Source: Haloterrigena turkmenica DSM 5511 (GTDB lineage: Archaea > Halobacteriota > Halobacteria > Halobacteriales > Natrialbaceae). Taken from it: a stretch of DNA of 64,000 nucleotides. The first letter of the stretch is position 1. The number at the start of each line of letters is the position of its first letter. The position numbers and the translations under genes are program-made. Location: assembly GCF_000025325.1 (NCBI RefSeq), contig NC_013744.1:248001-312000 (forward strand), written 5' to 3'. Positions 1 through 64,000 of the stretch are shown here, in pieces. Below the pieces are notes generated by a model that was not told the origin of the DNA, did not search any database, and saw only the letters and a list, made by a program, of their open reading frames with translations.

Positions 1-436
1 AGGCGCTGTAGCAATTGGGCGACGTGCGGGCTGGTATCCCAGCTTCGATGCGGGCTGATCACCGTGATCAGCGTTCTCGCCTCCTCGGAGGTCATGTGTC
101 CGTTTCGGGCGTAGTCACAGATGAGTCGCGGCGTCGGAACGATGCGTGGCCCCTGGAGAACCGCGTGGATGAGCGGGAAGTTCGTCCACCGAATTCGTCG
201 GTCAGAAAGCCGTCACCGTCGAGTGCGTTCGTGAGGACGATTCCATCGCTCTCTCCGTCGCCGAGGCCGAACGTCGGCCGCGAGTCCGGGGTGTCAGAAC
301 GATTATAGGGGTCCTCGACGGTGTAGTGGTTGCGAGCCGTGAGGACGTTGCTCGCGGCAGCGGCGTGGATGTCCTTATATTGCGTGATGTCGCGGGTGTT
401 CGTCGGACCTGCACGCGGCAGCACTGCCAGTCCCAA
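1..436 (-). pseudogene. PIN-like nuclease family protein, frameshifted remnant
   Basis: On the minus strand one frame reads ...FGLGDGESDGIVLTNAL...DGFLTDEF (down to about base 195). A second frame continues with FPLIHAVLQGPRIVPTPRLI, then SEEARTL and SPHRSWDTSP to the window edge. The second half matches the layout of the intact PIN protein at 26114-26626 (DDGENAAVTLANEL, LCDEFNQLGLIHA, SAADARMLLDEISDARSWD). A frameshift near 190-200 therefore breaks one gene. The N-terminal part with the first catalytic Asp is not seen, and the C-terminus runs off the window. Assignment to the PIN group is inferred from the match to the intact copy. Confidence 0.6.
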
Positions 437-734
437 AAACGGACTGTCGGTTATCGGAGTTCGTGGGGTTCGTCAGCGAGTAGTTTCAGCGCCAGAAGCG
501 AATGACCAATAAGCGAGCGGGACAGACTCTGAGAACCCACAGTCTTCGAGGAAACTATCTCGAATACTGAGTGACTACCAAAGACTTTCCCGAAGGTCTA
601 ATGCCCGGGAACGGAATCCCGGCGATGATACCCATTGAGGGGACAGAACCAACCTAATCCCCACCTACACACCCGAAATGCCTTTCTGCCGGACTGCGTC
701 TTATTTATCGCCGCAGTAACGCTTTACCCCGCAT
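437..734. other. Intergenic, no gene seen
   Basis: About 300 bases without a convincing reading frame on either strand and without a strong repeat. It lies between the PIN-like remnant and the 3' end of the symporter gene. Confidence 0.5.
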
Positions 735-2039
735 CTAGTCATCGCTAGAGACGATATTTCCACTGCCCGCTGATTTCTGCGTCCAGACGCCGTTGTCCAA
801 GTCGATCGCGTCGTTCCATTTGCCTACGACAGTCGAAACCGCGAGGTCACCGGTCACGTTGTTCATCGTCGCGATACGACCGAGGATCGGGTCGACACCG
901 GCGACGAATCCGACCACCGCAAGCGGAAGACCGACCTGATTGAGTACGACGGTGAGCATGACAATCCCTGCTCCGGGGACGCCGGCGGTGCCAATGCTGA
1001 TAAGCACGGCGACGACCAGCACGAGTACTTGCTCGGAGAACGCGAGTGGTTGTCCGACCACGTTCGCGGCGAAGACGACGGTAATCGCTTGTCGGATGGC
1101 GGCGCCGTCCATATTTGCTGTGGCACCAACTGGAAGCGCGAACGAGTAGATACGCTCCTTGATACGGAGGTCCTCTTCGGCGTTGTTCATCGTCACTGGA
1201 AGTGTGCCACTCGAGGAGCGGGTGGCGAAGGCGGTCACCATTGCGTCCTTCGCGCCCATGAGGAAGGCGAGCGGCGAGACGTCAGCGACCACGCCCATGA
1301 GAAGCAGTAGATACGTGAACGTGATGTGGATGGCAACTGCGATTGCGACAGCGAGCACGAGTTCACCGAGCGACGAGAACACGCCGATTCCCTCAGTGCC
1401 GATCCCGGCAGCCATGAGGGCGAATACGCCGACCACGCCGTACTCGAGGACGCCACGAACAACGACAAACATCGCTTCGGCTCCGATCTCAAATGCCTCG
1501 AACACTGAGTCGACACGATCCGCGAGTTCATCTTGTTGGGCACGCACGTAGGTGAGCGCGATACCGAAAATGATCACGAAGAAGACGGTCGCGAGCAGGT
1601 TCCCCTCTGCCATTGCAGTGACAGGATTGCTCGGGACGATGCCAAGCACGACCTCGGTGAGTGAGGGGGGTGCCTGGGACTCAGCTTCACCGCCGGTAAA
1701 CTCGACGCCACGGCCGGGTTGAAGGGCGTTCGCGACGGCAAGTCCGATGATGCCTGCGATGGTGGTCGTTACTGCGTAGAGGCCGACAGTTGCTCCCCCG
1801 ATCTTGCCGAGTCGAGCTGGCGATAGCTGGCGGATTCCAGTCAGCAGCGTGAAGACGATGATCGGGATCACCAGCATGTTGAGCAGCCGCAAGAACAGGT
1901 CTCCGAGTGGTTCGACGACCGTCATCTGCTCACCGAATGCGATCCCCGCTGCGGATCCGAGAAGGAACGCGAGTGTGATGCGATAGATCAATGGCACCGA
2001 CCGGTACCGCTGCCATACCGGACCGACTGTCGAGTACAT
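735..2039 (-). CDS. Sodium:dicarboxylate (DAACS/Glt family) symporter
   Basis: 434-residue membrane protein, the usual length for the family, expected to import dicarboxylates or acidic amino acids with Na+. Family marks are the serine-rich hairpin RSSSGTLP (274-281), NMDGAA in the seventh helix (309-314), the second hairpin GTAGVPGAG (350-358) and the last-helix pattern D383, R388, N393, D398 that contacts substrate and sodium in GltPh. At least eight hydrophobic segments are visible. The start is supported by a TATA-like box (tttaaata) about 25-30 bases upstream, which suggests a leaderless mRNA. It stands alone. The exact substrate cannot be read from the sequence. Confidence 0.92.
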   Translation of the reverse strand: MYSTVGPVWQRYRSVPLIYRITLAFLLGSAAGIAFGEQMTVVEPLGDLFLRLLNMLVIPIIVFTLLTGIRQLSPARLGKIGGATVGLYAVTTTIAGIIGLAVANALQPGRGVEFTGGEAESQAPPSLTEVVLGIVPSNPVTAMAEGNLLATVFFVIIFGIALTYVRAQQDELADRVDSVFEAFEIGAEAMFVVVRGVLEYGVVGVFALMAAGIGTEGIGVFSSLGELVLAVAIAVAIHITFTYLLLLMGVVADVSPLAFLMGAKDAMVTAFATRSSSGTLPVTMNNAEEDLRIKERIYSFALPVGATANMDGAAIRQAITVVFAANVVGQPLAFSEQVLVLVVAVLISIGTAGVPGAGIVMLTVVLNQVGLPLAVVGFVAGVDPILGRIATMNNVTGDLAVSTVVGKWNDAIDLDNGVWTQKSAGSGNIVSSDD

Positions 2040-2868
2040 ATGCGCTATCAGGAATTCTCTATTTAAACAGCTATCCTTGTCGTTCGTATTTGAAGCAGTC
2101 TATGACAGCTGTTCGTCCGTAGAAACGGGGGACGAATTGCCTCACAACGGATGGATTCGGCCACCCGTATATTCCCTGTCGCTGGAGGAGTAAAGTCGCG
2201 ATCTCGCAGAAAACGGTTACAATCGCCGATAGATACGTTGCATGAGCACTGCTAGTTCTGGACCTCCTACTTTACCGTCGAGAACTCTCCCGGTCGCGAT
2301 ATCCGGCGAGTTCCTCCGCGAATCGTGCAATTTGCCGAAGCACCTCTGGGGATTGGTCATTGAGTTTCGAAGCGATGCTCATCGCAGGAATGCGCAATTT
2401 CGAGGATGTTGAGGAAGTCCTTCGGATTGGAGTGACGATGGACGTCTTGACTCGAAACAGTCAGCGACTCCGGTAGAGAAATAACACGATATACGAATAC
2501 TGGATATTGAATACGATTAGTACTCACCGGTCAGATTCTGCTGGCCCCCTTCTCCTGCACTCACCGATCCCGTGCGGCGGGGATGTTCTCCGGCGTGCAC
2601 ACGGGAAACCGTCGTACTTGGACTTCTGATCGGCACACCGTCTTGTACGAAACACTGCGGTTCCGGCAACAGCGGATCACGTGGACTCGAGCAACAACAA
2701 GTGACTGTCCATCTTGCGTGTTCCAGAGGGTGTCAGAGAACGATCCGTCTGACGTTCTTTTCACCCAATCTGGAGTGAACTACCGGTTCACTACACTTGC
2801 GTATTGACCAGTTGAGTACAGATCTCCCGGTATTATTTATGACGGCGGCCAACATCCAGTTGTGACAG
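2040..2868. other. 829-base gene-poor region with repeat remnant at its right end
   Basis: No convincing gene on either strand. The right part (2689-2800) is a repeat shared with other intergenic sites of the window and is listed separately. A TATA-like box (gtattatttatg) at about 2832-2843 belongs to the next gene. Confidence 0.5.
2689..2800 (+). repeat. Interspersed repeat B, copy 1
   Basis: Contains ctcgagcaacaacaagtgac, then ctgtccatcttgcgtgttc, then gagggtgtcagagaacgatc and a tail tctggagtgaactac. The first block recurs at 3812-3838, the second at 11688-11712, and the third block plus tail recurs inverted at 25985-26055. The pieces look like ends of a decayed insertion sequence or a non-autonomous derivative, but no transposase goes with them here. 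Confidence 0.6.
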
Positions 2869-3531
2869 ATGCACACGACAAAGGAATTGGATAGTACCTC
2901 GTTCGAGTACCGGGTCGATGGGGACGTGGTCCCCAGAGAGACGGTGATGCCACACGTGACATCGGATGACCGCGTGGGTGTCGTGATGGGAACAGGGGTT
3001 GAGGGGCTTGGTGCTGGTAACTTCGTTCTCTCGTGTGTCACTGCGTTCTACGACTATCTCAGAGAAACCCGCGAAGAAGATTTCTTCGAGTATCCGGACT
3101 ACTATACCTTCCAGACGACCGGCAACCCAGCGGATTACCGGATGCTTGACATATATCCCGACCACAAGAACGTTTCAGTCAACCGTACTGCAGAGCACCT
3201 CTTGCGAGCCATCAACGACCGGGCGATAACGACTCTTCTAGTCCCGAATGAGACAACCAATTCATTTGATTTAGATGATATTACGCTACAGAGTGCTCAT
3301 CGACGAATAGACCACTGCTACGTGTATGCTCCGGACGGTTGTCCGAGTAATGCGGATTTCTCGATACGTCAGCCACGCCAACCAGCAAATGAATGGTTCG
3401 AAACAACTGTCGAGTCGCTAAACGGCGACTCCGAGGTAAGCGTCCCATCATTTGGCTGCGACGACAACTGGATAGTCCAGCAATTCCGGCAGGTCTCGGT
3501 TAAACAAGCCCTTGAACGTCTGCCAATCTAG
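2869..3531 (+). CDS. Hypothetical haloarchaeal protein, 220 aa
   Basis: Acidic soluble protein with no family I recognise. No signal peptide and no long hydrophobic segment. It opens with a conserved-looking block (VGVVMGTGVEGLGAGNFVLS, about residues 36-55) and has four scattered Cys residues, including C202 near the C-terminus. A TATA-like box about 27-35 bases before the ATG suggests a leaderless transcript, which supports this start. It is isolated between repeat-rich intergenic regions, so context gives no function. Codon use and acidity are typical of the surrounding genes, so I take it as a real gene. Confidence 0.65.
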   Translation: MHTTKELDSTSFEYRVDGDVVPRETVMPHVTSDDRVGVVMGTGVEGLGAGNFVLSCVTAFYDYLRETREEDFFEYPDYYTFQTTGNPADYRMLDIYPDHKNVSVNRTAEHLLRAINDRAITTLLVPNETTNSFDLDDITLQSAHRRIDHCYVYAPDGCPSNADFSIRQPRQPANEWFETTVESLNGDSEVSVPSFGCDDNWIVQQFRQVSVKQALERLPI

Positions 3532-4090
3532 AAACTTTCCACAAGAGACACCCTCTGTCTTGATCGATAGATGAGTCCACTGTACTTACCGTTTGTCGGG
3601 TAGTCACAGAGAGGGTATGGGAACGTTCTCTGACACCCTGTATTCCAGCGTATTACTGAACTCGAGTTCACTCATGAACTCGCCAGTAGTAGGTGACTGT
3701 CACTTGCGAGCTTCAGTTCAGTGGGATCCTCCACGAGCGACACAGCGCCGTCTGCGTCGGCCAACACGCGACAGGGGGACTGTCAGACCTAGCGACCAGC
3801 GAATCACCGAACTCGAGCAACAACAAGGGACTGTCACCACGTGCAGACCTCAACGGACACCAGAGACGCCCAAACGACTGAAAACAGCGGCTCTGGTGAA
3901 ACCCTCAACTGGTGACAAGCTTGACACCCTCAGCGATAAGTGCAGGGCAAGCAGTTACCGAAGCGGCTATCGATCTATCCGAACTATGCCAAAAACCGCC
4001 TGCTGAATATAGAGGGTGTATCCATCAATCGGTCCCACTTGACTGACTTCGAGTTCGAAATCGGAAACCAGATTTGCTACGACGAGCCCG
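3532..4090. other. Repeat-rich intergenic region
   Basis: No gene seen. It holds fragments of repeat B (gaacgttctctgacaccctg at about 3621-3640, ctcgagcaacaacaag at about 3813-3828) and, at 3945-4022, a copy of repeat A. It follows the hypothetical gene and faces the 3' end of the methyltransferase operon. Confidence 0.55.
3945..4022 (-). repeat. Interspersed repeat A, copy 1
   Basis: Read on the minus strand it begins ggatacaccctctatattca and ends about 75 bases later in ggtaactgcttgccct. Clear relatives are at 9519-9594 (same orientation) and 54104-54184 (plus strand). I count roughly 80 percent identity to the 9.5-kb copy by eye. The short end consensus GATACNCNCTCTGTATTCAG is found at several more intergenic places. 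Confidence 0.7.
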
Positions 4091-4705
4091 TCACTCGCGT
4101 CGGAGCCGGTACCAATGCTCGTTTGGCGTCAATAGCAATTCGACTGGTTTTGGGGCCGTGAACTGTGACGGCCCCATGTCGGTCACCGTCCAGCCCGGGA
4201 AGGCCGCCTCGATCTCATCTCGGGTCGCCCCTCGCGGCAGCGGTCCTCTCCGCTTGGGATCCCAAACGAGGAGAAGCACGGTAGCATCGGGCCCAGCGAC
4301 CGCATCGACCTCCCGCGCCATCGCCTCGCGCTGTGCTCGGTTCAATCCATGGAAGGTCCCGGTATCGAGCACTAACTGGTACTCGTCGTCGATTCCCGCT
4401 GTTTCGAGCTCCGTCACGTCTCCGAGGACGAGTTCCATCTCGACGTCGGCATCCTCGACCCGGTTACGAGCACGACGTAACACCCTTTCGACGGTGTCGA
4501 TACCCGTGACCTGCCAGCCTCGTTTCGCCAGTTCGATCCCCCAGATCCCGCTACCCGTTCCCACGTCGAGGGCTCGTCCGTAGGGTGGGTCGCGTCCACG
4601 TTCTTCGCGTTCGAACAGGTCGGTGATCGTCTCGACGAACTCCGGATCCTCGATAGCATCTTCCCACGGATGGAAGCCAACCTTGTACGCTAACTCGTAG
4701 TTCAT
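4091..4705 (-). CDS. SAM-dependent methyltransferase, class I
   Basis: 204-residue Rossmann-fold methyltransferase. SAM-binding motif I is ALDVGTGSGIWG (45-56), followed by the acidic loop VTGID (66-70), and VLGDVTEL fits motif II. The methyl acceptor is unknown; the size fits small-molecule enzymes of the Methyltransf_11/25 group. Its ATG overlaps the stop of the upstream alpha/beta-hydrolase gene as ATGA, so the two are translationally coupled. It is the last gene of the operon that starts with the methyltransferase at 5623-6447. Confidence 0.85.
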   Translation of the reverse strand: MNYELAYKVGFHPWEDAIEDPEFVETITDLFEREERGRDPPYGRALDVGTGSGIWGIELAKRGWQVTGIDTVERVLRRARNRVEDADVEMELVLGDVTELETAGIDDEYQLVLDTGTFHGLNRAQREAMAREVDAVAGPDATVLLLVWDPKRRGPLPRGATRDEIEAAFPGWTVTDMGPSQFTAPKPVELLLTPNEHWYRLRRE

Positions 4706-5610
4706 CGCTGCCCTCCATGTTCTCCATCATCGGGAGTCTCGAGCGCGGTGTAGAGTGTTCGCAGGAACACGTCAGGCCGTTCGAGTTTGGGGTCGTCGCC
4801 AGCGTCGTCGATCACGTTCAGCGGCCATCCGTAGCGGGCACTCGCATCTTCGGCGACTCCGAGCCGTATGGCGCGGTCGTCCCGCCCCCAGATCAGGGTC
4901 GTCGGAACCGGGATCCGTTCTAACGTCTCTGACGGGATCATCGGCATCCCCACCTCCTTCATGAGGGTGCGCATGGCAGTCTTCACGCTCGGGGTGCGTG
5001 AACGATCGAGGTGATAGGCCAGGAACGGCTCCCAGGTGTCACCCATCCCCTCGATCAGACCATCCCGATCGAACAGACACTGGCCGAGAAATCTGTGGTA
5101 CGCACGGTCGGTCGGTCGCACGAGGAACCGGAGCAACCCGAACGCGAACCTCGCGGACGGCCGGAACCGACCTAAGCCAAGCGCGTCCACGAGCACGAGT
5201 CGCTGGAGTCGATCACCCCGGTCGCTCGCGAAGCGAGCCGCGATGGCACCGCCGAGCAGATGCCCGATCAGCGTCGGTGGCGTCGGGCAGGTTTGCTCGA
5301 CCAGTTCGCCGAGCCACGTGACCACGGAGTCGGCGTCCAGCGTGCTGTTCGTTACCTCCGACGTGCCATGACCGGGCAGGTCGGGGACGATCACGCGATG
5401 GGTCGTCACCAGTTCCGGGATGACACGCATCCACCAGAACGCGGATTCGCCAGGGCCGTGCAGCAGGACGATCGGCGGACCATCACCGCCCTCCAGAACG
5501 GCGGTCGAAACACCAGCCAGTTGCAGCCGTCGCTCCGTGACAGGAAGTTCGGTCAGCAGCCGCTCCCGAGCGTCCGTCGTTTGTTGGTCCTGTATGGACA
5601 TTGATTTCAT
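4702..5610 (-). CDS. Alpha/beta-hydrolase fold protein lacking the nucleophile serine
   Basis: 302 residues with a complete alpha/beta-hydrolase layout: oxyanion-hole motif LLHGPGES (49-56), DLPGHGTS (77-84) and a strand followed by the nucleophile elbow TLIGHLLGG (113-121). In the family the elbow is GxSxG. Here it reads G-H-L-L-G, so the catalytic serine is replaced by Leu118, and the codon is plainly CTG. The protein may therefore be non-hydrolytic, use another residue, or act as a binding protein. It lies 12 bases after the methyltransferase at 5623-6447 and overlaps the next methyltransferase by four bases. The start could also be the Met four codons later, which would leave a wider gap. 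Confidence 0.8.
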   Translation of the reverse strand: MKSMSIQDQQTTDARERLLTELPVTERRLQLAGVSTAVLEGGDGPPIVLLHGPGESAFWWMRVIPELVTTHRVIVPDLPGHGTSEVTNSTLDADSVVTWLGELVEQTCPTPPTLIGHLLGGAIAARFASDRGDRLQRLVLVDALGLGRFRPSARFAFGLLRFLVRPTDRAYHRFLGQCLFDRDGLIEGMGDTWEPFLAYHLDRSRTPSVKTAMRTLMKEVGMPMIPSETLERIPVPTTLIWGRDDRAIRLGVAEDASARYGWPLNVIDDAGDDPKLERPDVFLRTLYTALETPDDGEHGGQR

Positions 5611-5622
5611 CGGAGTGTCAAC

Positions 5623-6447
5623 TCACTTCGTCCCGATACCGATGTTCACCGAGTTGTTCAACACGGCGGGGCCGCTCCCCCCGGACCGCTCGCGCAGCTT
5701 GTTATCCAGCGCCTTCTGGGCCGCGGCTTTCTGCTCTGCCGTCAGGTCGGCGACCATCTCCGCCCCGATCGGATTGCTGGCGGTCACCCAGTCCCACATC
5801 TGCGTGCCGGACTCGAACTCTAACCGGTGGTTCGCCGTCTCCACGCGGATGTCCGTCAATCCGGCGTCGGCCAGTTCCTCGCGCAGTATCTCGGGATCCG
5901 ATACCTGGAAAGGTAACGGCGGTGGATCCGTCGGGAGGCCCGTGAACTCGGGGACGGCCGTTTTCACCGCGCCGAGGAAGAATCCAAGGAACTCGACCTC
6001 CGAGGGTGGACCCATCGTAACGAGCACCACGCGGCCGCCGGGCTTGGTAACACGCGTCATCTCGCTCAGTCCCCGTGGCAGGTCGGGGAACAGCATGACG
6101 CCGAACTGTGATGCGGCGACGTCGAAGGTGTCGTCTTCGAGGTCGAGGGCCTGGCCGTCCATGACTCGGGCCCCCAGGTTCGTGAGCCCCTCCTCGCGGG
6201 CACGCGCTTCGAGTCGTTCGACCATGGCGGGAGAGATGTCTGTCGCCAGCACCTGCGCCCCCGCGCGAGCCGCCGGAATGCTCAATCCACCACTGCCGGC
6301 CGCAACGTCCAGCATCCGCATCCCCGATCGGAGCCTGGCCCGCTGGAGGGCTGCCTCCGCCAAAGCCATGTTCGATGGCGTTACGTACTCGTCATACCCC
6401 GGGGCGATCTCGGTCCATGCTTCCTGTATTGTTGCTTGTTCGGTCAT
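5623..6447 (-). CDS. SAM-dependent methyltransferase, UbiE-like
   Basis: 274 residues. Motif I MLDVAAGSGGLSIPAA (about 45-60), DISPAMVERL as the acidic loop, DGQALDLEDDTFDVAASQFG as motifs II/III, and a post-motif RVTKPGGRVVLVTMG. This is the general plan of the UbiE/COQ5 and Methyltransf_11 groups. The substrate is unknown; the pairing with hydrolase-fold genes points to a small organic molecule. It heads a three-gene operon. A perfect 7-bp inverted repeat lies 3 bases upstream of its start. The FilR1-type regulator gene 6646-7470 lies just upstream on the same strand. Confidence 0.88.
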   Translation of the reverse strand: MTEQATIQEAWTEIAPGYDEYVTPSNMALAEAALQRARLRSGMRMLDVAAGSGGLSIPAARAGAQVLATDISPAMVERLEARAREEGLTNLGARVMDGQALDLEDDTFDVAASQFGVMLFPDLPRGLSEMTRVTKPGGRVVLVTMGPPSEVEFLGFFLGAVKTAVPEFTGLPTDPPPLPFQVSDPEILREELADAGLTDIRVETANHRLEFESGTQMWDWVTASNPIGAEMVADLTAEQKAAAQKALDNKLRERSGGSGPAVLNNSVNIGIGTK

Positions 6448-6449
6448 GA

Positions 6450-6466
6450 TACCTCAGATTGAGGTA
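6450..6466. promoter_or_regulatory. Inverted repeat TACCTCA-gat-TGAGGTA before methyltransferase operon
   Basis: Perfect 7-bp arms with a 3-base spacer, immediately upstream of the ATG at 6447. The position fits an operator that blocks transcription or translation start. The adjacent FilR1-type regulator is the obvious candidate to bind it; that is inference. A related CTCA/TGAG arrangement occurs at 31005-31021 next to another regulator of the same family. Confidence 0.55.
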
Positions 6467-6645
6467 CGCCGGCAGACCACGTCTAAATGTCCGCTGAAAG
6501 ATTTCATCCCGTGAAGAGCGGCTTCGGTTCTGCGGTAGGGCGGAAATGGTCTGACACGGTGAATCGTCTTGAATGCCCGGTCCACACCGTGATATCCGGC
6601 AAATCGCTGGTCGTTAAACGCGCGCCCACCAGTCGCCGACGCGAC

Positions 6646-7470
6646 CTACGGGAGGAGGTCCGACGGGACCAGCGTCTCGAACGCCTCCGGCCCGACTGGT
6701 TCGGCCTCTCGGCGGACCCGCTCGAAGGTGGAGATGGCCCACTCGCGTGCCTCGGGTGCGTCCGTATCGATCACAGCTGTCAGCGCCCCGGTCTCGGCGT
6801 CGTGACAGCAGATGCCGGCGCGGTCGTCCACGATACCGAGCCCACACCGGTTCCCGTCGGGGAGGTCGTCGTGGACATACACGGTGCAGTTCTCACGGGC
6901 GGCGGCTTCCATGACTCGGTCGGGATTCCACGCGACGGTCCCCTCGAGGGCGGTCGGCGAGTACACGTACTCGAGTTCCATGCCGTCGAGGACAGCCTGG
7001 CAGACCGTCTCGTTGTTAACCGATTTGTAGACGATACTGTCGAACCCGCGCATTCGGCTCGTTCCTTCGATGAGCTGGGTAAGCCGTTCGACGGGTTCGT
7101 ACGGGTATTTCGGACCGGGATAGGAGACAACCGCGTCGGCGAAGAGGTCGGCGGAGAACCCCTCCATCTCCCGCGGGAGCCACTGCCAGACATCGCGTAG
7201 CTTGCGTTCGACCTCCATCGCGTCGCGGAGATCGAGGAATCGATCTGCCACGAACTCGCCGAGCCGTGTCAGTTGGTAGGTCGGGCCGTCCCGGACGATC
7301 CATCGACGATCTTCGAAGTCAGTGAGGATTCGACTCATGGTCGGTGAGGAGGCCCCCGTCGCGGCGCGAAGCTCCCTACCCTCGCGGGGTCCCTCGGTCA
7401 GGCCCTCTATGACACCGATGCGGTGACTCGACCGGGCGAGAAATTCGATTTCTTCGATGGCAGTATCCAT
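6646..7470 (-). CDS. Winged-helix regulator with FilR1-type sensor domain
   Basis: 274 residues. The N-terminal winged helix (about 8-75) includes GRELRAATGASSPTMSRIL as the helix-turn-helix. The rest resembles the FilR1/methanogenesis-regulatory domain: GFSADLFADAVVSYPGP (about 102-118), then EPVERLTQLI, and a CTVYVHDDLP...RCGLGIVDDRAGICC block. Such proteins are DNA-binding regulators thought to sense small molecules. Two further complete relatives (9776-10585, 30138-30977) and a fused C-terminal half (28453-28956) lie in this window. It is divergent from the hydrolase at 7622 and upstream of the methyltransferase operon, so both are candidate targets. Confidence 0.85.
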   Translation of the reverse strand: MDTAIEEIEFLARSSHRIGVIEGLTEGPREGRELRAATGASSPTMSRILTDFEDRRWIVRDGPTYQLTRLGEFVADRFLDLRDAMEVERKLRDVWQWLPREMEGFSADLFADAVVSYPGPKYPYEPVERLTQLIEGTSRMRGFDSIVYKSVNNETVCQAVLDGMELEYVYSPTALEGTVAWNPDRVMEAAARENCTVYVHDDLPDGNRCGLGIVDDRAGICCHDAETGALTAVIDTDAPEAREWAISTFERVRREAEPVGPEAFETLVPSDLLP

Positions 7471-7554
7471 GGTGTGTGTAGGTGTACCACAGTATAATGG
7501 GTATCGGTGCTCATGACCAGTTTAGTGAAGAATACGCATTCTCTATTCAGAGGC

Positions 7555-7602
7555 TCTATTCCCCGTATTTCGGTAGTTTGCGGGGTAGACTTATCGTTGA
7601 GT
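7555..7602 (+). promoter_or_regulatory. Promoter element, first hydrolase
   Basis: CTATTC, three bases, then GTATTTCGGTAGTTTGC, followed by a TATA-like GACTTATCG about 30 bases before the ATG at 7622. The same arrangement (CTATTC, three bases, GTATTTCTGTTGT) occurs before the second hydrolase, and both lie exactly 67 bases before the start codon. This conservation supports both the start choice and a shared regulator. Confidence 0.6.
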
Positions 7603-7621
7603 GCATCGAATGATCATCGCT

Positions 7622-8425
7622 ATGCCGTACGCCCAGTGTAACGGGGCCGACCTCTATTACGAAGACCGCGGCGAGGGCCAACCAATCGTGTTTCTCCACG
7701 GTGTGTTGCACAGTCTGCGGTTTTTCGAGCCACAGTTAGCTGGTCTCTCGGACGAGTACCGCGCGGTCGCCGTCGATTTCAGGGGGCACGGCCGGTCGGA
7801 GAAGACGGAACTGGGCCACACAGTCGCCCAATACGCCCGCGATATTCACACCTTCGTCGAACAACGAGACCTCGATGATGTCGTCCTCGTTGGATGGTCG
7901 TTGGGCGCGCTCGTCTCGTGGGAGTACGTGGATCAATTCGGCACCGAACGGATACGAGGACTGGTCGACGTCGACATGGAAGCATCTCGATTTCAGTGGG
8001 ATGACTACGAGCACGGACTCACCGACCTGGAAGGAATCAAGGACACGCTCGCGTTGGTCCAGGGAGACCGGACGAGCATCATCGAACGCATGACGGAGCA
8101 GGTCTTCAAGGATCCCAGCGCCGAGACGAAAACGTTACAGTTCGACGAGATCTCCCGGACGCCGGCCTCGATCGGGACCGTCATCCTGATCGATGCGGTC
8201 ACACGCGATTACCGACGCGTCCTCCCCGAGATAGATGTTCCCATGTTGGTGTGCGCCGGGGCAGAGGAAGAAACAACACGTGGGACCGTCGCGTCAGTGA
8301 GAAACGTCGTGGATTTCGTCCCAGACGCCCAGTTCGAACTGTTCGAAGACAGCGGCCACGGCCCGTGTTTCGAGGAACCCGAACGGTTCAATTGGGTCAT
8401 GAGCCGGTTCGTCGACTCGATTTGA
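7622..8425 (+). CDS. Alpha/beta hydrolase, copy 1 of a tandem pair
   Basis: 267 residues from the chosen ATG. Oxyanion-hole motif FLHG (24-27), DFRGHGRS (52-59), nucleophile elbow GWSLG with Ser93, and the C-terminal GHGPCFEEPERF carrying the catalytic His. This is the plan of haloperoxidase/esterase-like alpha/beta hydrolases; the substrate is unknown. Met codons also lie 12 and 21 bases upstream. I chose 7622 because the next gene begins the same way (MP..QCNGADLYYED) and because the upstream promoter motif sits at the same distance in both. It is divergent from the FilR1-type regulator. Confidence 0.87.
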   Translation: MPYAQCNGADLYYEDRGEGQPIVFLHGVLHSLRFFEPQLAGLSDEYRAVAVDFRGHGRSEKTELGHTVAQYARDIHTFVEQRDLDDVVLVGWSLGALVSWEYVDQFGTERIRGLVDVDMEASRFQWDDYEHGLTDLEGIKDTLALVQGDRTSIIERMTEQVFKDPSAETKTLQFDEISRTPASIGTVILIDAVTRDYRRVLPEIDVPMLVCAGAEEETTRGTVASVRNVVDFVPDAQFELFEDSGHGPCFEEPERFNWVMSRFVDSI

Positions 8426-8426
8426 A

Positions 8427-8499
8427 AGATACGCGCCCTGTATTCAGTTCCGTCAAGAAAACCCTCAGACTGCTGTAAGAAGCGGCGTGCTGAATACAG
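8427..8499. repeat. Interspersed repeat A relative with 10-bp inverted ends
   Basis: AGATACGCGCCCTGTATTCAG starts two bases after the stop codon of the first hydrolase. CTGTATTCAG (8438-8447) and CTGAATACAG (8490-8499) are perfect inverted repeats 42 bases apart, which resembles a very short MITE-like unit or a transcription-ending hairpin. Confidence 0.6.
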
Positions 8500-8504
8500 A
8501 AGTC

Positions 8505-8546
8505 CTATTCAGCGTATTTCTGTTGTCTTGCCCACTATGATTATCC
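8505..8546 (+). promoter_or_regulatory. Promoter element, second hydrolase
   Basis: CTATTCagcGTATTTCTGTTGT followed by a TATA-like GATTATCC, 67 bases before the ATG at 8572. It matches the element upstream of the first hydrolase in sequence and spacing, so promoter and gene were duplicated together. Confidence 0.6.
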
Positions 8547-8571
8547 CTTAGTACGGTGTATATTCAGCGTT

Positions 8572-9372
8572 ATGCCAGTCATCCAGTGCAACGGAGCCGA
8601 TCTCTATTACGAGGATCACGGCGCGGGCCAACCAATAGTCTTCCTCCACGGTGGGGGAGATGGTCTCAGGTACTTTGAACCGCAGTTGACCGGCCTCTCG
8701 AACGAGTACCGAACGATCGCGTTCGATTTCAGAGGCCACGGTCGGTCCGAGAAGACGGACTTGGGGCATACACTACCGCAGTACGCACAGGATTTACGTG
8801 CGTTTCTCGACCAGCTCAATCTCGATAACATCGTTCTCGTCGGCTGGTCGATGGGTGCGATAGTGTCGTGGGAGTACATCGATCAGTTCGGCACAGATCG
8901 ATTACTCGCATTGATCGATGTCGATATGGAACCATCGCCGCTACAACGGGAGGGTTACGACTACGGCAGTTACACCGTGGAAGGGCTCAGGGAAACCCTC
9001 GCTCGTATCCAGACGAATCCATTGGATCTCACCGATCAATCAATAGACGCACTGCTCAAAGATTCACCCTCCTGGGAACTGCGGACCATGATGTTTGACG
9101 AAGGATCTCGGACCCCGCCTCCAATTCAAGGGGCAATGCTTCTCGAATTGACGCGTGATTACCGAGACGTGCTTCCCGAAATTGATGTCCCGACGTTAGT
9201 TTGCGCCGGGGCGGACGAAACGTGGCGGAGCGTTGCATCCGTCGAGTACGTTGCGGAACTCATTCCGGATGCTCAATTTGAACGCTTCGAGGAAAGCGGA
9301 CACTGTATTACCGTCGAAGAACCAGAACGATTCAATCACATCGTGAGTGATTTCGTCGAATCATTCGGCTGA
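8572..9372 (+). CDS. Alpha/beta hydrolase, copy 2 of a tandem pair
   Basis: 266 residues, clearly paralogous to the preceding gene over its whole length (same QCNGADLYYED opening, FLHGGGDG, DFRGHGRS, elbow GWSMG with Ser93, SGHCITVEEPERF at the end). Divergence between the two is considerable in the lid region (about 125-190), which usually sets substrate choice, so the pair may act on different substrates. It is followed within five bases by another repeat-A-like sequence. The next regulator (9776-10585) is convergent. Confidence 0.88.
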   Translation: MPVIQCNGADLYYEDHGAGQPIVFLHGGGDGLRYFEPQLTGLSNEYRTIAFDFRGHGRSEKTDLGHTLPQYAQDLRAFLDQLNLDNIVLVGWSMGAIVSWEYIDQFGTDRLLALIDVDMEPSPLQREGYDYGSYTVEGLRETLARIQTNPLDLTDQSIDALLKDSPSWELRTMMFDEGSRTPPPIQGAMLLELTRDYRDVLPEIDVPTLVCAGADETWRSVASVEYVAELIPDAQFERFEESGHCITVEEPERFNHIVSDFVESFG

Positions 9373-9775
9373 ATTTATACCTTCTATTCAGTACGGCCCC
9401 GAATATCACTCAAATCTGTTAAACCGGCGGCAGTCAGTAAGCACATCTACTGAGCGGCCATTTCTGTCTCATCCTTGTGAAAGACACTGCGTTCTCTGAC
9501 ATAGTGGAGTGTTCAGTATAGGGCAAGCAGTTGCCAAAGTGGCTATCGATCTATCCGAAATCTACCAAAAGTCATCTGCTGAATATAGAGGAGGAGTTCA
9601 GCACGACGATCTCGTTTGTTTCACGCCCGCCCTACTGAACCAGCCGTTCTATAGATCTGCGAACTTAGTGCTGATGCTTCTACCATCTATCGGAGATGTT
9701 GACTGAGTCGTGCTGATAGACAGCGCGTATTCATTAACTGCGTCCGCTACCTAACGCCGTAGAGCGCACCACGTG
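9373..9775. other. Repeat-rich intergenic region
   Basis: Between convergent genes. 9376-9450 starts with ATACCTTCTATTCAGTACG and contains cagtcagtaagcac. It aligns with 11521-11600, which has the same start and ggtcagtaagcat at a similar distance. 9519-9594 is a clear copy of repeat A. No coding region is seen. Confidence 0.55.
9519..9594 (-). repeat. Interspersed repeat A, copy 2
   Basis: Shares agggcaagcagtt, ggctatcgatctatccgaa and tgctgaatatagag in order with copy 1 at 3945-4022. Confidence 0.7.
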
Positions 9776-10585
9776 TTAGGCCTCCGGCAACATCGTCGGG
9801 TTGAGAGGCTCAGCCTCATCACGGTAGTCCTCGTAGAGTGACTTCGCCCACGAGACAACAACTGGATCATCAGTTACCACCAACCCTTCAACTCCATTCT
9901 GATCGTCCTCGCTCAACCAGAATCCGACTGTTGTATCGATTATATGGAAACTAATTGGAACTTCTCCATCGTACAAAAGAACATCGCCTCTCTCTGCACG
10001 TGTCTGCCAGATTGGTATCTGTTTCGGCTCTTCGCCAAGAGTATCGAACCAACTGGCTTCGATCACGGATTCAGAATCTAACTGTCCATGCATCGACTGA
10101 TCGTGGATTAATTTCACAAACCGGCTGACGGCAAGTCGGACAAGCGACCGCTTCTTGTTCGCAGCACGGATCCACTCCGCTAAATAATCGAACGGCTCAA
10201 CGGGATTCGTCTCGGTCGGCGTTATAATGTCGGCATCACGGAAATGCCGTGGATCAAGTTCACGAGCAGGTGGCGGAAGAAATCGGATCATCTCTCCGAG
10301 ATGCCGGATACCCTTGACGGTCTGTAGGTAGTCGTGGAACTCGTTGGTCATGGTTTCTCCCCTGTCCGTGAGTTCGTATTGACTGCCCTCTGAGTCGATC
10401 CATCCCTGTGATTCCCCCTTGTTGAGGATGCGGGTAACGGTAGACCGTGAAGCTCCCGTCTGTTCTGCAAGGGCGCGACCCGTCGTCGACCCGTCGATGA
10501 GTGCTTCGAACACCCGCATGCTGTATGGCGAATTTACGAAGATTTGGACCTCTTCCAGCGCCTCATTCGTGTCGGATGTTGGCAT
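9776..10585 (-). CDS. Winged-helix regulator, FilR1-type family
   Basis: 269 residues. The winged helix at about 10-80 has GRALAEQTGASRSTVTRILN as helix-turn-helix and LTDRGE in the wing. The remainder aligns in outline with the other FilR1-type proteins here (PVEPFDYLAEWI against EPVERLTQLI; RGDVLLYDGEVPISFHIID; ALYEDYRDEAEPLNP-like end), although it has lost the Cys-rich GICC block. It is divergent from the Tat-exported DUF1330 protein at 10855. In this window these regulators tend to lie divergent from an enzyme gene, which suggests local control. Confidence 0.82.
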   Translation of the reverse strand: MPTSDTNEALEEVQIFVNSPYSMRVFEALIDGSTTGRALAEQTGASRSTVTRILNKGESQGWIDSEGSQYELTDRGETMTNEFHDYLQTVKGIRHLGEMIRFLPPPARELDPRHFRDADIITPTETNPVEPFDYLAEWIRAANKKRSLVRLAVSRFVKLIHDQSMHGQLDSESVIEASWFDTLGEEPKQIPIWQTRAERGDVLLYDGEVPISFHIIDTTVGFWLSEDDQNGVEGLVVTDDPVVVSWAKSLYEDYRDEAEPLNPTMLPEA

Positions 10586-10854
10586 ATATCTCCCCCTTTG
10601 TGTCGGTCGCTATGTCCCAGAGTTGCTAATAGCTTGTGCGCGGGGTGAAGATCGGTGCAGGGGCTCGAAAACTCCCCATCGAGTAGGGCTATGAATCTCG
10701 CGATGGTAGGTGCCACCAAGGAACAGGGGGGTGAGAATCAACCATCGAATACGAGGAAAAGCGAATCGAAGGATAGCCGAAAGAGAAGTGATCAGGAATA
10801 CACGAACCGACGTACGGTGATAAGAACCAGCGGTGGCCGTAGGAGAATGTGATC

Positions 10855-11328
10855 ATGACGAACGAACCGAATCCAGACGGCGTCTTGCGCCGAACGCTGT
10901 TGAAAGCGGGGGCGGTCACAGCAGGCGCACTCGGAATGCTCCCGTCTGCAACAGCGAGTGGCCGTGCGAAGGAATCGCAGACTGACGAAACGACTAGAAG
11001 CGAATCTGCTCAATCCCAGAAGGGATATGTGATTACTGTCGAGGGGGTAACCGACAGGGAGCGGTTTATGAACGAATATCTTCCTGTTGCTGGAGAGACA
11101 ATTGTCGCGCATGGCGGCGAGGCGCTCGTTCTCTCGTTTAATCCGACCGTGCTTGACGGTGAATGGGGTCATGACGTGACGAGCGTCTTGGAATTCCCAT
11201 CCGTTCAAGCAGCGAGGGAGTGGTATGCCGATGACGCCTTGCAAGAAGTCCGGCCGATTCGCCACGAGACCACTGCCTACTCCAATAAGATCGTCACCTC
11301 TCAATACTCCCCGGAAGATAGCGCGTAA
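10855..11328 (+). CDS. Tat-exported DUF1330-family protein
   Basis: 157 residues from the Met in MTNEPNP; a Met two codons earlier is also possible. A twin-arginine signal is visible: LRRTLLKAGAVTAGAL (about 10-25) with cleavage expected after the Ala-rich stretch ending TASG. The mature part from GYVITVEGVTD onward has the DUF1330/dimeric alpha-beta barrel pattern (FMNEYLPVAGETIVAHGGEA, then EFPSVQAAREWYAD). Cytoplasmic DUF1330 proteins are small barrels of unclear role; an exported version is unusual. It is divergent from the regulator at 9776-10585. Confidence 0.8.
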   Translation: MTNEPNPDGVLRRTLLKAGAVTAGALGMLPSATASGRAKESQTDETTRSESAQSQKGYVITVEGVTDRERFMNEYLPVAGETIVAHGGEALVLSFNPTVLDGEWGHDVTSVLEFPSVQAAREWYADDALQEVRPIRHETTAYSNKIVTSQYSPEDSA

Positions 11329-11931
11329 GAAATTCCACTATTTTTCTCCGCGACAAATCGGATGCAACCCCCCAACGTGAAGCGGTAGAGAAATACTCGG
11401 AGGGACGTGAGAATTCTTTCAACTATATCATGTTCTATGTAGATCCATCTGTCTAATACGATATTCTTGCCCTGTATTGAGCGTTCGACCTTCTACCTTG
11501 GTTGCTCCTCACTCCGTGCCATATCCGCGCTCTGTATTCATCACGACTCTTCGAACAGATACTCTGATTGGCAGGAATCCCAGCGGTCAGTAAGCATCTC
11601 TGTATAACAGCTGTTTCAGACAACATCACGTCTGAAGAATAGGATTTCAACAGGGCCAAATCTGGTGTCTTCCTCGCGTGATCTTGAGTGGACTGTCCAT
11701 CTTGCGTGTTCCTGGCCGACTGTCCACCGTTCGCCAGCAGCGGCGGCCACGGTGCGGTGCTGGGCGTTCGCCGCGATCCTGTCCGTTCGGGCATCGATCG
11801 TCCGTCTGTTACCGCTGTCTTGCGACCAGACTCGAGAGTCCTTGGTGAAGTGGTATCGAAAGATACGGAGGGGGTGGTGATAACGAATTAACGTCAGAGG
11901 CACTTGACGCCCTCGTCGGGGGATTCAACCG
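11329..11931. other. Repeat and IS-end graveyard, no gene
   Basis: Contains repeat-A-type ends (11461-11481, cttgccctgtattgagcg; 11521-11540, atatccgcgctctgtattca), a solo IS end at 11641-11657 and a repeat-B block at 11688-11712. I see no reading frame worth calling. Confidence 0.55.
11641..11657 (-). mobile_element. Solo terminal repeat of an IS5-type element
   Basis: The reverse complement reads GGCCCTGTTGAAATCCT, one mismatch from the left end of the IS5-type element at 24879 (GGCTCTGTTGAAATCCT). No transposase lies beside it, so it is a leftover end. Confidence 0.5.
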
Positions 11932-12078
11932 TCACCGATCTCCCTCTACGGAATACTCACTCGTGTACTCCCAAGCGTCGAGGTCGTACCAGATCGTGGC
12001 TACGTGCGTTTTTGCGTCGTGCTCGTCGGGATCAACGCGCTCGCGAATCTCATCGAACGTCCTCAATCGGCGGGGCAT
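11932..12078 (-). CDS. Small hypothetical protein, 48 aa
   Basis: Starts MPRRLRTFDEIRERV and ends WEYTSEYSVEGDR. It is acidic in the second half like haloarchaeal proteins. A TATA-like tgtaaaaaag lies about 20-28 bases before the ATG. It follows the cupredoxin gene on the same strand with a gap of 109 bases and may have its own promoter. No family recognised. Confidence 0.45.
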   Translation of the reverse strand: MPRRLRTFDEIRERVDPDEHDAKTHVATIWYDLDAWEYTSEYSVEGDR

Positions 12079-12187
12079 GCGGTAGGCTGTGACTTTTTTA
12101 CAGGGTGTCTGCCGCGCACTTCTCGAATGATGCGAGAGGAGCAACGATTCTCCAGCCGGATACCTGTCTTCTATTGCTTGAGGTGGC

Positions 12188-12610
12188 TCATTCGATCCGA
12201 ATCGTTCCGACCATCCCAGAACTCTCGTGTGGGATACAATAGTATCCGTACGTTCCGGGTTGATCGAACGTGTGCTTGTAGTCCTCGCCCGGAGCGATGA
12301 GCCCCTCGTTGATCCGGTTTCTCGCAGCACGCTCTGACTCGAAGCCACCACTTGCGAAGTACGCGGCCTCGTCTGGAATCTCGTCTTCGTACGCTGTGAC
12401 CGTGTGCTGGATGTCGCTCTCGTTCGTCCACGTTACCGTCTCCCCAGATTTGATCGTCGTAGTCTTCGGCTCAAACGTGTGGTTGTCGGGCATCGTGATG
12501 GTCTGGATCGACGATGCCTGCCCGCTCAAACATCCAGCGGTGCTGAGAGTCGCTAGGGTGGCAGTGCTAAGTCGCAACACCGTCCGCCGATCGTAATACT
12601 TGAGCGACAT
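12188..12610 (-). CDS. Cupredoxin (halocyanin/plastocyanin-like) lipoprotein
   Basis: 140 residues. Twin Arg at 8-9 and a hydrophobic stretch lead to a lipobox STAGC with Cys27, so the protein is expected to be exported and lipid-anchored on the outer face. The mature domain is a type-1 copper cupredoxin. Likely ligands are His69 (DIQHTV), Cys125 and His128 (YYCIPHESSGM) and Met133. It could pass electrons to or from the multicopper oxidase encoded upstream. It is the third gene of the operon, 24 bases after the ZIP transporter gene. Confidence 0.88.
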   Translation of the reverse strand: MSLKYYDRRTVLRLSTATLATLSTAGCLSGQASSIQTITMPDNHTFEPKTTTIKSGETVTWTNESDIQHTVTAYEDEIPDEAAYFASGGFESERAARNRINEGLIAPGEDYKHTFDQPGTYGYYCIPHESSGMVGTIRIE

Positions 12611-12634
12611 TGTAACAGAATTGGGCGATGTCTA

Positions 12635-13885
12635 TTAGAGCGCCACGAGGAGGTCGGTCACGTACATAACGCCGAGGCCGAACAGGAATGCAAGCAGATT
12701 CGTGGCGCTGGCCACGCGACCGCCCGCATCCCGAACCATTCGCGCGATCTCCCAGTTGACCTGCAGGATCGCACCAACCCCGATCGCGAGGAAGAAGGCG
12801 CCGATCGTCGGCGAGTACGCGAGACTACCGATCCAGCCACCGAGGATGACGGGTGCGCCGGCGATAACGCCGAGTGCGGCGAAGTGCTTGAGCGACGGGC
12901 GTTTTCCGCGGGCAACCGGTGCAACGACGGCCGGGCCTTCCGTCACGTTGTGGAGCATGAACCCAATCACGAGGAATGCACCGAGCGACACGCGCCCGAG
13001 TGCAAACGAACTCCCGATAGCAAGTCCCTCCGCGAGGTTGTGCAGACCGATCCCTACCGCGACCAGATAGGCGATCCAGAGACCGCTACTCGCCCGACTA
13101 TCGCCAGCGGCGACACGGCCCTCACGCCACGCACTGATCGCCTGGACCAGAAGAAGTGCGCCAAAGATTCCGAAGACGACCAGGAGGTTGCCCTCGTACG
13201 CGCCTGGAACCCGCTCGGCGAGTTCGAACGCCTCGAACCCGGCATCGAACGCCAAGAAGCTCAGTACGCCGGCCGCGAATAAGAGCACGGCGTGCAGCCA
13301 CCGATCGCTCATCGTCTTGATGTAGGGGAACCACAGCATCCCGAGTGCGACCGGGATGACACCGACGAACAGCCCGATGACTGCAAGCGTCCCGAGCAGA
13401 CTGAGGCTAAATCCGGGTGACTGACTCGGAGCGACGATCGTGTTATGGACCGTCGATCCGTCAGAGAGGACGAGAGCGACCTCGAGATCCCACCCCGGGT
13501 TCCAGTGATACGGAACCACGATCTGTGCGCTTTCCATCGGGGCGAGCGTTTGGTCACCACCGGCTCCGTCGACCCGGAAATTCCAGTAGGCTTCATCGAC
13601 GAGGACCTGTGATATCGTCACGGATTCGGGCCCGTTATTCGTCACGTGCAGTACGACCGTGTCGTCGCTCGGAAGCGTTGTGTGCGTGACCGTCACGTCC
13701 GGGAGCGGTGTGCCGCTTTGAACACCGGCAAGCGGTGACGTGAACGCGAACACACCCAGGACGAGCACGAGCAACACGATCGGGAGTAACGCGCTGACCC
13801 ACCGCGGTAATCCGAGGGGCTGTGTGGTCTCGTTCTCGGCTGGTACACCACCGTCCGTCGTCAAGTGTTCTCCTTTGTCCGTCAT
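12635..13885 (-). CDS. ZIP-family metal transporter with extracytoplasmic domain
   Basis: 416 residues. One N-terminal membrane segment (about 29-50) is followed by a beta-rich domain of about 100 residues (60-155), then at least seven helices. The ZIP metal-site motifs are H282-N-L-A-E286-G and H312-N-V-T-E316-G. ZIP proteins move Zn, Fe or Mn into the cytoplasm. The extra N-terminal domain, seemingly outside the cell, is not part of standard ZIP proteins and may capture metal or dock with the oxidase or cupredoxin. The gene starts one base after the stop of the multicopper oxidase gene. Confidence 0.88.
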   Translation of the reverse strand: MTDKGEHLTTDGGVPAENETTQPLGLPRWVSALLPIVLLVLVLGVFAFTSPLAGVQSGTPLPDVTVTHTTLPSDDTVVLHVTNNGPESVTISQVLVDEAYWNFRVDGAGGDQTLAPMESAQIVVPYHWNPGWDLEVALVLSDGSTVHNTIVAPSQSPGFSLSLLGTLAVIGLFVGVIPVALGMLWFPYIKTMSDRWLHAVLLFAAGVLSFLAFDAGFEAFELAERVPGAYEGNLLVVFGIFGALLLVQAISAWREGRVAAGDSRASSGLWIAYLVAVGIGLHNLAEGLAIGSSFALGRVSLGAFLVIGFMLHNVTEGPAVVAPVARGKRPSLKHFAALGVIAGAPVILGGWIGSLAYSPTIGAFFLAIGVGAILQVNWEIARMVRDAGGRVASATNLLAFLFGLGVMYVTDLLVAL

Positions 13886-13886
13886 G

Positions 13887-15146
13887 TTAGACCACCTCGA
13901 AGAAGCTCATCCAGCCGAGTTCGGCAAACTCCGATTGATGCGCGTGGAACATGTACAGTCCGGGTTCGTGATCCGAGTAGTCGATCTCGAGGATACCGCG
14001 CTGCGCCTGCGTCTGCATGATCGTATCCACAGTCTTGCGCGTTGGCGTCAGCGTCGTCCCATGGTCATAATAGTCGAAGAACTGCGAGTGCGTGTGGAAC
14101 GAATTGATGAGGTCGAACTCCGTGGCATTGGCGAGGTACACGCGCTGGAGTTCGTTCTTGTCAATCTGGATGGGGCGTTTCGTCTCGCCCGCCGTCCAGT
14201 TACCGTTGCCGTCGGTTTCACCGACCCCGTATCCGAACGCCCGTGTGTTCGCCGCGTAGACCTCGTTTCCGCCGTCGAAGTTGGTATCGAACGAGTTCAT
14301 TATCATTACCATCTCGTTGACGGCGTCGTTTTCGGCGTACTCGTGATTCCGACTCCTTGCCTCTTCGACGAGCTGTGTCCGGAAGTCGTCAGTAATCGGG
14401 CCAGGGTAATTGACGTAGTCGCGTGGGTTCTCCCTAACGCGTTCGGGGTCCGGATCAACGATGATCGTGCCGTAGAGTCCGCGGTGGATGTGCTCTTTCA
14501 GCGGGAGCGAGTGGCAGTGATAGAAGTGTGTGCCGGCGGGCTGGGCGATCCACTCGTAGGTGAAGGATTCCCCCGTATCGAGCACACCTGGCCCGTTCTG
14601 AGGGATTCCATCCATTCGCGGGTTGAGGTTCTTCAGATGCGGGTGAATCGTGTGAGCATGCCGTCCCAAGTTCGTGAACTTGATCCGGAGTAGGTCTCCC
14701 TCAACGGCGCGGATCGTCGGACCCGGCACCTGGCCGTTGTACGCCCATGCCTGGAACTCGACGCCCGGCGCGATGGTAATCGTCGTGTCGACGGCAGTTA
14801 CTTCGAACTCCCGGATGGTTCGGCCATCCACCTCGTAGATCTGCTGGGGAACGTTATCCTGTCCGCTGTCTCCGGTGTTGAACGCGGTGAGGAACTCGTG
14901 CGGGTCGAAATCCAGATCCTGGTATTCGCCCACCGTGCCGAAGTTGCCGTGTCCATCCTCGTCGTTGTGGCCGGGCGACACACTTGCTTGGGTACTCCCG
15001 AGTCCGACTGCTGCACTCCCGGCGACACCGAGACTGCCGAGTACTGTGCGACGACTGACGCTCGTTTCACCGGTGAGTGATTCGATCAATCGCTGTTCGA
15101 GACGTTCTGTGACGTCTGCTGCACTATCGTAATCTATCGAGGGCAT
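13887..15146 (-). CDS. Tat-exported multicopper oxidase, NirK/two-domain type
   Basis: 419 residues. Twin-arginine signal SRRTVLGSLGVAGSAAVG (31-48). Copper-binding motifs are HAHTIHPH, THFYHCHSLPLKEHIHRG, HTHSQFFDY and FHAHQSE near the C-terminus, the pattern of two-domain multicopper oxidases and copper nitrite reductases. At the place of the type-1 axial Met (HxxxGM) it has Leu (HIHRGLYG), typical of high-potential centres. Reaction inferred: oxidation of a metal or other substrate with O2 outside the membrane. It has a Shine-Dalgarno (GGAGGAG) before the ATG and a palindrome overlapping its promoter. First gene of the operon with ZIP and cupredoxin. Confidence 0.88.
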   Translation of the reverse strand: MPSIDYDSAADVTERLEQRLIESLTGETSVSRRTVLGSLGVAGSAAVGLGSTQASVSPGHNDEDGHGNFGTVGEYQDLDFDPHEFLTAFNTGDSGQDNVPQQIYEVDGRTIREFEVTAVDTTITIAPGVEFQAWAYNGQVPGPTIRAVEGDLLRIKFTNLGRHAHTIHPHLKNLNPRMDGIPQNGPGVLDTGESFTYEWIAQPAGTHFYHCHSLPLKEHIHRGLYGTIIVDPDPERVRENPRDYVNYPGPITDDFRTQLVEEARSRNHEYAENDAVNEMVMIMNSFDTNFDGGNEVYAANTRAFGYGVGETDGNGNWTAGETKRPIQIDKNELQRVYLANATEFDLINSFHTHSQFFDYYDHGTTLTPTRKTVDTIMQTQAQRGILEIDYSDHEPGLYMFHAHQSEFAELGWMSFFEVV

Positions 15147-15199
15147 GATCTCCTCCGCTGGTTGAGCCTACGGATACCCATATGCGCTAGTTGGCTCTT

Positions 15200-15225
15200 C
15201 CAATATATAAATTAGACGCGTCTAA
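15200..15225 (-). promoter_or_regulatory. TATA box and perfect palindrome TTAGACGCGTCTAA
   Basis: On the minus strand TTAGACGCGTCTAA (15212-15225) directly precedes a TATA box (atttatatatt, about 15203-15213). A second partial site with GAGTCTAGGCTAA lies next to it at about 15232-15247. The position over the transcription-factor-B side of the promoter fits a repressor. The form resembles operators of metal-dependent DtxR/SirR-type regulators, which suits an operon with a metal transporter; the binding protein is not in this window. Confidence 0.6.
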
Positions 15226-15437
15226 ACTTTGAGCGAGTCTAGGCTAATTAGAGCTGGTGGATTTTCGAGCTGTTTAGTTAGTACCCTCAGTGAGAGGTAC
15301 TGGAACGATGCGGAGCGGCGAGTCGGCTAGCAGTAGATTCCGGGTAACCGCGCCCGCGGTTCGGCTCGTGTTTCGGTTTTGGCACTGATTGACCCGTCCG
15401 CAAGGAATATAATGAACGTTACTCAAGAACCACGTGT

Positions 15438-17060
15438 ATGGAGGTCCCACTCCTCGTAACAGACTTTCTTGACCGGGCGCGCAAGTACTATGGCGACGAG
15501 GAGGCCGTCGTCGCGACGACGGGCGAACGCTACACCTACGACGACTTGGGCGATCGCGCTGATCGACTCTCTGCGGTACTCCGGGAGCGGGGCATCGAGA
15601 AGGGCGATCGGGTGGCAGTGCTCGACCCGAACACCCACTACCACCTCGAGTCGGCCTATGGGATTATGCAGCTCGGGGCGATCCATACGCCGCTGAACTA
15701 TCGTTTGACGTCCGAGGACTACGAATACATGCTCGACGACGCAGGCGTCGACGCCGTCATCGCGGACTACGAGTACGCCGAGAGGATCGACGCCGTTCGT
15801 GACGAGGTGCCGACGGAGACCTTTATCGCGACCGACGCCGATGCCCTCAATGGATGTGACGGGGAGTGGGAGGACTTCGAGACCCTCATCGATGACGCCT
15901 CGCCTGAGTACGACCGTCCCGAGATGAGCGAGGACGACGTCATCACGATCAACTATACTTCGGGGACGACAGGTGATCCGAAGGGGGTCATGCGGACCCA
16001 CCGCACTGAGGCCCTACACGCCCAGTTGGTGACGATCCACCACGAGATCACCGACGACGACGTCTACCTCTGGACGCTGCCGATGTTTCACGTCAACGGC
16101 TGGGGCCACATCTACGCGATCACGGGAATTGGCGCGAAACACGTCTGTACCCGCGGCGTCGACGCCGAGACGAATCTCCGGCAGATCCGCGAGGAGGACG
16201 TCTCCTTCCTGTGCTGTGCGCCGACCGTGCTGACGCTGTTCGAGGAGTACCTCATGGACGAGGACGTGCCGACGACGGGCGACGCACCGATGCGGGTCAC
16301 TGCGGCTGGCGCCGCTCCCCCCGAGAGTATCATCGAGACCGTCGAGGAGGAGTTCGGCTGGCACTTCCGCCAGCTCTACGGCGCGACCGAAACCGGCCCT
16401 CTGATCGGCACCTCCGCGACCCGGCGGCTGATAGACGAGGACAGCGCGGAGCGATTCGCGCTGAAGAAGCGACAGGGGATCGCCCCCCTCGCAACTGAGG
16501 TCGAGGTCGTTGACGACGATGGTGAGGAGGTGCCCTGGGACGACGAGACGATCGGCGAGATCGTCGTTCGGGGCAACCAGGTGATGGACGGCTACTGGGA
16601 GAAACCCGAGGAGACTGAGGAGTCGTTCGACGACAAGCGCGAGGGCTGGTTCCACACGGGCGATCTGGCCGTCGTCAATGAGGACGGGCTGATGGCGATC
16701 CAGGACCGCAAGAAGGACATCATCGTCTCCGGCGGCGAGAACATCTCGAGCATCGAACTTGAGGACGTGCTGTTCGACCACCCCGACGTCGCCGACGTGG
16801 CGATCATCCCTACGCCGAGCGAGAAGTGGGGCGAGACGCCGAAGGCGTTCGTCGTTCCGGCGAGCGGCGATCCCGAGAATCCGCCGGTCACCAAGGATGA
16901 CCTGACGGCATACACCCGCGAGCGGCTCGCCGGATACAAGGTCGTCCACCGCGTCGAGTTTGTCGACGAGCTGCCGAAGACGGCGACTGGAAAGACTCAG
17001 AAGTACGAACTCCGTGAGCGGGAGTGGGAGGACGAGGAGACGATGGTCGGACAGGGGTAG
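15438..17060 (+). CDS. AMP-forming acyl-CoA synthetase
   Basis: 540 residues, full length for the ANL superfamily. ATP-binding P-loop YTSGTTGDPKGV (173-184), YGATETGP in the middle, GWFHTGD ahead of the hinge, and the C-terminal catalytic Lys in KTATGKTQK. It activates a carboxylic acid to its acyl-AMP and then the CoA thioester. The layout is that of medium/long-chain fatty acid or aromatic-acid ligases; the substrate cannot be fixed. A TATA-like ggaatataatg lies about 25-33 bases before the ATG. It is divergent from the multicopper oxidase operon and stands alone. Confidence 0.92.
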   Translation: MEVPLLVTDFLDRARKYYGDEEAVVATTGERYTYDDLGDRADRLSAVLRERGIEKGDRVAVLDPNTHYHLESAYGIMQLGAIHTPLNYRLTSEDYEYMLDDAGVDAVIADYEYAERIDAVRDEVPTETFIATDADALNGCDGEWEDFETLIDDASPEYDRPEMSEDDVITINYTSGTTGDPKGVMRTHRTEALHAQLVTIHHEITDDDVYLWTLPMFHVNGWGHIYAITGIGAKHVCTRGVDAETNLRQIREEDVSFLCCAPTVLTLFEEYLMDEDVPTTGDAPMRVTAAGAAPPESIIETVEEEFGWHFRQLYGATETGPLIGTSATRRLIDEDSAERFALKKRQGIAPLATEVEVVDDDGEEVPWDDETIGEIVVRGNQVMDGYWEKPEETEESFDDKREGWFHTGDLAVVNEDGLMAIQDRKKDIIVSGGENISSIELEDVLFDHPDVADVAIIPTPSEKWGETPKAFVVPASGDPENPPVTKDDLTAYTRERLAGYKVVHRVEFVDELPKTATGKTQKYELREREWEDEETMVGQG

Positions 17061-17190
17061 CCGCCCCACTTTAGTTCTCAACCTTGCCCGTTGGTAGAAT
17101 GATGTTAGGACATATACCAAGGCACTGAAAATATATTTCTTAGCGTTGTGAGAGCTCGGATTGATGCATACAAAACAGACAGGACCCCTC

Positions 17191-17226
17191 AGTTAACCAA
17201 CACAGTAGGTTGTATGTTGGTTAACT
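17191..17226. repeat. Perfect 12-bp inverted repeat AGTTAACCAACA
   Basis: AGTTAACCAACA (17191-17202) and TGTTGGTTAACT (17215-17226) with a 12-base spacer. It lies in the gap between the convergent acyl-CoA synthetase and winged-helix genes. The core GTTAACCAAC also occurs singly near 20259 and 59624. It could be a terminator hairpin for convergent genes, a binding site or the end of a lost element. Confidence 0.55.
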
Positions 17227-17342
17227 CGGTGCGGAAATCCAGATCTCGACGTTCACTAGCCAGACAACTCACCGAGTTCAAGAACTGATGCTACCACATC
17301 GGACAAATGGGGAGAAGACGAGGCGGAACAATGGTCTATATC

Positions 17343-17852
17343 CTATGTAGCTCTAGAAGAAAGCGGCTGCTGCTCGAGCGGTGGGCCCATCTGTACGACC
17401 CAGTTCTTCTCGAGGGTGTCTGATACTGTAAGTGCAATTGCTAGTCGCAGCCACGGGCCGACCGTCGGATGATCGAGTAATCGCGACGGATCCGGTTGCC
17501 AGAACAGCACGCTACCGAGTGGGTCGTCGGGATCACCACATCGCGCTGGCGGGAGGAGTGTCTCGAGAAATGCGTCGGCGGCGTCGAGGAGCGTCTGGTT
17601 CCCCTTGAGGACAGTTGGAACAACCGAATCGCGGCGTTCAACAGCCGTCTGAAACGAGAGCGCCAAACGATATCCGGTCTCGTCAATCCGGATGAGAGCG
17701 AACGCCTCGAGCCGGTTGCGATAGTTCCGGATGGTCCGTGCTGAGACGCCCGCTTGGTCGGCGAGGTCCCGCTGTGACAGGCGGTTTTCGGCTGTGAGAA
17801 GCGTGTGAATGATTCGGCCAACTGTCGGTGGGAGATCGGGGAGCATAACCAC
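17343..17852 (-). CDS. Winged-helix family protein, copy 1 (N-terminally truncated)
   Basis: 169 residues. Helix-turn-helix SQRDLADQAGVSARTIRNYRNRL, then a beta wing and a C-terminal block DPSRLLDHPTVGPWLRL ending MGPPLEQQ. The family is represented four times here (36061, 38203, 41237 and this one). The longer copies carry an extra N-terminal block (SLLHALTGSPYAA) that is absent here; the ATG falls in LPPTVGRIIHTLL, so this copy has probably lost its N-terminus. The role is unknown, presumably DNA binding. Whether it still works is doubtful. Confidence 0.6.
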   Translation of the reverse strand: MVMLPDLPPTVGRIIHTLLTAENRLSQRDLADQAGVSARTIRNYRNRLEAFALIRIDETGYRLALSFQTAVERRDSVVPTVLKGNQTLLDAADAFLETLLPPARCGDPDDPLGSVLFWQPDPSRLLDHPTVGPWLRLAIALTVSDTLEKNWVVQMGPPLEQQPLSSRAT

Positions 17853-17928
17853 ATATAGTTATATAGATAGCTGAAAAGTACATCGTAAAATTAGATCAAT
17901 AGATCTTGTTTCGTTAGTTTGTAGGGTC

Positions 17929-18174
17929 TTATCGTCGGATCTTTACTGAGTGTTCAGCCGTCATAACCGGCTCCGTTGAGTTGGGACACGCAAGCAGCAC
18001 AAGAGTGCCATCTGCACGACGTTCAGCGGTGAATGTAGGCGCCGGTGGGATTCCATAGTCCGATGGTGTGCGATAGTTCGATGCGATTGCCCATGTTCGT
18101 GCGAGCATTCGTCCTGCCTCGGTTGAGTTGTCGACAGCGTTTTTCTCTGGCTTCGTTTGGTCCTCGTCACTCAT
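17929..18174 (-). CDS. Hypothetical protein, 81 aa
   Basis: Small protein beginning MSDEDQTKPEK with a short motif TWAIASNYRTPSDYGIPP. No family recognised. It is the third gene of an apparent operon with an aldehyde dehydrogenase (18611-20137) and a 141-residue protein. It starts 7 bases after the upstream stop, so co-expression with the dehydrogenase is likely. Confidence 0.6.
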   Translation of the reverse strand: MSDEDQTKPEKNAVDNSTEAGRMLARTWAIASNYRTPSDYGIPPAPTFTAERRADGTLVLLACPNSTEPVMTAEHSVKIRR

Positions 18175-18181
18175 TTGTTGC

Positions 18182-18607
18182 TTATTTCTCGTTCTCTAAT
18201 GGAACCGGCACACGATCCCCGTTCCCAGGGAGTGCCAACTCATCGGTTGTACTCGTGAGTACCTCTCCAGACGGATGAAATGCGACGGCAATTGATCCAG
18301 CCTCGTGCATTTTGGCGAACGTTCGGACAAGTTCCGTTTGGTCAAATCCGTTGGGAGCGTCGACGTTAACTCGATCAATCAGCTGATCGCTCTGGAGTTG
18401 CACCCAACCGGTAAGCGCAAGTTCGACTTTCGTCCCACTCGGCCCATCGAACTGCTCTCCTATTATCGAGTCACCGATTATACTCTGATGCAAGCGCTCG
18501 TGAGTCCCGGACGGGACAACGTAGACACTACCGTCGGGTGAGACGGTAAGATGGCGGACGTACTCGCCTTCCCACTTAGAAAATGGGATTGAGCCCGGCT
18601 CGCTCAT
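18182..18607 (-). CDS. Hypothetical protein, 141 aa, co-encoded with aldehyde dehydrogenase
   Basis: Acidic soluble protein (SKWEGEYVRHLTVSPDGSVY near the N-terminus, FHPSGEVLTSTTDELALP near the end). No family recognised and no signal peptide or Cys pairs. It starts 3 bases after the stop of the aldehyde dehydrogenase gene, the tight spacing of co-translated genes, so a role in aldehyde metabolism is a fair guess but only that. Confidence 0.65.
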   Translation of the reverse strand: MSEPGSIPFSKWEGEYVRHLTVSPDGSVYVVPSGTHERLHQSIIGDSIIGEQFDGPSGTKVELALTGWVQLQSDQLIDRVNVDAPNGFDQTELVRTFAKMHEAGSIAVAFHPSGEVLTSTTDELALPGNGDRVPVPLENEK

Positions 18608-18610
18608 CGC

Positions 18611-20137
18611 CTACTGCAGACCGATGTTGATGGTTTTCGTTTGTGTGTAGTGGTCGGCGAGTGCCTCGTATCCGATTTCACGGCCGATACCGGACTCTTT
18701 GTAGCCGCCGAAGGGCTGTCCAGCTGGGAAGGAGTTGTACTGGTTCACCCAGATCGTCCCAGCTTCGATATCTTTCGCTGTCTGATAAGCTTTCGTCAGG
18801 TCGTTTGTGAGGATACCCGCTGCGAGCCCATAGTCGACGTCGTTCGCCAGTTTGATCATCTTCTCGTAGTCGGTCCACTCGAAGACTTCTTGAACCGGGC
18901 CGAAGATTTCCTCTTGGACGGCACGGTTGTTGTGATCAATATTGTCGATCAGCGTCGGCGAGACGAAGCTTCCCTCTTCGAGAGCGTCGTCGTCGGGTAC
19001 GTCACCGCCGGTAATGAAGTCGGCACCAGCGTCACGAGCTTCCTGGATGTACTCGAGCGTATTCTGGGCCTGTTCTTCGGTCACCTTCGGCCCAAGAGTC
19101 GTTTCTTCGAGAAGGGGATCGTCAATCACGAGGTCCTCAGCAGTGGACGCCAGAGCGTCGAGGAACTCTTCTTTGATATTGCTGTGGATGAACAGCCGTG
19201 ATCCCGCGGAACAGCACTCACCCGTGTTGTAGAAGATGGCTGTTATCGTCGTGTTGACTGCCTTTTCAAGATCCGCGTCAGGGTAGATGATCAGCGGGCT
19301 TTTTCCACCAAGCTCGAGCGTGATGTCGTGGACGTTCTCGGCAGCCTGTGCCATTACTTGCTTACCGATCTCGGTTGATCCGGTGAAGGCAAGTTTTCGA
19401 ATATCTGGATGTTTCGCCAGTGGTTCGCCAGCTTCAGGTCCGAAGCCGGTAACGACGTTCACGACCCCATCGGGAAGTACGTCGTCGACTTCGTCCATCA
19501 GCTTGAGGATTGTCAACGGTGTCTGTTCGGCCGGCTTGAGCACCGAACAATTGCCTGCAGCGAGCGCTGGGCCGAGTTTCCACGCTGCCATCAACAGTGG
19601 GAAGTTCCACGGTGTGATCTGGCCAACGACACCGTACGGTTCGGAGATCGTTTGGACGTGCTGGCTCTCACCACCACTTGGGATGGTGTCCCCGCCGTTG
19701 ACACGGGTTGCGCCAGCGAAATAGCGGAAGTGATCAGCGACCAGCTCCATATCGACTCTGGACTCACTGATCGGTTTCCCATTGTCGAGCGTTTCGAGGA
19801 GCGCGAATTCCTCCTTGCTTTGCTCGACTCTGTCGGCGATCTCCTCGAGAACACGCTGGCGATCCGCCGCCGAGTAGTTCGACCAAGTGTCGTCGTAAGC
19901 AGTCCATGCCGCCTCGACTGCGCGATCGATGTCCTTGTCGTTTCCTGCTTGGACTGTTGCAAGTGAGTCGCCGGTTGTTGGATCTCGGGTTTCGAATGTT
20001 TCTCCCGAAGAACTTGTCGTCCACTCGCCACCGATATAAAGTTTCAGATTCGGTGGAACGACGTCCGCTGCGGTCTCTTGATGACGTTGTTCGATATCAC
20101 TCTTCCGCTCAGTGGCTGACTGGGATTCAGTCGACAT
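18611..20137 (-). CDS. NAD(P)-dependent aldehyde dehydrogenase
   Basis: 508 residues, family length. Lys201 in VLKPAEQTP, FTGSTEIGKQ (251-260) of the cofactor site, general base Glu275 in LELGGKSP and nucleophile Cys309 in NTGECCSAGSR. It oxidises an aldehyde to the acid with NAD or NADP; the substrate is unknown. The sequence is closest in pattern to broad-specificity AldA/betaine-aldehyde types. It leads an operon with two small genes. A palindrome ATGCC-N7-GGCAT lies between the probable TATA (ctttatgt) and the start. Confidence 0.92.
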   Translation of the reverse strand: MSTESQSATERKSDIEQRHQETAADVVPPNLKLYIGGEWTTSSSGETFETRDPTTGDSLATVQAGNDKDIDRAVEAAWTAYDDTWSNYSAADRQRVLEEIADRVEQSKEEFALLETLDNGKPISESRVDMELVADHFRYFAGATRVNGGDTIPSGGESQHVQTISEPYGVVGQITPWNFPLLMAAWKLGPALAAGNCSVLKPAEQTPLTILKLMDEVDDVLPDGVVNVVTGFGPEAGEPLAKHPDIRKLAFTGSTEIGKQVMAQAAENVHDITLELGGKSPLIIYPDADLEKAVNTTITAIFYNTGECCSAGSRLFIHSNIKEEFLDALASTAEDLVIDDPLLEETTLGPKVTEEQAQNTLEYIQEARDAGADFITGGDVPDDDALEEGSFVSPTLIDNIDHNNRAVQEEIFGPVQEVFEWTDYEKMIKLANDVDYGLAAGILTNDLTKAYQTAKDIEAGTIWVNQYNSFPAGQPFGGYKESGIGREIGYEALADHYTQTKTINIGLQ

Positions 20138-20787
20138 TTCATGCCAACAATCGGCATCCAGTACATAAAGATATGTGACTAAGAATAGATATATTAATCG
20201 ATTCTAATTACATATATCCGATTTAGCTTTAACTAGCGCTTAGAAATGAACTACTTGTGGTTAACCAACCGAATTGTCTGATTATCACCGTTAGATATCT
20301 TTTTATCAACCTGCCTAAGGTGCACTTATAAGGAACAAATTTAGATGATGAAATATCTTGCAAATAAAGATGTGGCTGAACGTTCGAGTCGGCTACTGAC
20401 TGGATTCTATCAATTTCACAGGAATTATAGCTAACTTTGATTCTCCAATCAAAGAAGCCCCACGGTGACGGTAGAACACCGTGAGGGACGACCAGGTGAA
20501 TTCACAAGGGACGATTGGATGTGCAGAACATCTTGACAGGTACTACCTTGGAGTGTTCTGCAATTGTGCTACTACCACACACATATAAAATCTAATTGAA
20601 GCTCTCGCAGCTTAGTAATCTGAGGTAGTTACTAAGATCTAGAATCTATTTAACTAAAGCAATAGAATAAACCATATATAGTTTACAGTGCAGATATGCT
20701 ATAACTATACTCATCAGAATCAATTTCATCGGTCTATCCAGAGTGACCTCTACTGGATCAAAATCTAGTGACTCCTGGTGAGAGAAC
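20138..20787. other. AT-rich intergenic region, 650 bases
   Basis: Much more AT-rich than its surroundings and without a reading frame. It contains three inverted repeats: ATGCC/GGCAT (20141-20157) next to the dehydrogenase start; cCACGGTG/CACCGTGagg around 20460-20485; and GCAGAACA (20523-20530) with TGTTCTGC (20554-20561). The base composition suggests foreign or IS-derived DNA, or a promoter-dense stretch between divergent genes. Confidence 0.5.
20141..20157. promoter_or_regulatory. Inverted repeat ATGCC-N7-GGCAT at aldehyde dehydrogenase start
   Basis: Short palindrome 3 bases upstream of the ATG at 20137 and downstream of the TATA-like box, where a repressor would block initiation. Possible operator only. 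Confidence 0.35.
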
Positions 20788-21450
20788 ATGCCAATCACGA
20801 AAAAAGAACATTATCAGCTATTCATCGACGGAGAGAGTATTGACGCATCATCCACCGTCAATCTCACAACTACTGACCCTGCAACTGAGGAACCGATTGC
20901 ACAGTTTGCAGCGGCAACGGCTAGCGATGTTGATCGAGCGATCAAGTCTGCTTGAGGAGCACTTTCAGACTGGCAATCCAAGACGCCTATTGAACGTGGC
21001 CAGATCGTCTATCAGGTTGCAAATGAGATTCGAGACCACACGGAAGAGCTAGCTCGAATCGAGTGCCAGGATCAGGGTAAACCTCTTACCCAGGCTCGGA
21101 GCGACGTTGACGATGCAGTTCGTTACTTCGATTATTATGCTGGTGCGGCCGACAAACTCGAGGGGAAACGTGTTCCTCGAGGTCGGGAAAATCTCGACAT
21201 GACGATTCGGAAGCCGTACGGTGTTAGTGGGCAGATCATTCCCTGGAATTTTCCCCTCAGTATTGCAGCTCGAGGTGTGGCACCTGTGCTTGTTGCCGGA
21301 AATACAGTCGTTGTAAAACCAGCACCGACGACACCACTCTCCGCGCTGCATTTGGCGGAGATCTGTCGGGATGCCGGTGTTCCTGATGGAGTCGTCAACG
21401 TCATCACTGGCGGTGCGGAACCGGGAGCCGCCCTTTCGTCACACGAGGGT
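20788..21450 (+). pseudogene. Aldehyde dehydrogenase pseudogene, 5' half
   Basis: Reads MPITKKEHYQLFIDGESIDA and on through KPYGVSGQIIPWNFPLS and KPAPTTPLSAL, a clear aldehyde dehydrogenase N-terminal half. A TGA at 20953-20955 interrupts it (AIKSA stop GALSDWQ). After GGAEPGAALSSHEG (about 21450) the similarity ends, before the catalytic Glu and Cys, where it runs into a fragment of another gene on the opposite strand. It is therefore dead twice over. Confidence 0.85.
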
Positions 21451-21582
21451 GTCCTCCAAGGGCGACTCTTCTCGCTCAGTGATACAGCATGCTTCAAAGG
21501 GAAAGTCCAACGTATCGTCCAGATAAGCATACCACTCCATCGCTTGCTCTTCTGAACCATAGGTGTCGACGATGATCTCCAT
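21439..21582 (-). pseudogene. CcbP-like calcium-binding protein, 5' fragment
   Basis: MEIIVDTYGSEEQAMEWYAY and on to FEACCITEREESPLED: the N-terminal half of the small Calci_bind_CcbP family as I remember it. It stops exactly where the aldehyde dehydrogenase remnant stops (about 21445-21455), so two truncated genes are joined tail to tail by a deletion. The family call rests on memory of the motif. Confidence 0.5.
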
Positions 21583-21739
21583 CTTAACGCGTTCTCGTGG
21601 AACGGAATATCGAAAAACGAATGACCGATCGACTACTCGCCAGAGGTTGTCTCGAGCGAAGCGAACGCAGATAACAAAGGTAGTGAAACGTGTGACTTCA
21701 AGTGACCGAATTTTCAAGCTGTTGGGACACATTTGTGAC

Positions 21740-21775
21740 ATTCTCTCCGCCGTTTACGGCGAGGAGGATGTCACG
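21740..21775 (+). mobile_element. Hairpin resembling an IS200/IS605-type right end
   Basis: CTCCGCCGtttaCGGCGAGGAGGATGTCAC forms a hairpin of about 7 bp followed by a conserved-looking tail typical, in my recollection, of haloarchaeal TnpB-element ends. No tnpB lies beside it. Confidence 0.3.
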
Positions 21776-21793
21776 AGCCTTGTATGAGGGTGC

Positions 21794-24487
21794 TTATCGA
21801 CCGCGCCCGGGGTTGTCACCGCCATTGAAGAATAGTTTCACATCTCGTTCTTCATCAGCAGGGATGTGGACCAACACTGCGTCTGCATCAGCATCGTAGG
21901 CGAACGATTCAGGAATATCCTCAACATCATCGGCGTTGACTTCCTCATACTTGTTGGAGGCGGCCTGAACCTTCCGAGGAGCCTCCGAGAGATCAAGGTT
22001 TAGCAGGTACGACGAGAGTTCCGAGTCGTAATTCTGCACATCGAGTTCTCGCTCGAAGGTGACAACACCGTCGTTGTTCTCCGAGACAGAGAAGTGAGTA
22101 ACGTTGTACTCTCCATCTTCGAAGGCGCGGGTCTCACCATCATCCTCATAGAATGAGTAGGCAGCCTCGTCATCAAGGTAGGTGCGGAGCTCAAGTGTCG
22201 TCAGCGACTTCTCGCCAGTATACTGCTGGACCTCGCGCATCGGAACGATCGAGTCCTTCCGCACGAAAATCGGTAGGTGATCGATTGGTGCATCGACGGT
22301 AATCATTTGATCACCGTCGTAGACCTCATTGGTCCAGAAGTCGACCCAGATCTCGCCCTCGGGCAAGTACACTTCGCGCGAAGTTGCCCCTTGCTCGACG
22401 ACCGGTGCGATCATCATGTTGTCACCGAACATGAACTGGTCGATGATATCTCGAGTATCCGGATCATTCTGGTAGAGGTAGACCAGCGGCTGCTGGATTG
22501 GCTTGCCGGTTTCGGCAGACGCCTGAAATTCGTTATAGAGGTACGGCATCAGTCGGTAGCGCAGTTCGATATACTTCTTGCTGATTTCGATAGCCTCCTC
22601 ACCGAATGTCCAGGGGTGTTGGTTGCGCACGTCGGCCTCTCCATCGGCTTTTCGATGCGTATCGGTGTGGTTCCGGAAGTATGGGAGGAACGCACCCATC
22701 TCCATCCACCGTTTGAATAGCTCGGGTGTGGGCCGTCCGGCGAATCCGCCAACGTCGTGGCCGCAAAACGCCATTCCCGACAGACCAAGATTCAGCTGCA
22801 TCGGGATCGACATCCGCAGGTGCGACCATTCGCTGACGTTGTCGCCAGTCCAGATCGCCGCGAGTCGCTGGCCGCCGGCGTACAGGTTTCGGTTCAGGAG
22901 GAAGGGACGCTGATCGGGTTTGTAGATGTCGTAGGCTTCGCGAGACGCGCGGGCGTAGTCGAACCCGTACATGTTGTGATACTCCTCATGGAGCATCGTA
23001 TCTGCGCCCGTACCGTGGATATTGTCCGCCGGCATCGTCCAATCGTACTTGTCGTTCTCCTGGAACACCGCCGGCTCACCCATGTCGTTCTTGATTCCGT
23101 CGAAGCCGGCATCGAAGAACACATTGTGCTGGTCGGCCCACCAGCTGCGGACTTCGCTACGAGAGAAGTCCGGCCACACCGCGTCCGTGGGATCGTCTGC
23201 GACGTCTTGGGTCGGCCAGACCGGTCCGTAGAACGTATCGCCGTTGACGTTCTTGGTCCAGTACTCGTTCTCGGTCCCCTCGAGATAGGGCCTATAGGGT
23301 TCGTCTTCGCCATCGCCATCAACGTCGGCCTCTTTGTCGACCGCGACGCCGGGGTCGTTGACCGCGACTGTCTTGAGCTCAGGCACCTCTTCGTTGAGCG
23401 TGTGAAGTGCCTCTCGGTGTGCCCCCTGAATGGTGAAGACGCGATAGTCATCCATGTAACCAATGTCGAAGTGCATCGCGTCCAGCGGGATTTCCTCCTC
23501 GCGGTACCGCTGGGGCACCTCGGCAAGTTCTTCTGGGCTATACTCCCATTTGCTCTGATGATACGCGATAGCCCACTTGGGCGGAAGGCTGATCGTCCCT
23601 GTGAGGTCCGTATATCGCTCGAGAACGTCACTTATCTCAGGCCCGTACGCGAAGTAGTAGGTCAACTGGCCGCCATCGGCTAGGAAGTAGTAGTAGTCTT
23701 CTTCCGCTTGAGAATTGGAGCTCTTTTCCGAGGTGTCTGGGTCGTCGGCCATATGGAAGACCGAGTGCGAAGGATTATCGAAGAAGAGGCCGTACGCACC
23801 CGTCTCCTTGAGACCAACGAAGAAAGGAACCGACGTGTAGACGTAGTCGTTGGTATCTCCGTAGCCGTACTGATCGGTGTTCCAATTTTCGAGTTTCTTG
23901 CCCCGTTGGTCAAGGGTTAGTTCGGGCTGCTCGCCAAAGCCGTAGAAGGACTCGTCCACGTCGGCTTTCTTATACGCGTAGGGTTTGCTCCCTTCATAGC
24001 CCGCCGTTCCTTTGTCAAGGTAGTCCTCGTTGACGACATTACCCTCTTCGTCAAGAAACTTCACACCGAAGCGGTCCTTCTTGACCTCGACAGTGATGGT
24101 TTCTGTACCGATCGCAATGGTATCCGCGGTCTCGTCAACGCTAAAGTTCGGTGCATCCCAATCTTCACGGCCGTTAGCAATACCGCGGGACTCGTACTCT
24201 TCTTCGTCTCTGTCTACAATCGAAACACGGGCGAAGTCGTCGTCGAACAGGCGAATATAACCATCATATTCACCAAGATCGAATCTTACTCCATCTCCAA
24301 GAACCTCATGGTCTTGAACTGAAAGTTCCATGAGATTGTCCTCGTCCAGTTCGGGTTCATAATGAATTTTTGAATCATAATGATCCGCTTGGACAGGGAC
24401 AGAAGCGAGGGTACTCCCTGCAAGAAGTGCGGCTGTCGATTTCAGTACAGATCGTCGGTTGACATCGTAGCGGCGGTTTTCAAACAT
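21794..24487 (-). CDS. Tat-exported GH31 alpha-glucosidase/alpha-xylosidase family protein
   Basis: 897 residues. A twin-arginine signal NRRSVLKSTAALLAGSTLA (10-28) predicts folded export. The GH31 plan is complete: N-terminal beta domain, (beta/alpha)8 barrel, and C-terminal beta domains. The nucleophile is Asp468 in GIKNDMGEP (family W/K-N-D-M-N-E-P) and the acid/base is Asp549 in WTGDNVSEW. It hydrolyses or transfers alpha-linked sugars outside the cell, probably alpha-glucosides or alpha-xylosides. An Asp-rich insert around 384-396 (DKEADVDGDGEDEP) looks like a calcium or salt-adaptation loop. No sugar transporter is nearby. Confidence 0.92.
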   Translation of the reverse strand: MFENRRYDVNRRSVLKSTAALLAGSTLASVPVQADHYDSKIHYEPELDEDNLMELSVQDHEVLGDGVRFDLGEYDGYIRLFDDDFARVSIVDRDEEEYESRGIANGREDWDAPNFSVDETADTIAIGTETITVEVKKDRFGVKFLDEEGNVVNEDYLDKGTAGYEGSKPYAYKKADVDESFYGFGEQPELTLDQRGKKLENWNTDQYGYGDTNDYVYTSVPFFVGLKETGAYGLFFDNPSHSVFHMADDPDTSEKSSNSQAEEDYYYFLADGGQLTYYFAYGPEISDVLERYTDLTGTISLPPKWAIAYHQSKWEYSPEELAEVPQRYREEEIPLDAMHFDIGYMDDYRVFTIQGAHREALHTLNEEVPELKTVAVNDPGVAVDKEADVDGDGEDEPYRPYLEGTENEYWTKNVNGDTFYGPVWPTQDVADDPTDAVWPDFSRSEVRSWWADQHNVFFDAGFDGIKNDMGEPAVFQENDKYDWTMPADNIHGTGADTMLHEEYHNMYGFDYARASREAYDIYKPDQRPFLLNRNLYAGGQRLAAIWTGDNVSEWSHLRMSIPMQLNLGLSGMAFCGHDVGGFAGRPTPELFKRWMEMGAFLPYFRNHTDTHRKADGEADVRNQHPWTFGEEAIEISKKYIELRYRLMPYLYNEFQASAETGKPIQQPLVYLYQNDPDTRDIIDQFMFGDNMMIAPVVEQGATSREVYLPEGEIWVDFWTNEVYDGDQMITVDAPIDHLPIFVRKDSIVPMREVQQYTGEKSLTTLELRTYLDDEAAYSFYEDDGETRAFEDGEYNVTHFSVSENNDGVVTFERELDVQNYDSELSSYLLNLDLSEAPRKVQAASNKYEEVNADDVEDIPESFAYDADADAVLVHIPADEERDVKLFFNGGDNPGRGR

Positions 24488-24491
24488 CCGA

Positions 24492-24506
24492 TGAAGAATT
24501 TCTTCA
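24492..24506. promoter_or_regulatory. Inverted repeat TGAAGAA-T-TTCTTCA before GH31 gene
   Basis: 7-bp arms with one central base, 5 bases upstream of the ATG at 24487. Candidate operator for the glycosidase. Confidence 0.45.
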
Positions 24507-24667
24507 CATCTGTAATAAGATTTCTGCTAGCTATCCCTACATAAAATGAATGATTTAAATATTCTTTTATTACATGTGTTTAGCCCGAGCTGATTTCGAT
24601 ACTGACTCGTAAGAAGCGTTCAACGGACATGATATGAACAGGCAGCAGAGATTGGATGCGGCTCTCA

Positions 24668-24696
24668 GGGATGGGCTCCGCAGCGGAGCCCATCCC
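24668..24696. repeat. Long perfect hairpin (14-bp arms)
   Basis: GGGATGGGCTCCGC and its exact complement separated by a single A, equivalent to a 13-bp stem with a CAG loop. It lies just before the IS66-type fragment and about 180 bases upstream of the GH31 gene. IS ends and transcription terminators both use such hairpins; the neighbouring IS debris favours the former. Confidence 0.55.
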
Positions 24697-24719
24697 GTTG
24701 CCTCTGCTGTCACTACTAG

Positions 24720-24878
24720 TTGGTGGAGTCTGTGAACGCAGACAATTTCACCAAGGAAGAGCTCCTTTCTCGGCTTCTCCAACTTGAGCAACGGATCGAA
24801 GAACTCGAACAGGAAGTTGATCAAAAGGATGAGCGGACAGAAGAACTCGAAACGCGCCTTCGCAAATACGAAAATCCG
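24720..24878 (+). mobile_element. IS66-family transposase, N-terminal fragment
   Basis: MVESVNADNFTKEELLSRLL continues into a coiled coil (LEQRIEELEQEVDQ) and RLRKYENP, the leucine-zipper start of IS66-type transposases. The frame is cut after KYENP by the left end of an IS5-type element at 24879. The rest of the IS66 gene is not found downstream. Confidence 0.6.
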
Positions 24879-25755
24879 GCTCTGTTGAAATCCTCAGAGG
24901 GTTACAGGTTCGACCGGTAGTGTGAGCGAATGCAGGCCCTTCCGAAGTCACGATTGCTCCAGTTTGTTGAGCAGGCATTTCACTTAGCCCGGCGAACTGT
25001 GGCTCGGTACCCTCGAAGTTCTCAAAACGGCGGTACACACTCCATCAACACATTGTCCTGCTCTGTCTCAAAGTTCGGAAAAACACGACGTACCGAACGC
25101 TTCTCGACGAACTTATCGAGATGCCTCGGATTCGGAGCGCTATCGACATTGAGGAACTCCCTTCTCCTTCGACGTTGTGTAAAGCGTTCAATCGGCTCGA
25201 TATGGCGGTTTGGCGTGTCCTGCTCAACCTCTCGGTCGCACTCCTCCCAACCAACGGTGTCGTCGGTATCGATGCATCCGGTTTCGACCGTAACTACGCC
25301 TCAAAACACTACACGAAGCGAACGAAGTTGATAATTCAGCAGCTGAAAGTCACGCTCCTCGTAGACACGAAGTCGAACGCGATTATCGATCTGCACGTGA
25401 CGACGACCAGAAAGCACGACTCTCAGATCGCGCCGTCGCTCATCAAGCGGAATACCGATGAGGTGGCGATTCTCCTCGGCGACAAGGGATACGAGGACCA
25501 GAAGATTCGCGCGTTAGTCCATGAGAGGGATGTTCGTCCGCTTATCAAACACCGCGAGTTTTCGCCGGTTCACAAGGCGTGGAACGCTCGGTTGGATGCC
25601 GATCTCTATGGTCAGCGCAGTCAGAACGAGGCGGTAAACTCCCGCCTCAAACGGAAATATGGCGCATTCGTTCGCTCACGGCACTGGTGGAAGCAGTTCC
25701 GTGAACTCGTTGTCGGCTGTATCACTCACAACATCGACCGATCGCTCTAATTGGC
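24879..25755 (+). mobile_element. IS5-type ISH element with frameshifted transposase
   Basis: The left end GGCTCTGTTGAAATCCT is at 24879. Transposase coding begins at 24930 (MQALPKSRLLQFVEQAFHLA), shifts frame near 25010 (after VARY), and continues as KFSKRRYTLHQH, TLLDELIEMPRIRSA to ...CITHNIDRSL ending at 25750. Catalytic-region marks are VGIDASGFDRN, LLGDKGYED and NEAVNSRLKRKYG. One base is missing at the CCC near 25010 relative to a continuous frame. No matching right terminal repeat is seen after 25750, so the element seems both frameshifted and cut. Confidence 0.75.
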
Positions 25756-25768
25756 AGATACAGGGAAG

Positions 25769-25912
25769 TTACGTATCAATAAGGGCGAAATCGGTACCAC
25801 CGCAGTCTGGGCATAAATCCCAATGTAGTGGATTGGGGTCAGCATCGCTTATCGCCTGTAAAACGAATCCACAACCCTGGCATTCACTAAAGTTATTCAA
25901 GCAAGAGGAATT
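25769..25912 (-). pseudogene. Zinc-ribbon protein fragment
   Basis: CQGCGFVLQAISDADPNP and then CPDCGG give two CxxC pairs of a small zinc ribbon, ending IDT stop at 25769. No start codon fits just upstream; the open frame runs on into repeat B. Either a remnant or a small gene with a non-standard start. Confidence 0.4.
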
Positions 25913-25984
25913 AAGTGATCGATTGTCTTTGCTACTGCACCATAGTGATTTGGTGATAGAAGGAGGATAGCAAGTTATATTCGC

Positions 25985-26055
25985 ACGTGTAGTGAACGGA
26001 TAGTTTGCTCCAGAGTGGGTGAAAAGAACGGTATGTGGATCGTTCTCTGACACCC
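25985..26055 (-). repeat. Interspersed repeat B, copy 4 (inverted)
   Basis: On the minus strand gagggtgtcagagaacgatc, then cgttcttttcaccca, then a tail ending in gttcactacac, parallel to 2725-2800 with a few differences. Confidence 0.65.
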
Positions 26056-26113
26056 TCAGTACGGATGGGGAGAAGAGGAGGTAACTGAGAACTCGAGGGC
26101 GACAGCGTCGGTG

Positions 26114-26626
26114 TCAAGACTCCTCGAGCAGCGAGCGGGCCCGTTGTACGTAGCTGTTTGCGTCCCAACTGCGGGCGTCACTGATCTCGTCAAGGAGCAT
26201 CCGAGCATCGGCAGCTGACAGCTGCTCAGTTTGAACGAGGACCGAGAGCAGCGTCGGCGTCGTTACGAGACGAGTATCAGTGAGTGACGCGTGGATCAAG
26301 CCGAGTTGGTTGAACTCGTCACAGAGAAATAGTGTGGCATCGAGTTCATTCGCGAGGGTGACAGCAGCGTTCTCGCCGTCATCAAGCGGAAATTCGGCGT
26401 CGAGGTCGATTGACCGTGTCTCGAGCGTCTCAGTTCGCTCGAGCACGTCGGTTGCGGCACGACCGTGTGCGTCATCGTACGAGGCGATCTCCCGAAGTTC
26501 CTCGATGACCGCCGTTGGGACGACGACCTCGTATTGGGCCAGACAGATTGAGAGTGGATCGGGATCGCTGGCTGCAACGTTCCCAAGACTGACGAGGGCG
26601 GAGGAGTCTGCGACAAGCCGCGACAT
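26114..26626 (-). CDS. PIN-domain toxin, VapC-like
   Basis: 170 residues. PIN acidic residues are Asp7 in LVADSSALVSLG, Glu in AVIEELREI, Asp/Glu in PLDDGENAAV and Asp in FLCDEFN. It is expected to be a metal-dependent RNase inhibited by the antitoxin encoded directly upstream, whose stop codon adjoins its ATG. It is longer than classical VapC (about 130) and matches the frameshifted remnant at 1-436. A toxin role is inferred from the gene pair. Confidence 0.8.
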   Translation of the reverse strand: MSRLVADSSALVSLGNVAASDPDPLSICLAQYEVVVPTAVIEELREIASYDDAHGRAATDVLERTETLETRSIDLDAEFPLDDGENAAVTLANELDATLFLCDEFNQLGLIHASLTDTRLVTTPTLLSVLVQTEQLSAADARMLLDEISDARSWDANSYVQRARSLLEES

Positions 26627-26929
26627 CTATGCGTCAGCGACCTCGTCGATAAAGTCCTCGTCCAGCTGTTGTTTCAACACCCGGAGATTCGCCGCTTCTT
26701 CGGCACCGACGAGTGCTTTGAGTTGCTCGAAGGAAATCTCGTCGTCGTAGTAGGCGGCCGCGATCTCTTGGGTGAGAGCATCGTCGTGAGCGGCCTCCTG
26801 AAGGTATTCGCGAAGCGCAGTTACGAGGATGTCTGTCCGGTCCTCCCCGAGCACGTCCGCGAGAGCATCGGTGCGATCGATGAGCCGGTGCGGTGCTCGG
26901 AACTGGACGCGCTTCTTGTCGCCACTCAT
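26627..26929 (-). CDS. Ribbon-helix-helix antitoxin partner of PIN toxin
   Basis: 100 residues from MSGDKKRVQFRAP. The N-terminal strand RVQFRAP followed by LIDRTDALADVLGEDRTDIL fits a ribbon-helix-helix DNA-binding domain. The acidic C-terminal half would hold the toxin. It is immediately upstream of the PIN gene with no gap. Two 16-bp direct repeats before its start suggest autoregulation. I did not extend the start further upstream because that frame only mirrors the opposite-strand monooxygenase gene. Confidence 0.78.
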   Translation of the reverse strand: MSGDKKRVQFRAPHRLIDRTDALADVLGEDRTDILVTALREYLQEAAHDDALTQEIAAAYYDDEISFEQLKALVGAEEAANLRVLKQQLDEDFIDEVADA

Positions 26930-26931
26930 TA

Positions 26932-26984
26932 TGTGTACAATGTGAGCTAGACTACTTAGCCCTTGTCGTGTGTACAATGTGAGC
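26932..26984. promoter_or_regulatory. Direct repeat TGTGTACAATGTGAGC x2 upstream of antitoxin gene
   Basis: Identical 16-mers at 26932-26947 and 26969-26984, spaced 37 bases. The nearer copy begins 2 bases before the antitoxin start. Each contains the symmetric core TGTACA. Likely operator for antitoxin autoregulation. Confidence 0.6.
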
Positions 26985-27051
26985 CTCTCCAGGCTCGTGC
27001 CAATGGACTCCCGACGGGCGGCCCTCGACTGGGGGCCGACGCCAAACTCGG

Positions 27052-28293
27052 CTACGAGTGCTGTGGAAGTCCGTCCACCGATCCGGCATCTCTCGGACGA
27101 GGCCGCTGCTGCCGCGCCGTCGACGTCAGGTGGTCGACGACATACTTCGCATCCCTGCCGACGCCGGTGAACAGCCCCGACGTCATCGCATACAGGAAGA
27201 ATAGGCCGACGAAGTACAGCCCCGGCTCGTCCGGGACAACACCGCGCACGTGGACGGGCTCCTTGGGCTGTTCCTTTCCATCGAAAACCGGGAGGTCTAT
27301 CCACGAAAAGTCAGGGCGGAAGCCAGTGCACCAGATTACGTTCTCGACGTCGAGAACGTAATTGTCCCCGACGACGGGGCGACCGTCGCGGACGCCGGTC
27401 ATACGAGGCACCCGCTCGACGCTGGCCGCGGTTAGGTCACTCGGCTTCGTGCGCACTAGCGGACCGCCCTGTGAGAGCACCTTCGGGCGGATATGGCGCC
27501 CGATCGGCGTCCCCGTCGTGAATATCCGGTGGAAGAGCACGCGCATTACGAACGGGACCCCGAGGTGACGGCCGACCCACGAATCGATGTGAAACGGCAC
27601 GTGGCCGACGTCCCGGCCCGACAGCCACGTTTCGTGCTCGTCGGCGACAGCGAGGTCCCGGAGGGACCTCTGGCTCACGGCGCCGGAGGCACCGTGAACA
27701 GGGCGAGACGCGGAGCGTCTCGCTTGCAGCCGGCGCGAAGCGCCGGCAACGTCGAGGGCGATCTCGGCACCGGAGTTGCCCGCCCCGACGACGAGCACGT
27801 CCCCGTCCTGGAGCTGAGTGGAATTGCGGTAGTCGCTCGTGTGCAACTGGACGATGTCGTCGGAAAGTTCCGCCGCGAAATCCGGGACCGTCGGGACCTG
27901 ATAGCTCGCCATCGCTACCACGACGTTGTCCGCCTCAATCCGTCGGTCGCCCGCGGTGACGAGGAAGCCATCGCCGCTCCGTTCCAACCTGTCCACGCGG
28001 ACACCGAGTTCGACGGGTAGGTCGAACCGCTGGGCGTAGGTCTCCAGGTAGTCGGCCACCTCGTCCTTCGTGGGGAAGGCGTACGGTGAGCCCGGATAGT
28101 CCATCCCCGGTAGGCTCGAGTAACGGGCGGGCGTGAACACCCGGAGGGAGTCCCAGCGGGCCCGCCACGCGTCGCCGACGCGGTCGCTCGCGTCGAGGAT
28201 GACGAAGTCCCGGTCGTGCTGCTGCAAGTAGTATCCGGTCGCCAGTCCGGCCTGGCCGCCGCCGATGACGACGGTGTTGTGTCGTTCGGTCAT
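27052..28293 (-). CDS. Flavin-containing monooxygenase-type oxidoreductase
   Basis: 413 residues. FAD-binding GGGQAGLATGYYL (11-23), NADPH-binding VVGAGNSGAEIAL (about 167-179) and the late WCTGFRPD motif place it in the CzcO/YUCCA-like flavin monooxygenase group. It would use NADPH and O2 to oxygenate a small substrate. Unusual: after DVAGAS there are about 30 Arg- and Ser-rich residues (RRLQARRSASRPVHGASGAV...) before the normal HETWLSGRDVGHVPF block. The DNA there is a string of short palindromes, yet the frame stays open. Function after this insertion is uncertain. Confidence 0.82.
   Translation of the reverse strand: MTERHNTVVIGGGQAGLATGYYLQQHDRDFVILDASDRVGDAWRARWDSLRVFTPARYSSLPGMDYPGSPYAFPTKDEVADYLETYAQRFDLPVELGVRVDRLERSGDGFLVTAGDRRIEADNVVVAMASYQVPTVPDFAAELSDDIVQLHTSDYRNSTQLQDGDVLVVGAGNSGAEIALDVAGASRRLQARRSASRPVHGASGAVSQRSLRDLAVADEHETWLSGRDVGHVPFHIDSWVGRHLGVPFVMRVLFHRIFTTGTPIGRHIRPKVLSQGGPLVRTKPSDLTAASVERVPRMTGVRDGRPVVGDNYVLDVENVIWCTGFRPDFSWIDLPVFDGKEQPKEPVHVRGVVPDEPGLYFVGLFFLYAMTSGLFTGVGRDAKYVVDHLTSTARQQRPRPRDAGSVDGLPQHS
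27652..27747. repeat. Cluster of short perfect palindromes inside the monooxygenase gene
   Basis: GAGGTCCC-gga-GGGACCTC (27652-27670), GCGAGACGC-gga-GCGTCTCGC (27703-27723) and GCCGGCGC-gaa-GCGCCGGC (27729-27747), with a weaker CACGG...CCGTG between the first two. All three strong ones have 8-9 bp stems and a three-base purine loop. They code for a stretch that appears to be extra to the protein family. Confidence 0.75.
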
Positions 28294-28452
28294 GTGTTCG
28301 TTCCTCGATAAGCGTACGCGCCGGAGGGAGATGATGATGCCGCGTGCAGGATTTCACGCCCTGAAATCCTAGGCAAGCCGGGTGCCTGCTACGTGAGAGG
28401 CTCTCGACTGACTGGTTTGCCAGTCCGATGGTGGTGGTCGTCGCCAGCGGTG

Positions 28453-28956
28453 TTAGGACGGCGCGAGGGATTCGAAGCCGGCGGGGTCTACCGGGGTCGC
28501 CTCTGCGCGCACCTGCTCGAAAACCGAGATGGCCTAATCACGGGCCTCCGGGGCGTCGGTGTCGATGACCGCCACGAGCGTCCCAGTCCCAACGTCGTGG
28601 CAACAGATACCGGCCCGTTCGTCCACGATGCCGAGGCCGCAGCGGTCGCCATCGGGGAGGTGGTTGTGGACGAGGACGGTCGCGTTCTCGCAGGAGGTGA
28701 CCTCCATGGTTCGGTCCGGGTTCCAGACGAACATCCCCTCCAGGACCTCGGGCGTGAACACGTACTCGAACGTCATTCCCTCGAGGACCGCACCGCAGGT
28801 CGTCTCGAGGTTGCTCGACTTGTAAACAATGTTGTCGAACCCGCGCAACGACGAGGTCGACGCGATGAGTTGACTGAGACGCTCGACGGGCTCGTAAGGG
28901 TAACCTGGTCCGGGGTAGGAGACCACCGCGTCGGCGAAGAGGTCGACGGAGAAGCC
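28453..28956 (-). pseudogene. FilR1-type regulator, C-terminal half, fused to FAD oxidase remnant
   Basis: From EGFSVDLFADAVVSYPGP onward this is the sensor half of a FilR1-type regulator, closely similar to 6646-7470 (EPVERLSQLI, RGFDNIVYKS, RCGLGIVDERAGICC). It is joined in frame to the FAD-oxidase remnant upstream at about 28956. A TAG at 28534-28536 replaces the expected Trp (TDAPEARD stop AISVFEQVRAEA), and the old frame continues to a TAA at 28453. The winged-helix half is missing. Confidence 0.82.
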
Positions 28957-29888
28957 CTCTCGTACCCACTCGATACATTCGTCGTCTTTCGACGGGGCTT
29001 CCCAGTGTGCACCGACGGTCACGATAAACTCGGTCTCCCGATGCGGATACGCGGTCGCGTCCGACGGAACGTCGTTGACCGCGCCTCCGACTTGGCGGAT
29101 GAGAACTTCTGACTGCGGGGTAGGGGCCTGTTCGCTGTACTCGACGATAGTGTCGATAGCCTCGTCGGTGAGCTCCGTGAAATTATGCGCCTTCCAGTAG
29201 TTCCGTTCGCCCTCACCGTACAGGTCGTCTAAGCGACTCTGGGCCTCCGTATAGTTGGTCGGCGCGACAGCGTCGGCGATGGGGTCACCGTACTCGCAGA
29301 GCGGTTCGAGCACGTTCTCGCCCTCTTCAGGGTCGCCAGCGTAGAACTGCACGACCAGGAGGACCAACGTTCCGTGCACGTCCTCCGGAAGAAACGGGAG
29401 CGGCGGCGCCGCCACGCTGTCCACCCAGACACAACACTCTCGCGGCGCGTCGTGTGCGAACTCACGGTAGTGCATGAGGACGTCGGGTGCGTCCTCGTAC
29501 GGGTAGACAGCCGGCCCGAAGAGCACCTCCGACCCGACCTCATGTAGGTCAAACACGAACGAGGTGACGATCCCAAAATTCCCACTTCCGCCGCGAATAG
29601 CCCAGAAGAGGTCCTCGTGTTCATCTTCACTCGCGGTTACTACCCCCCGTCCGCGGTGACGACGTCGACCGATCGCAGATTGTCGATTGCGAGGCCGTAT
29701 TTCCGGCTGAGCCAGCCGATCCCGCCTCCCAGCGTGAGGCCGGCGACACCAGTCGTTGAGACGACACCACCGGGCGTGGCGAGCCCGAACGGCTGCGTCT
29801 CGTGATCGAGGTCACCCAGCGTGGCGCCCGCTCCGACGCGTACTGTCTGTTCTGTCGGGTCGACTCGGACGTCGTCCATCTCGTCGAT
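28957..29888 (-). pseudogene. FAD-linked oxidase (berberine-bridge type) remnant
   Basis: The first frame reads [20 protein letters not shown], then [20 protein letters not shown] and [10 protein letters not shown] to about 29640. The second frame continues TASEDEHEDLFWAIRGGSGN and so on to DDECIEWVRE. The shift lies in a run of six G where one more base would restore the frame. It is a relative of the intact oxidase at 31086-32894. The FAD-binding N-terminus with RGGGHN is missing, and so is the C-terminal BBE segment, where the regulator half is attached. Confidence 0.82.
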
Positions 29889-29960
29889 CTAGGCTAAGAA
29901 CCTAGCTAGATATTAACAAGCGAGAGAGTAGTGCGAGGGAAACGAAGTCGATCCGCTGCA

Positions 29961-30047
29961 AGATACGCGCTGTGTATTCAGCAGACACTGGACGAACTAC
30001 CGCACCGTTGTCTAGGGGTACGTGCGAGATACAGAGGGTGTATGCAG
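29961..30047. repeat. Repeat-A-type ends
   Basis: AGATACGCGCTGTGTATTCAGC (29961-29982) and gagatacagagggtgtatgc (30026-30045, other direction) face each other about 45 bases apart. They lie downstream of the regulator gene at 30138-30977. Confidence 0.5.
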
Positions 30048-30137
30048 AAACGGAGATCAATTTCTAAAGAATCTCTTGACTGGCCGAAAGCGTGAGAGAG
30101 AGCACGTCGTTCGACCAAGCTGAGTACGTACCTCGGT

Positions 30138-30977
30138 TCACATCGTAAGCTCCAGCCCTCCCCGCTCCATGGCCTCATGGAACTCCTGATGTGTAAACTC
30201 CTCCATCAGGACTGCTTCGGATTCATACACCTCATAGACGGCCTCGGCCCATTCTCGCACTTCCTGTGAACCCGTATCTACGAATACGCGAAGCTGCCTG
30301 GCGTCCGGTTCACAGACGCCGATCCCGACGCGATCGTCAAACACAGCGAGGCCAAACGGGAGACAGTCGTGCAGCTGGATCGTGAGATAGCCGCTCATGC
30401 ACGCTTCCATGCACTTCTCCGGATACTCGTCGAGGGCGTTCTTGGCGGCTTCGGGCAGGACAAGATCCTCCGTTTTCATTCCACTGACGATGCGGTCCTT
30501 GATTTCCTCCATATAGAGCGGGGCGATCCCGTCTACGTCGAACCCATAGAGCGTCTCCGTCTCTTGCATTAGGGTGACGAATCGTGCCACTGGGCTGTAG
30601 GGATCACCACGTTCGGCGCTCGTCACGGTCGCGTCAGCGAACGCCTCAGCGTCGATCTCAACTGGTGCATCCTTCACCGCATCCAAGACGGGTGCGAGCC
30701 GGAGTGCCGACCCGGCGTCTCGTTTGAACGTGGTGAGCGCGTCCGTGAGGAGTCGCCCCGCATCGGTAAGCTGGAAACGACCATCAACTCGCTCGATAAC
30801 GCCAAACTCGTCGAGTGTGCGTGTATGCCGGTGGCAGGTGGCCCTCGAGACACCCAGCCGATCTTGGAGCTCGCCTCGGTCGAGTGCCTCCTGCTGGAGT
30901 TCCTCAAGCAGCGCCGAGCGTCGGAGCATGTCGATCAGCCGGTCGGTTTCCTTGGACTCGGCCGTCATCATACCCAT
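30138..30977 (-). CDS. Winged-helix regulator, FilR1-type family
   Basis: 279 residues; the Met in MTAESKETDRLIDML three residues in is an equally good start. The N-terminal winged helix has GELQDRLGVSRATCHRHTRTL, then FGVIERVDGRFQLTDAGRLL. The sensor half matches the family: DAEAFADATVTSAERGDPYSP, RFVTLMQETETLYGFD, QLHDCLPFGLAVFDDRVGIG. It is divergent from the SnoaL-FAD oxidase fusion, with 108 bases between them containing a CTCA/TGAG inverted repeat, so it probably regulates that gene and itself. Confidence 0.85.
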   Translation of the reverse strand: MGMMTAESKETDRLIDMLRRSALLEELQQEALDRGELQDRLGVSRATCHRHTRTLDEFGVIERVDGRFQLTDAGRLLTDALTTFKRDAGSALRLAPVLDAVKDAPVEIDAEAFADATVTSAERGDPYSPVARFVTLMQETETLYGFDVDGIAPLYMEEIKDRIVSGMKTEDLVLPEAAKNALDEYPEKCMEACMSGYLTIQLHDCLPFGLAVFDDRVGIGVCEPDARQLRVFVDTGSQEVREWAEAVYEVYESEAVLMEEFTHQEFHEAMERGGLELTM

Positions 30978-31004
30978 GAATTCACCGTCCGCTACAATAG
31001 GTCT

Positions 31005-31021
31005 GTCTCAGGAGGTGAGAC
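31005..31021. promoter_or_regulatory. Inverted repeat GTCTCA-ggagg-TGAGAC between divergent genes
   Basis: 6-bp arms, 5-base spacer, between the regulator and oxidase starts and about 30 bases upstream of the oxidase TATA-like box (gattacatatatt). Candidate operator of the FilR1-type regulator. Compare the site at 6450-6466. Confidence 0.5.
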
Positions 31022-31085
31022 GGTCTCAGCTTGGCCGAAAATATCACTAGTTGATTACATATATTCCTCAATCGTAGCCTCAATC

Positions 31086-32894
31086 ATGTCTCACCGAGAC
31101 ACGGCCACCCCGGTCGACCAGGAAACGCTCGGCTGCACTCTCATTGATGCGGCCTGGAACGAGAGCGACCGTGACCGAATTGCCGACCTGTATGCCGACG
31201 ACAGCGTCATCAACGACTCGTCGGAGCCCACCGCTGGAACCGGCCCTGACGCGTACGAACGGTACGTCACACGCCACACGGACGCCGCCGCTGAACTGGA
31301 ACTGACAATAGACGACACCACCGTCGCAAACGGAACGGTAGCGATTCAGGTGTCCGGGAACGCCACCCCAGAGGGTTACTTCCTGGGCCATGATCCAGAC
31401 CGAGAGGACGGAGCGGTCACGTTCTCGGGCCTCGAAGTCCTCAGCGTTGAGGACGGGTCTATCGTGGAGTGGTCAGGAACGCTCCTCTCCGACGCCACCG
31501 TGGACGCGTTCGTCGAAGAGTTTCACGGGGCCGTGATTCGTCCGGGCGACGGCGAGTACGACGAGACACGCGCCGTCTGGAACCGAGTGATCGACAAGTA
31601 TCCGGCCCTTATCGCCCGGTGTACCGGCGTGGCGGACGTCATCGATGCCGTTGACTTCGCCCGAGAGAACGATCTGCTGGTTGCCGTCCGCGGCGGTGGC
31701 CACAACGTTGCCGGGACAGCTGTCTGTGATGGCGGGTTGGTGATAGACCTTTCCCGGATGAAGGGCGTTCACGTTGACCTCGACGCCGGGGCCGTTCGAG
31801 CCGAAGGGGGCGTAACGTGGGGCGAACTCGACAGGGAGACGCAGGTCTTCGGGCTAGCGACGCCCGGTGGGGTCGTGTCGATAACCGGCATTGCGGGGTT
31901 GACCCTCAACGGCGGGATGGGGTGGCTTCGCCGGAAGTACGGGCTATCCATCGACAACCTCGTCTCAGTGGACATCGTGACCGCCGACGGCGAGTTCCTC
32001 ACCGCGAGCGAGACCCAGAATCCCGAGCTGTTCTGGGGAATTCGTGGTGGGGGTGGCAACTTCGGGGTCGTCACCAGTTTTGAGTATCGACTCCATCCAG
32101 TCGGTCCCGAAGTGATGTTCGCTGCGACGATGTACCCGCTCGGGACGGCCCATGAGGTACTGGTTTCGTGGCGTGACTTCATGGCGGACGCCCCGGAGGA
32201 GGTTTCCTCAGAGGCGATCTTCTGGTCTGTTCCTGCTGTTCCCGATTTCCCCGACGAGACGCACGGTGAGCCCATCGTCACCGTCGCCGCTATGCACTGC
32301 GGCCCCGTCAAAGAGGGACGGCGCGTGCTCCAGCCGCTGCGCGAACTCGCTGAGCCACTTCTGGATCTGAGTGTCGCCGCGCCGTACACGCAGGTCCAGA
32401 CGATGTTCGATCCGTTCTTTCCCGAGGGCGAACTGTGTCACTACTGGAAGTCGATTAATCTTGACCGGCTCGATGATGAGATCATCGATGCTGTCGTCAC
32501 GGTCGCCAAGGATCGTCCTGACCCACGAATCCTCATTCCGATCTGGCATCAGGGCGGGGAAATGGATCGAGTGGGCGCAACCGAGACTGCCTACGGGGAC
32601 CGGAGTACGAAGTATATGCTGAGTCTGGATTCGACGTGGGAAGACCCTTCGGACACCGAGAAAATCGTCGCGTGGACGCGCGAACACTGGGCAGACATGC
32701 ATCGCTTCTCTGACGGCAGTCTGTACTTGAACTTCCCCGGCTTCGGTGAGGAAGGCGAAGAATTAGTGCGGTCGGCGGCCGGCCGAGAGAACTTCGACCG
32801 GCTAGTCACGCTGAAAGAAGAGTACGATGCCCGGAACCTGTTCCGGCTTAATCAGAACATTACGCCGGCGGCATCACCGTCTGGGGAGAAGTGA
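31086..32894 (+). CDS. SnoaL-like domain fused to FAD-linked (berberine-bridge type) oxidase
   Basis: 602 residues from MSHRDTATPVDQ. Residues about 10-135 form a SnoaL-like/NTF2 fold (DAAWNESDRDRIADLYADD, then VTFSGLEVLSVEDGSIVEW). After a linker comes a PCMH-type FAD domain: RGGGHNVAG with His206, the site of covalent 8-alpha FAD attachment in the family, and [20 protein letters not shown], where the Cys for a second covalent link is absent. The end YDARNLFRLNQNI is the BBE motif. It oxidises a small organic substrate with O2; identity unknown. The TATA-like box 25-35 bases upstream supports this start. Confidence 0.88.
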   Translation: MSHRDTATPVDQETLGCTLIDAAWNESDRDRIADLYADDSVINDSSEPTAGTGPDAYERYVTRHTDAAAELELTIDDTTVANGTVAIQVSGNATPEGYFLGHDPDREDGAVTFSGLEVLSVEDGSIVEWSGTLLSDATVDAFVEEFHGAVIRPGDGEYDETRAVWNRVIDKYPALIARCTGVADVIDAVDFARENDLLVAVRGGGHNVAGTAVCDGGLVIDLSRMKGVHVDLDAGAVRAEGGVTWGELDRETQVFGLATPGGVVSITGIAGLTLNGGMGWLRRKYGLSIDNLVSVDIVTADGEFLTASETQNPELFWGIRGGGGNFGVVTSFEYRLHPVGPEVMFAATMYPLGTAHEVLVSWRDFMADAPEEVSSEAIFWSVPAVPDFPDETHGEPIVTVAAMHCGPVKEGRRVLQPLRELAEPLLDLSVAAPYTQVQTMFDPFFPEGELCHYWKSINLDRLDDEIIDAVVTVAKDRPDPRILIPIWHQGGEMDRVGATETAYGDRSTKYMLSLDSTWEDPSDTEKIVAWTREHWADMHRFSDGSLYLNFPGFGEEGEELVRSAAGRENFDRLVTLKEEYDARNLFRLNQNITPAASPSGEK

Positions 32895-32908
32895 ATGAAA
32901 TTCGCAGT

Positions 32909-33955
32909 TTATGTGCCTGACGGAGTCTGGGATGGTGCGTTCGGCAGGAGCCATCCCGGAACAACTCGCGTCAGGACGACCATCCCGGTCAGTTCGATGA
33001 GCGTCTGCGTCACGACGACCGCTGGCGCGAGCGCATACCCTGACGGCAACGCCAGCGCCAGCGGCAGAATAACTAGTGAGTTTCGCGTCACGGATGTAAA
33101 CACGAGAGCACGACTCTCACCGACATCCATCCCGAGAAGTCCGGCAGCAAGTCGACTGAGCAGGGGCATGATGACGAGGAACACTACGTACACCGGAACG
33201 ACAGCCGCGATTTGACCGATCGAATTCTGGACACGTGGCAGTTGGGAGGCGATGACGACGAACAGCGTCACACCCATCATCGGCACCGGCAACCATCTCA
33301 TTACGTCCTGGCACTCTTCGACACGTTTCGACCGATCTGCCCAGAGTTCGGTCGCCCAGGCGAGCGCTAACGGCAGCGCAATGATCACGACGAACGCCTC
33401 GATGAACGGTCCAGCCTCGATGAACTCAGCCACCTGCTGGCCCATGAACAGCCAGAGGTACACGGGGAGCAACAGCAATTGCACGAGCATCAGCGCCGGC
33501 GTCGCGGCAGTGATCTGCTCGGCGTCACCACCTGCCAGATCCGTGAACGTGATGACGTAGTCGATACACGGCGTCAACAATACCATGAACACCCCAACGA
33601 GCAGCACCGGCTCCTGCGGCAGGAACCGCGTGAGACCGAATACAACCACTGGGACGACCACGAAGTTCATTCCGAAAGCAGCTATCATGAACCGCCCATT
33701 CCGGAACGCTCGTCTGATCCGGACGAACGGTATCTCCAGAAAGGTTACGTACAACAACACCGCCAGGATGGGATTGATAAGCAGTTCCAAGAGTGAGCCT
33801 GCACTCGGTTGCCCGAGGCCGACCCCGATTGCAAGGAGGACGGCGACGGCGTATAATCCGACTTGGTTGTGTTGAATCCACTGTTTCGAGAGTCGTATCA
33901 TAGAGAAGTCACTGGCAGCGTTGAATTGTGATTCTGAGGAGGGTTGGTAACCCAA
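32909..33955 (-). CDS. Bile acid:sodium symporter/ACR3-like arsenic-resistance family membrane protein
   Basis: 348 residues with about ten hydrophobic segments. VLLTPCIDYVITFTDLAGGD in the fourth helix carries the conserved Cys position used by ACR3-type arsenite exporters, and TSVTRNSLVILPLALALP is the second signature. It probably exports an oxyanion or transports an organic anion. A Met 18 residues later (MIRLSKQW) is a plausible alternative start, since the first residues are polar and not membrane-like. It converges with the FAD oxidase gene. Redox and HxlR genes follow upstream. Confidence 0.8.
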   Translation of the reverse strand: MGYQPSSESQFNAASDFSMIRLSKQWIQHNQVGLYAVAVLLAIGVGLGQPSAGSLLELLINPILAVLLYVTFLEIPFVRIRRAFRNGRFMIAAFGMNFVVVPVVVFGLTRFLPQEPVLLVGVFMVLLTPCIDYVITFTDLAGGDAEQITAATPALMLVQLLLLPVYLWLFMGQQVAEFIEAGPFIEAFVVIIALPLALAWATELWADRSKRVEECQDVMRWLPVPMMGVTLFVVIASQLPRVQNSIGQIAAVVPVYVVFLVIMPLLSRLAAGLLGMDVGESRALVFTSVTRNSLVILPLALALPSGYALAPAVVVTQTLIELTGMVVLTRVVPGWLLPNAPSQTPSGT

Positions 33956-34021
33956 AAATCACCAAGGCGGGTGCGGCAATGTATCGAACGAATCGCTGAC
34001 CGTTGGTGTTGGTGTGAATCA

Positions 34022-34174
34022 TCAGCTATTGCTGGGGACGGCCATGCTGTCGTTTCGCGTCTTGCCTGCGGTGGTTCGCGGGTTATGGATGACGTACGAG
34101 ACACCAAGCTCGGTCAACGCTTTGCGAACTTTCTTCGAATACCGACAACTCTCCGCCTGATAGAGTTCGAGCAT
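34022..34174 (-). pseudogene. Glutaredoxin/GST-N-like protein, truncated
   Basis: MLELYQAESCRYSKKVRKAL, then ELGVSYVIHNPRTT and a short unrelated tail ending at 34022 (50 aa). The beginning is the thioredoxin-fold N-terminus of haloarchaeal glutaredoxin-like proteins, but with SCRYS in place of a CxxC or CPYS site, and the second half of the fold is missing. It starts 15 bases after the SelT/W-like gene, so it was once part of that operon. Confidence 0.55.
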
Positions 34175-34189
34175 GGAATTTAAAGAGGG

Positions 34190-34438
34190 TTAGGCCTCTG
34201 ATAGAAGCCTATCATTGATTGCGTCCACGATGAGCTCCAAGTCGAGGTCAGCACCGTGAACCCCCTTCTCCCAGATGGTCTCGCCGTCGGCGGTCACAAT
34301 GAATACCCCTCCATGGCCGGGGATCAGGGTGACGCTGTCCAGCTCTTGTCCAAATTCGTTCAGGAGTCGGGTCTGCGTTTCAATTGCGGGGTTAAGCAGT
34401 CCACAGGGTACGCAGTACTTGATTTCAACTGAGGTCAT
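34190..34438 (-). CDS. SelT/SelW/SelH (Rdx) family redox protein
   Basis: 82 residues. Beta strand VEIKYCVPCGLLN with the CxxC redox site at Cys9 and Cys12, PGHGGVFIVTADGETIWEKG in the middle, and a closing helix DLELIVDAINDRL. This is the Rdx thioredoxin-like fold, with Cys in place of the selenocysteine of animal members. The partner is unknown, probably thiol-disulfide exchange. A 7-bp inverted repeat lies upstream of its TATA-like box. Confidence 0.85.
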   Translation of the reverse strand: MTSVEIKYCVPCGLLNPAIETQTRLLNEFGQELDSVTLIPGHGGVFIVTADGETIWEKGVHGADLDLELIVDAINDRLLSEA

Positions 34439-34496
34439 GCCTATGCTCTTCTCAGGGAGGAATCACCGTAAAGTTAAGACAAGGGTGTTCTGACCA

Positions 34497-34514
34497 GGTT
34501 AGCGTGGGCTAACC
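34497..34514. promoter_or_regulatory. Inverted repeat GGTTAGC-gtgg-GCTAACC
   Basis: Perfect 7-bp arms upstream of the probable TATA (cttaacttta) of the SelT/W-like gene. Possible operator, or a hairpin ending the upstream gene at 34524. Confidence 0.5.
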
Positions 34515-34523
34515 GATTTCTCA

Positions 34524-34991
34524 TCAGTCAGCGGTTGTGGGCGATTCTCCGCTCATCGACAATAGTTCACGATCCAACGCCCAGCCGAGCACGCCACCGT
34601 AGACAAGGTGTAGAACGAACGTGGCAACGGCTATTGCCGGCGTGATCTCCGTCCCGAATAGTCCCCAACCGAGGAACGGCAGGAACGTGACTTGCATCAA
34701 CGCCCAAAGGCCGACACCGAGAGCGAGTCCATTCCGGATTGTCACGGGGCGAGCAATCCATGCGAGGATAGCGCCGAATACGCCCCCATAGCCGAGATGG
34801 AGCCCGATCGCGAGTGCCATCAGCATCGGCTTCGGGAGATAGCTGCCGAAGAGTTGTGTGACCACCGCTTTTGGGATCGGCTGTGACATCGGGGATTTCC
34901 CCGAAACCACTGCGAGAAACATGAGAATTGACATCACAACTGTCGCGGCGACACCGTAGCCGAATCCCGCTCTCAGTCTGTGTTGTGTCAC
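34524..34991 (-). CDS. Four-helix membrane protein of unknown function
   Basis: 155 residues from a GTG codon (reading MTQHRLRAGFGYGVAATVV). A longer frame with a TTG start seven codons upstream exists, but a TATA-like cttatttag lies about 27 bases before the GTG and overlaps the TTG region, so a leaderless start at GTG fits better. Four hydrophobic segments, with glycine-rich GLHLGYGGVFGAI and VLHLVYGGVLGWAL repeats that look like an internal duplication. I recall similar haloarchaeal proteins in the DUF6789/YagU-like group but cannot confirm this. Confidence 0.7.
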   Translation of the reverse strand: MTQHRLRAGFGYGVAATVVMSILMFLAVVSGKSPMSQPIPKAVVTQLFGSYLPKPMLMALAIGLHLGYGGVFGAILAWIARPVTIRNGLALGVGLWALMQVTFLPFLGWGLFGTEITPAIAVATFVLHLVYGGVLGWALDRELLSMSGESPTTAD

Positions 34992-35075
34992 ACACGAAGA
35001 GACCGTGGGCAACTAAATAAGGCTAAGACAAGGTCGGACTGACGGAGTCACCAACCCACACTACGTGAGGGTGAC

Positions 35076-35483
35076 CTAACCGAGTAGTCGATTAGCAGGC
35101 TGCCAGACGGCGTCCATATCAGTCTTCAGGACGAGAAGTGTGAGCGCTCCGAACAACACGCTGAGGTTCTTCCAGTCTGGTCCGACGTACAGTATCGCGA
35201 CGAGCATCACTAGAATGAGTGACACAGCCGCAAGGCGCTCACCGACGCCAGCCAGCAGCAGGAAAACTGCTCCGACTTCGATGATGCCTGCAATGATGAC
35301 CATCAGTTGAGGGGAGGGTATCCCGACCGCATCGAAGAATGAAACCGAATTCTCGTGGGTGACGAACTTACTCAGCGCTGGTTTCGCGACGAGTGCGACA
35401 AGAACGAGACGAAGACCGCTGTGAATCCACTCTGGAATTAACTGCTGCAGTGACTGAATGCGATCGACAGAGGTGTCTTCCAT
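35076..35483 (-). CDS. DoxX-family membrane protein
   Basis: 135 residues, four transmembrane segments, the first with HSGLRLVLVALVAKPALSKFV, the second with GIIEVGAVFLLLAGVGERLAA. These match the DoxX/DoxD-like family, whose bacterial members take part in thiol or oxidative stress responses and in thiosulfate:quinone oxidation. It faces the HxlR-type regulator gene across a 153-base promoter region and is a probable target of it. Confidence 0.75.
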   Translation of the reverse strand: MEDTSVDRIQSLQQLIPEWIHSGLRLVLVALVAKPALSKFVTHENSVSFFDAVGIPSPQLMVIIAGIIEVGAVFLLLAGVGERLAAVSLILVMLVAILYVGPDWKNLSVLFGALTLLVLKTDMDAVWQPANRLLG

Positions 35484-35636
35484 ACTTAGAGGTGTCCAAG
35501 ACCTCGGATAAGTGTAAGCGAAGCTGGTACTAATGGAGTACTGTTAGCTAAGTGGCTGTGTATCACCTACCAACTCAGGAACGCTGACTTAGTAGCGGTA
35601 TACTAATAGCTCCACATCCAGTACCACTAGCAACGA

Positions 35637-36005
35637 ATGAGTAGAGCACTCGAAGAAGAGGAGTGCATCGCATCGTGGTGTGCTGACGATGACTGGTGTA
35701 CCGTGACGTGTACAGCCCATCTCATCGGGAAGAAATGGCATCCGGTTATTGTCCACCGCCTGCTCGAACATGGCCCGCTCGGGTTCAATGCGCTCAAAGA
35801 CGAAATCGAGTCGATATCCAGTACCGTCCTCTCGAACAGCCTCGAGGATTTGGAAGACAACGGACTCGTGAACCGAGCGATCGTGAGCGAAAAGCCGTTC
35901 CGGGTCGAGTACTCCCTGACTGAACAGGGTTCCTCACTCGAACCCGTAATCAACGCGATGGATGCCTGGGGGGAGGAGCATCTCCAAGAGACATCTTGTA
36001 ACTGA
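35637..36005 (+). CDS. HxlR-family winged-helix regulator, Cys-rich N-terminus
   Basis: 122 residues. HxlR core LIGKKWHPVIVHRLLEHGPL, FNALKDEIESISSTVLSNSL, LEDNGLVNRAIV and YSLTEQGSSLEPVI. Four Cys (10, 15, 21, 25) in the N-terminal segment exceed the single Cys usual in the family and suggest thiol sensing, as in the HypR/QorR members. It is divergent from DoxX. Between them GTACT-aatgg-AGTAC (35527-35541) and TATA-like tatactaata (about 35598-35607) are seen. Confidence 0.85.
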   Translation: MSRALEEEECIASWCADDDWCTVTCTAHLIGKKWHPVIVHRLLEHGPLGFNALKDEIESISSTVLSNSLEDLEDNGLVNRAIVSEKPFRVEYSLTEQGSSLEPVINAMDAWGEEHLQETSCN

Positions 36006-36060
36006 AATCGATTCTCCCCCTGAGTGTGTCCAGCGGAGGACTGCTCCGAGGAGCTAAATC

Positions 36061-36696
36061 CTACGGAGGTGTCTGAGACAGCGCTTGCTGTTCAAGCGGT
36101 GGGCCCATCTGCACCGCTCGGTTATTCCCGGGAGATCCTGTTGCTGTGAGCGCAGCTGCGAGTCGCAGCCACGAGCCGACTCGGTGGTGATCGAGTAATC
36201 GCGACGGATCCGGTTGCCAGAACAGCACGCTACCGAGTAGGTCGTCGGGACCACCATATCGCGCTGGCGGGAGGAGTGTCTCGAGAAAGGCGTCGGTGGC
36301 GTCGAGGAGCGTCTGGTTCTCCTCGAGGACAGTTGGAACAACCGAATCCCGGCGTTCAACAGCCGTCTGAAACGAGAGCGCCAAACGATATCCGGTCTCG
36401 TCAATCCGGATGAGAGCGAACGCCTCGAGCCGGTTGCGATAGTTTCGGATGGTCCGTGCTGAGACGCCCGCTCGGTCGGCGAGGTCCCGCTGTGAGATCC
36501 GGCTCTCGGTAGTGAGAAGCGTGTGGATGATTCGACCAACGGCCGGTGGGAGGTCGGCAAGTAACTGCTCGGGTTCGAGCGTACCCAGGGCATAACGGAG
36601 TTCATCCGGTCGGAGTTCTCGGTGTTCGTCGTCGGGAGCGAGTTGCTGCAGTGCTCGAGCAGCGGCGTACGGCGAGCCGGTCAGCGCGTGGAGCAA
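36061..36696 (-). CDS. Winged-helix family protein, copy 2 (longest in-frame copy)
   Basis: 211 residues: an N-terminal block SLLHALTGSPYAA-like (MLHALTGSPYAAARALQQL), linker, helix-turn-helix SQRDLADRAGVSARTIRNYRNRL, wing, and C-terminal block with DPSRLLDHHRVGSWLRL and MGPPLEQQ. The reading frame continues open upstream of the ATG and runs straight into a TnpB fragment (see next), so the true N-terminus seems replaced. I do not know the family's function; the core fold predicts DNA binding. Confidence 0.6.
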   Translation of the reverse strand: MLHALTGSPYAAARALQQLAPDDEHRELRPDELRYALGTLEPEQLLADLPPAVGRIIHTLLTTESRISQRDLADRAGVSARTIRNYRNRLEAFALIRIDETGYRLALSFQTAVERRDSVVPTVLEENQTLLDATDAFLETLLPPARYGGPDDLLGSVLFWQPDPSRLLDHHRVGSWLRLAAALTATGSPGNNRAVQMGPPLEQQALSQTPP

Positions 36697-36890
36697 CGAA
36701 ACAGTCTCTCGAGCGCTCGTGGTCTTTCAACTCCGACTTCAACGCTGCTTCGTCGGGTATCTCGCCGTCTTCGTCCCACCGTTGTTGGATGTAGTAGCGT
36801 CCGACATTCCACAGCTTGGATGCGGAGAACTCGCATTGTCAAGGGCGTCACGCACCTGACTAACGAGATGCCCCTGGCAACCCAGACCAC
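36697..36890 (-). mobile_element. TnpB (IS200/IS605-type) N-terminal fragment
   Basis: Minus strand: LVSQVRDALDN in one frame, then CEFSASKLWNVGRYYIQQRW in the next, then GEIPDEAALKSELKDHER, after which the winged-helix gene begins. These are recognisable blocks from the beginning of haloarchaeal TnpB proteins. A frameshift at about 36840 and loss of the nuclease domain make it a fragment. Confidence 0.6.
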
Positions 36891-37003
36891 GTCCCCGTCG
36901 TGAATGGTGGGCTGGGAGAACTACACGGCGGTCCTCGCTCGGCGTCATTCACTTTCGTTCGAAGGAAACACATCTTTCATCGCGTGTCGACAAACGATAA
37001 TCG

Positions 37004-38011
37004 ATGCCAGGACTGCTCGGCTCCCTTGTTCTCGTAGTTGTCGCAACACTCGTCATCTGGAAAGGAAGCGGATACTTCGAGCAGGCGGCAGAGCGACTGA
37101 GTAAGCACTATGGGTTACCTGTCGCCGTCCATGGTGCCATCGTCGTTGCCATCGGTTCGAGTTTCCCCGAGATCAGTTCCATCGTCATCAGTACGGTCGT
37201 TCACGGCGAGTTTTCCCTCGGTGTCGGAGCAATCGTTGGGAGCGCCATCTTCAACCTCCTCGTGATTCCAGCTCTTTCAGCCCTCTCTAGCGAGGAACTG
37301 GAAGCGACCCGCGACCTCATTCACAAAGACGCGCAGTTCTACGTCATCAGCGTTCTCGTCCTATTCATCACTTTCGCACTCGGTGCGACCTACGTTCCAG
37401 GGGGAACGAACCGTGCTGCGATCCTGACACCTCCGCTGGCTCTGCTCTCACTTGCCACGTACGGAATTTACGTCTTTCTCCACCAGCAGGATGCTAGTGA
37501 ACACGTCGCTGACGATTCTCTCGATGTACGTCCAGCCCGAGAATGGGGAGCGCTCGTAGTAGGTCTACTCGTCATTACCGTTGGCGTTGAGGGAATCGTC
37601 CGTGCCGCCCTCTCACTCGGAGCGATCTTCGACACGCCGAGTTTCCTGTGGGGGTTGACCGTTATCGCTGCCGGAACGAGTCTGCCCGACGCATTCGTCA
37701 GCGTTCGCGCCGCTCAGAATGACGACAGCGTTACCAGTCTTACGAACGTCCTCGGAAGTAATACGTTTAACCTCTTGGTCGCTATCCCCGTCGGTGTCCT
37801 CTTAGCGGGGTCTGCGACCATCAACTTCCTCGCGGCGATTCCAACGATGGGGTTCCTCGCGTTCGCTACGCTCGTATTTATCGTGTTTACTCGGACTCAC
37901 CTCGAACTTACCAATCGCGAAGCATACGGTTTCCTCGGACTGTACGGGCTGTTCCTTCTCTGGATGATTCTCGAATCAATGGGTGTTATTGAGACCGTCC
38001 AGGGAATCTAA
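37004..38011 (+). CDS. CaCA-family sodium/calcium (cation) exchanger
   Basis: 335 residues, about ten membrane helices in two homologous halves. Alpha-1 repeat AIGSSFPEISSIVIS with GAIVGSAIFN, alpha-2 repeat AAGTSLPDAFVSVRA with NVLGSNTFNLL. The Glu of alpha-1 is kept while alpha-2 has Asp, both able to hold Ca2+. It exchanges Na+ or H+ for Ca2+ across the membrane. Usual length and no added domain. It stands alone between two copies of the winged-helix gene. Confidence 0.9.
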   Translation: MPGLLGSLVLVVVATLVIWKGSGYFEQAAERLSKHYGLPVAVHGAIVVAIGSSFPEISSIVISTVVHGEFSLGVGAIVGSAIFNLLVIPALSALSSEELEATRDLIHKDAQFYVISVLVLFITFALGATYVPGGTNRAAILTPPLALLSLATYGIYVFLHQQDASEHVADDSLDVRPAREWGALVVGLLVITVGVEGIVRAALSLGAIFDTPSFLWGLTVIAAGTSLPDAFVSVRAAQNDDSVTSLTNVLGSNTFNLLVAIPVGVLLAGSATINFLAAIPTMGFLAFATLVFIVFTRTHLELTNREAYGFLGLYGLFLLWMILESMGVIETVQGI

Positions 38012-38202
38012 TCGGTATTTGGTCCAAATGATTTAATGGATATTTGACTTCTGACAGTCAATTCCACTGAATAGTTTATATGAATCTCATAATTTCGGTG
38101 ATTAGTTCGCACACGTACTTACCGAACCACCCGATTCAGTTTCAGACAAAGTTCTGAAGGGAAGAACCGGGCTACCATCGACTGGTCAGGCGCGAGAGGG
38201 GA

Positions 38203-38962
38203 TCAAGCGCAAAGCGCTTGCTGCTCGAGCGGTGGGCCTATTTGCACCGCCCGGTTATTCCCGATAGATCCTGTTGCTGTGAGCGCAGCTGCGAGTCGCA
38301 GCCACGATCCAACTCGGTGATGATCGAGTAATCGCTGGGGGTCCGGTGGCCAGAACAGTACGCTGCCAAGTGGGTCGTCGGGATCACCGTATCGCGCTGG
38401 CGGGAGGATTGACTCGAGAAACGCATCGGCGGCGTCGAGGAGCGTCTGATTCTCTTTGAGGACGGTTGGAATAACGGGATCGTGGCGTTCGGAAGAGTCT
38501 GGAACGATAGTGCTAGGCGGTACCCGGTCTCGTTAATCTGGATGAGAGCGAACGCCTTGAGCCGGTTGCGATAGTTCCGGATGGTCCGTGCTGAGACGCC
38601 CGCTTGGTCGGCGAGGTCCCGCTGTGACAGGCGGTTTTCGGCTGTGAGAAGCGTATGGATGATTCGACCAACGGCCGGTGGGTGATCAGGGAGCAACTGC
38701 TCGGACTCGAGCGTTCCCACGCATAGCGGAGTTCGTCCGGTCGGAGCTCTCGGCTGTCGTCTTCGCTGGCGAGTTGCTGGAGTGCTTGGGAAGCAGCGTA
38801 CGGCGAGCCGGTCAGCGCGTGGAGCAACGACACAATCTCTCGAGTCGGTCGTTCTCTAAGGTAAATCAGAGAAGCTGTCTGGTTACGTATTTTTGTCAAG
38901 GAAATCACGAGTTGATTCGTCTCCATCTGCGGCGAACTGCTCAGTGACATCAAGTGCATCAC
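38203..38962 (-). pseudogene. Winged-helix family protein, copy 3, frameshifted twice
   Basis: Begins in one frame with LRERPTREIVSLLHALTGSP to LRPDELRYA (about 38720), continues in a second with TLESEQLL...RIIHTLLTAENRLSQRD to ALSFQT (about 38505), then a third frame with DHHRVGSWLRLAAALTATGS and PPLEQQALCA, stop at 38203. The upstream LRERPTRE block shows what the intact N-terminus may look like. The flank below its stop is similar to the flank of copy 4 (gctaccatcgactg, caggcgc, caagcgcaaagcgcttg). Confidence 0.75.
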
Positions 38963-39042
38963 TTCTCATATCAGAGTGGTCCAAGGCAGGTCTGAGTAGT
39001 CTCGCAGTCTCCTCACTGAACCGGATTGCATACGGGAGTCTT

Positions 39043-39369
39043 CTAAGTACGACGCTTTGAAGCGATGAACGGTAACGTTCGTTCGATCAACTCGGTAAGG
39101 TCGTCCGGGCTGACCTTGTCTTGGATCAATGGCAACCACTCCACAAACCACTGCATTTCATTAGAATACGTCTCAAGGTCGTCTACCTGTTCGAGTCGTT
39201 GTTCCCGGAGTCGTCGGACCTTCTCCCACTTTTGGCGGATGTCTTCGTTATCCTTCCCGGATCGCCACAACCCCCACGCGATCTGCCGAGCGAATTCCGG
39301 TTCGTCACGGTCATAGAGGTAGGTGATGAGTCCTTCAGGATCATCCAGATCTTCGTAGTCACTCTGCAT
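39043..39369 (-). CDS. Hypothetical protein, 108 aa
   Basis: Acidic helical protein (MQSDYEDLDDPEGLITYLYD, then FARQIAWGLWRSGKDNEDIR and NEMQWFVEWLPLIQ). No family recognised. I chose the ATG at 39369 because GAGGTGA, a Shine-Dalgarno-like site, lies about 9 bases before it; an ATG 16 codons further upstream is an alternative. No operon partners. Confidence 0.6.
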   Translation of the reverse strand: MQSDYEDLDDPEGLITYLYDRDEPEFARQIAWGLWRSGKDNEDIRQKWEKVRRLREQRLEQVDDLETYSNEMQWFVEWLPLIQDKVSPDDLTELIERTLPFIASKRRT

Positions 39370-39786
39370 CGGGCGTGTCACCTCTTTTATTTCGTGCAGA
39401 TTCGGCTGACTGGTCATCCACACTGTCCGGCGACGGGTAAGTAACGGAATGAGAATCGGCGGTACGACGGAAACGGAAATCGGCGCGCCGCGGTTCGCTC
39501 GGTGGGGCAAACGAACCGGGGAGTGACGGACGCGCCGAGAGGCAACTCGGTGTGCTGCTGTCGGTCGAGGAGTGATGACAACGGTGCCGACGGGTGCCAG
39601 CGGGTGATCGCACCGTGTCATCGTGCATAAATTTCTCGCACCTAATAGTTATTTTACCCGCTCTGTCGAGGAAGACGAAGCGCGAAGTGAGTTCGAAGGT
39701 GGCGGAGTTGCGATTCGACTGCGACCGCACGCGGCTACAATTCCGCCACCGGTAACCTTTTTTCACGAATCGGCAAACAGGGCGGC
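39370..39786. other. GC-rich intergenic region, nothing recognised
   Basis: Between divergent genes. Open frames present here show no protein-like pattern, and no repeat of the window is found. Confidence 0.4.
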
Positions 39787-40569
39787 ATGACGTTCCACTC
39801 CGCCCTGCGGGACCGAGAGCCGCTCGTCGGGACCTGGGTCGCGCTGAGCGATCCCGCGATCGCCGAACTCAGCGCCTGCCTCGAGTTCGACGCCGTGATG
39901 ATCGACGGCGAGCACTCGACGAACTCGATCGAGACGATCACCGAGATGGCTCGCGCAATCGACGCCGCCGACGTCGACCCCGACCCCGGGGCGATCGTCC
40001 GCCTCTCGGAGAACGATCCAACGGAGATCAAACGCGTCCTCGATGCCGGCGTCGACGGCGTGATGGCCCCGATGATCGACACACCCGAGGACGCGCGGGC
40101 GCTCGTCGAGGCCACCCGCTACCCGCCCGAGGGAGTCCGCGGCGTCGGCTACGGCCGCGGCACCGAGTACGGCGAGGCGTTTCCCGAGTACCTCGAGCGC
40201 GCGAACGAGGACCTCGTCACGATCGCCCAGATCGAGACCGAAGCCGGCCTCGAGAACGTCGAGGAGATCGCCGCCGTCGACGGCCTGGACGGCCTGTTCG
40301 TCGGCCCTGCAGACCTCTCCGCCGCGCTCGGCATCTTTGGCGAAACCGACGGCGACGAGTTCGTCGAGGCCGTCGATCGCGTGCTCGAGGCGGGCCACGC
40401 CGTCAACAAGCCCGTCGCGACGCTCGCGTTCGAGGAGGACGAGATCGAACGGTGGGTCGACCGCGGCTTCGACTTCGTGCTGGCCGGCGTCGACATCGAC
40501 TACGTGAAGGCGGGCGGACTGCGGGCGAAGGCGATGTTCGAGGACGCGATGGAGAAGCGAGACGGGTAA
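39787..40569 (+). CDS. HpcH/HpaI-family aldolase
   Basis: 260 residues, full TIM-barrel class II aldolase. GTWVALSDP at the start, catalytic His in MIDGEHSTNS, Arg in AIVRLSEND, MAPMIDTPEDA with metal-site neighbours, IAQIETEAGLENVEEIA with the metal-binding Glu, and LFVGPADLSAALG with the metal-binding Asp. It cleaves or joins pyruvate and an aldehyde (for example 4-hydroxy-2-oxoheptanedioate in homoprotocatechuate breakdown or 2-keto-3-deoxy sugars). The natural substrate is not clear from context, since no pathway partners adjoin. Its third-position GC content looks especially high. Confidence 0.9.
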   Translation: MTFHSALRDREPLVGTWVALSDPAIAELSACLEFDAVMIDGEHSTNSIETITEMARAIDAADVDPDPGAIVRLSENDPTEIKRVLDAGVDGVMAPMIDTPEDARALVEATRYPPEGVRGVGYGRGTEYGEAFPEYLERANEDLVTIAQIETEAGLENVEEIAAVDGLDGLFVGPADLSAALGIFGETDGDEFVEAVDRVLEAGHAVNKPVATLAFEEDEIERWVDRGFDFVLAGVDIDYVKAGGLRAKAMFEDAMEKRDG

Positions 40570-40579
40570 GCTGCGCGTC

Positions 40580-40816
40580 TCAGTTCCCGTCGTCAGTCGT
40601 GTCGGGTGCGAGCGCCGTCGGTCGCGGTCGCGGTATCGTTCGGGTCGCGGCGTCGGGATCGACGAGCAGGACCTCGGGTAGCGCGCGACAGCCACAGAGG
40701 GCCGCGACGGCCTCCATCGGTCCTCGGATCGTCACAGTTGTGACCGACTGCCCGCAAAGTGGGCAATCCGGTAGCGAGATCGACTCGTTGGACGGATCCT
40801 CGAGATCATCGCTCAT
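40580..40816 (-). CDS. Small zinc-finger-like hypothetical protein, 78 aa
   Basis: Starts MSDDLEDPSNESI; CPLCG (residues 18-22) and a later CGC form a possible metal site. The C-terminal third is Pro- and Arg-rich. Convergent with the aldolase gene. No family recognised. The longer upstream frame has no coding character, so the internal ATG at 40816 was chosen. Confidence 0.55.
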   Translation of the reverse strand: MSDDLEDPSNESISLPDCPLCGQSVTTVTIRGPMEAVAALCGCRALPEVLLVDPDAATRTIPRPRPTALAPDTTDDGN

Positions 40817-41236
40817 GCTCACCGCCGACCGTCGATCGTGGCAGTAGCTGGTGGGGTGAGAGCGATGGTACTCTCCATCCTCGCCATCTGGAGCATAGAA
40901 CTGTGATTTTTCGATAGGGAGACAGTAGCGATATCTAGCTGTGCAGTTCGCGTTCAGTAGCGCCCGTAGCGTGTGCGCTCTCGTCACTCAACGTCATCGG
41001 CCTCCTCGAGTTCGTCCAGGTTCTCGCGGGTGGACAGAGTACAAGGTCCCGAGCGGTGAGGCGGGATTCATCAAGCCCAGCTACCGGAACCGAGACGTCG
41101 TCAAAGGTGGGTTCCAATACGACGACTGCAAGACGACGACGGCGCTGTCTCTCCACCCTAAAGGACGGGGCTTTAGCGTGTACAATTCAGATAAAGGAAC
41201 CGTGCTACCATCGACTGTTCAGGCGCAAGAGGGTGT
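40817..41236. other. Intergenic debris, possible IS200/IS605 right end
   Basis: No gene. At about 41156-41180 the sequence accctaaaggacggggcttt with hairpin CTAAAG/CTTTAG resembles the right-end hairpin of TnpB-type elements. Beyond it (41197-41236) lies the flank shared with winged-helix copy 3. Confidence 0.35.
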
Positions 41237-41556
41237 CAAGCGCAAAGCGCTTGCTGCTCGAGCGGTGGGCCCATCCGTACGGTTCGATTGCTTTTGGTCG
41301 ATCCTGTCGCTGTGAGTGCAGCTGCGATTTGTAGCCAGGGACCGACTGCCGAATGATCGAGTAAGCGCGAGGGATCTGGTGGCAAGATCGTCTCGAGGAA
41401 TGCATCGACTACATCGAGTAGCGTCTGACTCTCCTCGAGGATGGTCGGGGCAACCGGATTGCGGCGTTCGGCGCTGGTTTGGAACGATAGCGTTAGACGA
41501 TACCCGTTTTCGTCGACACGGATAAGATCGAGTGCCTCGAGTCGGTCTAATCCGGC
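41237..41556 (-). pseudogene. Winged-helix family protein, copy 4, fragment
   Basis: Continuous frame from RLEALDLIRVDENGYRLTLS through DPSRLLDHSAVGPWLQI to PPLEQQALCA, stop at 41237. The helix-turn-helix half is missing, and a block of about 18 residues (GDPDDPLGSVLFW in the other copies) is deleted in frame. Its broken 5' end abuts the amidohydrolase pseudogene on the opposite strand. Confidence 0.75.
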
Positions 41557-41574
41557 TTCCGTGTGGCCACCGTG

Positions 41575-42165
41575 TAGGAGCGCGTTCGCGAAGGCCTACG
41601 TCGAGTACATGCGAGAGGAGATCCTCGACCCCGATGACGGAATCTACGGCCTGGCCCCGATTCCGTACGGCGACGTCTACGCCTCGATGAAGATTCTCGA
41701 CCGCATCGAGAATGACGACGCCTACGTCGGCACCTGTTTCGTCACCGCTGGTGCGACGCCGCCGCTAGGCAACCGGAAGTATGGCCCGCTCTACGAGCGC
41801 TGCGGGGAGTTGGACATCCCGGCGGTCTTCCACACCGGCGGCGCCGGCCTCGACGAGTACGTCCGCGCGGGCTACCAGAAGATGATCAAGACGCACACGC
41901 TGGGCTTCCTCGAGTCGGACATGTCCCAATCGTCAGTCTAGTCTGCCAGGGCGTCCCGGAGAAGTTCCCCGATCTGGATATCGTCTTCATGGAGTCGGGC
42001 ATTACCTATCTCCCCGGCCTGATGACGCGTCTCGACGAGGAGTATCTCAATTACCCCGAGGAGGCCCCGCTGTTCGAGAAGAAGCCGGGCGAGTACATCA
42101 CCGACTTCTACTACGGCACCCAGCCCCTACAGGCCTCCGCGGAGACCGAGTACCTCGAGAAGTGA
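41575..42165 (+). pseudogene. Amidohydrolase-2 family (metal-dependent TIM barrel), truncated and frameshifted
   Basis: KAYVEYMREEILDPDDGIYG...GTCFVTAGATPPLGNRKYGP...DIPAVFHTGGAGLD, then after FLESDMSQ (about 41929) a shift to IVSLVCQGVPEKFPDLDIVF, MESGITYLPGLMTRLDE and ITDFYYGTQPLQ with stop at 42165. This is the C-terminal two thirds of a PF04909-type decarboxylase/hydrolase. The N-terminal metal-binding HxH part is missing, replaced by winged-helix copy 4. Confidence 0.8.
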
Positions 42166-42181
42166 AACCTGTGGTAGAGAA

Positions 42182-43462
42182 TCAGGGCCAGAGACCACGC
42201 GCCTCTTTCGCTGCCCCGATCCGTTCAAGCGCAACGACGTATGCCGCTTCCCGCCAACGGAGGTCGCGTTCATCGACTTCGGTTTTGACGCTATCCCACG
42301 CGGAGACCATCTCCGACTCCAGTTCACTAACGACGCGCTCTCTAGACCACTGTCGGCGATTAATGTCTTGTAACCACTCGAAGTAGGACACAGTCACGCC
42401 ACCCGCGTTCGCAAGAATATCTGGTAGGACCTTAACATCTCGATCGGCGAGAATATCGTCTGCTTCGGCAGTCGTCGGACCGTTCGATCCCTCAACGACA
42501 ATGTCCGCTCGGATTTGATCGGCGTTACGCGACGTGATGACGTTCCCGATTGCGGCCGGGATGACAACATCGACGTCCAATTCTAAGAGCTCCACATTGG
42601 TGAGCATGTCCGGGGCATCATGTTTTGTGACCCCCTCCGGCTCTTCCTTATGCGAAGGGACGGTTTGGGTGTCAAGCCCGGTAGCATCATAGATAGCCCC
42701 GTTTACGTCACTGACGGCAACGATAGTCGCTCCCCACTCGTCGAGGAGACGGGCAGCGTTCGCCCCGACACTCCCGTACCCCTGAACAGCAACCGTTGAA
42801 TCCTCGATATCCTTCCCGTAATATGCTATCGCTTCACGGACGATTATTGCGACGCTCCGACCAGGTGCTTCCTCACGGCCGTAGCTCCCACCGACGACTG
42901 GAGGTTTCCCTGTTACAACACCGGGAACCGTCTCCCCCTGTTGCATACTGTAAGCGTCCATGAACCACGACATCGTCTGCACGTCTGTGCCCATATCGGG
43001 CGCTGGAATGTCCTGATTTGGCCCTACTTCATCGCGGATCTCTTCAGCGAATCGACGAGTGAGGCGCTCTTTTTCGTCATCACTGAGGTCTTTGGGATTC
43101 ACAACGATACCACCTTTGCCACCGCCAAACGGGAGATCCATCACAGCACATTTCCAGGTCATCCACATCGATAGCCCGATGCACTCCTCTGCGGTAACGT
43201 CTGGATGATACCTGAGTCCACCCTTGTAGGGACCACGAACGTCGTCGTGCTGTGCACGATAGCCGGTGAAAACCTCGACCTCGCCGTTGTCGCGCTCAAG
43301 TGGAATTGAAACTTCGACCACTCTCGACGGGTGTTTGAGACGTTCGACGACACCCCGATTGAGATCGATGTACGCCGCCGCATCGTCGAGTTGACGGCGT
43401 GCTGTTTCGAGCGCGGATATGTGCTCTGTCTCGTCCTGGTCTGTAACCTGTGTGGATGTCAT
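42182..43462 (-). CDS. gdhA: Glutamate dehydrogenase (Glu/Leu/Phe/Val family)
   Basis: 426 residues. Substrate-site block [33 protein letters not shown] with the two active Lys residues, [12 protein letters not shown], and the dinucleotide fold [17 protein letters not shown]. It interconverts glutamate and 2-oxoglutarate plus ammonia. It lies downstream of the histidine-degradation genes, whose product is glutamate, so deamination of that glutamate is the likely role here. A TATA-like gaaatatga lies about 20-28 bases before the ATG, with a 10-bp inverted repeat upstream of it. Confidence 0.93.
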
Positions 43463-43503
43463 AACTGAATGTTGGTGTAGTCATATTTCGGAGTCCTCAC
43501 GTT

Positions 43504-43551
43504 CCTAGTGTGACTCATTTTGTGCAAGTGGGCAGCGCGTTTCACACTAGG
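43504..43551. promoter_or_regulatory. Inverted repeat CCTAGTGTGA/TCACACTAGG upstream of gdhA
   Basis: Perfect 10-bp arms (43504-43513 and 43542-43551) with a 28-base spacer, starting about 15 bases upstream of the probable TATA box. The spacing suits a dimer or tetramer of an activator or a looping repressor. Confidence 0.6.
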
Positions 43552-43640
43552 TCATGTAAACGAGATAGCAAAGCGAGAGAGGCTCCAAACGGACAATATT
43601 TTATATACGCGATGCAGTCGCTGCCAGATTTGGACCGGGA

Positions 43641-45119
43641 TTAATCCTCACCCGCCGATGCTGATCCGACGTCGTCGGTTGGTAACGTGGTTTCCGCAGT
43701 TTCGGTACGGTTTTGGGTTGCGATCTGCCAACCAGTCAAGCCCATGAACAGGAGAACAAGCGGTGAGAGGAAACCGAAGAAGTAGTAGGGAGCATACTCC
43801 AGCGTGGAAACGCCGAGCGTTCCGGCCATAAACAATCCACCGCTGCTCCACGGGATGAGTACACTTGTTGTCGTTCCAGACGCTTCGATAGCGCGGGAGA
43901 GGTTCTTCGTTTGTAATCCCTGTTCGTCGTACAGGTTTCCGAGAGTCATACCCGGCACAACGATACTTGCGTACTGCTCCGCCGCGAGAATGTTCATGGA
44001 GATGGCTGAAAATGCAGTGACGATAGTGAGGCTCGCAACATTGTGGCAAAGCCGTCCGAGGTGATGGGCGAGAACCGCGAGAACGCCAGTCCGATCTAGC
44101 ATTCCGCCCAAAGACAGGGCTGCGATAGCAATCGTTACAATCCAAGCGCCGCCAATTAACCCGCTACTCTGTAGTAATCCGTTCACGAGTTCCATTCCCG
44201 TTTCGGGGGCGGTTCCAGATTGTGCAGCAGACCATGCGACACCGAATCCGGTCCCCTGAACGAGTATTGAAGTGGCGACCCCCGCGAAGACACCCGTTCC
44301 GAGGGCAGGCAGCGCAGGGATCCCGTATAGTGCAAGCCCGAAGGTGAGAACTAACGGAAGAAAGACAATCGGTGACACGACATAGGTGCTTTGAATAGCC
44401 GTTTGGATCGCTTCGACGCGACCGGCAGGAATGCTACCGGCGGTGTTCAGCCCGAGAACAGCGTATAATACGACCGAGATTGCGAACGCGGTGAGCGTTC
44501 CCGCCTGCATCGCATTAATGTGCTCGTACAACTCGGTGTTCGTTACTGCAGCAGCGAGATTCGTCGTATCTGAGAGCGGAGACTGCTTATCCCCTGTGTA
44601 AGCCCCGCTGAGGATAGCGCCGGCGGTCATCGGCGCGGGAATACCAAGTCCCGAACCGATGCCGATGAGAGCCACACCGAGTGTTCCGGCCACCGTCCAA
44701 GACGAGCCGACCGCAAAGGCGATCACAGCGGCGAGGACAGCTGCTACTGGAAGGAATACTGTCGGTGTAAATAACTCCAACCCGTAGTACATGAGACTCG
44801 GGATAGTCCCCGCTTGGATCCACGAGGCGATGAGGGCGTAGACGGTAAACATAATAAGAATAACCTTCATCCCCATTATGAGACCATCTGAGATGCCGTC
44901 GTACAGATCTGCCCACGATAACCCGAGATGATAGCGAGCGAATAACCCAGTGAATGCGATCCCCCAAAAGAGTGGGAATTGTGGATCCAAGCCGAAGACA
45001 ACGATACCGACGCTGAGGAAAGCGATCATCCCCGCGATTGGGACGAGCGCCGCTGCGAGCGAGGGGCGTTCAGCCGGATCGATGTCCTCGAACAGACGGG
45101 GTTCGAATTCGACCATCAA
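43641..45119 (-). CDS. NhaC-family Na+/H+ antiporter or related amino-acid antiporter
   Basis: 492 residues, about 12 membrane segments. NhaC marks are GSSWTVAGTLGVALIGIGSG, GAILSGAYTGDKQSPLSDTTNLA and NILAAEQYASIVVPGMT. Family members exchange Na+ for H+ or for organic substrates such as malate/lactate or amino acids. Being next to hutH and gdhA, it may serve histidine uptake or export of a breakdown product; this is inference from position. The 341-base gap to hutH allows its own promoter (TATA-like aatttatc near 45175). Confidence 0.85.
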   Translation of the reverse strand: MMVEFEPRLFEDIDPAERPSLAAALVPIAGMIAFLSVGIVVFGLDPQFPLFWGIAFTGLFARYHLGLSWADLYDGISDGLIMGMKVILIMFTVYALIASWIQAGTIPSLMYYGLELFTPTVFLPVAAVLAAVIAFAVGSSWTVAGTLGVALIGIGSGLGIPAPMTAGAILSGAYTGDKQSPLSDTTNLAAAVTNTELYEHINAMQAGTLTAFAISVVLYAVLGLNTAGSIPAGRVEAIQTAIQSTYVVSPIVFLPLVLTFGLALYGIPALPALGTGVFAGVATSILVQGTGFGVAWSAAQSGTAPETGMELVNGLLQSSGLIGGAWIVTIAIAALSLGGMLDRTGVLAVLAHHLGRLCHNVASLTIVTAFSAISMNILAAEQYASIVVPGMTLGNLYDEQGLQTKNLSRAIEASGTTTSVLIPWSSGGLFMAGTLGVSTLEYAPYYFFGFLSPLVLLFMGLTGWQIATQNRTETAETTLPTDDVGSASAGED

Positions 45120-45460
45120 TACACCTCGTTGACAAAGTCGTCTGGAATGACGATACCGTCAGACAGCGACGATGATAAATTCAACCGGGGGTGTCCGACT
45201 GCCACTATCACCCGTTTTGTCGGACGGGACACGTCGCCGACTTGTTCGAGAGATGGAGACGTATCCTGTCCTTGTCGCCGTGCTACGATACAATTATTCC
45301 GGTCACGTGTGAAATGTCCGTGTGTCATACCCCTACTAACAATAATTATGGATAGTTGCAAATAGAATCTGTTTCCCTGTGGAGAGGGATTTAAGTACTT
45401 CATTACGATGTTCGCGAGTGCTAGCAGACGTGCCTTCCGAGAAAAATCAGAAGGTTTCCA
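45120..45460. other. Intergenic between hutH and antiporter gene
   Basis: No gene seen. Contains a possible promoter for the antiporter. No strong repeat recognised. Confidence 0.4.
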
Positions 45461-47035
45461 TTACGACAGTGGCTCGTCGAGTGCCGTTTCGACGGCGTCG
45501 AATAACGTATCGGAGCGAAGGATCGCCAGCATAGACGTGATGTCTCGATGGATCGGCCGGTCTTCGTTGAGGTGAGGGACGTGTTCGCGAATTGTGTGAT
45601 AGGCCGCGTGGGTCCCGAGGCCGGGGCAACAATCCTCAATAAAATCGAGCGCTTGGGCCGCACAGGCCAGTTCGATCCCGACGACACGAAGCGTAGAGTT
45701 GACGGTTTCGCTCGCGATATGGGCGCTCTGTGCGCTCATACTGACGTGGTCCTCTTGATTCCCGCTGACGGGGATGCTGTCCATCGACGGGCGTCCCTGC
45801 GAACGGTTCGTACTCACGAGGTCTGCGGCGGTGTACTGGGCGATCATATACCCCGAGCGAAGGCCGCTCCCTTCAGTCAGGAACGGGGGCAGATGTTCTT
45901 CCTGAACATTAGGGTTGAGCATTCGGTCCATCCGCCGCTCCGAGATCGAGGCCAATTCCGCGAGACCGCTCGTGACGTAATCCAGCCGAAGGGCCAATGG
46001 TTGCCCATGGAAGTTCCCGCCTGAAAGGACGGCAGCCCGCTCAGTGCCGCTTGCGCGGTCGTCCGCGTCGTCGGCGGGGAATACGAGCGGGTTGTCTGTC
46101 GCGCTGTTGAGCTCCGTCTCGACGGCTTCACGGAGGTGTTGGATCGAATCCCGGACCGCACCGTGTACTTGGGGGAGACAGCGAAGCGAGTACGCGTCCT
46201 GCACCCGGTCACAGTTACGGTGCGACTCGACGATCTCGGAGTTCTGAGTGAGCCGACGGACGTTCTCCGCGCTTTCGGTTTGCCCCTGATGTGGCCGGAC
46301 GCGCTGGATACTGGGATGTGAGCTCGCGGTCGTACTCATCGTCGCTTCCGTAGTCATCGCACCGGCGATATCCGCCGCCCGCATCGCACGTTCAGCGTCA
46401 CACACGACGAGCGAGGCCAACCCGACGGTCAGTTGGGTCCCATTGATGAGCCCCAGCCCCTCCTTTGCATGAAGCGTCGCTGGTTCGAGGTTCTTCCGCT
46501 TCAGGGCCTTCCCACCCGGAAGTCGTTCACCCTCCACAGTGGCTTCGCCCTCTCCTGTGACGACAAGAGCGAGGTGGGCGAGAGGGGCGAGATCGCCGCT
46601 CGCACCGAGACTCCCTTTCGCCTTCACGACGGGATGGACCCCTTCGTTTATCATCCCTGCGAGAACGTCAACGATCCGCTCTCGGACGCCGCTGTACCCT
46701 TTCACCAGCGCGTTGAGCCGGGTGACGAGCATCGCTCGGACCTCGTCCTGATCGAGTTTGCGGCCCGTTCCGGCAGCGTGGCTCCGGACGAGGTTCTGCT
46801 GGAGCGTTTCGATGTCGTCCTCGGGTATCCGTTCCTGGACGAGTTCGCCGAATCCCGTGTTCACACCGTAGACGGCCTGCCCGGACTCGACGATGTCGAC
46901 GATGCGCTCGCGTGACTCGCGAACGCGCTCACGGGCCTCCTCCGGGATACGAACGGTGGCACCGTGCCGTGCGACGCGTTCGACAGCGTCCGGTGTGAGC
47001 GATTCCCCGTCGACGACGACTGGTTCGTCAGTCAT
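45461..47035 (-). CDS. hutH: Histidine ammonia-lyase
   Basis: 524 residues from [11 protein letters not shown]. The MIO cofactor triad Ala145-Ser146-Gly147 lies in GSLGASGDLAPLAHL; VYGVNTGFGEL (55-65) is the mobile active-site loop, and LINGTQ and QDAYSLRCLPQVHG are present. It removes ammonia from histidine to give urocanate, the first step of the Hut pathway. The start was set where it overlaps the end of hutI by 8 bases; a longer start six codons upstream is possible. Last of the four overlapping hut genes. Confidence 0.95.
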   Translation of the reverse strand: MTDEPVVVDGESLTPDAVERVARHGATVRIPEEARERVRESRERIVDIVESGQAVYGVNTGFGELVQERIPEDDIETLQQNLVRSHAAGTGRKLDQDEVRAMLVTRLNALVKGYSGVRERIVDVLAGMINEGVHPVVKAKGSLGASGDLAPLAHLALVVTGEGEATVEGERLPGGKALKRKNLEPATLHAKEGLGLINGTQLTVGLASLVVCDAERAMRAADIAGAMTTEATMSTTASSHPSIQRVRPHQGQTESAENVRRLTQNSEIVESHRNCDRVQDAYSLRCLPQVHGAVRDSIQHLREAVETELNSATDNPLVFPADDADDRASGTERAAVLSGGNFHGQPLALRLDYVTSGLAELASISERRMDRMLNPNVQEEHLPPFLTEGSGLRSGYMIAQYTAADLVSTNRSQGRPSMDSIPVSGNQEDHVSMSAQSAHIASETVNSTLRVVGIELACAAQALDFIEDCCPGLGTHAAYHTIREHVPHLNEDRPIHRDITSMLAILRSDTLFDAVETALDEPLS

Positions 47036-48245
47036 GGCGGACCACCTCCCCACGCTTTACGACTGTTTGGACGTTTTGCACGCCGAAATTGTACGGGAGG
47101 TGCTGATAGTCGGGCACGTCGGCGACGATTAAGTCTCCGGGCGAGTTCTCTCGAAGGATACCCGTGCCGTCCGTTCGGTCGATAGCGTTGGCAGCCGTAA
47201 CTGTTGCGCTACGGATAGCCGAGGCGGGACTCATACGCATACCGTTGCAGGCGAGTTCGATTGCGAATTCCATACTCTGCGAGTAACAGTTCGGATTGAA
47301 ATCGGTCGCGATAGCGACCGGAACGTCCGCCGCTTCGAAGGCTGTCGCATCAGCGTAGTCAGTCGCGAGCGAAAAGGCAGTCCCCGGCAGGAGAACGGGC
47401 GTTACGTTCGCTTCGCCGAGCGCTGTGATGTCCGCCTCGGTCGACTGCAGCAAATGATCCGCGCTCGTGGCCCCGATGTCGGCAGCCAACTGTGATCCGC
47501 CGAGTCGCTCGAACTCGTCGGCGTGGATCTTCGGTTTCAGCCCATGTTCCTGCCCGGCTTCAAGGACGCGCCGGGAGTGATCGACAGAGAAGACGCCCGC
47601 CTCACAGAAGATGTCACAGAACTCGGCGAGATCATTTGCCGTCACCGCAGGTAGCTGCTCTTCGACGACCCGGTCGATGTACGCGTCGGTGTCCGTGTCA
47701 TCGGGCACAGCGTGAGCACCCATGAACGTCGGCACCACGTCAATCGGGTGGCGGTCGGCCGCTTCGCCGATTGCTTCGAGCATCTTCATTTCCGTCTCGA
47801 CGTCAAGCCCGTAGCCGGATTTCACTTCGACCGTCGTCGTCCCATGGGCGAGCATGACGTCGAGACGTGCGAGGAGGCTCTCGACGAGGCGGTCGCGGGA
47901 GGCCTCGCGCGTCGCTCGCACAGTTCGCAAGATGCCCCCACCTTCTTCGAGGATGTCCTGATACTCCGCGCCCTTGAGCTTCGCAGTGAACTCGTCAGCG
48001 CGGTCGCCCGCAAACACGGCGTGTGTGTGGGGGTCGACGAATCCCGGAAGAACCGTCTTTCCGGCGGCGTCGACGGCATCCGTCGCGTTCTCTTCCGGGT
48101 ATTCGCGCGTGACCTCATCGGTCGGTCCCACTGCGACGATGACACCATCCTCGATTGCCACGGCTCCGTCCTGTGTCGTCATCATCCCACCATCGTCAGT
48201 TGGGGTTGTGACTTGGGCCGCGTTGTGGACGACGAGGTCAGTCAC
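47028..48245 (-). CDS. hutI: Imidazolonepropionase
   Basis: 405 residues from a GTG that overlaps the hutG stop as GTGA, in the same manner as the other hut junctions; an ATG three codons upstream is the alternative. Amidohydrolase fold with metal site [13 protein letters not shown] (from VDPHTHAVF), [12 protein letters not shown], and [12 protein letters not shown]. It opens imidazolone-5-propionate to N-formimino-glutamate, the third Hut step, in the cytoplasm. Confidence 0.94.
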
Positions 48246-49156
48246 GCCGACCACCCGGAGAGGAAGTGTGCCACAGTACGGGCTGCAGCATCAACGGTTC
48301 GCCCGTCGGTGTCGAGTGGCGGCGCACACTCGACGAGTTCGAAGCCCGCAAGTCGTTCGTCGTCGGAGACGAGACGCATGAGTCGGAACAGTTCGCGTGG
48401 CAGTAACCCGCCGGGCGTCGGGGCGCTAGACCCGCAATAGCTCGCATCGAGCACGTCGATATCGACACTGCAATAGATGCGGTCGACGGTGCCGAGACTC
48501 GAGAGTGCCCGGTCGACGGCTTCGGAGAGGTCTGCCGCGACCTCGTCGGCAGTCACGACCGTTCCCCCGTTCTCACGGACATAGTCGTGATAGGCGGTAC
48601 TCGTCTCGAAGTGTCGAGCGCCGAGACAAGTGTAGCTGTCAAGTCCGGCCTCGTGTAACTGCCGGTAGGGTGTTCCGCTGGTCGGTCCGTCTCGGACTGT
48701 TCGAACGTCGAGGTGGGCGTCGATGTTGAGGACACCGACGCTGGAATCCTCGAGCAGCGGAGCGACGTTCGGGACGGTTAGTGAGTTATCGCCACCGAGA
48801 AAGATGGGGAGTGTATCGAGGGCGTGAACCGACCTTGTAACCTCTTGGACCTCATCCTGAACCTCGGTAACTGAACCTGTAGGCACGTCGATGTCCCCGA
48901 GGTCAGCGACGCTATTGATGGCCCCCGTATCGAAGTGATGAGTCTTCACCCCTGCCAGCGCGTTCCTAAGTGCTTCTGGACCTTCGGCGGCGCCGCGCCG
49001 GGAAATAACCGCGCCGTCGTACGGCTCGCCGACGAGGACTGCATCGAATTCGTCAGCCGTGTCGAGGTCAGTCCCACTGACGACGTCGCCGAACTGCTCG
49101 TCTAGGGGGTCCGACGACGGCCCCGACCAGTTTAGTGGTGTGGTGAAACTACTCAT
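48242..49156 (-). CDS. hutG: Formimidoylglutamase (ureohydrolase family)
   Basis: 304 residues. Arginase/agmatinase-fold metal site [16 protein letters not shown], and [10 protein letters not shown]. It splits N-formimino-glutamate into glutamate and formamide, the last Hut step. The family also holds agmatinases, but the place between hutU and hutI decides the call. Its ATG overlaps the hutU stop as ATGA. Asn replaces the usual His in GGDH (GGDNS), as found in several HutG proteins. Confidence 0.92.
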
Positions 49157-50895
49157 TTGTTCTCAGCCATCGGGACGTGGACATCCGAAGTCGTTGCCTC
49201 GTTGAGCGCTTCGTCGTACCCAGCGTCGGCGTGGCGGATGACACCCATGCCGGGGTCAGTCGTAAACACGCGGCGGGCCTTTTCAGCAGCGAGGTCGGAG
49301 CCGTCGAGGACGACGTGGTTGTTGGTATGAAGGGAGTTGCCAATACCGACGCCACCCCCATCGTGAACGCTGACGATATCAGCGCCGGCAGCGCAGTTGA
49401 GCAGAGCGTTCAGGATAGGCCAGTCGGCGACGGCATCCGAGCCGTCTCGCATAGCTTCAGTCTCTCGGTTCGGGCTAGCCACACTGCCAGCATCGAGGTG
49501 ATCGCGTGTGACGACGACGGGCGCCGCAATCTCGCCTTCGTCGACGAGTTCGTTAATTCGAAGCGCAAATCGCGCACGCTCGGTTAGGCCGTCGTCGCTC
49601 TGGTACCCGAGCCAGCAGACACGGCTGGGGAGACCTTGGAACGAAACCTGTTCCTGTGCGAGATCGATCCAGCGGTGCAGTTGGTCTTTCTCGGGAAAGA
49701 GTTCCTTGATAGCGTCGTCAGTCCGATGGATGTCCTCTTCGTCTCCAGAGAGAGCGACCCAACGGAAGGGTCCCTTCCCCTGGCAGAACAGGGGTCGGAT
49801 GTACGCCGGGACGAACCCCGGGAAATCGAATGCGCTCGCCATCTCTCGGTGCTCCTCGACTTGTCCACGAATGTTGTTCCCGTACTCGAAGGCCACCGCA
49901 CCGCGCTCTTGCATTTCGAGGATGCCTTCGACGTGACGTTGCATCGTGTCGAGGCTCTCTTCGACGTACCGGTCGGGATCCGCCTCGCGTAACGCGTCGG
50001 CCTCCTCCACAGTGTAACCGGCGGGGTAGTAGCCTTCGAGTTCGTCGTGCGCGCTTGTCTGGTCGGTGACGATGTCCGGGACGAAGTCGCGTTCAAGCAG
50101 CCCGTCGAACATATCGGCAGCATTCATGTGGAGGGCGATAGAGAGCGGTTCACCGTTCGCTGCCGCATCTTCGGCCATCTCAATAGCCTCGTCCAGGTCG
50201 TCTGTCTTCTCCATACAGTAGTCCGTCTCGATCCGTCTGTCGATCCGGTGTTCGTCGACCTCAGCCGCGATACACACGCCATGATTCATCGTCACAGCTA
50301 GCGGTTGTGCTCCACCCATACCACCGAGGCCAGCGGTGACTGTGACCGTTCCTTCCAGCCCCTCCCGCTCGGGGAAGTGTTGGCGAGCCGCTTCGGCCAA
50401 TGTCTCGAAGGTCCCTTGAATAATACCCTGCGTTCCGATATACGCCCACGATCCGGCGGTCATCTGGCCGTACATGATAAGCCCCTTTGATTCAAGTTCG
50501 TGGAAGTGCTCCCAGTCGTCCCAAGCGCCGACCAGGTTCGAATTAGCAATAAGCACCTGTGGCGAACGTTCGTGAGTCTTGAATCGGCCGACCGGTTTCC
50601 CCGACTGGACTAGTAGCGTTTCGTCATCGGCAAGCGTCCGTAGCTCCGAGAGAATCGTATCGTATGCATCCCAGCTCCGGGCTGCCCGACCAGTACCGCC
50701 GTACACTACGAGATCTTCCGGTTTCTCTCCGACTTCCGGATCGAGATTGTTGTTGAGCATTCGGAGGGCGGCTTCCTGTCTCCACCCCTCACACTCGATA
50801 TCCGTCCCGGTGGGTGAACCTTGATACTCTAGCCACTCCGACGAGGGACTGCCGATCTTATCTGTCGAGTCATCGTCCGTCTGTTGCTGTTTCAT
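49153..50895 (-). CDS. hutU: Urocanate hydratase
   Basis: 580 residues from [50 protein letters not shown] (NAD site), [12 protein letters not shown], and [20 protein letters not shown] near the end are all urocanase blocks. It hydrates urocanate to imidazolone propionate using tightly bound NAD+. First gene of the hut operon. The start was chosen because an AT-rich TATA-like stretch (taattaatgata) lies about 15-25 bases before it; an ATG five codons upstream is possible. Confidence 0.95.
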
Positions 50896-50981
50896 GCGTA
50901 CGTATATCATTAATTAGTTGGCCGATAGCTTTGGTTCTCCCTTCGGAAAGGGTTTTAAATGGATGGGCTGAATAGCGGCCC

Positions 50982-51626
50982 ATGTACAAGGCGGTGTTCC
51001 GGATCAAAAGCGACAGTCCGTACGCGAGTTCGACGGCACAAAACAATACCCGGATCGAGTTGTGGTGTAACGATCACTGTGACTTACTCCATATCGCTGG
51101 CGACCAACAAGCAGATGTCGTGGAACATGTCCGTTCGGGAGTTGGTGTTCGTGAATGCATCGAAAACGGCAGCAACCAGACCATCATTACTGAAGCGTGT
51201 CTGAAGGAATACGGAGACGACTATATCGAAGCTCATCTCGCCGCTAACGACTGTCTCCTCTTACCGCCGCTTCGATACGAACACGGCGCGAAAGTAGTCC
51301 GCGTTCTCGCGCTTGACCCCGCTAACCTCTCAATGCTGTACAGCGATATCTCGGCGGAACACGAAGTGACGGTTGAGTCCAAACAAGAGCTGGCAACTGT
51401 CAGGTCAGAGACGCCTGTGCTGTCGGTCAGCACGTTCCTCCCGAACCTCTCTGATCGCCAGCGGAACGTATTTCTGACCGCATTTGAGCAGGGTTATTAC
51501 GAGATACCACGTGGAACGACGACCAGCGAAATCGCCGAGATCGTGGGTGTCGGTCGCCGGACGGTAGAACACCACCTTAGACGCGCCGAAGAAAAATTCG
51601 CGAACGCGTTCGCAGAGTACCTATAG
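50982..51626 (+). CDS. HTH_10 (Bat-type) regulator, probable hut regulator
   Basis: 214 residues. An N-terminal unknown sensor region (YKAVFRIKSDSPYAS..., TRIELWCNDHCDLLHI) and a C-terminal HTH_10 domain: FLPNLSDRQRNVFLTAFEQG, then TTSEIAEIVGVGRRTVEHHLRRAEEK. Such proteins are usual haloarchaeal activators. It is divergent from hutU with under 90 bases between the starts, which makes it the likely controller of histidine use. A TATA-like ttttaaat lies 23-30 bases before its ATG, indicating a leaderless mRNA. Confidence 0.88.
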   Translation: MYKAVFRIKSDSPYASSTAQNNTRIELWCNDHCDLLHIAGDQQADVVEHVRSGVGVRECIENGSNQTIITEACLKEYGDDYIEAHLAANDCLLLPPLRYEHGAKVVRVLALDPANLSMLYSDISAEHEVTVESKQELATVRSETPVLSVSTFLPNLSDRQRNVFLTAFEQGYYEIPRGTTTSEIAEIVGVGRRTVEHHLRRAEEKFANAFAEYL

Positions 51627-52085
51627 ACTCTTCGGACGCTCTCGAGGCGGTCGCGATCGTAGGTGGGACGGCTATTCTTTCCTTCGAGCAAGTCCTCGAG
51701 TAGCTATATCACCGCCGAGACGGTACAGGTCCGATTCGATCAGGATCGGTGGCAAGGCGGTCGCGGGTGTAGCTGGCACAGACGACGGCGACGACGAAGA
51801 TGTAGAATAGGGGCTCGAGGGTCTCGAGGATGGTCCTACAGCCCGAATGCCAGCTATCCACTGGCTCCGTTGTGATCGCGGAGGGTCTGGATCCTGATGG
51901 GATTGAGGCCGCGCGATCAGTATGGGTAATTCAAGTCTTGGGTCTGGCCACCCAGAATTTCCCTGTCGAAAATTACCGTTGGATAAAGGTGGGGAGGGGT
52001 TCGTCTCAATTGAACAAATGGTTTATTTAATACCTTCTATCGCCGGGAGAGTTTTGATTGGATGGAACGTTGATCTCGCGAGCAC
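51627..52085. other. Intergenic, membrane-protein debris
   Basis: No full gene. At about 51760-51835 the minus strand reads ETLEPLFYIFVVAVVCASYT, which looks like the tail of a membrane protein. A TATA-like ggtttatttaatacc near 52020-52034 probably serves the superoxide dismutase gene. Confidence 0.4.
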
Positions 52086-52895
52086 ATGGCAAACGAATCG
52101 ATGCTCCCGATCGGACAGCGCCGCGACGTCCTGCAAACAATCGGCGGACTGACCGGTCTCGCGGTGGTTGGATCGACTGCGACGGTGGGGGCCGACGATA
52201 ACGATGGCGACGAAGGCAGTCAGGTTTACGACGCGACAGAAAACGGACGGTACGCGCTGCCAGAACTCCCCTATGAGTACGGCGCGCTCGAGCCCCACAT
52301 CGACGAGCGGATCATGGAACTCCACCACAGCGAACACCACCAAGGGTACGTCGACGGGGCGAACGATGCCCTCGATGCGTTCGAAGAGATGCGCTCTGAC
52401 AGCAACTTCGAGGATATCAAGGCCGTCAAACGGGACTTCTCGTTCAACTTATCCGGCCACGTCAACCACACCATCTTCTGGCAGAACATGAGTCCCGACG
52501 GCGGTGGCGCACCTGACGGCGAGTTCCGATCCGCGCTCGAAGACCAGTTCGGTTCGTTCGAGGCATTCCAGAACGAGTTCAGTACGGCCGCGGAGAACGT
52601 TGAGAGCAACGGATGGGCGATGCTGTTCTACGAACCGATCGCTGACCTCCTTGTGATCGGGCAGGTCGAATCCCAGAACGGGCTGGCCCACCAGGGTGCG
52701 ATCCCGATCCTGACGCTCGACGTCTGGGAGCATGCCTACTACCTCCAGTACGAGAACGAACGGGCGAGTTATATCGAGGAATGGTGGAACGTCGTCGACT
52801 GGACGGACGTCTGCCAGCGCTACGAGTTCCTAACCCAGACTCGAGCCAACGAAGTGTCTGAAGACGGCGCGGACGGCAACGAAACGGACAACTGA
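52086..52895 (+). CDS. Fe/Mn superoxide dismutase with export signal
   Basis: 269 residues, about 60 longer than cytoplasmic SODs. The extension has QRRDVLQTIGGLTGLAVVGS (11-30), a twin-arginine-type signal, followed by a polar linker. The SOD core begins at YALPELPYEYGALEPHI; metal ligands are His80, His126 (VNHTIFW), Asp210 and His214 (LDVWEHAYY). Export of a folded metalloenzyme by the Tat route fits. It would remove superoxide at the outer face. The acidic tail (EDGADGNETDN) is haloarchaeal. Confidence 0.9.
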   Translation: MANESMLPIGQRRDVLQTIGGLTGLAVVGSTATVGADDNDGDEGSQVYDATENGRYALPELPYEYGALEPHIDERIMELHHSEHHQGYVDGANDALDAFEEMRSDSNFEDIKAVKRDFSFNLSGHVNHTIFWQNMSPDGGGAPDGEFRSALEDQFGSFEAFQNEFSTAAENVESNGWAMLFYEPIADLLVIGQVESQNGLAHQGAIPILTLDVWEHAYYLQYENERASYIEEWWNVVDWTDVCQRYEFLTQTRANEVSEDGADGNETDN

Positions 52896-52985
52896 TCGAC
52901 TCTTTTTTGTCGCTCATCCCAATAAGTCGTAAAACCAATTTTGCTGACAGTCTAAGAATCAATTAACGGTGGGCGAAAAAGATAG

Positions 52986-53129
52986 ATGTCTATGGTCGAC
53001 GATCCGCGTCCCCCGCTCCCCAACTGGGTGACGGACGTCTACACCGTCCTCGAGACCGCCCAGAAGCATGAGGAGTCCGAACCCATAGATACAGATTTGC
53101 TTTATCTGCGTAGTTTTGGAACTACCTGA
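52986..53129 (+). pseudogene. Short open frame, possible 5' gene fragment
   Basis: 47 codons: MSMVDDPRPPLPNWVTDVYT, then VLETAQKHEESEPIDTDLLY and a stop soon after. The Pro-rich start reads like a real haloarchaeal protein N-terminus that is cut shortly after. Downstream sequence shows no continuation. It lies 220 bases before an IS6-type element. Confidence 0.35.
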
Positions 53130-53349
53130 CATATGTTCCACGTATGTCTGCTACATCATCAATTCCGTTGGTATCTATGCGATAGATTTCTAATATGAAA
53201 TGTATCTATATCCCCCTGCGGTTGCACGTCACGAAGAGCGATTACCTCATCGTCAGAACTCGAGGCATACCGGAAAGTACACTTGTTACTGTAACCCCAG
53301 CCCGCCAGCACCGTTCGTCGGTTCATATAACTAATAGTAAATATATTCG
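53130..53349. other. Intergenic before IS6 element
   Basis: AT-rich. On the minus strand a 55-codon frame starting at 53326 begins MNRRTVLAGWGYS, like a decayed Tat/lipoprotein signal, and ends without a recognisable domain. I do not call it a gene. Confidence 0.35.
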
Positions 53350-54093
53350 GGCAGTGTCTAGTTAGGCCAGTTTGAGAAGCGAGCAGGTCGTAGAGCTAGT
53401 TTGGCCATGACACTCGCAGACCTGCTCAGCGAGTGCTACGCGGCGGAATTTGATGAATCTTGGGAGCGTGAGCGGACGGCGACGCCCGTCAGGGTGTTCG
53501 CCGTCCGCCTCCACGCGACCGGTTGTTCGCTCCGAGAGACACAATCGATTCTTCGCTTGATAGGCGTAGACCGCTCTCATCAAGCACTCTGGCACTGGGT
53601 ACATCGGCTAGCTGATAGCGTACCAGACCCGCCGACGGCGCAGCCGGCACGGGTCGCCATTGATGAAACCGCTGTCAAGATCAACGGCGACTGGTCTTGG
53701 GTGTACGCTGCAATAGACCTAGACTCACGACTAATTCTTGATGTCGCAGTGTTCGGACGGCGAGGCACCGATCCAGCCGCTGCGTTCCTGCATCGATTGA
53801 CCGAGAAACACAATCTCTCCGACGCTGTGTTTCTCGTCGATGGCTACGGCTATCTGACTGCCCTCTCTCGATTGGGGTTAAGCGGTCAACTCGACTACGT
53901 CGAGCGAAACCTGATCGAAAAGTGGTTTCAGACCTTCAAGATGCGAGTTGACCGCTTCCATAATTCATGGGTGGGCAGTCGAGCGAGCGTCAGAGAATGG
54001 CTTGAACAGTTCGTACACTATTATAACACACAACGACCGCACCAGTCACTCAACGGACAGACTCCCACCGAGGTGCTAAACTAGACAGTGCCG
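53349..54093 (+). mobile_element. IS6-family insertion sequence
   Basis: Terminal inverted repeats CGGCAGTGTCTAGTT (left, from 53349) and, on the other strand, CGGCACTGTCTAGTT (right end at 54093), one mismatch. One transposase gene fills it. The 8 bases on either side are not identical, so no target duplication is seen, which suggests recombination or age. The right end lies about 10 bases before a copy of repeat A. Confidence 0.85.
53401..54084 (+). CDS. IS6-family transposase
   Basis: 227 residues, intact. DDE-type catalytic residues in VAIDETAVKI (first Asp), FLVDGYGYL (second Asp) and NLIEKWFQTFKMR (Glu); HYYNTQRPHQSLNG is the family tail. An N-terminal helix-turn-helix (FAVRLHATGCSLRETQSIL) binds the ends. 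The length matches ISH15/ISH29-like members, so the element may still be active. A start two codons later is equally possible. Confidence 0.9.
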   Translation: MAMTLADLLSECYAAEFDESWERERTATPVRVFAVRLHATGCSLRETQSILRLIGVDRSHQALWHWVHRLADSVPDPPTAQPARVAIDETAVKINGDWSWVYAAIDLDSRLILDVAVFGRRGTDPAAAFLHRLTEKHNLSDAVFLVDGYGYLTALSRLGLSGQLDYVERNLIEKWFQTFKMRVDRFHNSWVGSRASVREWLEQFVHYYNTQRPHQSLNGQTPTEVLN

Positions 54094-54103
54094 ATGAATC
54101 CAT

Positions 54104-54184
54104 TCTCTGTATTCAGCACATCATTTCTGCAGTTATCGAGAGTTGGATAGCGACTCTGGTAACGCCTCCGCCTGTACTTACCGC
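54104..54184 (+). repeat. Interspersed repeat A, copy 3
   Basis: ctctgtattcagca, then ggatagcgactctggtaac and cctgtacttaccgctga match, in order, the minus strand of 3945-4022 (gatagccgcttcggtaact, ccctgcacttatcgctga). Confidence 0.65.
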
Positions 54185-54229
54185 TGACTCGAGTCCGACT
54201 CTACTCTGTTTCCCGGACATACTATAATA

Positions 54230-54459
54230 GTGAAACCCACAGACAGCACCGACCCGTGGGACCCATACGAACAGTCAGACGACCAGCAAAAAGCAGGCAC
54301 TGAAGGGGCCTCGAGCGGGCCGCCGACGAAACCGGCCTCACGAGATCGAAACTCGTCGGCCGAGCGGTCGAGTACTACGTCGACGAAAATCCGGATCGAA
54401 TTCGGGGGTTCTACCCGGACGATTCGTTCGCTACGTTTGTCGAGGAGCTAATTGAATGA
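54230..54459 (+). pseudogene. CopG/RHH-like protein, frameshifted
   Basis: First frame from a GTG: MKPTDSTDPWDPYEQSDDQQ to about 54308; second frame: LERAADETGLTRSKLVGRAV, EYYVDENPDRIRGFYPDDS and FVEELIE with stop at 54457-54459. The two halves fit one small ribbon-helix-helix-type protein of the kind found before integrase genes, with an internal deletion and frame change. Its stop overlaps the ATG of the integrase fragment as ATGA. Confidence 0.6.
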
Positions 54460-54857
54460 GCCGGCCCAACCGCATCCCCGCGATCACCGACGAGTCGGAC
54501 GCCGAGAGGCTACTCCGACAGCTCCAGAGGGCGACGGAGACGATCCTCGAACCGACCGCGGCCGAAGAGGCGCTCGAGTTCTACCTCGAGGATAAGGCGC
54601 GCGAGTGCCGCAAGTCGACCGTCGATTCCCACCGGTCCCGGCTCGGGTTCTTCGTCGAGTGGTGCGAGTCGATCAACGCGGTGCAACCGGGGTTGTTCAA
54701 GAAAATCAAGTCCCCGACCATCCCCGACGAGAAGGTCGCCAGAGAGACGACGCTCCACGTGAGCCGAGGGAAGGAGATCGTCACGCACCTTGACCGGTTC
54801 GAATACGCATGGGTCGAGCACGTCGGCTGGCTCCTCCTGACCGAGACCAGCGTCTGA
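54456..54857 (+). pseudogene. Tyrosine integrase (XerC/D-type), N-terminal fragment with internal deletion
   Basis: 133 residues: ALEFYLEDKARECRKSTVDS and HRSRLGFFVEWC belong to the core-binding SAM-like domain, after which FKKIKSPTIPDEKVARETTL from about 60 residues further on is joined directly. It ends soon after HVGWLLLTETSV, before the catalytic Arg, His and Tyr. Non-functional remnant of an integrated element. Confidence 0.7.
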
Positions 54858-54968
54858 AACCCGGAACAAGGAACTAGCACGCCGTCCCATCGTATTCAAC
54901 CTAAGAGTGGTACCGGATCTGGTCAGTACACGACGATCTTTTCCTCCCCGAGATCCATTATCGTTCGT

Positions 54969-57620
54969 ATGAGCGATCAAGCCGGGACTACACAGGGGGG
55001 ATTTTGGACGGACGCTACCGGCGAGCGCACAGTCGATCGGTATTCTACACTTGTCAATATGGTTGACGATGGCATCTACCAGCTTGACGCCGAGGGGCGG
55101 TTCGTCGCGGTCAACGATGCCATAGTCAGTTTGACTGGCTACGCCCGGGAAGAGCTTCTCGGCAAGCACGCTTCAACCGTGATTGACGACGAGGACGTCA
55201 GTCGCATCCAGCGCGAGATCTACCAGCGATTTACAGACGGCGACCGCGAGGGCGAGCCGCTCGAGTTCACCGCCCGGATGGCCGACGGCGAGACCATCCC
55301 ATGCGAATTGGAGCTACACCTGCTCGTCGAGGATGGGACGTTCCAGGGAACCATCGGGGTCGTGCGCGACATCGCGGACCGCAAACAGACAGAACAGGAG
55401 TTCCGTGAGCACGAACTCGAGCTGTTCCGTACCCTGCTTAATCACTCGAACGACAGCGTACTGGTAGTGGATCCGGAGACGGGCCGCTATCTCGACGTCA
55501 ACGACACTGCCTGTGAGCGGCGGGGATACTCGCGTGAAGAATTCCTTGATCTCACGGTCATGGATCTCGAAACCGAGATTCCCGACCAAGAGGCGTGGCG
55601 GTCGTTCGTTGAGGAACTACGTGCCGAGGGGCAACTGACCTTCGACGGACACCACCGCCGCAAGGACGGTACGACGTATCCGGTTGAGGTCAATACTTCC
55701 TACGTTGATCTGGATAAGGAGTATGTCCTCGCCATTGCTCGCGACGTTACCAAGCGCCGGGAGTACGAACGGTACCTCGAAGATGCTAAGTCACAGTTAG
55801 AGGCAGCAACAGAAGCCGGCGCGGTTGGGACCTGGGAATGGCATATCCCCGAGGACGAGATGGTCGTCGGTACGTCGTTCGCTCGGACGTTCGGCATCGA
55901 GCCGGAGGTAGCCTCCGAGGGTGTGCCCCTCGATCAATTTATCGAAGCCATCCATGAGGATGACCGCAAGCGAGTCGAGGTGGCGATCGAGGAGGCCGTC
56001 GAGACCTGTGGCGACTACGAGGAAGAATACCGCGTGTGGGATGCTGACGACAATCTCCGGTGGGTTGTCGCTCGCGGGCACGTCGAGTGCGACGATGGCG
56101 AGCCAGTCCGCTTCCCGGGGGCACTCACCGACATCACCAAACGCAAACGCGCCGAATTAAAACTCCAGCAGAACAACGAACAGCTGGAGACCCTCTTCGA
56201 AGTCCTTCCTGTCGGTGTCGTGGTCGCGGAGGCCGACGGGCAAATCATCCAGGCCAACGACATTGCACACGAGATCTGGGGCGGTGATGTCTTCGACGCT
56301 GAGTCCGTCGAGGAGTACGAGCAGTACCCGGTCTGGGATGCTGAGTCCGGCGAGCGCGTCCAGCCAGACGAGATGACGCTCGCGAGGGTCGTCAACGGCG
56401 AGGAGGTGCTCGACCCGGACATCTACGAGATCGAGGCAGTCGACGGCGAGCGCCGAGTCATCCGGCTGGAGGGGATGCCCGTTCGTGACGAACATGGCGA
56501 GGTGACCCGCGGCGTGGCTACTCTAACCGACATCACCGACCGCCGTGAGGCCCAACGTGCGCTTGAGGAGTCCGAGCGCCGCTACCGAACGCTGGTCGAA
56601 AACTTCCCGAACGGAGCAGTAGGCCTCTTCGATGATAACCTACGATACACCGCTGTTGGCGGTCAGCTCTTCGACAGACTCGACTACGACCCGGAGGATC
56701 GGATTGGATACCGCTTTACCGAACTCCACACTCCGGATCTGGTTGAGGAGTTAGAACCGCACTTTCGGGCCGCACTCGATGGTGAGGCAAGCACCTTCGA
56801 AATCGAATACCAGGGCCGGTACCTGCACGCCCATACACTCCCTGTCAGAGACGCCGACGACGAGGTGTACGCGGGCATGCTCGTGATCCGAGACGTGACT
56901 GAGCGACGGGAATACGAGCGTATGCTGGAGGAATCGAACGACCGCCTCGAACAGTTCGCCTATGCCGCCTCCCACGACCTCCAGGAACCGCTCCGAATGG
57001 TCTCGAGCTATCTGCAATTGCTTGAACGGCGCTACGACGACGATCTCGACGAGGACGGACAGGAATTCCTCGAGTTTGCTGTTGACGGCGCCGACAGGAT
57101 GCGGGAGATGATCGACGGCCTGCTCAAGTATTCCCGTGTGGAGACGCGTGGCGATCCGTTCGAGACCGTCAGCCTCGACGATGTCCTCACGGAGGTCTGT
57201 GACGACCTGCAAGTAATGATCCAAGAGAGCAACGCTGAGATCACCACTGAAGACCTCCCCCGCGTGGAGGGCGACCACGGGCAGTTGCGGCAGGTATTCC
57301 AGAACCTGCTGGACAATGCCATCGAGTACAGCGGCGACGACCCACCGCGGATCTACATCGACGCCGAGCGCGACGGCGACCAGTGGCTCGTGTCCGTCGA
57401 GGACAACGGCGTCGGTATCGATCCGGAGGATACTGACCGCGTCTTCGAGGTCTTCCAGCGCCTCCACGCTCGCGGCGAACACGCAGGCACTGGTATCGGT
57501 CTCGCGCTGGTTGAGCGCATCATTGAGCGCCACGGCGGCGATGTTTGGGTCGAGTCCGACCCCGGCCAGGGCTCGACGTTCTCGTTTACACTACCTGTAG
57601 CGAGTGATTTCGAGACGTAA
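54969..57620 (+). CDS. Multi-PAS sensor histidine kinase
   Basis: 883 residues, no membrane segment, so cytoplasmic. About five PAS domains in a row (roughly 20-140, 155-265, 275-395, 400-525, 535-645), each with PAS/PAC marks such as FVAVNDAIVSLTGYAREELL and VRDITERR-type linkers. HisKA with phospho-acceptor His669 in FAYAASHDLQEPLRMVSS, then HATPase with NLLDNAIEYSG, DNGVGIDPEDTDRVF and GTGIGLALVERIIERHGG. It has no receiver domain, and no response regulator is near, as is common for haloarchaeal kinases. Signal unknown. Confidence 0.92.
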   Translation: MSDQAGTTQGGFWTDATGERTVDRYSTLVNMVDDGIYQLDAEGRFVAVNDAIVSLTGYAREELLGKHASTVIDDEDVSRIQREIYQRFTDGDREGEPLEFTARMADGETIPCELELHLLVEDGTFQGTIGVVRDIADRKQTEQEFREHELELFRTLLNHSNDSVLVVDPETGRYLDVNDTACERRGYSREEFLDLTVMDLETEIPDQEAWRSFVEELRAEGQLTFDGHHRRKDGTTYPVEVNTSYVDLDKEYVLAIARDVTKRREYERYLEDAKSQLEAATEAGAVGTWEWHIPEDEMVVGTSFARTFGIEPEVASEGVPLDQFIEAIHEDDRKRVEVAIEEAVETCGDYEEEYRVWDADDNLRWVVARGHVECDDGEPVRFPGALTDITKRKRAELKLQQNNEQLETLFEVLPVGVVVAEADGQIIQANDIAHEIWGGDVFDAESVEEYEQYPVWDAESGERVQPDEMTLARVVNGEEVLDPDIYEIEAVDGERRVIRLEGMPVRDEHGEVTRGVATLTDITDRREAQRALEESERRYRTLVENFPNGAVGLFDDNLRYTAVGGQLFDRLDYDPEDRIGYRFTELHTPDLVEELEPHFRAALDGEASTFEIEYQGRYLHAHTLPVRDADDEVYAGMLVIRDVTERREYERMLEESNDRLEQFAYAASHDLQEPLRMVSSYLQLLERRYDDDLDEDGQEFLEFAVDGADRMREMIDGLLKYSRVETRGDPFETVSLDDVLTEVCDDLQVMIQESNAEITTEDLPRVEGDHGQLRQVFQNLLDNAIEYSGDDPPRIYIDAERDGDQWLVSVEDNGVGIDPEDTDRVFEVFQRLHARGEHAGTGIGLALVERIIERHGGDVWVESDPGQGSTFSFTLPVASDFET

Positions 57621-57629
57621 AGCAACCTC

Positions 57630-57684
57630 TTTTGCCGGGGCCCTCCCTCATTCGCTTCGCTCATCCGGTCAAACTCCGGCAAAA
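57630..57684. terminator. Possible hairpin after histidine kinase gene
   Basis: TTTTGCCGG (57630-57638) and CCGGCAAAA (57676-57684) are perfect 9-bp inverted repeats, starting 10 bases after the stop codon. The loop is long (37 bases), so it may be a repeat rather than a terminator. Confidence 0.35.
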
Positions 57685-57816
57685 CCCGTTGTAGCATTGG
57701 TCGAATGGATGACTGGATTATGAAACTCAGAGACGGGCCTGGCCTGTTCCATATCAACGTAGCAGTGAGGCTTTATACATCTCAAAAAGAAGATCGGCAG
57801 TACAAGTAGCAGTTGC

Positions 57817-58212
57817 TTAGTCGGACCGAAGATTCGTTACCTGCAGTGTGGACTCGAGCACGTCCGTTTGAAAATCCGAATCCGCGACGACGAGGTGATC
57901 GCCGGTCGAGCGGGCGGTCGCCGCGATCATCAAATCGCGAACGGCCATCCGTTCGCCGTCGGTGAGGAGTTCGTCTTGCAGCTGTGCTGCCTCGAGCGCG
58001 ATCTTCTCGTTGAACTCGAGGGAATGGACACCGCCAAAGTGCTGTCGCTCTGCCCGGAGATCGGTGTCGCCGCTGCCGAGTGTTCCAGCGAGGACCTCGT
58101 AGACGCAGATTGCCGAGGTGAGATACGGTCCGTCTTGTGATTCGACGAATGAGACGGTTTCATCGACACCCTCGAGCATATCGATGATGACCGAGGAATC
58201 GAGAAACGTCAT
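57817..58212 (-). CDS. vapC: VapC-type PIN-domain toxin
   Basis: 131 residues, the classical VapC length. Acidic residues Asp5 (TFLDSSVIIDML), Glu in CVYEVLAGTL, Asp in VRDLMIAATARS and Asp in LVVADSDFQT. It is a probable Mg-dependent RNase held in check by the VapB-like protein upstream, whose stop codon overlaps its ATG by four bases. Confidence 0.88.
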   Translation of the reverse strand: MTFLDSSVIIDMLEGVDETVSFVESQDGPYLTSAICVYEVLAGTLGSGDTDLRAERQHFGGVHSLEFNEKIALEAAQLQDELLTDGERMAVRDLMIAATARSTGDHLVVADSDFQTDVLESTLQVTNLRSD

Positions 58213-58406
58213 CGCTCGAAGCTCTCACGGGATCGATCGATGGCATCACGGGCCCGATCAGCGGTGTCCGAATCCCATGCACCGACAGTGATTGGCTCCT
58301 CGTCGCTTGCCAGTCGCTTGAGTAGTTCATCGAAACTCTCGTCGTCGCGCTTGAGACGATCGAGTTTCGCTTTCGTCTCGTCCGAGACGCGGATGGACGT
58401 ACTCAT
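58209..58406 (-). CDS. vapB: VapB-type antitoxin
   Basis: 65 residues from MSTSIRVSDETKAKLDRLKR, an AbrB/RHH-like haloarchaeal antitoxin of the DUF217/UPF0330 kind: STSIRVSDETKAKL strand-helix, then DESFDELLKRL. An ATG two codons upstream is an alternative start. A palindrome TGCATAC-N5-GTATGCA directly before the start suggests autoregulation. Confidence 0.85.
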   Translation of the reverse strand: MSTSIRVSDETKAKLDRLKRDDESFDELLKRLASDEEPITVGAWDSDTADRARDAIDRSRESFER

Positions 58407-58407
58407 G

Positions 58408-58426
58408 TGCATACATTGTGTATGCA
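58408..58426. promoter_or_regulatory. Palindrome TGCATAC-attgt-GTATGCA upstream of vapB
   Basis: 7-bp arms, 5-base spacer, adjoining the antitoxin start. Probable operator for the toxin-antitoxin pair. Confidence 0.6.
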
Positions 58427-58456
58427 GGGGCTAAGAACTTTCGCCGCGGTGGCTTC

Positions 58457-58740
58457 TCAACCCTCGGCCGTCGGATAATCGCTCGGATCGATCACCGAGA
58501 CCTCCCACGTCTCTTCGTCGGTCCGCGTTACCCGCACTGGCTGATCTTTCACGTTGCCGTCCCCGTCTACCAACCCGAGCGCCCGAAGCTCGCTCTTCGG
58601 GAGTACATACGATCGGCTCCGAGTGATCTACTCGGACGACACGACGCTCAAACATATCGATTCACGCGAATGGACGCTCGAGAGTACCCACTACGCCAGT
58701 GACCGCGTCCGGACCAAACACCCCTTCGACGGGTAACCAG
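58457..58740. pseudogene. Fragments of small plasmid-type genes on both strands
   Basis: Minus strand: SYVLPKSELRALGLVDGDGN, then VRVTRTDEETWEVSVIDPSD with stop at 58457; an in-frame stop just before ITRSRSY leaves no start, while MFERRVV in another frame may be the lost beginning. Plus strand: DDTTLKHIDSREWTLESTHY...KHPFDG with stop at about 58736. Both look like real but broken haloarchaeal protein pieces. Confidence 0.4.
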
Positions 58741-58872
58741 ATGCACACCGATGTCACGCTCTGCGCGAGCAAGGCCGACCAGTTCAAACAGATTCAACAG
58801 CGCCTCGAGGATCGACGCGGTCACGACCTCTCACGGACTGAAGCCGTCGGTATCTTATCACTTTCTTGTTAA
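58741..58872 (+). CDS. Small hypothetical protein, 43 aa
   Basis: MHTDVTLCASKADQFKQIQQ, then RLEDRRGHDLSRTEAVGILS. The latter part resembles the helix region of small haloarchaeal antitoxin-like proteins. Its stop touches the convergent PadR-type gene. May be a remnant. Confidence 0.4.
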   Translation: MHTDVTLCASKADQFKQIQQRLEDRRGHDLSRTEAVGILSLSC

Positions 58873-59148
58873 TCAGAAATCCATATACTGCTCTTCCCAC
58901 TCGCGGCGGTCTTCAATTAGCTCCTCACCTTCGTCCGTGATAGCATAGTAATTGGTTCTCCTGTCTAGTTCCCCTTTCTCAACCAACTCTTTGTTGACCA
59001 CCGTATCCAGATTCGGATATAAACGCCCGTGGTTGATTGCATCACTATAGTACTGCTCTACCTCCTCTTTCACGTCTTGTCCTGAGGGCTGCTCTGCACC
59101 TGCGATGACGTACAGCAGATCACGCTGGAATCCTGTGAGGTCATCCAT
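58873..59148 (-). CDS. PadR-family winged-helix regulator
   Basis: 91 residues from MDDLTGFQRDLLYVIAGAEQ. PadR marks: GRLYPNLDTVVNKELVEKGEL (helix-turn-helix and wing start) and YYAITDEGEELI. Small PadR proteins lacking the C-terminal dimer helix are common in haloarchaea and often belong to plasmids or proviruses. A Met three residues earlier is possible. No clear target nearby. Confidence 0.85.
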   Translation of the reverse strand: MDDLTGFQRDLLYVIAGAEQPSGQDVKEEVEQYYSDAINHGRLYPNLDTVVNKELVEKGELDRRTNYYAITDEGEELIEDRREWEEQYMDF

Positions 59149-59390
59149 GTGATACATCCCCACAGAAGGGGAGGTTGTTATAAGCACTATACGGACACAG
59201 TACGAGAGTGCTATATTCCGACTCTTATCTGTACTCGAGGGGAGGGGAAGCGCATTCAAGAATCAATCCTCACGCACTCTTAGAGAATTAATCCGCATCT
59301 CCAACAACTGTGCAAATTCTTCGTCGTCCAGGCCGCTGTAGTCATCCGATACCTATTCTAAGATACATTTCCAGAGATTCACGCGATTAA

Positions 59391-59609
59391 GTGCTCCACT
59401 TCGACGTCGACGACGATATTGAGCGCTCGAAACGCGAGGTTGAGGCTGAAGCCGTCGCGTACGTCGTCGGCCGGTACTACGGGCTCGACACCAGCGGATC
59501 AGCGTTCTACCTAGCTGCGTGGGAGTCGGACGATCCAGAGGTCGTTCGCGACCGGTTAAATCGAATTAGTCGGACTGCAGAAGAACTCCTCGAGGCCCTC
59601 GAAAACTGA
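59391..59609 (+). pseudogene. ArdC-like/ImmA-like C-terminal fragment
   Basis: 72 codons: REVEAEAVAYVVGRYYGLDT, then SGSAFYLAAWESDDPEVVRD and RISRTAEELLEAL. In my memory this is the end of haloarchaeal ArdC-like (DUF1738 plus zincin) plasmid proteins, where VEAEAVAYVV would be the third metal-ligand helix. The larger N-terminal part is missing. Confidence 0.5.
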
Positions 59610-59677
59610 CCCTCTTGCAATTTCGTTAACCAACAGACAGCTGGACCCACTCAAAGGTGCTCGAGAGATCTATTTGC

Positions 59678-60685
59678 CTACTCAGCGAACTGTCGCTCAA
59701 CGAGTGTTACAAGTAGGTATGCTGCGAGTGTCTGAGTTGACTGGGTTGGATCGTAATTTGGAGCAACCTCCATCAAATCTGCAGCACCGACTGCCTCGTG
59801 AGTACCGAGGATTTCCATAATTGTAAGAGCCTGATGACTATTCAGGCCACCTGGTTCCGGAGTTCCTGTTCCAGGTGCGGTACTAGGATCAACCGAATCA
59901 ATGTCGAACGTTACGTAGACAGCGTCTGTATCTTCAGATGCGTTCTGTATTGCTTCTGTTACAACGTTGCGAATTCCCTGCGCTTGAATGTCCCGCATAG
60001 TGTAAAGATTCAATCCAGTTTCTTCGGCGAACTCGAAGAATCCCGGTGCTTCGTACCCTCGAATCCCTATCTGACTGATATGCTCGTAGTCAGAATACTC
60101 TGACTCTGCAATCAACCGTGTACTCGACCCATGAAAGTGATCTCCGAAAACTGGGCTTCCATCTGAGGTGTCACTATGGGCATCAATCTGCACCAGACCA
60201 ACATTGTCGGCGTCGATAGCTTCAGCAAATCCACAGAAGGACGGGTAGGTACAATAATGGTCGCCGCCAATCAGTACTGGAAACGCCTGCTCAGCCGCAG
60301 TAGCAACGTGAGCAGTGATACTATCCGCGGATTGCTTTTGATCCTGCGGAAATACAGGGATATCCCCACAATCAGCAATTTTCAAGTCATCATAATCGAC
60401 TTGAGCACGAGTATTCATGTTTGTGAGACCGCTCTTGTATCCCGAGAGGTAAGCCCACCAAGTGCTAGCCTTTCGGACTGCTTCCGGACCGTATCGGGCA
60501 CCAGGTCTGTTGCTTGCAGCAGTATCAAGCGGTGCACCGAGCACTGCCACATCTATATCTTGGAGATCATCTACGTTTCGAGGATCTCCCTTGAGAAACG
60601 TCTGCTTGCCTGTGTATGCGAGTTCAACTTCCGCTCCCTCGTGGCTTTCTCGGAATTCACGCGCGCGTGAGTAGTCATTACTCAT
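59678..60685 (-). CDS. Agmatinase/guanidinobutyrase-type ureohydrolase
   Basis: 335 residues. Binuclear Mn site: GGDH (140-143), IDAHSD (167-172) and FDIDSVDPSTAPGTGTPEPG (260-279). The family hydrolyses a guanidino group to an amine and urea. The PSTAPGTGTPEPGG form is typical of agmatinase, guanidinobutyrase and guanidinopropionase. Together with the aminotransferase and semialdehyde dehydrogenase next door, 4-guanidinobutyrate (giving GABA) or agmatine is the likeliest substrate; this is inference. Its ATG overlaps the aminotransferase stop by 8 bases. Confidence 0.88.
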   Translation of the reverse strand: MSNDYSRAREFRESHEGAEVELAYTGKQTFLKGDPRNVDDLQDIDVAVLGAPLDTAASNRPGARYGPEAVRKASTWWAYLSGYKSGLTNMNTRAQVDYDDLKIADCGDIPVFPQDQKQSADSITAHVATAAEQAFPVLIGGDHYCTYPSFCGFAEAIDADNVGLVQIDAHSDTSDGSPVFGDHFHGSSTRLIAESEYSDYEHISQIGIRGYEAPGFFEFAEETGLNLYTMRDIQAQGIRNVVTEAIQNASEDTDAVYVTFDIDSVDPSTAPGTGTPEPGGLNSHQALTIMEILGTHEAVGAADLMEVAPNYDPTQSTQTLAAYLLVTLVERQFAE

Positions 60686-62018
60686 CGTCTGTCACCTCCA
60701 CAAGAGCGGCCCGGAACTCTTCAACTGCTCGGTAGAGCTGATCTGTGGTAATAGTGAGTGGCGGCTGGAAACGCATGACGTTCTTGTAGTATCCGCCAAC
60801 GCCCATGATAATACCCCGTTCCTGTAACTTGTCAGAAACGGCCGACGCCAGTTCCTTGTCAGGTGCAGGGGAAACGCCCTGGGTTCCTGTCGTATCTGGG
60901 TCAACGATTTCGATCCCCTGCATGAGACCGAGCCCTCGAGTATCTCCCACGACATCGAAGTCAGCCTCGAGTTTAGCGAGGCGGTCCGAAAGATACTCCC
61001 CCTTCTCAGCGGTGTCGGCGATAATTCCGTTTTGAAGTTCATCGATGGTCGCCAGTGCGGCAGCACAGGCGACAGGATTGCCACCGAACGTCGAAAGATG
61101 GTCGCCGGATTCGAAGGCATTCGCGATCTCCGCTGAAGCAGTGAACGCGCCGAGCGGAAGTCCGTTCGCGATCCCCTTCGCTTGCGTTAGAATGTCCGGT
61201 TCGACATCGAAGTGCTCAGTCGCGAACATCTTCCCAGTCCGCCCGTAGCCGGTCTGAACCTCGTCGAGTATGAGCAGCGCATCGTGTTCGTGGACGATTT
61301 CTCGGACACGCTCTAACCATCCCTCGGGCGGAACGATAATGCCTGCTTCCCCCATAACGGGTTCAATGATGACCGCCGCTAGATCGCCACTAGTGTGCGA
61401 TCCGATGACGCGCTCGAGTTCGTTGGCGCAGTCAGCATCACACCGATCGCCGTCACAGCGGGGACAGCGGTAGCCGTATGGCGGTGCGCTGTGTGCGACG
61501 TCATTGATCGTCGGCGCCATTCCTTTCTTATAAGATTTATTACCAGTAAGCGCTAGGCTCCCGAGAGTGCGGCCGTGAAACCCCATCTCGAGGGAGATAA
61601 CCTCTTTCGAGCCGGTGTACTTCCGAGCGAGCTTAATCGCGCCCTCAACGGCTTCAGTCCCCGAATTACAGAAGAAACTCTTCTGTAACTCGCCCGGAGT
61701 TATGTCGGCGATTCGTTCCGCAAGGTCAGCAACCGGCTGATTCGGATGGACATACGAACAGCCGTGAACGAACGTATCGAGTTGTTCTTTCGCGGCATCG
61801 ACAACGGCTTCGTTTCCATGGCCAACGTTTGTTACAGAGATGCCGGAGAACGTATCGAGATATTCATTCCCGTCAAAGTCCTCGAGTTTGCACCCAGACG
61901 ACCGCTTTACTGGGACGTTGAGTGACTTCCAAATAGGCATCAGGTGGTCATCGTATTGGGAAATAACGCTCTCGTTCGATCCTTCTTCGCCTGGCGAACT
62001 AGATTTCTGTTCAGCCAT
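60678..62018 (-). CDS. Class III aminotransferase (GABA/omega-amino acid type)
   Basis: 446 residues. PLP Lys281 in LTQAKGIANGLPLG, NSGTEAVEGAIKLAR (118-132), HGRTLGSLALTG, and IIEPVMGEAGIIVPP with LLILDEVQTGYGRTG. A Cys cluster YRCPRCDGDRCDADCANE (183-200) is a variant of the insert seen in the AGXT2/GabT-like branch and could bind metal. It moves an amino group from an omega-amino acid, probably GABA, to 2-oxoglutarate or pyruvate. First gene of the two-gene operon, with a TATA-like atttatta about 30 bases upstream. Confidence 0.9.
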   Translation of the reverse strand: MAEQKSSSPGEEGSNESVISQYDDHLMPIWKSLNVPVKRSSGCKLEDFDGNEYLDTFSGISVTNVGHGNEAVVDAAKEQLDTFVHGCSYVHPNQPVADLAERIADITPGELQKSFFCNSGTEAVEGAIKLARKYTGSKEVISLEMGFHGRTLGSLALTGNKSYKKGMAPTINDVAHSAPPYGYRCPRCDGDRCDADCANELERVIGSHTSGDLAAVIIEPVMGEAGIIVPPEGWLERVREIVHEHDALLILDEVQTGYGRTGKMFATEHFDVEPDILTQAKGIANGLPLGAFTASAEIANAFESGDHLSTFGGNPVACAAALATIDELQNGIIADTAEKGEYLSDRLAKLEADFDVVGDTRGLGLMQGIEIVDPDTTGTQGVSPAPDKELASAVSDKLQERGIIMGVGGYYKNVMRFQPPLTITTDQLYRAVEEFRAALVEVTDDE

Positions 62019-62182
62019 ATGTATATTGATTGGATCGCATGCTAATAAATCATACTGAATAGAACCATGTACAGCTAAACCGGGATGGATTCCACATGAT
62101 ATTTTCTGATGGTCTTGGACGAGGTACTAATAAAAATCCAATTTCGGAATATTTACCAAGATCAATCCAGGAAGCTAGACTA

Positions 62183-62199
62183 GGTTGCACTACGCAACC
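62183..62199. promoter_or_regulatory. Inverted repeat GGTTGC-actac-GCAACC before dehydrogenase
   Basis: 6-bp arms between the probable TATA box (aatattta near 62146-62153) and the ATG at 62218. Candidate site for the Lrp/AsnC regulator encoded downstream. Confidence 0.5.
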
Positions 62200-62217
62200 C
62201 GGGGCGCAATCGAACTC

Positions 62218-63591
62218 ATGAAATCCATCAATCCAGCAACTGAGGAAGTCCTCGCAACGTACAAAGAAGATGACACCGGAACGGTCTACGCTCAGCTAGA
62301 TACGGCTCGGGAAGCTTTCGAATCGTGGTCTGAGAGATCGGTTTCCAGCCGAGAACGTTTATTAGCAAACGTCGCTGATGTACTGCGCGAAAACATTGAT
62401 AAATATGCGAAACAGATAACCATAGAAGTAGGGAAACCGCTCGATCAGGCGGTTTCCGAGATCGAGAAATGTGTATGGGTATGTAATTACTATTCCCAGC
62501 ATTCATCCGAATATCTACAGAATGAACATATCGGCACTGAACCGGGGGCGAAGACGTATGTCTCGTATGAACCACTGGGGGCTATCTTGGCAATAATGCC
62601 GTGGAACTATCCATTTTGGCAAGTATTCCGATTTGCAGCCCCCCATATTACGTCCGGTAACGTTGCTATCTTAAAGCATTCTCCGAACGTATTTGGCTGT
62701 GCACAGGCCATCGAAGACATCTTTGAAGAAGCAGGTTATCCGGACGGTGTCTTCACATCAGTCCAAGTGTCTGTAAATCAGGTTTCGGATATCATCGAAG
62801 ACGATCGAGTCAGGGCAGTTACACTGACCGGCAGCACACGGGCGGGCAAGGAGGTGGCAACGATAAGTGGCCGTGAGCTCAAACCAACCGTTTTCGAACT
62901 CGGGGGGAGTGATCCCTTTGTTGTCCTAGATGATGCTCCAGTCGAACGCGCAGCCGAAGTCGGTGCGACAGCACGAACTCAGAACGCCGGTCAGTCTTGT
63001 ATCGCAGCGAAACGATTTATCGTTCACGAGACGGTCTTCGATGAATTTCTCGAGCGATTAACGACGGAATTTAAAGCACTTACTATCGGCGATCCGACCG
63101 ACGTGGAAACGGACGTCGGTCCCCTGGCGAGAGAAGACCTACTCGAAACACTCCACGACCAGGTGATGACGTCTGTCGACGCTGGAGCGACCTTGCATCT
63201 GGGCGGTGAACCGCTCGATCAATCGGGATACTTCTACCCGCCCACAATCTTGGTCGACGTTCCCGATGAAACGCCCGCAGCGACCGAAGAACTATTCGGA
63301 CCCGTCGCTACTGTGTTCAAGGTCGAAAGCGAACGGGAAGCACTTCGAATTGCGAACGATACTCAGTACGGACTCGGTGCAAGCGTTTGGACAACGAACA
63401 CGGATCGCGGCGAATCCGTTGCTCAAGAGCTCGAAGCCGGGAACGTGTTCGTAAATCAGCTCGTCAAGTCTGATCCTCGAGTCCCATTTAGCGGGGTGAA
63501 GGATTCGGGTTATGGAACAGAGCTTTCGCGACATGGGATCCACGAGTTCGTGAATAAGAAGACGATATGGATCGAAGGACAAGGTGAATAA
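62218..63591 (+). CDS. Semialdehyde dehydrogenase (aldehyde dehydrogenase family)
   Basis: 457 residues from MKSINPATEEVLATY, the usual start and length for compact succinate-semialdehyde dehydrogenases of the YneI/GabD2 type. Cofactor-site Lys153 in ILKHSPNV, LTGSTRAGKEV (203-213), base Glu227 in FELGGSDPF and nucleophile Cys261 in NAGQSCIAAKRF. It would oxidise the semialdehyde made by the divergent aminotransferase, likely succinic semialdehyde to succinate. A longer start eleven codons upstream would overlap the inverted repeat and is less likely. Confidence 0.9.
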   Translation: MKSINPATEEVLATYKEDDTGTVYAQLDTAREAFESWSERSVSSRERLLANVADVLRENIDKYAKQITIEVGKPLDQAVSEIEKCVWVCNYYSQHSSEYLQNEHIGTEPGAKTYVSYEPLGAILAIMPWNYPFWQVFRFAAPHITSGNVAILKHSPNVFGCAQAIEDIFEEAGYPDGVFTSVQVSVNQVSDIIEDDRVRAVTLTGSTRAGKEVATISGRELKPTVFELGGSDPFVVLDDAPVERAAEVGATARTQNAGQSCIAAKRFIVHETVFDEFLERLTTEFKALTIGDPTDVETDVGPLAREDLLETLHDQVMTSVDAGATLHLGGEPLDQSGYFYPPTILVDVPDETPAATEELFGPVATVFKVESEREALRIANDTQYGLGASVWTTNTDRGESVAQELEAGNVFVNQLVKSDPRVPFSGVKDSGYGTELSRHGIHEFVNKKTIWIEGQGE

Positions 63592-63611
63592 AAGAAGATA
63601 ATCGGCGTCTG

Positions 63612-64000
63612 TTACGTATCGCTCTCTGATTTATCCGTAATGGACTCGACTAACGTCTCATACTCGAAGTCATTGATCGGATTCGGTTCATCTTTGACGG
63701 TTGAAATAACGAATTTCGAACTAGTTCGTTGTATCTCGTCGATGGCCTCGTATTCCTCAACGAGAGACTCGACCATTTCTCGATTGGGCACGTGAGATAT
63801 GACTATGAAGTCGGTGTCACCCATCGTGAAATACACCTGGTTGACACCCTCGATCTCGGCTAGTTTCTCACCGACGGACTCGTGGTATCCTTCAGCGAAC
63901 TCTGCATAAATTTCACTGATAAGCGTCAACGACAGTCCGGCCTTCTCGAGATCGAGATCATAAAGATCATTCTTTAAAATCCCATTTTCACGGAGTTGGC
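63612..64000 (-). CDS. Lrp/AsnC-family regulator, partial at window edge
   Basis: About 129 codons seen; the frame stays open to the edge (QLRENGILKNDLYDLDLEKA ahead of GLSLTLISEIYAEF). The first part is the end of an AsnC-type helix-turn-helix domain, and the rest is the RAM ligand-binding domain (EIEGVNQVYFTMGDTDFIVI, then IDEIQRTSSKFVISTVKDEP). It converges with the dehydrogenase gene. It is the obvious candidate to regulate the catabolic genes in response to an amino acid. Confidence 0.85.
   Translation of the reverse strand, partial: QLRENGILKNDLYDLDLEKAGLSLTLISEIYAEFAEGYHESVGEKLAEIEGVNQVYFTMGDTDFIVISHVPNREMVESLVEEYEAIDEIQRTSSKFVISTVKDEPNPINDFEYETLVESITDKSESDT

Follow-up and report, generated by a model that had tools for sequence, protein, structure and literature searches.

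Two alpha/beta hydrolase genes lie side by side in the 64,000-nt stretch of DNA analyzed here (the window; contig 2, positions 248001–312000), and the same short motif stands before both. Is this repeat a regulatory element kept through a local duplication, as the first-pass annotation had proposed, or does it mark something else? We searched the window and the whole genome (5,440,782 bases in 7 contigs). The pattern CTATTC-N3-GTATTTC-N-GT-N-GT matches twice in the window, at 7556..7577 and 8505..8526 on the plus strand. With the ATGs at 7622 and 8572 as start codons, paired through homology, the motif is indeed present before both genes, at 66 and 67 nt and not "exactly 67" twice as had been claimed. 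The motif tail, GTATTTCNGTNGT, has 4 copies in the 5.44-Mb genome, 2 of them before the window hydrolases, and the reversed control has 0; therefore, the motif is not due to chance. The first composite pattern tried gave 2 weak matches, both in the own genome.

We then aligned the two upstream regions with a 1-nt shift. They are identical at 17 of 22 positions over the motif and at 18 of 27 over a 27-bp site, compared with 11–14 of 55 (ungapped) just 5' of the conserved block; the interval between motif and ATG is identical at 25 of 44 positions and the start of the ORF at 48 of 60. Even similarity across the whole upstream region, which would have pointed to recent duplication rather than motif conservation, is thus not what is seen: similarity is uneven, with a single conserved block over site and motif. 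The motif is the inner edge of this longer block, and the first 10 nt of copy 2 fall within the site at 8488..8514. A conserved site does stand before both genes, as had been stated, although at copy 1 (7539..7565, +) it is degenerate, aligning with 8488–8514 and ending in the motif but scoring below 7 as a >> site. Our preferred reading is that the short repeated motif forms the border of a 27-base site found at the ends of small cassettes that seem to be exchangeable in many haloarchaea; this corrects the promoter-element reading of upstream repeats of this kind.

The site has the consensus TGCTGAATAYAGRGnGYGTATYnnnCA, is 27 bp long, and can be read as 11-5-11; many unrelated genes have it at their ends. 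Its inverted form, TGCTGAATA...TATTCAGCA, came to light upstream of hydrolase homologues from other haloarchaea. There are two types, T1 with the center CGCG and T2 with a GGTG-like center. The outer 14 nt, TGCTGAATAYAGRG, are largely alike in both, and the center and inner half distinguish them (GCGCGTATCnnTCA in T1, GGnTGTATTCAGCA in T2). Of 117 genomes sampled from the order, 72 have the exact core TGCTGAATAYAGRG, with 243 matches in sum and 2 for the reversed control. A matrix derived from 86 exact sites has sharp edges, with positions 0 to 26 conserved; on the outside about 40 nt are weakly conserved and on the inside little is. This matrix was built on exact core matches, the window's included, so its scores favor that core. 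The full 27-mer pattern matched 46 stretches among 84,980 species genomes and one stretch in a viral collection. Forty-five of the 46 carry haloarchaeal names (Haloferax, Halorubrum, Haloquadratum, Haladaptatus, Natronococcus, Halosimplex, Natrinema, and others), which, save for two that were looked up, we take to be of that class; the other is "uncultured archaeon A07HB70," placed in the taxonomy under Archaea and no finer.

Ten sites in the window score at least 16 (starting at 4001, 7526, 8423, 8488, 9577, 11457, 11517, 29957, 30023, and 54092), where Markov sequence gives an expectation of about 0.1 per 64 kb. A strong site (4001..4027, +; score 39.4) lies beyond a methyltransferase/hydrolase/FilR1 block at 4091–7470, and a weak one (7526..7552, −; 16.9) points left. 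Hydrolase 1 (7622..8425, +; Abhydrolase_1, 5.7e-21) is followed by a T1 site (8423..8449, −; 26.3) that starts exactly at its stop codon, TGA 8423–8425. Next come a 38-nt spacer (8450..8487) and the site before hydrolase 2 (8488..8514, +; 26.4), which occupies the T2 place with an atypical center, GTCC; with this second arm and this spacer, the junction at 8423–8514 is not strictly typed. Hydrolase 2 (8572..9372, +; Abhydrolase_1, 9.5e-27) has a degenerate closing site (9367..9393, −; 15) that overlaps its stop codon. We read both hydrolases as cargo. Strong sites also form the left edge (9577..9603, +; 33.4) and the right edge (11517..11543, −; 30.7) of a stretch with a FilR1 regulator and DUF1330, with an additional site (11457..11483; 18.4) near the right edge. 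Further along is a composite junction at 29957..30049, composed of a site at 29957–29983 (−), a 39-nt spacer, and a site at 30023–30049 (+). The last strong site (54092..54118, −; 31.8) lies 8 nt from the end of a DDE_Tnp_IS240 transposase ORF (53401–54084), with a tyrosine-recombinase fragment (54456–54854) 338 bp off its other side; it looks as if an insertion sequence, 53401–54084, had landed at the edge of the site.

The two hydrolases are 59% identical as proteins. Identity is 85/120 over residues 1–120, 26/75 over 121–195, and 47/72 over 196–267, and the lids are indeed the most divergent part, as the first-pass annotation had noted. Its tandem duplication, by contrast, is not what the tree indicates. 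Among 43 homologues (one pair of rows being identical), hydrolases 1 and 2 fall into separate clades with support of 100/98 and 100/99, each including homologues from other families, and on this placement we reject a local duplication. An opening or closing site accompanies 15 of the 43 rows, scattered over the tree; the other 28 have no detectable sites. Because the two genes sit in different well-supported clades and site-bearing genes are scattered, the sequences fit a separate arrival, in which hydrolases 1 and 2 would be separately acquired cassettes side by side. Nine hydrolase loci, among them that of window hydrolase 1 (8423), and one other locus have a closing site whose start coincides exactly with the stop codon. 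We rejected stop-codon overlap as a general rule for the site, since an offset of 0 is seen at 10 of 178 sites, nine of them in hydrolase loci; it is a trait of the hydrolase cassette.

Sites bracket genes in inverted orientation, and their spacing is nearly constant. An inverted partner was found for 68 of 210 sites, 55 of these at exactly 39 nt (pairs counted from both sides), compared with 2 of 209 for the same search on the opposite flank; 142 of the 210 have no partner at a score of 9 or more. The spacer measures 39 nt in 58 of 68 distinct junctions, 38 nt in five, and 40 nt in five. As to polarity, 56 of the 67 orientable junctions are strictly T1:T2, 11 are unclear, and none is clearly T1:T1 or T2:T2. 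We repeated the count on a second set, the 46 full-27-mer stretches, which hold 122 sites (46 found by the pattern itself) compared with 0 in shuffled sequence. They contain 15 <<..>> pairs less than 120 nt apart, 13 at 39 nt, one at 40, and one at 61, and of the 14 pairs at 36–42 nt, 10 are T1:T2 and none is of one kind. Three of the 46 stretches share identical 60-mers with earlier loci, and dropping them leaves the <<..>> counts unchanged. Direct-repeat sites at the same spacing of 39–40 nt apparently occur too (L128 1508–1666; window 9510/9577), with a weak partner at window 9510 (score 9.2).

Next, we defined a unit as site > ... < site over 250–2500 bp, which gave 99 units. Both ends could be typed in 80; 76 have one T1 and one T2, three are T2/T2, and one is T1/T1. 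Genes run from T2 to T1 in 33 of the 53 units whose longest ORF takes up at least 60% of the unit, a weak bias with both orientations occurring. Units also form arrays. In genome G092, locus L113 has four consecutive units of 0.5–0.8 kb each, and L227, L229, and L110 have runs of two to three. Units of less than 400 bp at L110 676–1474 encode tiny membrane-protein-like ORFs of 60–70 aa.

The two arms of a junction are no more alike than arms from shuffled-junction pairs (total z of 0.66 over 67 junctions). This lack of covariation speaks for recognition of the site as a double strand rather than by attC-type folding. A hairpin or RNA reading of the site was rejected on the same grounds, and Rfam at gathering scores gave no match in the window, L113, or L114.

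We think it fairly probable that the 27-bp site is a double-stranded recognition site that delimits mobile haloarchaeal gene cassettes, with a recombinase acting in trans that would join like with like. A cassette would have the layout T2 site > gene(s) < T1 site, and neighboring cassettes would be joined as <T1 - 39 nt - T2>. The enzyme would pair T1 with T1 and T2 with T2. Like sites flank a cassette as direct repeats, so crossing over between them would excise one cassette together with one spacer, and the excised piece could then insert at another like site. Because like sites are direct repeats around the cassette and the T1 and T2 centers differ, such crossing would preserve order, and polarity and spacing would stay constant.

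Homology between unit copies stops at the sites in several cases. In an all-versus-all comparison of loci, 100 of 2821 homology ends fall at the outer edge of a site and 0 do so in the opposite orientation, the 100 being mostly hydrolase loci and overlapping copies and hence not independent. When hydrolases are left out, 36 of the 693 distinct ends lie in or at sites, compared with 1.05% of random positions; the 693 include reciprocal pairs, and 657 of them fall away from sites. One case is a TrmB operon, 92% identical in two copies whose ends are at sites at both ends in both (L131 902–2752 = L146 536–2387). The copies come from G149 (L131) and G225 (L146) of genus g57, stand at different places in the two genomes, and have at most 2 nt in common outside the sites. 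Neither 39-nt spacer is common to them, which plain like-with-like excision does not predict; a spacer is common to other unit copies (L227/L230 and L110/L113). Copies of a 0.45-kb unit are 95% identical and on either side end no more than 14 nt from sites. Two copies of a membrane-protein gene that is probably a DUF389 family member are 91% identical, with sites at both ends in L130 and at one end in L122. A methyltransferase unit shared by Halosimplex salinum and G142 (96%) has its right end at a site, and its left is cut by the end of the fetched stretch. In a duplicated pair from the own genome (L170/L171, 96%), one end only coincides with a site.

One locus captures an exchange at a fixed place. 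The G225 TrmB locus and its counterpart in congener G084 have common flanks, 92% identical on the left and 96% on the right. On the left, homology continues across the outer flank and through the left site, breaking off at the inner edge of that site; on the right, it restarts where the right site of G225 has its outer edge. Between these flanks, G084 has a different gene, encoding 194 aa with no Pfam family. Thus, at one locus in two congeners the cassette differs and the left site is kept. The right end in G084 has no full site, only TGCTGAATACA joined to the common flank (L237 1508–1520), and this partial end could mark the crossover point inside the site. Left homology in G092, G149, and G207 reaches no further than the stop of the neighboring gene, ending there or just short of it; of the three, G207 alone yielded the right flank, which lies on a different contig. 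At a separate chorismate-mutase locus, sequence resembling the 3' end of the gene is found beyond the inserted genes in congeners (L163 1530–1567, L164 1451–1568, and L165 1682–1810), an arrangement that would fit the gene end being a target for insertion; the L164 and L165 copies also include a stretch from downstream of the chorismate-mutase gene.

The same boundaries bear on a second reading, which takes the sites for terminal inverted repeats belonging to non-autonomous, transposon-like (MITE- or SMR-like) units that a transposase in trans cuts at their outer edges. Inverted sites at both unit ends, homology that stops at the outer edges and excludes the spacer, and single units in differing contexts with mostly intergenic placement all agree with it. 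It has a haloarchaeal precedent as well, in that Haloquadratum small mobile repeats have inverted ends, make no target duplication, and have no known mover, according to the available text of PMC3119063. At L108, the one case inspected, we saw no target-site duplication by eye, and the chorismate-mutase locus yielded no clean empty site. However, a transposon would not account for the spacing of 39 nt, for T1:T2 pairing both at junctions and inside units, or for the exchange in which the left site stayed in place. No transposase-bearing version was seen, and the copies have diverged while the pattern is kept across the class. We therefore regard this reading as unlikely.

A third reading, which takes the sites for short homologies or regulatory sequences at which ordinary homologous recombination alone shuffles the units, is quite improbable. 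Haloarchaea recombine freely, and homology ends cannot locate a crossover inside 27 bp, so they cannot place it within the site. However, imperfect homologies of 27 bp are short for such exchange, and the near-constant spacing and T1/T2 polarity would have no reason.

The first-pass annotation had named the FilR1/HVO_A0261_N regulator at 6646..7470 (−) as the protein likely to act on the motif, and a second member lies at 9776..10585 (−). We read the first as neighboring cargo. The window has four FilR1-type ORFs, but they are seldom beside sites elsewhere. We found a FilR1-type ORF beside none of 43 other hydrolase stretches (two being the same place). Among site loci, such ORFs accompany 1 of 30 taken from different genomes and 3 of 46 taken from named records, many of all these stretches spanning just 1.5 kb per side. 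On these counts, we rejected the site as a FilR1 operator. At E ≤ 0.001, the FilR1 N-terminal family matches 116 of 117 genomes, 112 of them above its cut-off, and the same search also gives matches in 13 of 14 control genomes; in a coarse comparison, with counts reaching at least 41 per genome, genomes that lack an exact core site, such as G007, G005, and G034, have as many members as the rest. More broadly, the view that a transcription factor (FilR1 or another, e.g., HTH_10/Bat) uses the sites as operators and has the genes as its regulon, which draws on the opening site 64–112 nt before the ATG in those hydrolase homologues that have one, on the four FilR1-type ORFs, and on HTH_10 as the commonest Pfam family (7 of 108 nearby genes scanned), is very improbable given closing sites exactly at stop codons in ten loci, sites at the ends of unrelated genes, convergent placement that outnumbers divergent (24 versus 8 of 77 sites by a rough gene call), hydrolases elsewhere without a FilR1 neighbor, and whole units that move along with their sites. 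The site may still have a regulatory side role. An ORF at window 28534–29556, adjoining the junction at 29957–30049, has a FilR1 middle domain in its C-terminal third and no Pfam match in the remainder; it looks like a gene remnant or fusion.

Returning to the cassette reading, we asked what the cassettes carry and which enzyme could move them. Among 108 genes near sites, a chosen set, HTH_10 comes first, and other families include ferritin-like, cupin, methyltransferase, TrkA_C, SDR, MFS, SnoaL, and DUF389. None of the units was seen to carry its own recombinase or a transposase, and recombination at the sites would be the work of an enzyme in trans. Four recombinase/transposase queries, with no integron integrase model among them, were run on 14 stretches that contain arrays or lie near them (11 from G092, G050, G027, and G061) and found one tyrosine recombinase, ~6.4 kb from the nearest site. 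The tyrosine-recombinase family PF00589/PF02899 is found in 87 of 117 genomes. Among 75 sites sharing a contig with a listed recombinase, it lies within 300 bp of a site four times (238–264 bp), where random placement averages 0.1 such neighbors and never exceeds 2 in 2000 draws; the query was picked for adjoining a site, two of the four sites have one mismatch, the orientation of site and gene varies, and the counts cover only the sites and recombinases listed. This family is a weak candidate for the enzyme. A second family, of integrase-like fragments, has members 177 bp (L114) and 150 bp (L220) away from sites, and at L089 its stop-to-stop piece overlaps one. IS200 TnpA is beside a site at one locus only.

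By analogy, the system would work like integron cassettes or Acinetobacter dif modules, a likeness in working and not a claim of membership in either. Integron cassettes with attC, as described for archaeal integrons in the available text of PMC9668308, are alike in their tandem small accessory genes, one polar dyad-like junction per gene, and diverse cargo. However, attC acts as a folded single strand, and here the arms do not covary; integron genes have one orientation relative to the site, and here both occur. The 27-39-27 layout is also unlike that of integron cassettes, and we identified no integron integrase. The word stems "haloarchaea" and "halobacteri" are absent from the main text of that paper. 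The pdif modules of Acinetobacter, moved by XerC/XerD, are alike in having one to few genes between two short sites, in adaptive cargo such as transporters and UspA, and in occurring on plasmids and chromosomes (PMC6449649, available text). Here too, genes lie between two short inverted dyad sites, but unlike the 28-bp pdif site with its XerC and XerD arms, the present site is 27 bp, of two types, arranged in 39-nt junction pairs, haloarchaeal, and tied to no Xer protein. Archaeal Xer/dif has 28-bp chromosomal sites (PMC2958812), and Halobacterium, Haloarcula, and Halobacteriales are absent from the main text of that report; in the available text of a review on tyrosine recombinases of archaea (PMC8371274), the word cassette does not appear. 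Haloquadratum small mobile repeats and MITEs are alike in being haloarchaeal and having inverted ends, but the small mobile repeats, at ~80–110 bp, are too short for a transposase and commonly more than 95% alike within a type (PMC3119063, available text), whereas the units here enclose genes and have diverged. Searches of one open-access library turned up no published description of a haloarchaeal cassette system with a 27-bp site.

A wider proposal can be made only tentatively, as possible but somewhat less likely than its opposite: that this is a cassette-exchange system of the whole class Halobacteria, an archaeal counterpart of integrons with two kinds of double-stranded 27-bp site and a 27-39-27 junction, in which accessory genes would be gathered, rearranged, and passed around between plasmids and chromosomes through like-with-like recombination by a tyrosine recombinase acting in trans. 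Gene exchange is known to be heavy among haloarchaea, and a system of cassettes dedicated to it would, if true, be a concrete route. The sites offer a simple handle, as cassettes can be listed by pattern, their cargo catalogued, and their mobility tested. The window also holds short repeats at ~2670–2810, 3580–3950, and 11587–12060, which have many copies on contigs 2–4 and in congeners and are perhaps decayed mobile elements.

Follow-up and report, generated by a model that had tools for sequence, protein, structure and literature searches.

The window analysed here is a stretch of 64,000 nucleotides from Haloterrigena turkmenica DSM 5511, the genome of which comprises 5,440,782 bp in all and includes contigs of 3,889,038 and 698,495 bp. 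Among its genes is one for a flavin monooxygenase-type protein (Table 1), and the closest solved structures to this protein are the flavin monooxygenases 4usr, 4usq, 4c5o and 4a9w. The protein reads ...DVA-GASRRLQARRSASRPVHGASGAVSQRSLRDLAVAD-EHETW..., where its relatives have DVAYEHETW or DVADGHETW. A preliminary description of this DNA had noted three short palindromes with 3-base loops and a weaker fourth, lying within 96 bases and interrupting the usual sequence ahead of HETW. Four hairpins with 3-nt loops are indeed found at 27652-27747, and the relatives join DVA to HETW through two residues. The location has been confirmed, and alignment with homologues, most of which have no such segment, gives a slightly larger size: the insert is of 102 bp (27649-27750, minus strand) and adds 34 residues.

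Table 1. Host gene, cassettes and hairpins at the monooxygenase locus of the window.
Feature	Position	Strand	Description
Host gene, flavin monooxygenase-type protein, 413 aa	27052..28293	-	ORF; Pfam Pyr_redox_3, FMO-like
Original-gene GTCGCC, directly 3' of insert	27643..27648	-	homologue alignment; empty site GAC^GTCGCC
Cassette U2, 51 bp	27649..27699	-	GTT[CACGGTGCC tcc GGCGCCGTG]AGCCA[GAGGTCCC tcc GGGACCTC]GCT; in-frame reading VHGASGAVSQRSLRDLA
Hairpin C of U2	27652..27670	.	+ strand GAGGTCCC-gga-GGGACCTC; perfect 8-bp stem
Hairpin B of U2	27675..27697	.	+ strand TCACGGcGCC-gga-GGCaCCGTGA; 10-bp stem, one mismatch
Cassette U1, 51 bp	27700..27750	-	GTT[GCCGGCGC ttc GCGCCGGC]TGCAA[GCGAGACGC tcc GCGTCTCGC]CCT; in-frame reading VAGASRRLQARRSASRP
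Hairpin C of U1	27703..27723	.	+ strand GCGAGACGC-gga-GCGTCTCGC; perfect 9-bp stem, 3-nt loop
Hairpin B of U1	27729..27747	.	+ strand GCCGGCGC-gaa-GCGCCGGC; perfect 8-bp stem, 3-nt loop

Folding of the whole palindromic stretch yields four separate hairpins with an energy of -42.4 kcal/mol (z = -7.2), and none of 200 shuffled sequences folds as well. A chromosomal sample of 800 kb contains 15 clusters of at least two 3-nt-loop hairpins, and 444 kb of the plasmid contig contains 2. Third-order Markov controls gave 0.0 such clusters, and 0-3 were obtained when loops of 4-7 nt were considered instead of 3.

The insert divides exactly into two units of 51 bp each, U1 and U2. The empty allele, GAC^GTCGCCGAC, is found in Halalkalicoccus, and the genomes G094, G052 and G054 are likewise empty. 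An allele longer by 51 bp, with two hairpins corresponding to U1 alone, is present in Halomarina and Halegenticoccus, which are devoid of U2; the allele longer by 102 bp, with four hairpins, occurs in the window and in the genome G104. In the homologue alignment the flanks of these three alleles are identical, and the architecture of U2 matches that of U2 copies in other genomes. Since the relatives with an empty site include distant bacterial homologues, insertion is the simplest reading of the allelic series. On the evidence of the alleles, the string of palindromes is best read as the product of two successive, back-to-back cassette insertions, rather than as a single element or a set of four independent palindromes. 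The alleles also suggest that the cassettes move, and we consider it very probable that a short mobile element of the non-autonomous kind, the twin-hairpin cassette, has inserted here twice. The preliminary description had named homologues with the same residues on non-palindromic DNA as evidence that would speak against it; what is seen is homologues without the residues. A 21-bp partial version at the insert site in Halovivax could be read as a deletion remnant of an ancestral segment that was lost in other lineages. Such a history is highly improbable, as it would need repeated, precise deletions of the size of a unit and leaves the distant bacterial homologues also without the segment, while unit-sized presence and absence recurs at unrelated sites.

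Alignment of copies from unrelated contexts gives a canonical cassette of 49 bp, GTC-hairpin B-TGCAA/TGCCA (~5 nt)-hairpin C-CCT/CCG/GCT, in which both hairpins have a perfect stem and a 3-nt loop. The copies form ordered arrays of 3-nt-loop hairpins that often begin a few bases past a stop codon. An exact search for one of the palindromes returned the palindrome itself and one match with two mismatches in another coding context, a tblastn search of plasmids with the 34-residue insert peptide gave no match, and a pattern derived from U1 detected copies in 20 of the 125 genomes of the host's family, Natrialbaceae. Outside this family the stems differ, and a strict sequence pattern therefore gave a single match in the class, to one of the family's genomes. 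As the stems vary in sequence, a search based on structure was needed, and a covariance model (CM) trained on ten intergenic copies only, with the coding copies left out, recovered the family. This model finds the coding copy U1 of the window with 53.6 bits (E 5e-12) and the other coding alleles with 60 bits (Halomarina), 53.4 (Halegenticoccus) and 48.6 (G104); U2 alone is matched weakly (21.1 bits, E 7e-4). Matches are seen in 95 of the 125 genomes of the host's family (E<=0.01) and, class-wide, in 116 of 292 genomes (E<=1e-5), where a single genome has up to 19 among the matches listed.

In 57 distinct copies 98.0% of the stem positions pair, against 85.2 +/- 0.8 in shuffled sequences; there are 112 double-change cells against 35.5, and 10 of the 16 pairs have a compensatory change. 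The covariation of the stems far exceeds both the shuffled and the slid controls. These sequence comparisons place the coding insert in a dispersed, mainly intergenic family of cassettes, and the further copies that the preliminary description had proposed to look for in haloarchaeal genomes are present. A search of the full texts of open-access papers gave no description of the family in haloarchaea.

Presence and absence of cassettes is also observed at other loci. In genus g33 a multi-copy repeat with the site GGGGCA^GCCGCGAGG has none in L284, L286 and L288, one in L314 and two in L298, L299, L301 and L318. At another site of the genus, GGTGGC^GCGTGCC, L286 is empty, and L315 and L319 are filled with one cassette. 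A DUF7558 gene has a 49-bp cassette in five genomes and its homologues are empty. In a non-exhaustive search for further genes with an insert this was the one other coding insertion that came up, and, being of 49 bp, it breaks the frame. Among the species of one genus, the 3' UTRs of aIF1A and PII-like genes range from a lone base hairpin through two hairpins to larger numbers, the cassette being an optional add-on to the base hairpin.

Many copies lie right after stop codons beside a T-run and a hairpin, and in Haloferax a hairpin can act as a transcription terminator (PMC7237163). Both would fit a conserved functional RNA element, a terminator or a processing site, lying in the monooxygenase gene by chance. 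This explanation is improbable: the insertion in the gene is missing from most homologues and keeps the frame, the cassette of the 3' UTRs is an optional extra on top of the base hairpin, and the cassettes have no match in Rfam above the gathering threshold, which is passed by the adjacent RNase P RNA in L298 alone.

In the host's family, stop codons may be followed by a base element, CGAACTTTTGCKCTGC[hairpin]TCGGCAAAA (L141, L147, L159, L191-L194, L222). It has T-runs on both strands and looks like a two-way terminator that receives cassette insertions. Counted in an 800-kb sample of the host chromosome, a T-run motif was too sparse to be informative. The multi-copy repeat of g33 (L283-L288, L294-L302) often has TTATAAA upstream and contains a conserved CTCAAAGGGGCAG; it could be an undescribed family of non-coding RNA, and in L298 the RNase P RNA adjoins it. 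Cassette-like hairpins are also seen beside an apparent tRNA 3' end (L092:1864-1920), where the tail CTCCGTCAGGACG recurs nearby.

Orthologous hairpins frequently differ in their loops. In a table hand-collected from four loci, 17 of the pairs that differ have loops exactly reverse-complementary to each other, 2 are complements only and none is a reverse only, the flip being seen in 9 of the 13 variable hairpins. Against the pooled loops, a permutation test gives moderate significance to the excess of flips (p = 0.011), since gaa and ttc make up most of the pool. Comparison of the window with G104 reveals two exact flips (TCC/GGA) and one TCC/GAA. On the gene strand, hairpin C of U2 has TCC in the window and GGA in G104; hairpin B of U2 has TCC and GAA respectively; hairpin C of U1 has TCC in the window and GGA in G104, Halomarina and Halegenticoccus. 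Between the genomes G024 and G025, all three hairpins compared at the PII-like locus (base, D and A) are flipped.

Template switching at inverted repeats is known to homogenise the arms and invert the spacers (PMC8604942, PMC8794818). This includes coding genes of yeast, where inversion of a gaa spacer to ttc is on record (PMC8604942). Template switching also creates and maintains hairpins (PMC8794818). It accounts well for the arms and loops of the cassettes: a switch of template by DNA polymerase across a hairpin would keep the stems perfect and invert the loops. Two other inverted repeats of the window may be mentioned here. The host gene contains a second perfect palindrome of 28 bp (27335-27362), where the palindrome of most homologues is shorter and the window allele is altered symmetrically on both arms; it is likely to be a template-switch footprint in coding DNA. 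A perfect inverted repeat of 14 bp with a 1-nt loop, GGGATGGGCTCCGC a GCGGAGCCCATCCC, lies at 24668-24696.

Template switching in replication, or copying mediated by microhomology, could also spread the cassettes between sites with no transposase, so that one process would give the perfect arms and flipped loops as well (PMC8794818, PMC8604942). The insert site of the host gene does have microhomology (GTC/GTCGCC). We regard such copying as rather unlikely as the means of dispersal, since variable ends would be expected and the unit is constant (GTC ... CCT/GCT, 49-51 bp) at unrelated sites; the DUF7558 junction, moreover, has little microhomology.

No clear target-site duplication is seen at the cassette junctions, whose placement is uncertain by 1-3 nt. 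Direct repeats of 3 bp (GTC/GAC, CTT) occur at some of the array junctions, and there may be a very short target duplication. The GTC repeats were considered as target duplications and rejected, as the DUF7558 and g33 junctions put GTC in the left end of the element. Under the insertion of mobile cassettes that we favour, these would insert cleanly, often beside or within earlier cassettes, and arrays would therefore grow by two hairpins per step. The copies in the gene, in which one stem is longer by one pair, would contribute 17 codons each; as both units in the window are of 51 bp, the reading frame survives.

A Y1 (HUH) transposase, of either the IS200/IS605 or the RAYT type, could act on the cassettes in trans, a mode of movement proposed for PATEs in haloarchaea and for REPINs in bacteria. 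The cassettes would then represent minimal left and right hairpin ends, cut out and pasted in single-stranded form. The terminal hairpins, the lack of inverted terminal repeats and of a clear target duplication, and the nesting in palindromes recall the PATEs of Haloquadratum and IS605-type elements, which show these features and include 52-bp versions made of the termini only (PMC3119063). Such an origin is possible, although doubtful, given that the host genome has a broken Y1 fragment of 38 codons only and that no constant left target of 4-5 nt is seen. Y1 was looked for in the host, in its relatives G024-G026, which are without any, and in six g33 genomes with 8-18 cassette matches each (G269, G264, G128, G133, G342, G131), which gave no match; no mobilising enzyme was identified in this search. 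Insertion may have come about through a past or transferred Y1 enzyme, through pure template switching or through an enzyme that reads structure. Tentatively, and with little confidence, we picture a class-wide haloarchaeal 49-bp family recognised by its shape and not its sequence (two 3-nt-loop hairpins with free stems), served by a non-Y1, non-duplicating inserter and acting occasionally as a donor of 17-codon blocks to proteins.

The flanks of the insert have dN/dS values of 0.12-0.20 between insert-bearing alleles and of 0.14-0.24 in comparisons that include insert-free alleles; the host gene is under purifying selection with or without the insert. An alignment-based AlphaFold model has a mean pLDDT of 73.7, with the insert residues 189-218 below 50, and a model made without alignment has a pLDDT of 39.7. 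The AlphaFold model places the insert in the NAD(P)-binding domain, with a helix (173-195) on one side and a strand (222-225) on the other. The surface loop for which the preliminary description had asked a prediction appears in the model as a low-confidence stretch between helix and strand, and a tolerated surface loop is its likely identity. The extra 34 residues would be tolerated because they fall in this probably disordered loop.

The cassettes would constitute a family of tiny mobile palindromes that is widespread in haloarchaea and apparently undescribed, and that has a natural series of none, one and two copies. The monooxygenase offers a case of mobile palindromic DNA joining an enzyme gene that remains under selection. 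Loop flipping together with stem covariation makes the family a natural laboratory for template switching, and the question of its mobilising enzyme can be put to concrete tests.

The likeness to the Rickettsia palindromic element (RPE), suggested in the preliminary description, holds for a dispersed palindromic insertion in frame and does not extend to identity. RPE is a short palindromic repeat that lies in frame in a functional gene and adds a peptide (PMC10969869), and the insertion described here similarly lies in frame in a gene that is kept under purifying selection (flank dN/dS 0.12-0.20). RPE is of about 150 bp and codes for peptides in many unrelated genes, whereas the cassette is of 49-51 bp, twin-hairpin and mostly non-coding; one gene with an in-frame cassette was found in a partial search. 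The distinction is drawn from size, architecture and distribution.

The PATEs and SMRs of Haloquadratum walsbyi are also haloarchaeal and transposase-free, have near-terminal palindromes, produce no target duplication and insert into other palindromic elements (PMC3119063). The cassettes share with PATEs the near-terminal palindromes and the lack of inverted terminal repeats and target duplication, within the 1-3 nt ambiguity of the junctions. PATEs have a sequence link with the ends of IS605-type elements, and SMRs measure 80-110 bp and carry inverted terminal repeats (PMC3119063); as judged from these descriptions, the cassette is set apart by its fixed 49-bp two-hairpin unit, covarying stems and flipping 3-nt loops.

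REP, BIME and REPIN sequences are small palindromes of high copy number, often dimeric and mostly extragenic, with complementary changes in their stems (PMC3733652), and the cassettes resemble them in copy number, extragenic location and compensatory stem changes. They differ in having 3-nt loops and tandem or nested units and in needing no resident RAYT-type gene, the host having the broken Y1 fragment and several cassette-rich genomes none. The foot of the hairpin is GTC and not the GTAG tag of REPs. The host gene has a CGTC foot, as do those copies whose stem is GCCGGCGC, and this foot of hairpin B, with the CC-N tail, loosely recalls CGTC-tagged REPs. Arm homogenisation and spacer inversion are common to the cassettes and to template-switch mutations at inverted repeats; the latter are isolated events, whereas in the cassettes the process would act on a dispersed repeat family. 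The cassettes belong to the broad kind of small mobile palindromic repeats but depart from both REPs and RPEs in traits that define these.
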